NCBI GenBank assembly: GCA_003978135.1
Contig: QOAL01000145.1
Location: 1-10,423, forward strand
Length of the DNA stretch: 10,423 bases
Direction of reading: 5' to 3'
Source of the DNA: Thermodesulfatator sp.
Lineage (GTDB): Bacteria; Desulfobacterota; Dissulfuribacteria; Dissulfuribacterales; QOAL01
The position numbers were made by a program, and so were the translations under genes. Below, piece after piece: positions 1-10,423 of this stretch (positions within the stretch are counted from its first letter, which is position 1; the number at the start of each line of letters is the position of its first letter). The notes beneath the pieces are model-generated. The model worked only from the letters and a program-made list of their open reading frames with translations, was not told the origin of the DNA and made no database searches.

Positions 1-1926
1 CAGCTGGTCGTCTGTTTCCCTGTATGGAAAAGCCGCCTCAAACTGCCGGTACATGTCGTCAGGTTCAGAAAGGGCAATGCCTTTTCTCACCTTCCTGGCA
101 GCATAAAGATCCACAAGTTCATGGGCGATTTCCCGAATGGCCCTTTTTACCTTCTGCTTCCTGGCTGACCAGGTCCCGGCCCCCAACTTGTCCAGCCTGG
201 GCTCCCTGCCTTCCACCCCTACGTAGCGCTGCAGCAGGCCCAGCCTGTCCACAGGCAGATAAAGCCTGTCACCTCCCCGGTATTCCAGGTTGATAAATTC
301 CCCGGGGATGTCATTTGCCGACATGGTAGTCAGCCCCATGTAACGCGCAACACCGTGATCCCTGTGAACCACCAGGTCCCCTTCCCTGATATCCGAAATG
401 GAAACAGGCGAAACCTTCCTTTTGCGGCTCTTTCTCCTTCTGGTATCAAAATGCTTGAAGGTAAAAAGCTCATGATCTGGCACGAATACAACCTGGCTTT
501 CCAGGTCGGTAAAACCTTCTGCCAGGAACCCGGAAAGCAGGTAAACACCAGGAGCCTGGAGATCAGCCAGACGGTCAAATCCAGGCAGAGCGCCGGCTTC
601 TTCCTGTAAATCAAGGGACTGGAATACAATCTCGTAATGTTCCAGGAGACCCTCAAGCCTCTTTCTGGCATCTTTTTCCTGGTAAAGGATGAACACCCTC
701 TTGCCCTGGTCCGTCCACCTGGAAAGCCTGGAGGCAAAAGAGGAAAAAAATTCTGTTCCTTTTCTGAAGGTAGCCTGGGCCACAGGCAGGGATTCGTTCC
801 TGGTAATCCCGGTCTCGATCTCCACGTCAAAAGCGGCAGGGCTGAAACCTGACTGCTGTCTTGAGGCCAGAATTCTTCCCGGCGCCAGAAACACCCTGGA
901 CAATGATTCAAGCCTGCCGGATATACTGGAAGGAGAAGCATAATATGCTTCCGGCTCGGCCAGAAGACGCTGGTTTTCCAGCTGCTGGAAATGGGCCTCC
1001 AGGGCCCTTTCTGAAAAGGCCTCCATGTTTCTCTGGCACTGGAGAGCATCTTCAATAACCAGGATCGTATCACCAGGTGCATAGGAAAGGAGGTCGTCAA
1101 GCTCACCATAGATAAAAGGCATTATGGAAAGGGAGTTCTCCGTGTCCCTTCTGGCTTCGAGATTCTGAATGATACTGTTTACGTCAGAAGCAGACAGATC
1201 CAGGGTCTTAGCCTGTTCAATAACATGCCTTACCGCCGCAGCCACCCGTTTATCCGAATAGACTATCTCCCTGGCAGGCAGCAGAATCGCCTCCTTTAAA
1301 AAACTCACTGTGCGCTGGGTGACAGGGTCGAAAGACCTTATTTCTTCAACCAGATCATCAAAAAACAAGATCCTTAGCGGAAGTTCATGGCCTGGTGGAA
1401 ATATGTCCAGGATCTCACCCCGAACAGAAAATTCCCCTACCCTTTCAACCCTGTTCAGGTATTCATAACCCGCTTCAACCAGCCATCTGGCCACCTGGTC
1501 CCTTTCAATCTCTTCTTCTGCCATTATGAGTTCGGCATTTGCAGAAAGTTCGGCTGCAGGTATTACCCTTTCAAGCAGCGAAGAGGCCTGTATAACCAAG
1601 ATGGGGTCCCGGCGTTCATTCAGGTTGTAAAGGGCAGTTATCCTTGATGCCGAGTTTTCCGGAGACGGAATGAGCGGAAGGAATACGAGGTGTTCGTAGG
1701 ATGGGAAGGGATAGACCCGACCAGGAAGAATATTTTGAAGCTCTCTGGTTCTTTCCAGAAATTGTTTTTTGTCAGGGCAGATCCAAATGAGAGGACGAGA
1801 AATATCACGCACAGCCTCGGAAATCATGATACTGGACCCTGAAGCTGCCTCTGAGATAACGGATATGCTGCCCTTTCCTTTCTCAAGGGCATTTTTCAGC
1901 GAAGAAATCCCCTTTTTAAACGTCAT
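1..1926 (-). CDS. mfd: Transcription-repair coupling factor Mfd, N-terminal 642 residues (cut by window edge)
   Basis: Mfd removes RNA polymerase stalled at DNA lesions and recruits UvrA for nucleotide excision repair. The reading frame is open from the ATG at 1926 to the window edge. An in-frame TAA lies directly before that ATG, so the start cannot be further upstream. Visible parts are the N-terminal UvrB-like module (FSVRGEILDIFPP near residues 165-178, then a typical PLRILFFDD stretch) and the RNA-polymerase-interacting CarD-like domain at about 508-585 (GDLVVHRDHGVARYMG, later EYRGGDRLYLPVDRLGLLQRYVG). The sequence ends at FPYRETDDQL, the stretch that in this family lies just before the Walker A helicase motif, so the translocase half is outside the window. 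The complete protein should be about 1150 residues. No clear Shine-Dalgarno sequence is seen. The stop of the 202-residue gene lies only 13 bases upstream, so translational coupling is possible. Confidence 0.95.
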   Translation of the reverse strand, partial: MTFKKGISSLKNALEKGKGSISVISEAASGSSIMISEAVRDISRPLIWICPDKKQFLERTRELQNILPGRVYPFPSYEHLVFLPLIPSPENSASRITALYNLNERRDPILVIQASSLLERVIPAAELSANAELIMAEEEIERDQVARWLVEAGYEYLNRVERVGEFSVRGEILDIFPPGHELPLRILFFDDLVEEIRSFDPVTQRTVSFLKEAILLPAREIVYSDKRVAAAVRHVIEQAKTLDLSASDVNSIIQNLEARRDTENSLSIMPFIYGELDDLLSYAPGDTILVIEDALQCQRNMEAFSERALEAHFQQLENQRLLAEPEAYYASPSSISGRLESLSRVFLAPGRILASRQQSGFSPAAFDVEIETGITRNESLPVAQATFRKGTEFFSSFASRLSRWTDQGKRVFILYQEKDARKRLEGLLEHYEIVFQSLDLQEEAGALPGFDRLADLQAPGVYLLSGFLAEGFTDLESQVVFVPDHELFTFKHFDTRRRKSRKRKVSPVSISDIREGDLVVHRDHGVARYMGLTTMSANDIPGEFINLEYRGGDRLYLPVDRLGLLQRYVGVEGREPRLDKLGAGTWSARKQKVKRAIREIAHELVDLYAARKVRKGIALSEPDDMYRQFEAAFPYRETDDQL

Positions 1927-1939
1927 TTACAGATATTTT

Positions 1940-2548
1940 TCAGGGAGCAAGAAGAAGGCGGGATATCTTAAGAAAGGCCTTTCTTTCCAAGGATTGGGAA
2001 ATCAGATCTTTTACTTGTTTACGCGGGAGCTTATGCAAACCCTTTGAAACCGTGTCGGACTCCATGAGTTCCCTGATAATTCTTGAACCATACTGATCAG
2101 GTGATGATGACGAACCATCGGCCTTTTCAAAATCTTGAAGAAAAGTACGATATTCCGAGAGAAAGATCATTCTGAAATATTCATAGGCATCAGGAGCATC
2201 CTGAGAGGCAAAAAATTTTTGGAAAAAGGAATCGGCCAAAAACTCCAGAAACCTGTCAACCATGTCTAGCCTGCTGGTACTGCCTATTATTGCAGCAATA
2301 CGGGTGAAATATCCTGCACAATTAAACAGCAGCTCCTGGGTAAGGCGCAGGACCTTTTCCTGTTCTTCCTTGCCTGAAAACCCCTGGGGCTCTGCCGTGC
2401 CACATATTAAGCGGCTGGCAAGAAGGCACATATCCTCTGTGATTTCCACTGAAACCAGTTGGAGCTGTCGATCAATATCCGCAGGAAGTGCTCGGGAAGA
2501 ATTTTCACTACCCGAAAGCCCTGTATTTTTATCCTGATATGAATGCAT
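1940..2548 (-). CDS. Hypothetical helical protein upstream of mfd
   Basis: A 202-residue protein of no family I recognise. It has no signal peptide, no transmembrane segment and no cysteine-pair motif. The composition suggests an all-helical soluble protein with alternating charged and hydrophobic stretches: residues about 25-55, a segment rich in Phe and Tyr at about 85-140, a Ser-rich linker near 146-150 (SSSSPDQ), and a basic C-terminal helix pair. It is probably a real gene, because it is the long open frame in this stretch, ends 13 bases before mfd and is preceded by a promoter-like sequence. The start is uncertain: no clear Shine-Dalgarno lies before the ATG at 2548, and the next Met is about 40 residues in. 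It probably forms a two-gene operon with mfd. No function is assigned. Confidence 0.65.
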   Translation of the reverse strand: MHSYQDKNTGLSGSENSSRALPADIDRQLQLVSVEITEDMCLLASRLICGTAEPQGFSGKEEQEKVLRLTQELLFNCAGYFTRIAAIIGSTSRLDMVDRFLEFLADSFFQKFFASQDAPDAYEYFRMIFLSEYRTFLQDFEKADGSSSSPDQYGSRIIRELMESDTVSKGLHKLPRKQVKDLISQSLERKAFLKISRLLLAP

Positions 2549-2584
2549 TAACTTATTTTAAAAAACTTATAATATTTCAGGTAA

Positions 2585-2612
2585 ATTAAGTCATTTGTTA
2601 ACAAAATGTCAA
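2585..2612 (-). promoter_or_regulatory. Candidate sigma-70 promoter for the 202-residue gene and mfd
   Basis: On the minus strand a perfect -35 hexamer TTGACA (2612-2607) is followed after 16 bases by CTTAAT (2590-2585), which matches four of six positions of the -10 consensus. The stretch down to the gene start at 2548 is very AT-rich. It lies 37 bases before the ATG, a sensible leader length. The call rests on sequence match alone. Confidence 0.4.
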
Positions 2613-2630
2613 GTCCTGGGGATTGGGGGC

Positions 2631-2760
2631 ATTCCGGGTTTGTCCTCATAGCCTGGGAACGAGCATTTCTTTCAAGATTCACCAACAGCCGCTGTGCGGG
2701 CTACATACTCTTTCTGAATACATACACAGACATTATTACAAACTTGAGTGCGGCCAAAAC
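2631..2760 (+). repeat. Dispersed intergenic repeat, copy A
   Basis: This stretch aligns with the reverse complement of 4262-4391 over about 130 bases with roughly 28 mismatches and one single-base gap, about 78% identity by hand. The best-conserved blocks are GTTTGTCCTC at the left end, GAGCATTT, TTTCAAGATT, AGCCGCTGT, CATACTCTTTCTG, and ACAAACTTGAGTGCGG at the right end. Both copies are intergenic and frame is not conserved, so this is a non-coding repeat and not a gene relic I can identify. It lies beyond the 3' end of aroB, in the 377-base gap before the 202-residue gene. Confidence 0.8.
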
Positions 2761-2802
2761 TGGCTTCCCCTTGGTGAAATCTTGAAAGAAACGGCTCGTT
2801 CC
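2656..2802. repeat. Inverted-repeat (hairpin or MITE-like) element overlapping repeat copy A
   Basis: The left arm (2656-2685) and the right arm (2771-2802) are reverse complements, with 29 matched positions, one mismatch and two single-base gaps. The shared core is TTTCTTTCAAGATT, flanked by GGAACGAGC outside and CACCAA inside. The 85 bases between them hold the rest of repeat copy A. As RNA this could fold into a long stem; as DNA it looks like a small non-autonomous element. The matching right arm is not evident beside copy B. The remainder of the gap (2803-2925) shows nothing I can name, including no convincing terminator after aroB. Confidence 0.75.
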
Positions 2803-2925
2803 TGTTCGAAGCAGTTAGCCCATAAAGGTAAAAGAGGCATGGAGCATATTCCTGTTTAGAAAATTTTAGAAAAGACAACGTGACAAACAGGAGATACTTC
2901 CGGTTATTCTTCGGCAGGCCATTAA

Positions 2926-4065
2926 TCAGGGCTGAATAGCCCTTTCCAGTTCCTCTTTGCTTACATCTCCCACGACAAGTGCCTCTCCAATTCCCCTGGT
3001 GAGCACAAAATGAATCCTGCCATCCTGCACCTTTTTGTCCCGCTTCATGTGTTCCATAATGGATTGCCTGTCCATAGACCCTGGTATTTCCACTGGAAGC
3101 CTGAACTGCTCTAGAACACCCTTTAATCTGGCGAGATCCTCCTGGGCCATGAGTCCCCTGGCCACCGAAATCTTGGATACTGCCACCATGCCTATGGCTA
3201 CTGCTTCTCCATGGGGGATGGAGTATCCGGAAACAGCCTCCACGGCGTGGCCAATGGTGTGGCCAAAATTAAGTATCCTTCTCAGGCCTCCTTCCCGTTC
3301 ATCCCTGGACACTACGTCTGCCTTGATTTCACAGGAGCGCCTGACAAGAAAGCTTGTGGTCTCTGGCTCCAGATTTACCACGTCCCACCATTTCTCTTCC
3401 AGAAATTTAAAAAGCTCCGGATCTGCTATCATGCCGTATTTCACTATCTCTGCAAGGCCGTTTCTGACCTCGCTGCCGGGAAGGGAGGCCAGTACTCCTA
3501 TATCTGCAAATACAGCAAGAGGCTGGGCAAAAGTACCTATGAGGTTCTTCCCCTCGGGGAGATCTACTCCTGTCTTTCCACCTACCGAGCTGTCTACCTG
3601 GGCCAGTAACGTAGTAGGCAGCTGAATGAACGGAATGCCCCGCATGTAAATGGATGCAAGAAAGCCGGCGATATCCCCGGTAACACCTCCACCGAGGGCA
3701 AGAATCAGGCTCCTTCTGTCTGCGCCAAGTTGAACGAGCCTTCTTGCCAGGCCGATTACCGTTTCCATGTGCTTAGACTCTTCCCCTGCTGGAAAGGATA
3801 TAAGTGTGACCTCAAAATCCGCATCCTGCAGGATGTTCAGCAAGTCGATGCCTATCAGGTCCTCCACATTGGAATCAGTAACTATGAATAACCGTTGGGC
3901 AATTCCAATTTCCTGAAGCCTGGCCGGAAGCTCTGTCAACAGTCCAGGACCTATCTGTATTTCATAGGATCGCTGGCCCAGGGGGACTTTCACCTTATCC
4001 CACACATGAACTATATCTTCAGGCCTGCATTTTCCACTTGCGCCAAAACTCTTCTGTCTGCTCAT
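2926..4065 (-). CDS. aroB: 3-dehydroquinate synthase
   Basis: AroB converts DAHP to 3-dehydroquinate, the second step of the shikimate pathway in the cytoplasm, using NAD and a divalent metal. The 379-residue product shows the NAD-binding stretch LALGGGVTGDIAGFLAS (about 122-138), the signature DSSVGGKTGVDLPEGKNLIG (about 158-177), and the three expected metal ligands: Glu206 in RNGLAEIVKYG, His269 in NFGHTIGHA and His285 in IPHGEAVAIG. It is slightly longer than the usual 360 residues because of about 20 extra N-terminal residues. The start at 4065 is supported by AAGGTG six bases before the ATG. It stands alone: about 330 bases separate it from trxC and about 380 from the next gene, and both gaps carry copies of one repeat. 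No other aro gene is in the window. Confidence 0.97.
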   Translation of the reverse strand: MSRQKSFGASGKCRPEDIVHVWDKVKVPLGQRSYEIQIGPGLLTELPARLQEIGIAQRLFIVTDSNVEDLIGIDLLNILQDADFEVTLISFPAGEESKHMETVIGLARRLVQLGADRRSLILALGGGVTGDIAGFLASIYMRGIPFIQLPTTLLAQVDSSVGGKTGVDLPEGKNLIGTFAQPLAVFADIGVLASLPGSEVRNGLAEIVKYGMIADPELFKFLEEKWWDVVNLEPETTSFLVRRSCEIKADVVSRDEREGGLRRILNFGHTIGHAVEAVSGYSIPHGEAVAIGMVAVSKISVARGLMAQEDLARLKGVLEQFRLPVEIPGSMDRQSIMEHMKRDKKVQDGRIHFVLTRGIGEALVVGDVSKEELERAIQP

Positions 4066-4261
4066 TGCCTACACCTTGATTCATCAAAATATTTCCTGAA
4101 GAATACAACAGGGACAGTCATGAAGCCATAACGCCTTCCCCAAAAAAATACAGGGCATGCATCTGCACACCTGCCGCCCTGCACCTGCAGCACCCCCTAA
4201 CAGCGTACTGGAGAGAATTATCACAAGACTCTGTAATCATTTGCCCTCTGAGGGGGCGACG

Positions 4262-4391
4262 GTTTAGCCGCACTCAAGTTTGTAGAATTACCCGGTTATG
4301 CATCCAGAAAGAGTATGCAGCCTGTACAGCGGCTTTTGAAAAAATCTTGAAACAAATGCTCCTCCCCGGGCTGCGAGGACAAACAGGGAAT
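4262..4391 (-). repeat. Dispersed intergenic repeat, copy B (inverted relative to copy A)
   Basis: Read on the minus strand, this block matches 2631-2760 at about 78% over its full length, including GTTTGTCCTC, TTTCAAGATT, AGCCGCTGT, CATACTCTTTCTG and ACAAACTTGAGTGCGG. It begins eight bases beyond the trxC stop codon. The similarity fades beyond both ends, which sets the unit length at about 130 bases. Copies A and B therefore bracket aroB in opposite orientations. Confidence 0.8.
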
Positions 4392-4398
4392 TTTCCCT
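4385..4398 (-). terminator. Short hairpin directly after trxC, weak terminator candidate
   Basis: AGGGAA and TTCCCT form a 5-6 bp stem beginning at the base after the trxC stop codon. Only a GTTTGT follows it, not a proper T-run, so termination here is uncertain. Confidence 0.25.
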
Positions 4399-4836
4399 CT
4401 ACAAGAGTGTTTCCAGCTTCTGCCTTATCTGCTGTGGAGGCACAGCGCCAACCAGGGTATCTGCAAGTCTGCCGTCCTTGAAAAACAACAGTGTCGGGAT
4501 GCTCCTTATTTGGTACTTTTGGGCAGTCACTGGATTTTCATCCACATTTAGTTTGCCAATAAGTGCCCTGTTCCCGAATTGCCTGGCCAGGTCCTCTATC
4601 ACAGGACCGATCATGCGACATGGGCCACACCAGGGCGCCCAGCAATCAACCAATGCTACACGAGAAGAATTTACCATGGAATCAAAATTTGCATCTGAAA
4701 ATTTTATTGGCCCAGATGCCGTTCCGGCCAGAGGGGTCTTGCATTTCCCGCACCTTGGTCCTTGGTCCAACCGGTCGGCTGGTACCCGATTTTTTGTGCC
4801 GCACCCTGGACATTTGATAATTACTGTTTCAGACAT
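4399..4836 (-). CDS. trxC: Thioredoxin 2, zinc-finger thioredoxin
   Basis: TrxC is a cytoplasmic thiol-disulfide reductant for oxidised proteins, typically linked to oxidative stress. The 145-residue product has an N-terminal zinc-ribbon with two cysteine pairs (Cys9/Cys12 in CPGC and Cys29/Cys32 in CGKC). A thioredoxin fold follows, with active site WCGPC (Cys70, Cys73) and cis-proline Pro114 in the IRSIPTLLFF motif. Length and architecture are those of TrxC and not of the roughly 108-residue TrxA. The start at 4836 is preceded by a strong Shine-Dalgarno, AAAGGAGG, 11 bases upstream. It is divergent from the lipoprotein gene, and their 205-bp spacer contains a 110-bp imperfect palindrome that could affect expression of both. 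No redox-sensing regulator site was recognised. Confidence 0.95.
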   Translation of the reverse strand: MSETVIIKCPGCGTKNRVPADRLDQGPRCGKCKTPLAGTASGPIKFSDANFDSMVNSSRVALVDCWAPWCGPCRMIGPVIEDLARQFGNRALIGKLNVDENPVTAQKYQIRSIPTLLFFKDGRLADTLVGAVPPQQIRQKLETLL

Positions 4837-4876
4837 GGTTATATTGCCCTCCTTTAAAACAGGGATTAAACAGTTA

Positions 4877-4986
4877 CAATCTCGATGTTAACCAGGACAG
4901 GCCACAGCGGTGAAGATACACCCATATCGGCCACTGACACACATGGACAAAAACAGTGTGACCCCTGTGGAATAACATCGAAATTG
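4877..4986. repeat. 110-bp imperfect palindrome in the trxC/lipoprotein divergent spacer
   Basis: The outer arms are CAATCTCGATGTTA (4877-4890) and TAACATCGAAATTG (4973-4986), reverse complements at 13 of 14 positions. The inner arms CCACAGCGGT (4902-4911) and ACCCCTGTGG (4961-4970) match at 9 of 10. A further CACTG/CAGTG pair lies nearer the centre. The left side carries 11 bases between outer and inner arm and the right side only two, so the symmetry is broken by an insertion or deletion. It resembles a small terminal-inverted-repeat element or a large regulatory hairpin. It is unrelated to repeats A and B as far as I can see. Confidence 0.75.
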
Positions 4987-5041
4987 AGCTGTACATAAAA
5001 AATTAAGAAACATCGGCTGGATTTCCAGGGGCGGAAACAAA

Positions 5042-5869
5042 ATGACCAAATTATTGGATCTTTTTCTCAAGAACAGATGTCATGCATTCATACTGATTGT
5101 GCTGGGCCTGTTCCACCTACTCTTTTTTTTAACGGGCTGTTCCCTTTTCAAAAGCCAACCTGTTGTACAGATGCCTCCTGTAAAGCGCACCGGGGATCCC
5201 ATCCAGGATATAAGGACCAGGGCTGACAGAATAAGGAGCATTGAAATCAGGGGGCGCCTGAGCATACGCACAAGAACCAGGAAATACCCGTCATTCAGTG
5301 TTGCCATATGGTTTTACAGCCATAGCGAAAGGCTTAACCTCAGGATAAGGGGATCAGGTCCATTGGGGGTAAGTGTTTTCGACTTGCTGGCAGACAGGCA
5401 GGAAGCATGGATCTATGTTCCCCGAGAGGGCAAGATACTTAAGGGCAACACCTTTTTTACCAGCCATGGCAGCATTGGCGTTGATGCTGCCATCCAGTTA
5501 ATGGAGATATGCCTGAACCCCTGGTCTCCTGTTCGTAATTGCAGTTCCACCAAGAAGGAATACATGGCCGAAAGAAAGGACGGCAGGATGGTGGCCAGGA
5601 TTAAATGCCGATTCCTGGGTCATGATCTGGCGCTTTCCTATGATTTATCTTCCCTTGAGCCCTTAACCTTTGACAGCAGCCTTGCCACCATTTCCTTTCG
5701 GGCCGGAGACAGTGACCAAGCCACCTCCTATCCCCGTGAAATATCATTTAATCTTAAAAAAGATGGTATTTCCGGCACCCTCAAGGTTCAACAGGTAAAA
5801 GTCAACACCATCTCTCCGGACAGCCCAATCTTCGAAAGAAGCATTTTCAGCCCTTTGAAGACCATGTGA
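5042..5869 (+). CDS. Outer-membrane-type lipoprotein, LolA/LolB-like (DUF4292-like) fold
   Basis: A 275-residue protein and the only plus-strand gene. Residues 1-33 form a lipoprotein signal: a few basic residues, a long hydrophobic stretch (about 15-30) and lipobox LTGC with the modified Cys33. Ser follows the Cys, which in the E. coli Lol rule favours outer-membrane sorting. Residues about 60-230 have the pattern of beta strands seen in LolA/LolB and DUF4292 lipoproteins: IRGRLSIRTRTRKYPSFSVA, then a LRIRGSGPLGVSVFDL stretch and WIYVPREGKILKG. The family call is from this pattern, not from a decisive motif. The N-terminus is well supported by the signal peptide; the ribosome site is only a weak AGGGGCGG. 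It is divergent from trxC and convergent with the selenoprotein gene 138 bases away. It may help handle lipoproteins or lipids at the outer membrane, which is inferred from the fold alone. Confidence 0.8.
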   Translation: MTKLLDLFLKNRCHAFILIVLGLFHLLFFLTGCSLFKSQPVVQMPPVKRTGDPIQDIRTRADRIRSIEIRGRLSIRTRTRKYPSFSVAIWFYSHSERLNLRIRGSGPLGVSVFDLLADRQEAWIYVPREGKILKGNTFFTSHGSIGVDAAIQLMEICLNPWSPVRNCSSTKKEYMAERKDGRMVARIKCRFLGHDLALSYDLSSLEPLTFDSSLATISFRAGDSDQATSYPREISFNLKKDGISGTLKVQQVKVNTISPDSPIFERSIFSPLKTM

Positions 5870-6007
5870 CAGCAGACAGCTGTATCTAAAACAGGAACTG
5901 CTCTTTACATCTGGTCCATCCCTGGGTATTGACGGCTTCGGACAGGGGCGGGACGTTTCAGCACCAGGAAGCCGGCTTTAGCCCCAATATTTTCCTCTAT
6001 GTTCTGC

Positions 6008-6913
6008 CTAGTGTTTACGTTTTTCCAGCAAGTACAGCCTGTTCTGGCTGCCATTTACCACATAACCGCTGTCGCCGTTTTTCCTGACAAAAAGCCTTAT
6101 AATCCCGACCGATTTGCCCCTGGGATGACTGCTTACCACGAGGGTCTTGCCGATTCTGACAGGATTTCTAGTGGGAGAGGTTCGACCGCTGGAAATTATC
6201 AAGGCCACTCCAGGATGCTTCTTTACAAATTCCACCTCCCTGGGAGGTATCATTGATGAAAGGACTATCACCAGATCAGAATTTTCACTGACTTTTTTCA
6301 TGTACCTTTCCAAGGCAGGATCTGAGTACTGTATCTCGGTTTCATTTCCGCCGGGTATTCCCCTGGGAACGGCTTTTCCTGAAACAGATACCACCCCTAT
6401 TCTTAGCCCCTTTGCCTTGAATATCCTGAAGGGAGAAAAGGCCGGTCTTTTGCCACAGTAAAGGTTGGCCGAGGCCAAAATTGTTCCTTCCGGGTCCAGA
6501 TCTTTAAGAAATGCGCATCCTGCAGCCAGATCATCCACTCCAATACCCGCAAGATTATATCCCATTTTTTTATAGGACTGGAAAATCGACGCTGCTTTTT
6601 TCTTTCTCATGGAATCAATGTGCCGTCCTGACTGAAAAAGAAACCTGCCACCGTCCAGAAGAAGATCTATCTGCCCGCTTTTCTTGTGCTCTTGGATCCA
6701 ACTGATCCTTTGGGAAATCCCGCCGATTTCCCTTCCGCCTCAGGAGTGGACAGGCCTTGTCTCACCCCATGTATTTGTTGTATAGGCGACGGCTAAAGTG
6801 ATTTGCCCATTTTTTTGCCCGGTTGCGACAGCGGCGGCGAAGGCGTGCTGCCAGGCCAGAAACAGCCCTGTAAAAAGACACATCAAAATGGTTGCCCATC
6901 TGTTATTTTTCAT
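6008..6913 (-). CDS. Exported UshA-like selenoprotein, in-frame TGA read as selenocysteine 58
   Basis: Two open frames (6740-6913 and 6008-6739) are in the same frame and separated only by one TGA at 6742-6740. Read through, they give a 301-residue protein. Residues 1-26 are a signal peptide (basic start, hydrophobic core, cleavage near AFA), so it is exported. The rest follows the calcineurin-like/5'-nucleotidase N-terminal fold of UshA: ITLAVAYTTNTWGETRP (38-54), Sec58 followed by GGREIGG, LLLDGGRF (84-91), a MGYNLAGIG segment (117-125), then SANLY and GLRIGVVSVSG. Related proteins carry Cys in the region where Sec58 sits (PCxxC or CGC followed by GG). The usual metal ligands are absent: Asn47 and Trp49 replace the Asp and His of DxH, Arg90 replaces an Asp, and Val126-Asp127 replace Asn-His. 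A redox role is therefore likelier than a phosphatase. The start at 6913 has AAGGAG eight bases upstream and overlaps the HD gene by 11 bases. The alternative reading is a pseudogene with a nonsense mutation. Confidence 0.82.
6712..6742 (-). promoter_or_regulatory. Sec UGA codon with candidate bacterial SECIS hairpin
   Basis: In the mRNA the UGA (6742-6740) is followed after seven bases by a perfect 8-bp stem, GGGAAATC pairing with GATTTCCC, closed by the 5-base loop GGCGG. The loop begins 15 bases after the UGA and has G at its first two positions. In bacteria the SelB-binding element lies inside the coding region just after the UGA, with a small apical loop carrying an early G. This matches that layout, at the short end of the spacing range. 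The hairpin bases also encode sensible protein (REIGGISQ). Confidence 0.72.
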
Positions 6914-7514
6914 TACCATTTCTCCTTTTCCCTTCTGCAGACTCTTCATTAAACGAATCCATCCACCAGGCAGCCCAGTGTACCTGCCTGATTCCTTGTG
7001 CAAGGCGTTTGGCTTCAGGGGTCATGAGCCTTTTTTCCACATGGGGTATCCACCTCTCGGCATTTGGGTTTCCGCAGTCCATTTGCTCCTTCAGGGAAAC
7101 AAGCATGTCTATCTGGTCTGCATCCCTTGCAAGCCGTGCTTCCAGGCTCTGGCCTTCATGGTACTCCCTGTATAGATCCATGAGATCATCTGCAAGGCTG
7201 CATCCTTCCACTGCATGCATGAAAGCCCTCATCTCATCTCTGCGGATATACTTCTTGTGAACTGCATTGGCATCCCCTGTCCTGGCCTCGGGCAGGTCAT
7301 GTATAAGCGCCATGAACACAAGTTTTCGACTGTCTGCCTCGGGCACCATCTTTCCAAGAAGCAATGCGATAAAAGCGGTGGAAAAGCTGTGGGCCGCAGA
7401 ATTTTCCCTGCCCGTTCCAAGAAAGGCATAACCGGTCCTTTCGGTACGCTTGAGCATTGCGGCCTCAAACATGAGTTTAACTATCTCGGTAGTCTCATGG
7501 ATTTCAGGGTCCAT
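6903..7514 (-). CDS. HD-domain hydrolase, YfbR/HDDC2-like 5'-deoxynucleotidase family
   Basis: A 203-residue soluble protein with the HD-domain metal site in order: His42 (AAHSFSTAFIA), His72-Asp73 in ALIHDLPEARTGD, and the DADQID cluster at 131-136. This order and spacing fit the YfbR/HDDC2 group, which removes phosphate from deoxynucleoside monophosphates; exact substrate is not provable from sequence. I chose the ATG at 7514 because MDPEIHE begins the conserved part and an AAGGAG lies about 14 bases before it. A GTG at 7541 would add nine residues but has no ribosome site. It follows holA by about 60 bases. Its last 11 bases overlap the selenoprotein start, which suggests translational coupling of a cytoplasmic nucleotidase-type enzyme with an exported nucleotidase-fold protein. 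Confidence 0.85.
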   Translation of the reverse strand: MDPEIHETTEIVKLMFEAAMLKRTERTGYAFLGTGRENSAAHSFSTAFIALLLGKMVPEADSRKLVFMALIHDLPEARTGDANAVHKKYIRRDEMRAFMHAVEGCSLADDLMDLYREYHEGQSLEARLARDADQIDMLVSLKEQMDCGNPNAERWIPHVEKRLMTPEAKRLAQGIRQVHWAAWWMDSFNEESAEGKRRNGNEK

Positions 7515-7574
7515 ATCTTTTCTGCTGGCTCCTTCCTGCACCTGCTGTTGAAATCTTGCGTTTAGGCCTCAGAT

Positions 7575-8906
7575 TCAAAGATGCCTCATGAAAAAACTTT
7601 CCAGGACCGTTTCAGGTCCCACTCTGCTGCCCTTCAACGCAAGATCCAGGTCCGCCATCTCTCCAAGCATGTCGAAGAGCTCCTGCCACGAAAACATGTT
7701 GATGGCAGAGACATTCATGTAGGCGGCATAGGGATGAAGGCTGGAAACCGGATTTTTCCCGTAGCGGTCAAAAACAGATTTTATCTCGTCCCAATAACGG
7801 TTTTTGAACGTATTGTACTGGACATTCCGCACCTGGGCACCCAGGCCAGCCGAATCAACAGCCACCTTCAAGGCAACCATCCTCAGGAGAAAGTTCCTGA
7901 TGGCAGACAGAACAGCAAGGGGATGGATGCCCTGGTCCTGGAGATGCCTGAAACTTGTCAGCACTCCGGGCACGTCCCGTTTTCTGAAGGCCTCGGTGAT
8001 CCTGAAAATCTCCTCCTCCCTGTGACGCACCACCAGGCTTTGCACGTCTTTGATGCCTATCTGTTTTCTTTGCCCTGACAGGCTGATGAGTTTTTCCGTC
8101 TCGTTCTTAAGGGCGGAAAGGGAATCTTCTCCAACCTTTGTCATGAAATATTTCAGAGCATTGGCATCTATCTCCTTTCCCGCCTCGGAAAGCCACTGCC
8201 TGACCCTGGCCTGCATGGCAGCTGTCTTTTTTCCATAGCTTTCCCCTGCGCCTGTCAAATCAGTTACCGGGCAAAGCCGGCAAAATCTCTTGAACAGCTT
8301 CTGCCTCTTGTCACCCCGTTCCAGCTGGATTACCAGGAAAACGTCTCTGCCCCTTCCCTGCTCTATGCCCCTGGAAATCCATTCCAATATCCGTTCACCA
8401 CCTGGCTGATCAGCCTGGTCCATTATCTCCTGAAGCCTGGCCTGAAATTTTTCTGCCAGTTCCAGCAGGCTGTTAAGATCTGTCTCTGCCGGCAGGGCAA
8501 GCCTTTTGATGGCCTCCTTGCTGCCCTGCAGGAGTTCTGCAACAGATACCCTTTTCTCCTTCATGAGCCGGGCCAGTATACCAACAACGCGCTTGGCATC
8601 GTTCCTGTTAAGAGCGTCCAGAAGTTTGGCACCAAGCTCCTGTTTCTTTCCTGATGGCTGGAGGAAATCAGGCTCCTGGTAAATTAAAATGGTGCGCGTG
8701 GCAAAAAGGCCCCTGGTGGTCAGTGATTCTATTACAGAGCCTTCAGTGGCATTATCACCGTGGAAAATACTTATCTCTCCCTCTGACAGGTCAGGATAAA
8801 CGGTCTTTAGCTGCTTCATGCATACAGGCCTCACTGCCTGCCATTCACCAAGAAATATATGGCAGAAGGAGGCCTTTGACGTTTTTTCTCCCTTTTGTCT
8901 CCCCAT
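7575..8906 (-). CDS. holA: DNA polymerase III delta subunit (clamp loader), enlarged
   Basis: HolA opens the sliding clamp as part of the clamp-loader complex. Family features are the N-terminal nucleotide-fold start HIFLGEWQAVRPVCMKQL, the RTILIYQEPDFL strand (about 71-82), FLVIQLERGDKRQKLFK (190-206), the ALKYFMTKVGEDSLSALKNE segment (250-269) before EKLISL, and the C-terminal collar segment GIHPLAVLSAIRNFLLRM (about 326-343). At 443 residues it is about 100 longer than typical. The excess is a charged, probably helical insertion at about 92-178, between two strands of the N-terminal domain. The start at 8906 has GGAG 11 bases upstream, lying within a small hairpin. It follows proC by 60 bases and precedes the HD gene in the same direction, consistent with an operon. 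Confidence 0.92.
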   Translation of the reverse strand: MGRQKGEKTSKASFCHIFLGEWQAVRPVCMKQLKTVYPDLSEGEISIFHGDNATEGSVIESLTTRGLFATRTILIYQEPDFLQPSGKKQELGAKLLDALNRNDAKRVVGILARLMKEKRVSVAELLQGSKEAIKRLALPAETDLNSLLELAEKFQARLQEIMDQADQPGGERILEWISRGIEQGRGRDVFLVIQLERGDKRQKLFKRFCRLCPVTDLTGAGESYGKKTAAMQARVRQWLSEAGKEIDANALKYFMTKVGEDSLSALKNETEKLISLSGQRKQIGIKDVQSLVVRHREEEIFRITEAFRKRDVPGVLTSFRHLQDQGIHPLAVLSAIRNFLLRMVALKVAVDSAGLGAQVRNVQYNTFKNRYWDEIKSVFDRYGKNPVSSLHPYAAYMNVSAINMFSWQELFDMLGEMADLDLALKGSRVGPETVLESFFMRHL

Positions 8907-8916
8907 TAGAAAACCG

Positions 8917-8930
8917 GCTCCGGAAGGAGC
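8917..8930 (-). promoter_or_regulatory. Hairpin covering the holA ribosome-binding site
   Basis: GCTCC and GGAGC form a 5-bp stem with loop TTCC, followed by CGGTTTTC just before the holA ATG. The GGAG of the second arm is the only Shine-Dalgarno candidate for holA. The hairpin could dampen translation, or act as a weak partial terminator after proC. The stem is short, so this is tentative. Confidence 0.3.
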
Positions 8931-8966
8931 AAATGTCTGCGGACGGCCATGTTAACAACGGCCATT

Positions 8967-9788
8967 TTATTTCTTCCCAAGCTGCCTTGAACGTGAAGCA
9001 GCAGCCCTTACGGCATCCATTACACCTGCGGAAAGCCCCTGCTTGTGAAGATAATACATTCCATGAATGGTTGTTCCTCCAGGGCTGGTTACCATGGCGG
9101 CCAGTTCCTCTGGATGCCTGCCAGTGTCCTGGCACATCCTGGCAGAGCCCAGAACTGTCTGAATGGCAAGTTCAGAGGCTATGGGCCTTGGCAGGCCCTC
9201 CCGAATGCCTGCCTGGATAAGTGCCTCGATGAACATGAAGCAGTATGCAGGCCCGCTGCCGCTCAGGCCTGTTACCGCGTCCATCAAAGACTCTGGCACT
9301 TCCACGGCCTTGCCGACTGCGCTAAACAATTCCATGGCCTTTTCCATGTCAGTAGGCGTAGCGAAGCTTCCAGTGCAAAGGGCTGCGGCACCTTCCTGTA
9401 CAAGGGCTGGTGTATTGGGCATAACTCTTATGACCCGAACACCCTTTTCAAGGCCGGCTTCCAGCTGAAACAGCGATATGCCCGCGGCAATGGAAATCAC
9501 AAGATGCTCAGGAGTAACCGATGCCCTGATGTCTGAAAGCACCATTTCCATCACCTGGGGCTTGACTGCCAGCAGTATAATATCTGCACCGGATACCGCC
9601 TGGCTGTTGTCTGAAAATGTCTTTATACCATAGGTGTCTTCCAGGTATTGACGCCTTGCCTCCAGGGGCTCGGAGCAGTATACAGAATCTGGAGGCCAAA
9701 GCCCTCCCGAGGTTATGCCCTTGATAAGGGCCTCGGCCATCTGGCCTCCACCTATAAAACTTATTTTTTCCAAAGGGGATGAAATCAT
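8967..9788 (-). CDS. proC: Pyrroline-5-carboxylate reductase
   Basis: ProC reduces 1-pyrroline-5-carboxylate to proline with NAD(P)H, the last step of proline synthesis, in the cytoplasm. The 273-residue length is typical. The Rossmann nucleotide motif FIGGGQMAEALIKG is at 11-24, and LAVKPQ is at 73-78. RVMPNTPA is at 121-128, the family signature TGLSGSGPAYCFMFIEAL at about 173-190, and TSPGGTT at 234-240. The start at 9788 has AAAGGAG seven bases upstream. It follows the fur-feoA gene by 44 bases and precedes holA by 60, all in one direction. No functional link between iron regulation and proline synthesis is evident, so the cluster may be only a shared transcript. Confidence 0.97.
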   Translation of the reverse strand: MISSPLEKISFIGGGQMAEALIKGITSGGLWPPDSVYCSEPLEARRQYLEDTYGIKTFSDNSQAVSGADIILLAVKPQVMEMVLSDIRASVTPEHLVISIAAGISLFQLEAGLEKGVRVIRVMPNTPALVQEGAAALCTGSFATPTDMEKAMELFSAVGKAVEVPESLMDAVTGLSGSGPAYCFMFIEALIQAGIREGLPRPIASELAIQTVLGSARMCQDTGRHPEELAAMVTSPGGTTIHGMYYLHKQGLSAGVMDAVRAAASRSRQLGKK

Positions 9789-9832
9789 GGGCCAACTCCT
9801 TTTGCACTTGCGCTGTTTACTGGTGCTCGCCT

Positions 9833-10423
9833 TCAGGCCTCCGGGCTAACCATGACCTTTTGGGCAAGGCCCTTGCCCAGAGCCACCCTTGAACCCTTAA
9901 CACTCACGATAATAGGTCCGCCCCTGTTCAGGACCTCCACCTGCTGCCCTATGGAGATGCCCATGTCGGAAAGTCTGTTCTTGAGCTGTGTGCCCCCCTG
10001 GAACTCTACTATTTTTACCTTTTCTCCAGGAGAAACCATTGACAGGGGCATGTTGGCACCCTCTTTTTTCCTGCACTCAGGACATATGCCATATATGGTG
10101 CACTTGTTGGATATGGGCTCGAAACCGTGCTGTCTGGCAGCATCCATCACCTTGTCAGCCAGGTCTTCATGGTCAAATTCCACCACCTTTCCACATCTCA
10201 TGCAGAAAAGGTGGTCATGACGCTCCCCCAGGTGAAGATGCTCATAATAGGGCCCCCTGCCATTCAACTGCACCTTTTGTGCAAGCCCGTAGCGACAGAG
10301 AAGGTCAAGAATATTTTCGATGTCTGCCCTTGAAAGCCCCGAGGCCTTTTCACCCAGCCTTTCCCTGAGATAATCAGCCGTAAGATGCCCCTCGGATTTC
10401 AGGAACTCGTCCACCACCTGCAT
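9833..10423 (-). CDS. Fur-family metalloregulator fused to a FeoA domain (5' end beyond window)
   Basis: The visible 196 residues combine two iron-linked modules in one uninterrupted frame. Residues about 1-62 are a winged-helix segment (SRADIENILDLLCRYGLAQK, then a wing with GRGPYYEH). Residues 63-120 are the Fur dimerisation and metal domain, with the HDHLFCMRCGKVVEF motif (His69, His71, Cys74, Cys77) and a second zinc pair, Cys114 and Cys117, in YGICPEC. Residues about 126-193 are an SH3-like FeoA domain (PLSMVSPGEKVKIVEF, RLSDMGISIGQQVEV, GSRVALGKGLAQKVMV). The Met at the edge (10423) is probably internal, since Fur proteins normally have 15-25 more residues before it. Fur represses iron uptake when Fe(II) is bound, and FeoA assists the FeoB ferrous-iron transporter. 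No feoB follows; proC does. Promoter and any Fur box are outside the window. Confidence 0.9.
   Translation of the reverse strand: MQVVDEFLKSEGHLTADYLRERLGEKASGLSRADIENILDLLCRYGLAQKVQLNGRGPYYEHLHLGERHDHLFCMRCGKVVEFDHEDLADKVMDAARQHGFEPISNKCTIYGICPECRKKEGANMPLSMVSPGEKVKIVEFQGGTQLKNRLSDMGISIGQQVEVLNRGGPIIVSVKGSRVALGKGLAQKVMVSPEA

Follow-up and report, generated by a model that had tools for sequence, protein, structure and literature searches.

UshA-like selenoproteins are known from metagenomes and from NCBIfam (PMC2398784, PMC9312934, PMC13188914; here and below, statements on these papers refer to their accessible parts). The GOS survey contained a COG0737 UshA-like selenoprotein with a CxU motif (PMC2398784), and a review table includes NF049981, UshA-like (seleno)protein family 2, with a CxxU motif (PMC13188914). 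We analysed a 10,423-nt stretch of DNA, hereafter the window, in which an earlier note made from the sequence alone had proposed a gene for an exported UshA-like protein with selenocysteine (Sec) at position 58, hidden by an in-frame TGA. In a tree of 65 rows, the window protein fell into a clade of 35 (support 99/96), with the members of its genus forming a clade of four (100/99). This branch, the loss of a partner Cys and the second hairpin reported below were not found described in the accessible literature on UshA-like selenoproteins.

Members of NF041198 (UshA_like_PCGU) have the same fold as the window protein by profile and carry Sec in the same loop, ahead of GG[LI]xRR. However, this model spans 519 positions and has a CxU (PCGU) motif, whereas the window has PVHSU. 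NF049981 (UshA_like_Sel_2) resembles the window branch in its single-domain length (262 positions) and in the CxxU motif, which is found in 30 of the 35 clade members, but the window itself has VHSU without Cys. The periplasmic 5'-nucleotidase UshA and the thiosulfohydrolase SoxB share the N-terminal domain by profile (about 2e-31 to 4e-31 for UshA and about 5e-28 for SoxB), whereas in the window protein the ligand sites are replaced and the 301 residues are too short for the C-terminal domain. What is new here is that the genus of the window has lost the Cys of CxxU, has kept Sec and has two Cys residues that are unseen in the other rows.

The suggestion that the family may already be known was right for the group as a whole, but the window protein scored below both NCBIfam models, with 152.5 bits against a cut-off of 275 for NF041198, the best model, and 73.3 bits against 140 for NF049981. 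It therefore represents a neighbouring branch rather than a modelled member. Ten further clade members (of 34) were scanned and were also below both cut-offs. The same was true of eight of the ten homologues scanned from outside the clade, so a score below the cut-off is not special to the window clade; the other two, G048 and G058a, passed NF041198. None of the 21 scanned proteins passed NF049981, which leaves that model without a positive control. The passing member G058a (PCGU) has a C-terminal Cytochrome_C554 domain, unlike the window protein, and this domain may point to electron transfer in the family at large.

The gene and the features around its start are as follows.

6008..6913, minus strand: UshA-like selenoprotein gene of 301 codons plus a TAG stop, with Sec at codon 58 and with TGA-bearing homologues
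6740..6742, minus strand: in-frame TGA, taken as Sec58 from the read-through translation and its homologues
6922..6927, minus strand: Shine-Dalgarno-like AAGGAG, 8 nt ahead of the ATG at 6913 and within the end of the HD gene
6836..6913, minus strand: likely signal peptide, residues 1-26, with an AFA cleavage motif, read by eye from the translation
6903..7541, minus strand: HD-domain (HD_3, YfbR-like) hydrolase gene, whose last 11 nt overlap the start of the selenoprotein gene

The frame running from 6913 to 6008 has a sole interruption, the TGA at 6742-6740, and taking this codon as Sec gives a protein of 301 aa with a single U at position 58. As the earlier note had described, gene calling breaks the locus at the TGA into ORFs of 87 aa (6740-7003) and 200 aa (6008-6610) in the same frame. 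Judging from the signal peptide, the UshA-like selenoprotein would be exported.

A search with the read-through protein found homologues in 47 of 60 genomes (the window's own and 59 relatives), at 52 places; there were 54 matches, since G010 and G032 each matched in two pieces. The 51 places aligned excluded the weakest one, a third place in G053 bearing one TGA. At the Sec column, 47 of these places had TGA, two had Cys (G025 and G059) and two had Thr or Ala (G051 and G054), the last two being true metallophosphatases with intact ligand motifs. All 35 members of the window clade carried the TGA. Within the order, 37 of 46 genomes had a match, 35 of them in the clade and two outside it (G025 and G042), and nine had none. 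Among 54 database proteins, the column held Cys in 14 and another residue in 11, and 29 had no residue there. The expectation that homologues would have Cys or U at position 58 was thus borne out (47 U and two C), and the statement that the TGA falls where relatives have Cys held for more distant relatives (2/51 places; 14/54 database proteins), whereas near relatives carry Sec.

A single-protein scan of genome contigs found no relative, and an alignment-based scan found 11 loci, which we took as genomes already in the set and kept out of the counts. One similarity search scored only the 8000 candidates with the most shared words. Phage sequences gave no match, and plasmids gave two weak Hymenobacter matches annotated as metallophosphatase/5'-nucleotidase.

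In the first protein search, all ten database matches started after the TGA, including the window's own ORF, and the protein had no match in Pfam. Both observations would fit a TGA that is a true stop, so that the locus would be a gene in decay or a pair of separate short genes. However, selenoprotein calls shortened by UGA are a known annotation fault (PMC13188914), and all 35 clade members have the TGA with an open frame on either side of it. Selection was estimated for four within-genus pairs, three pairing the window with a genus mate and one pairing G001 with G002. Upstream of the TGA (codons 30-57), the three window-mate pairs gave dN/dS values of 0.32, 0.19 and 0.43, and downstream of it pN/pS was 0.32-0.39; in the G001/G002 pair the ratio was 0.94 over a 23-codon upstream stretch, with no clear selection there. 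The three window-mate comparisons thus support purifying selection on either side of the TGA, and together with the Sec machinery of the genome this makes a true stop very improbable.

The window's own genome encodes selA (609 bits), selB (338.9 bits) and tRNA-Sec (74.4 bits). Of the Sec genes that the earlier note had proposed to look for, only selD was not found in this assembly (1.28 Mb, 55.7% complete, 231 contigs), but it is present in all three other genus members, each time with one internal TGA (L097, L098 and L099). Across the 60 genomes, a tRNA-Sec match above the cut-off was found in 54, and 50 had one of at least 65 bits. The ten without a match of at least 65 bits (G003, G006, G010, G018, G032, G037, G040, G044, G045 and G049), nine of which have the TGA gene, may reflect assembly gaps or missing contigs. 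As a separate observation, the internal TGA makes selD of these genus mates a selenoprotein gene too, and in two of three folds a single hairpin after that TGA, at the usual distance, resembles in shape the second hairpin described below.

An open frame alone would also fit a UGA read through as Trp or a near-cognate residue, without selenium. This is even less probable than a true stop, since in rows with the motif in common the residue that replaces Sec is Cys, and Trp occurs in no row, and since the genome has tRNA-Sec, selA and selB. Moreover, TGA also terminates six of the 35 clade genes, and therefore it has not been reassigned. A sequencing or assembly error might be suspected in a genome as fragmented as that of the window, but the same TGA occurs at 46 further places in other genomes, and we regard such an error as the least probable of these readings. 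A pseudogene, a true stop, read-through as Trp and a sequencing error were all rejected, given the TGA at 47 of 51 places and the presence of the Sec machinery. The proposal of an UshA-like selenoprotein with Sec58 is upheld by the TGA in the whole clade, Cys in distant relatives, selA, selB and tRNA-Sec, and purifying selection, and selenocysteine at codon 58 is close to certain.

Two hairpins lie directly downstream of the UGA.

6712..6732, minus strand: 8-bp hairpin with loop GGCGG, a candidate bacterial SECIS (bSECIS), complete only in the window and the sister species G001 among 33 clade members
6694..6708, minus strand: second hairpin, GGATC-AGTTG-GATCC, conserved in the clade, with covariation and synonymous codon choice

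The perfect 8-bp stem that the earlier note had placed seven bases past the TGA is present as described (6732-6725 paired with 6719-6712, loop at 6724-6720, after the seven bases 6739-6733). The RNA of 6742-6690 folds at -18.9 kcal/mol (z -2.63), a value as good as which was reached by 3 of 200 shuffles. The bacterial SECIS model has a loop of 3-9 nt, a stem of 4-16 bp, G in the first two loop positions, an energy of at most -7.5 kcal/mol and 16-37 nt from UGA to the apical loop (PMC13188914). The 8-bp hairpin, with its 5-nt loop and -11.0 kcal/mol alone, lies within this model in stem, loop, G and energy, and its loop begins 15 nt from the UGA, 1 nt below the published range. The second hairpin (5 bp, loop AGUUG) has its loop start at 36 nt, within the range, and at -4.9 kcal/mol alone it misses the energy limit by itself. 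As a SECIS, then, the proposed 8-bp stem exists and folds well, but it is complete in only two clade members and its loop starts just short of the published distance, so that the proposal stands only in part.

Of 20000 dinucleotide shuffles, 267 gave a G-led hairpin in range as good as the best one here, and of 20000 codon shuffles 318 did so (chance about 0.013-0.016); the range was our own (loop start 12-30 nt after UGA, loop of 3-14 nt) and wider than the published model. The exact pairs of the 8-bp stem had P = 0.042 under the gene's own codon usage. Because of these counts and this P value, the 8-bp hairpin by itself is only mildly unusual. As a SECIS of the whole family it was rejected, with 44.7% of cells paired across 33 sequences, no better than slid controls. 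Rfam gave nothing at the gathering score across the window.

The 47 Sec sequences had a mean hairpin score of 14.4, which exceeds the null maxima of 12.9 and 13.7 (200 rounds). In an alignment of 33 of the 35 clade members (G022 and G030, which have one codon less in this region, were excluded), a helix with its loop 18 nt after UGA was complete in 19 members (null maximum 5) and a helix with its loop 36 nt after UGA in 24 (null maximum 6). When codons were resampled according to usage, none of 1000 rounds reached the observed mean for either helix. With one sequence for each of 12 genera, the 18-nt helix was complete in 5 and the 36-nt helix in 8, and none of 2000 resamplings reached the observed means; both helices were chosen after viewing the alignment, so that the tests on them carry hindsight. 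The corresponding columns paired poorly in the two homologues with Cys, which formed one and three of five pairs, and two and two of four. The 18-nt helix showed no covariation in the clade alignment. The 36-nt helix covaried above shuffles and slid controls, with C-G replacing U-A in six sequences, a signal that related sequences can inflate and that could also come from coupling of the same residues in the protein. In the window, the 36-nt helix is whole and the 18-nt helix has two of its four pairs. We think that the 8-bp stem would stand in for the proximal helix in the window, with the distal helix as the second part of the signal.

When the family profile was compared with solved structures, the best match was the 5'-nucleotidase N-terminal domain (6e-39). 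At eight aligned sites, which we take to be metal ligands (motifs NDxH, GD, GNHE, sH and GHxH), the metallophosphatases G051 and G054 carry D, H, D, N, H, H, H and H, whereas the residues of the window protein are, in the same order, N, W, R, V, D, S, G and T. The predicted fold is thus that of the UshA N-terminal domain, but none of the eight ligand residues is retained. On these replacements we set nucleotidase activity aside and consider a redox role of the selenol likelier. A SoxB-like role on SoxYZ was also set aside, SoxY being found in none of the 46 genomes of the order; this test is weak, as 14 control genomes also gave nothing.

The positions that distinguish the genus of the window within this fold are the following.

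6749..6751, minus strand: codon 55 (Val), occupied in 30 of the 35 clade members by the CxxU partner Cys
6515..6517, minus strand: Cys133, in four of four genus members and none of 47 other rows
6455..6457, minus strand: Cys153, likewise in four of four genus members and none of 47 other rows

A Cys at most three residues ahead of Sec was found in 30 of the 35 clade members, and the exceptions were the four genus members and G005. The triplet before Sec is VHS in three genus members, LHA in the fourth and SKS in G005. A second Cys precedes the Sec column by two or three residues in all 14 database proteins with Cys at that column, and also in G025 and G059, which suggests paired thiol/selenol chemistry. 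Cys133 and Cys153 also occur together in eight more database entries (P0003-P0010), but these start after Sec, so that their motif is unseen, and some of them resemble genus members already counted. Given the usual strand-helix-strand topology, Cys133 and Cys153 would presumably lie at the sheet edge that bears the Sec loop. G005 has neither new Cys despite its loss of Cys55, and therefore relocation of the partner thiol is not general. Since the genus also represents a single evolutionary event, the link between Cys loss and Cys gain is suggestive only. Outside the clade, G055 (L077:5200-6297) shows the same kind of loss: it has PSGU, with Sec retained and the partner Cys replaced.

The gene may also encode a genuine selenoprotein in which Sec58 works alone, whether it ligates a soft metal or metalloid or acts as a nucleophile in the manner of peroxidases, with an external thiol to resolve it; Cys133 and Cys153 would then be structural or unrelated. 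The partner Cys is missing in six of 49 Sec/Cys rows (G000-G003, G005 and G055), G005 and G055 have neither new Cys, and in the genus His56 lies near Sec (VHSU/LHAU) and could serve as a ligand. However, the distant Cys forms all have two thiols, and both new Cys residues are fixed in exactly the genus that lacks the old one. We consider a solitary Sec58 rather unlikely.

Surrounding genes offered little guide to function. The HD gene is immediately upstream in 26 of 35 clade loci, and four of the other nine are at contig edges. A gene for a CCG-domain 4Fe-4S protein lies directly 3' in 16 of 35 clade loci (e.g., L063:7722-9011), within 80 nt in 14 of them; the window genus has no CCG-domain gene downstream and has a LolB-like gene on the opposite strand and a thioredoxin gene instead. 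The LolB-like gene, at 5042-5869 of the window, is a convergent lipoprotein-like gene present in all four genus members; it was called LolB-like by our own reading and has no Pfam match. Further neighbours were proC, a DNA polymerase III delta-like gene and aroB, and therefore no function was drawn from the neighbourhood. In nine of 35 clade members, none of them in the window genus, the C-terminal tail has one or two copies of an NPFLxAIExAKK-like motif (e.g., L063:6528-7676, L047:7337-8509 and L057:6404-7519), which is possibly a docking segment. Elsewhere in the window, a single ORF at 9836-10423 joins a Fur-like regulator and a FeoA domain and continues past the window end.

The explanation that we favour is an exported redox protein with Sec58 on a metal-less UshA domain, with Cys133 and Cys153 as resolving thiols and decoding aided by hairpins, and we put the probability of this explanation as a whole at about 0.6. 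UGA58 would be decoded as Sec by SelA, SelB and tRNA-Sec, aided by the hairpin structure directly 3' of it. The protein would consist of an N-terminal metallophosphatase domain of the UshA/5'-nucleotidase family without metal ligands, and so would not act as a nucleotidase. Sec58 probably lies in the loop that follows the first strand, bordering the former metal site, where it may serve as a redox nucleophile; its substrate may be a thiol, a persulfide or another oxidised sulfur or metalloid compound of that kind. In most other members of the clade, Sec would pair with the Cys three residues upstream (CxxU), and in the genus without this Cys, Cys133 and/or Cys153 probably take over as resolving thiols. 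Of this explanation, the single frame, the conserved UGA, the Cys replacement, the Sec machinery, the ligand-site changes and the loss and gain of Cys are as read from the sequences. We put forward more tentatively a third branch of UshA-like selenoproteins with a metal-free shell and periplasmic selenol redox chemistry, in which one genus would have relocated the resolving thiol and the mRNA would carry a tandem SECIS, its 36-nt hairpin being the most constrained and similar in shape to that of selD in two of three genus mates.

Selenoproteins that lack a partner thiol offer a useful way to test the contribution of Sec alone. Here, sister genera with and without the partner Cys share one fold, which makes the role of the resolving thiol and its mobility testable. 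The branch belongs to a known group of selenoproteins, its scanned members score below the current models, and its entries from the protein search all start after the UGA. The conserved helices suggest that the RNA signal for Sec insertion may span two hairpins.
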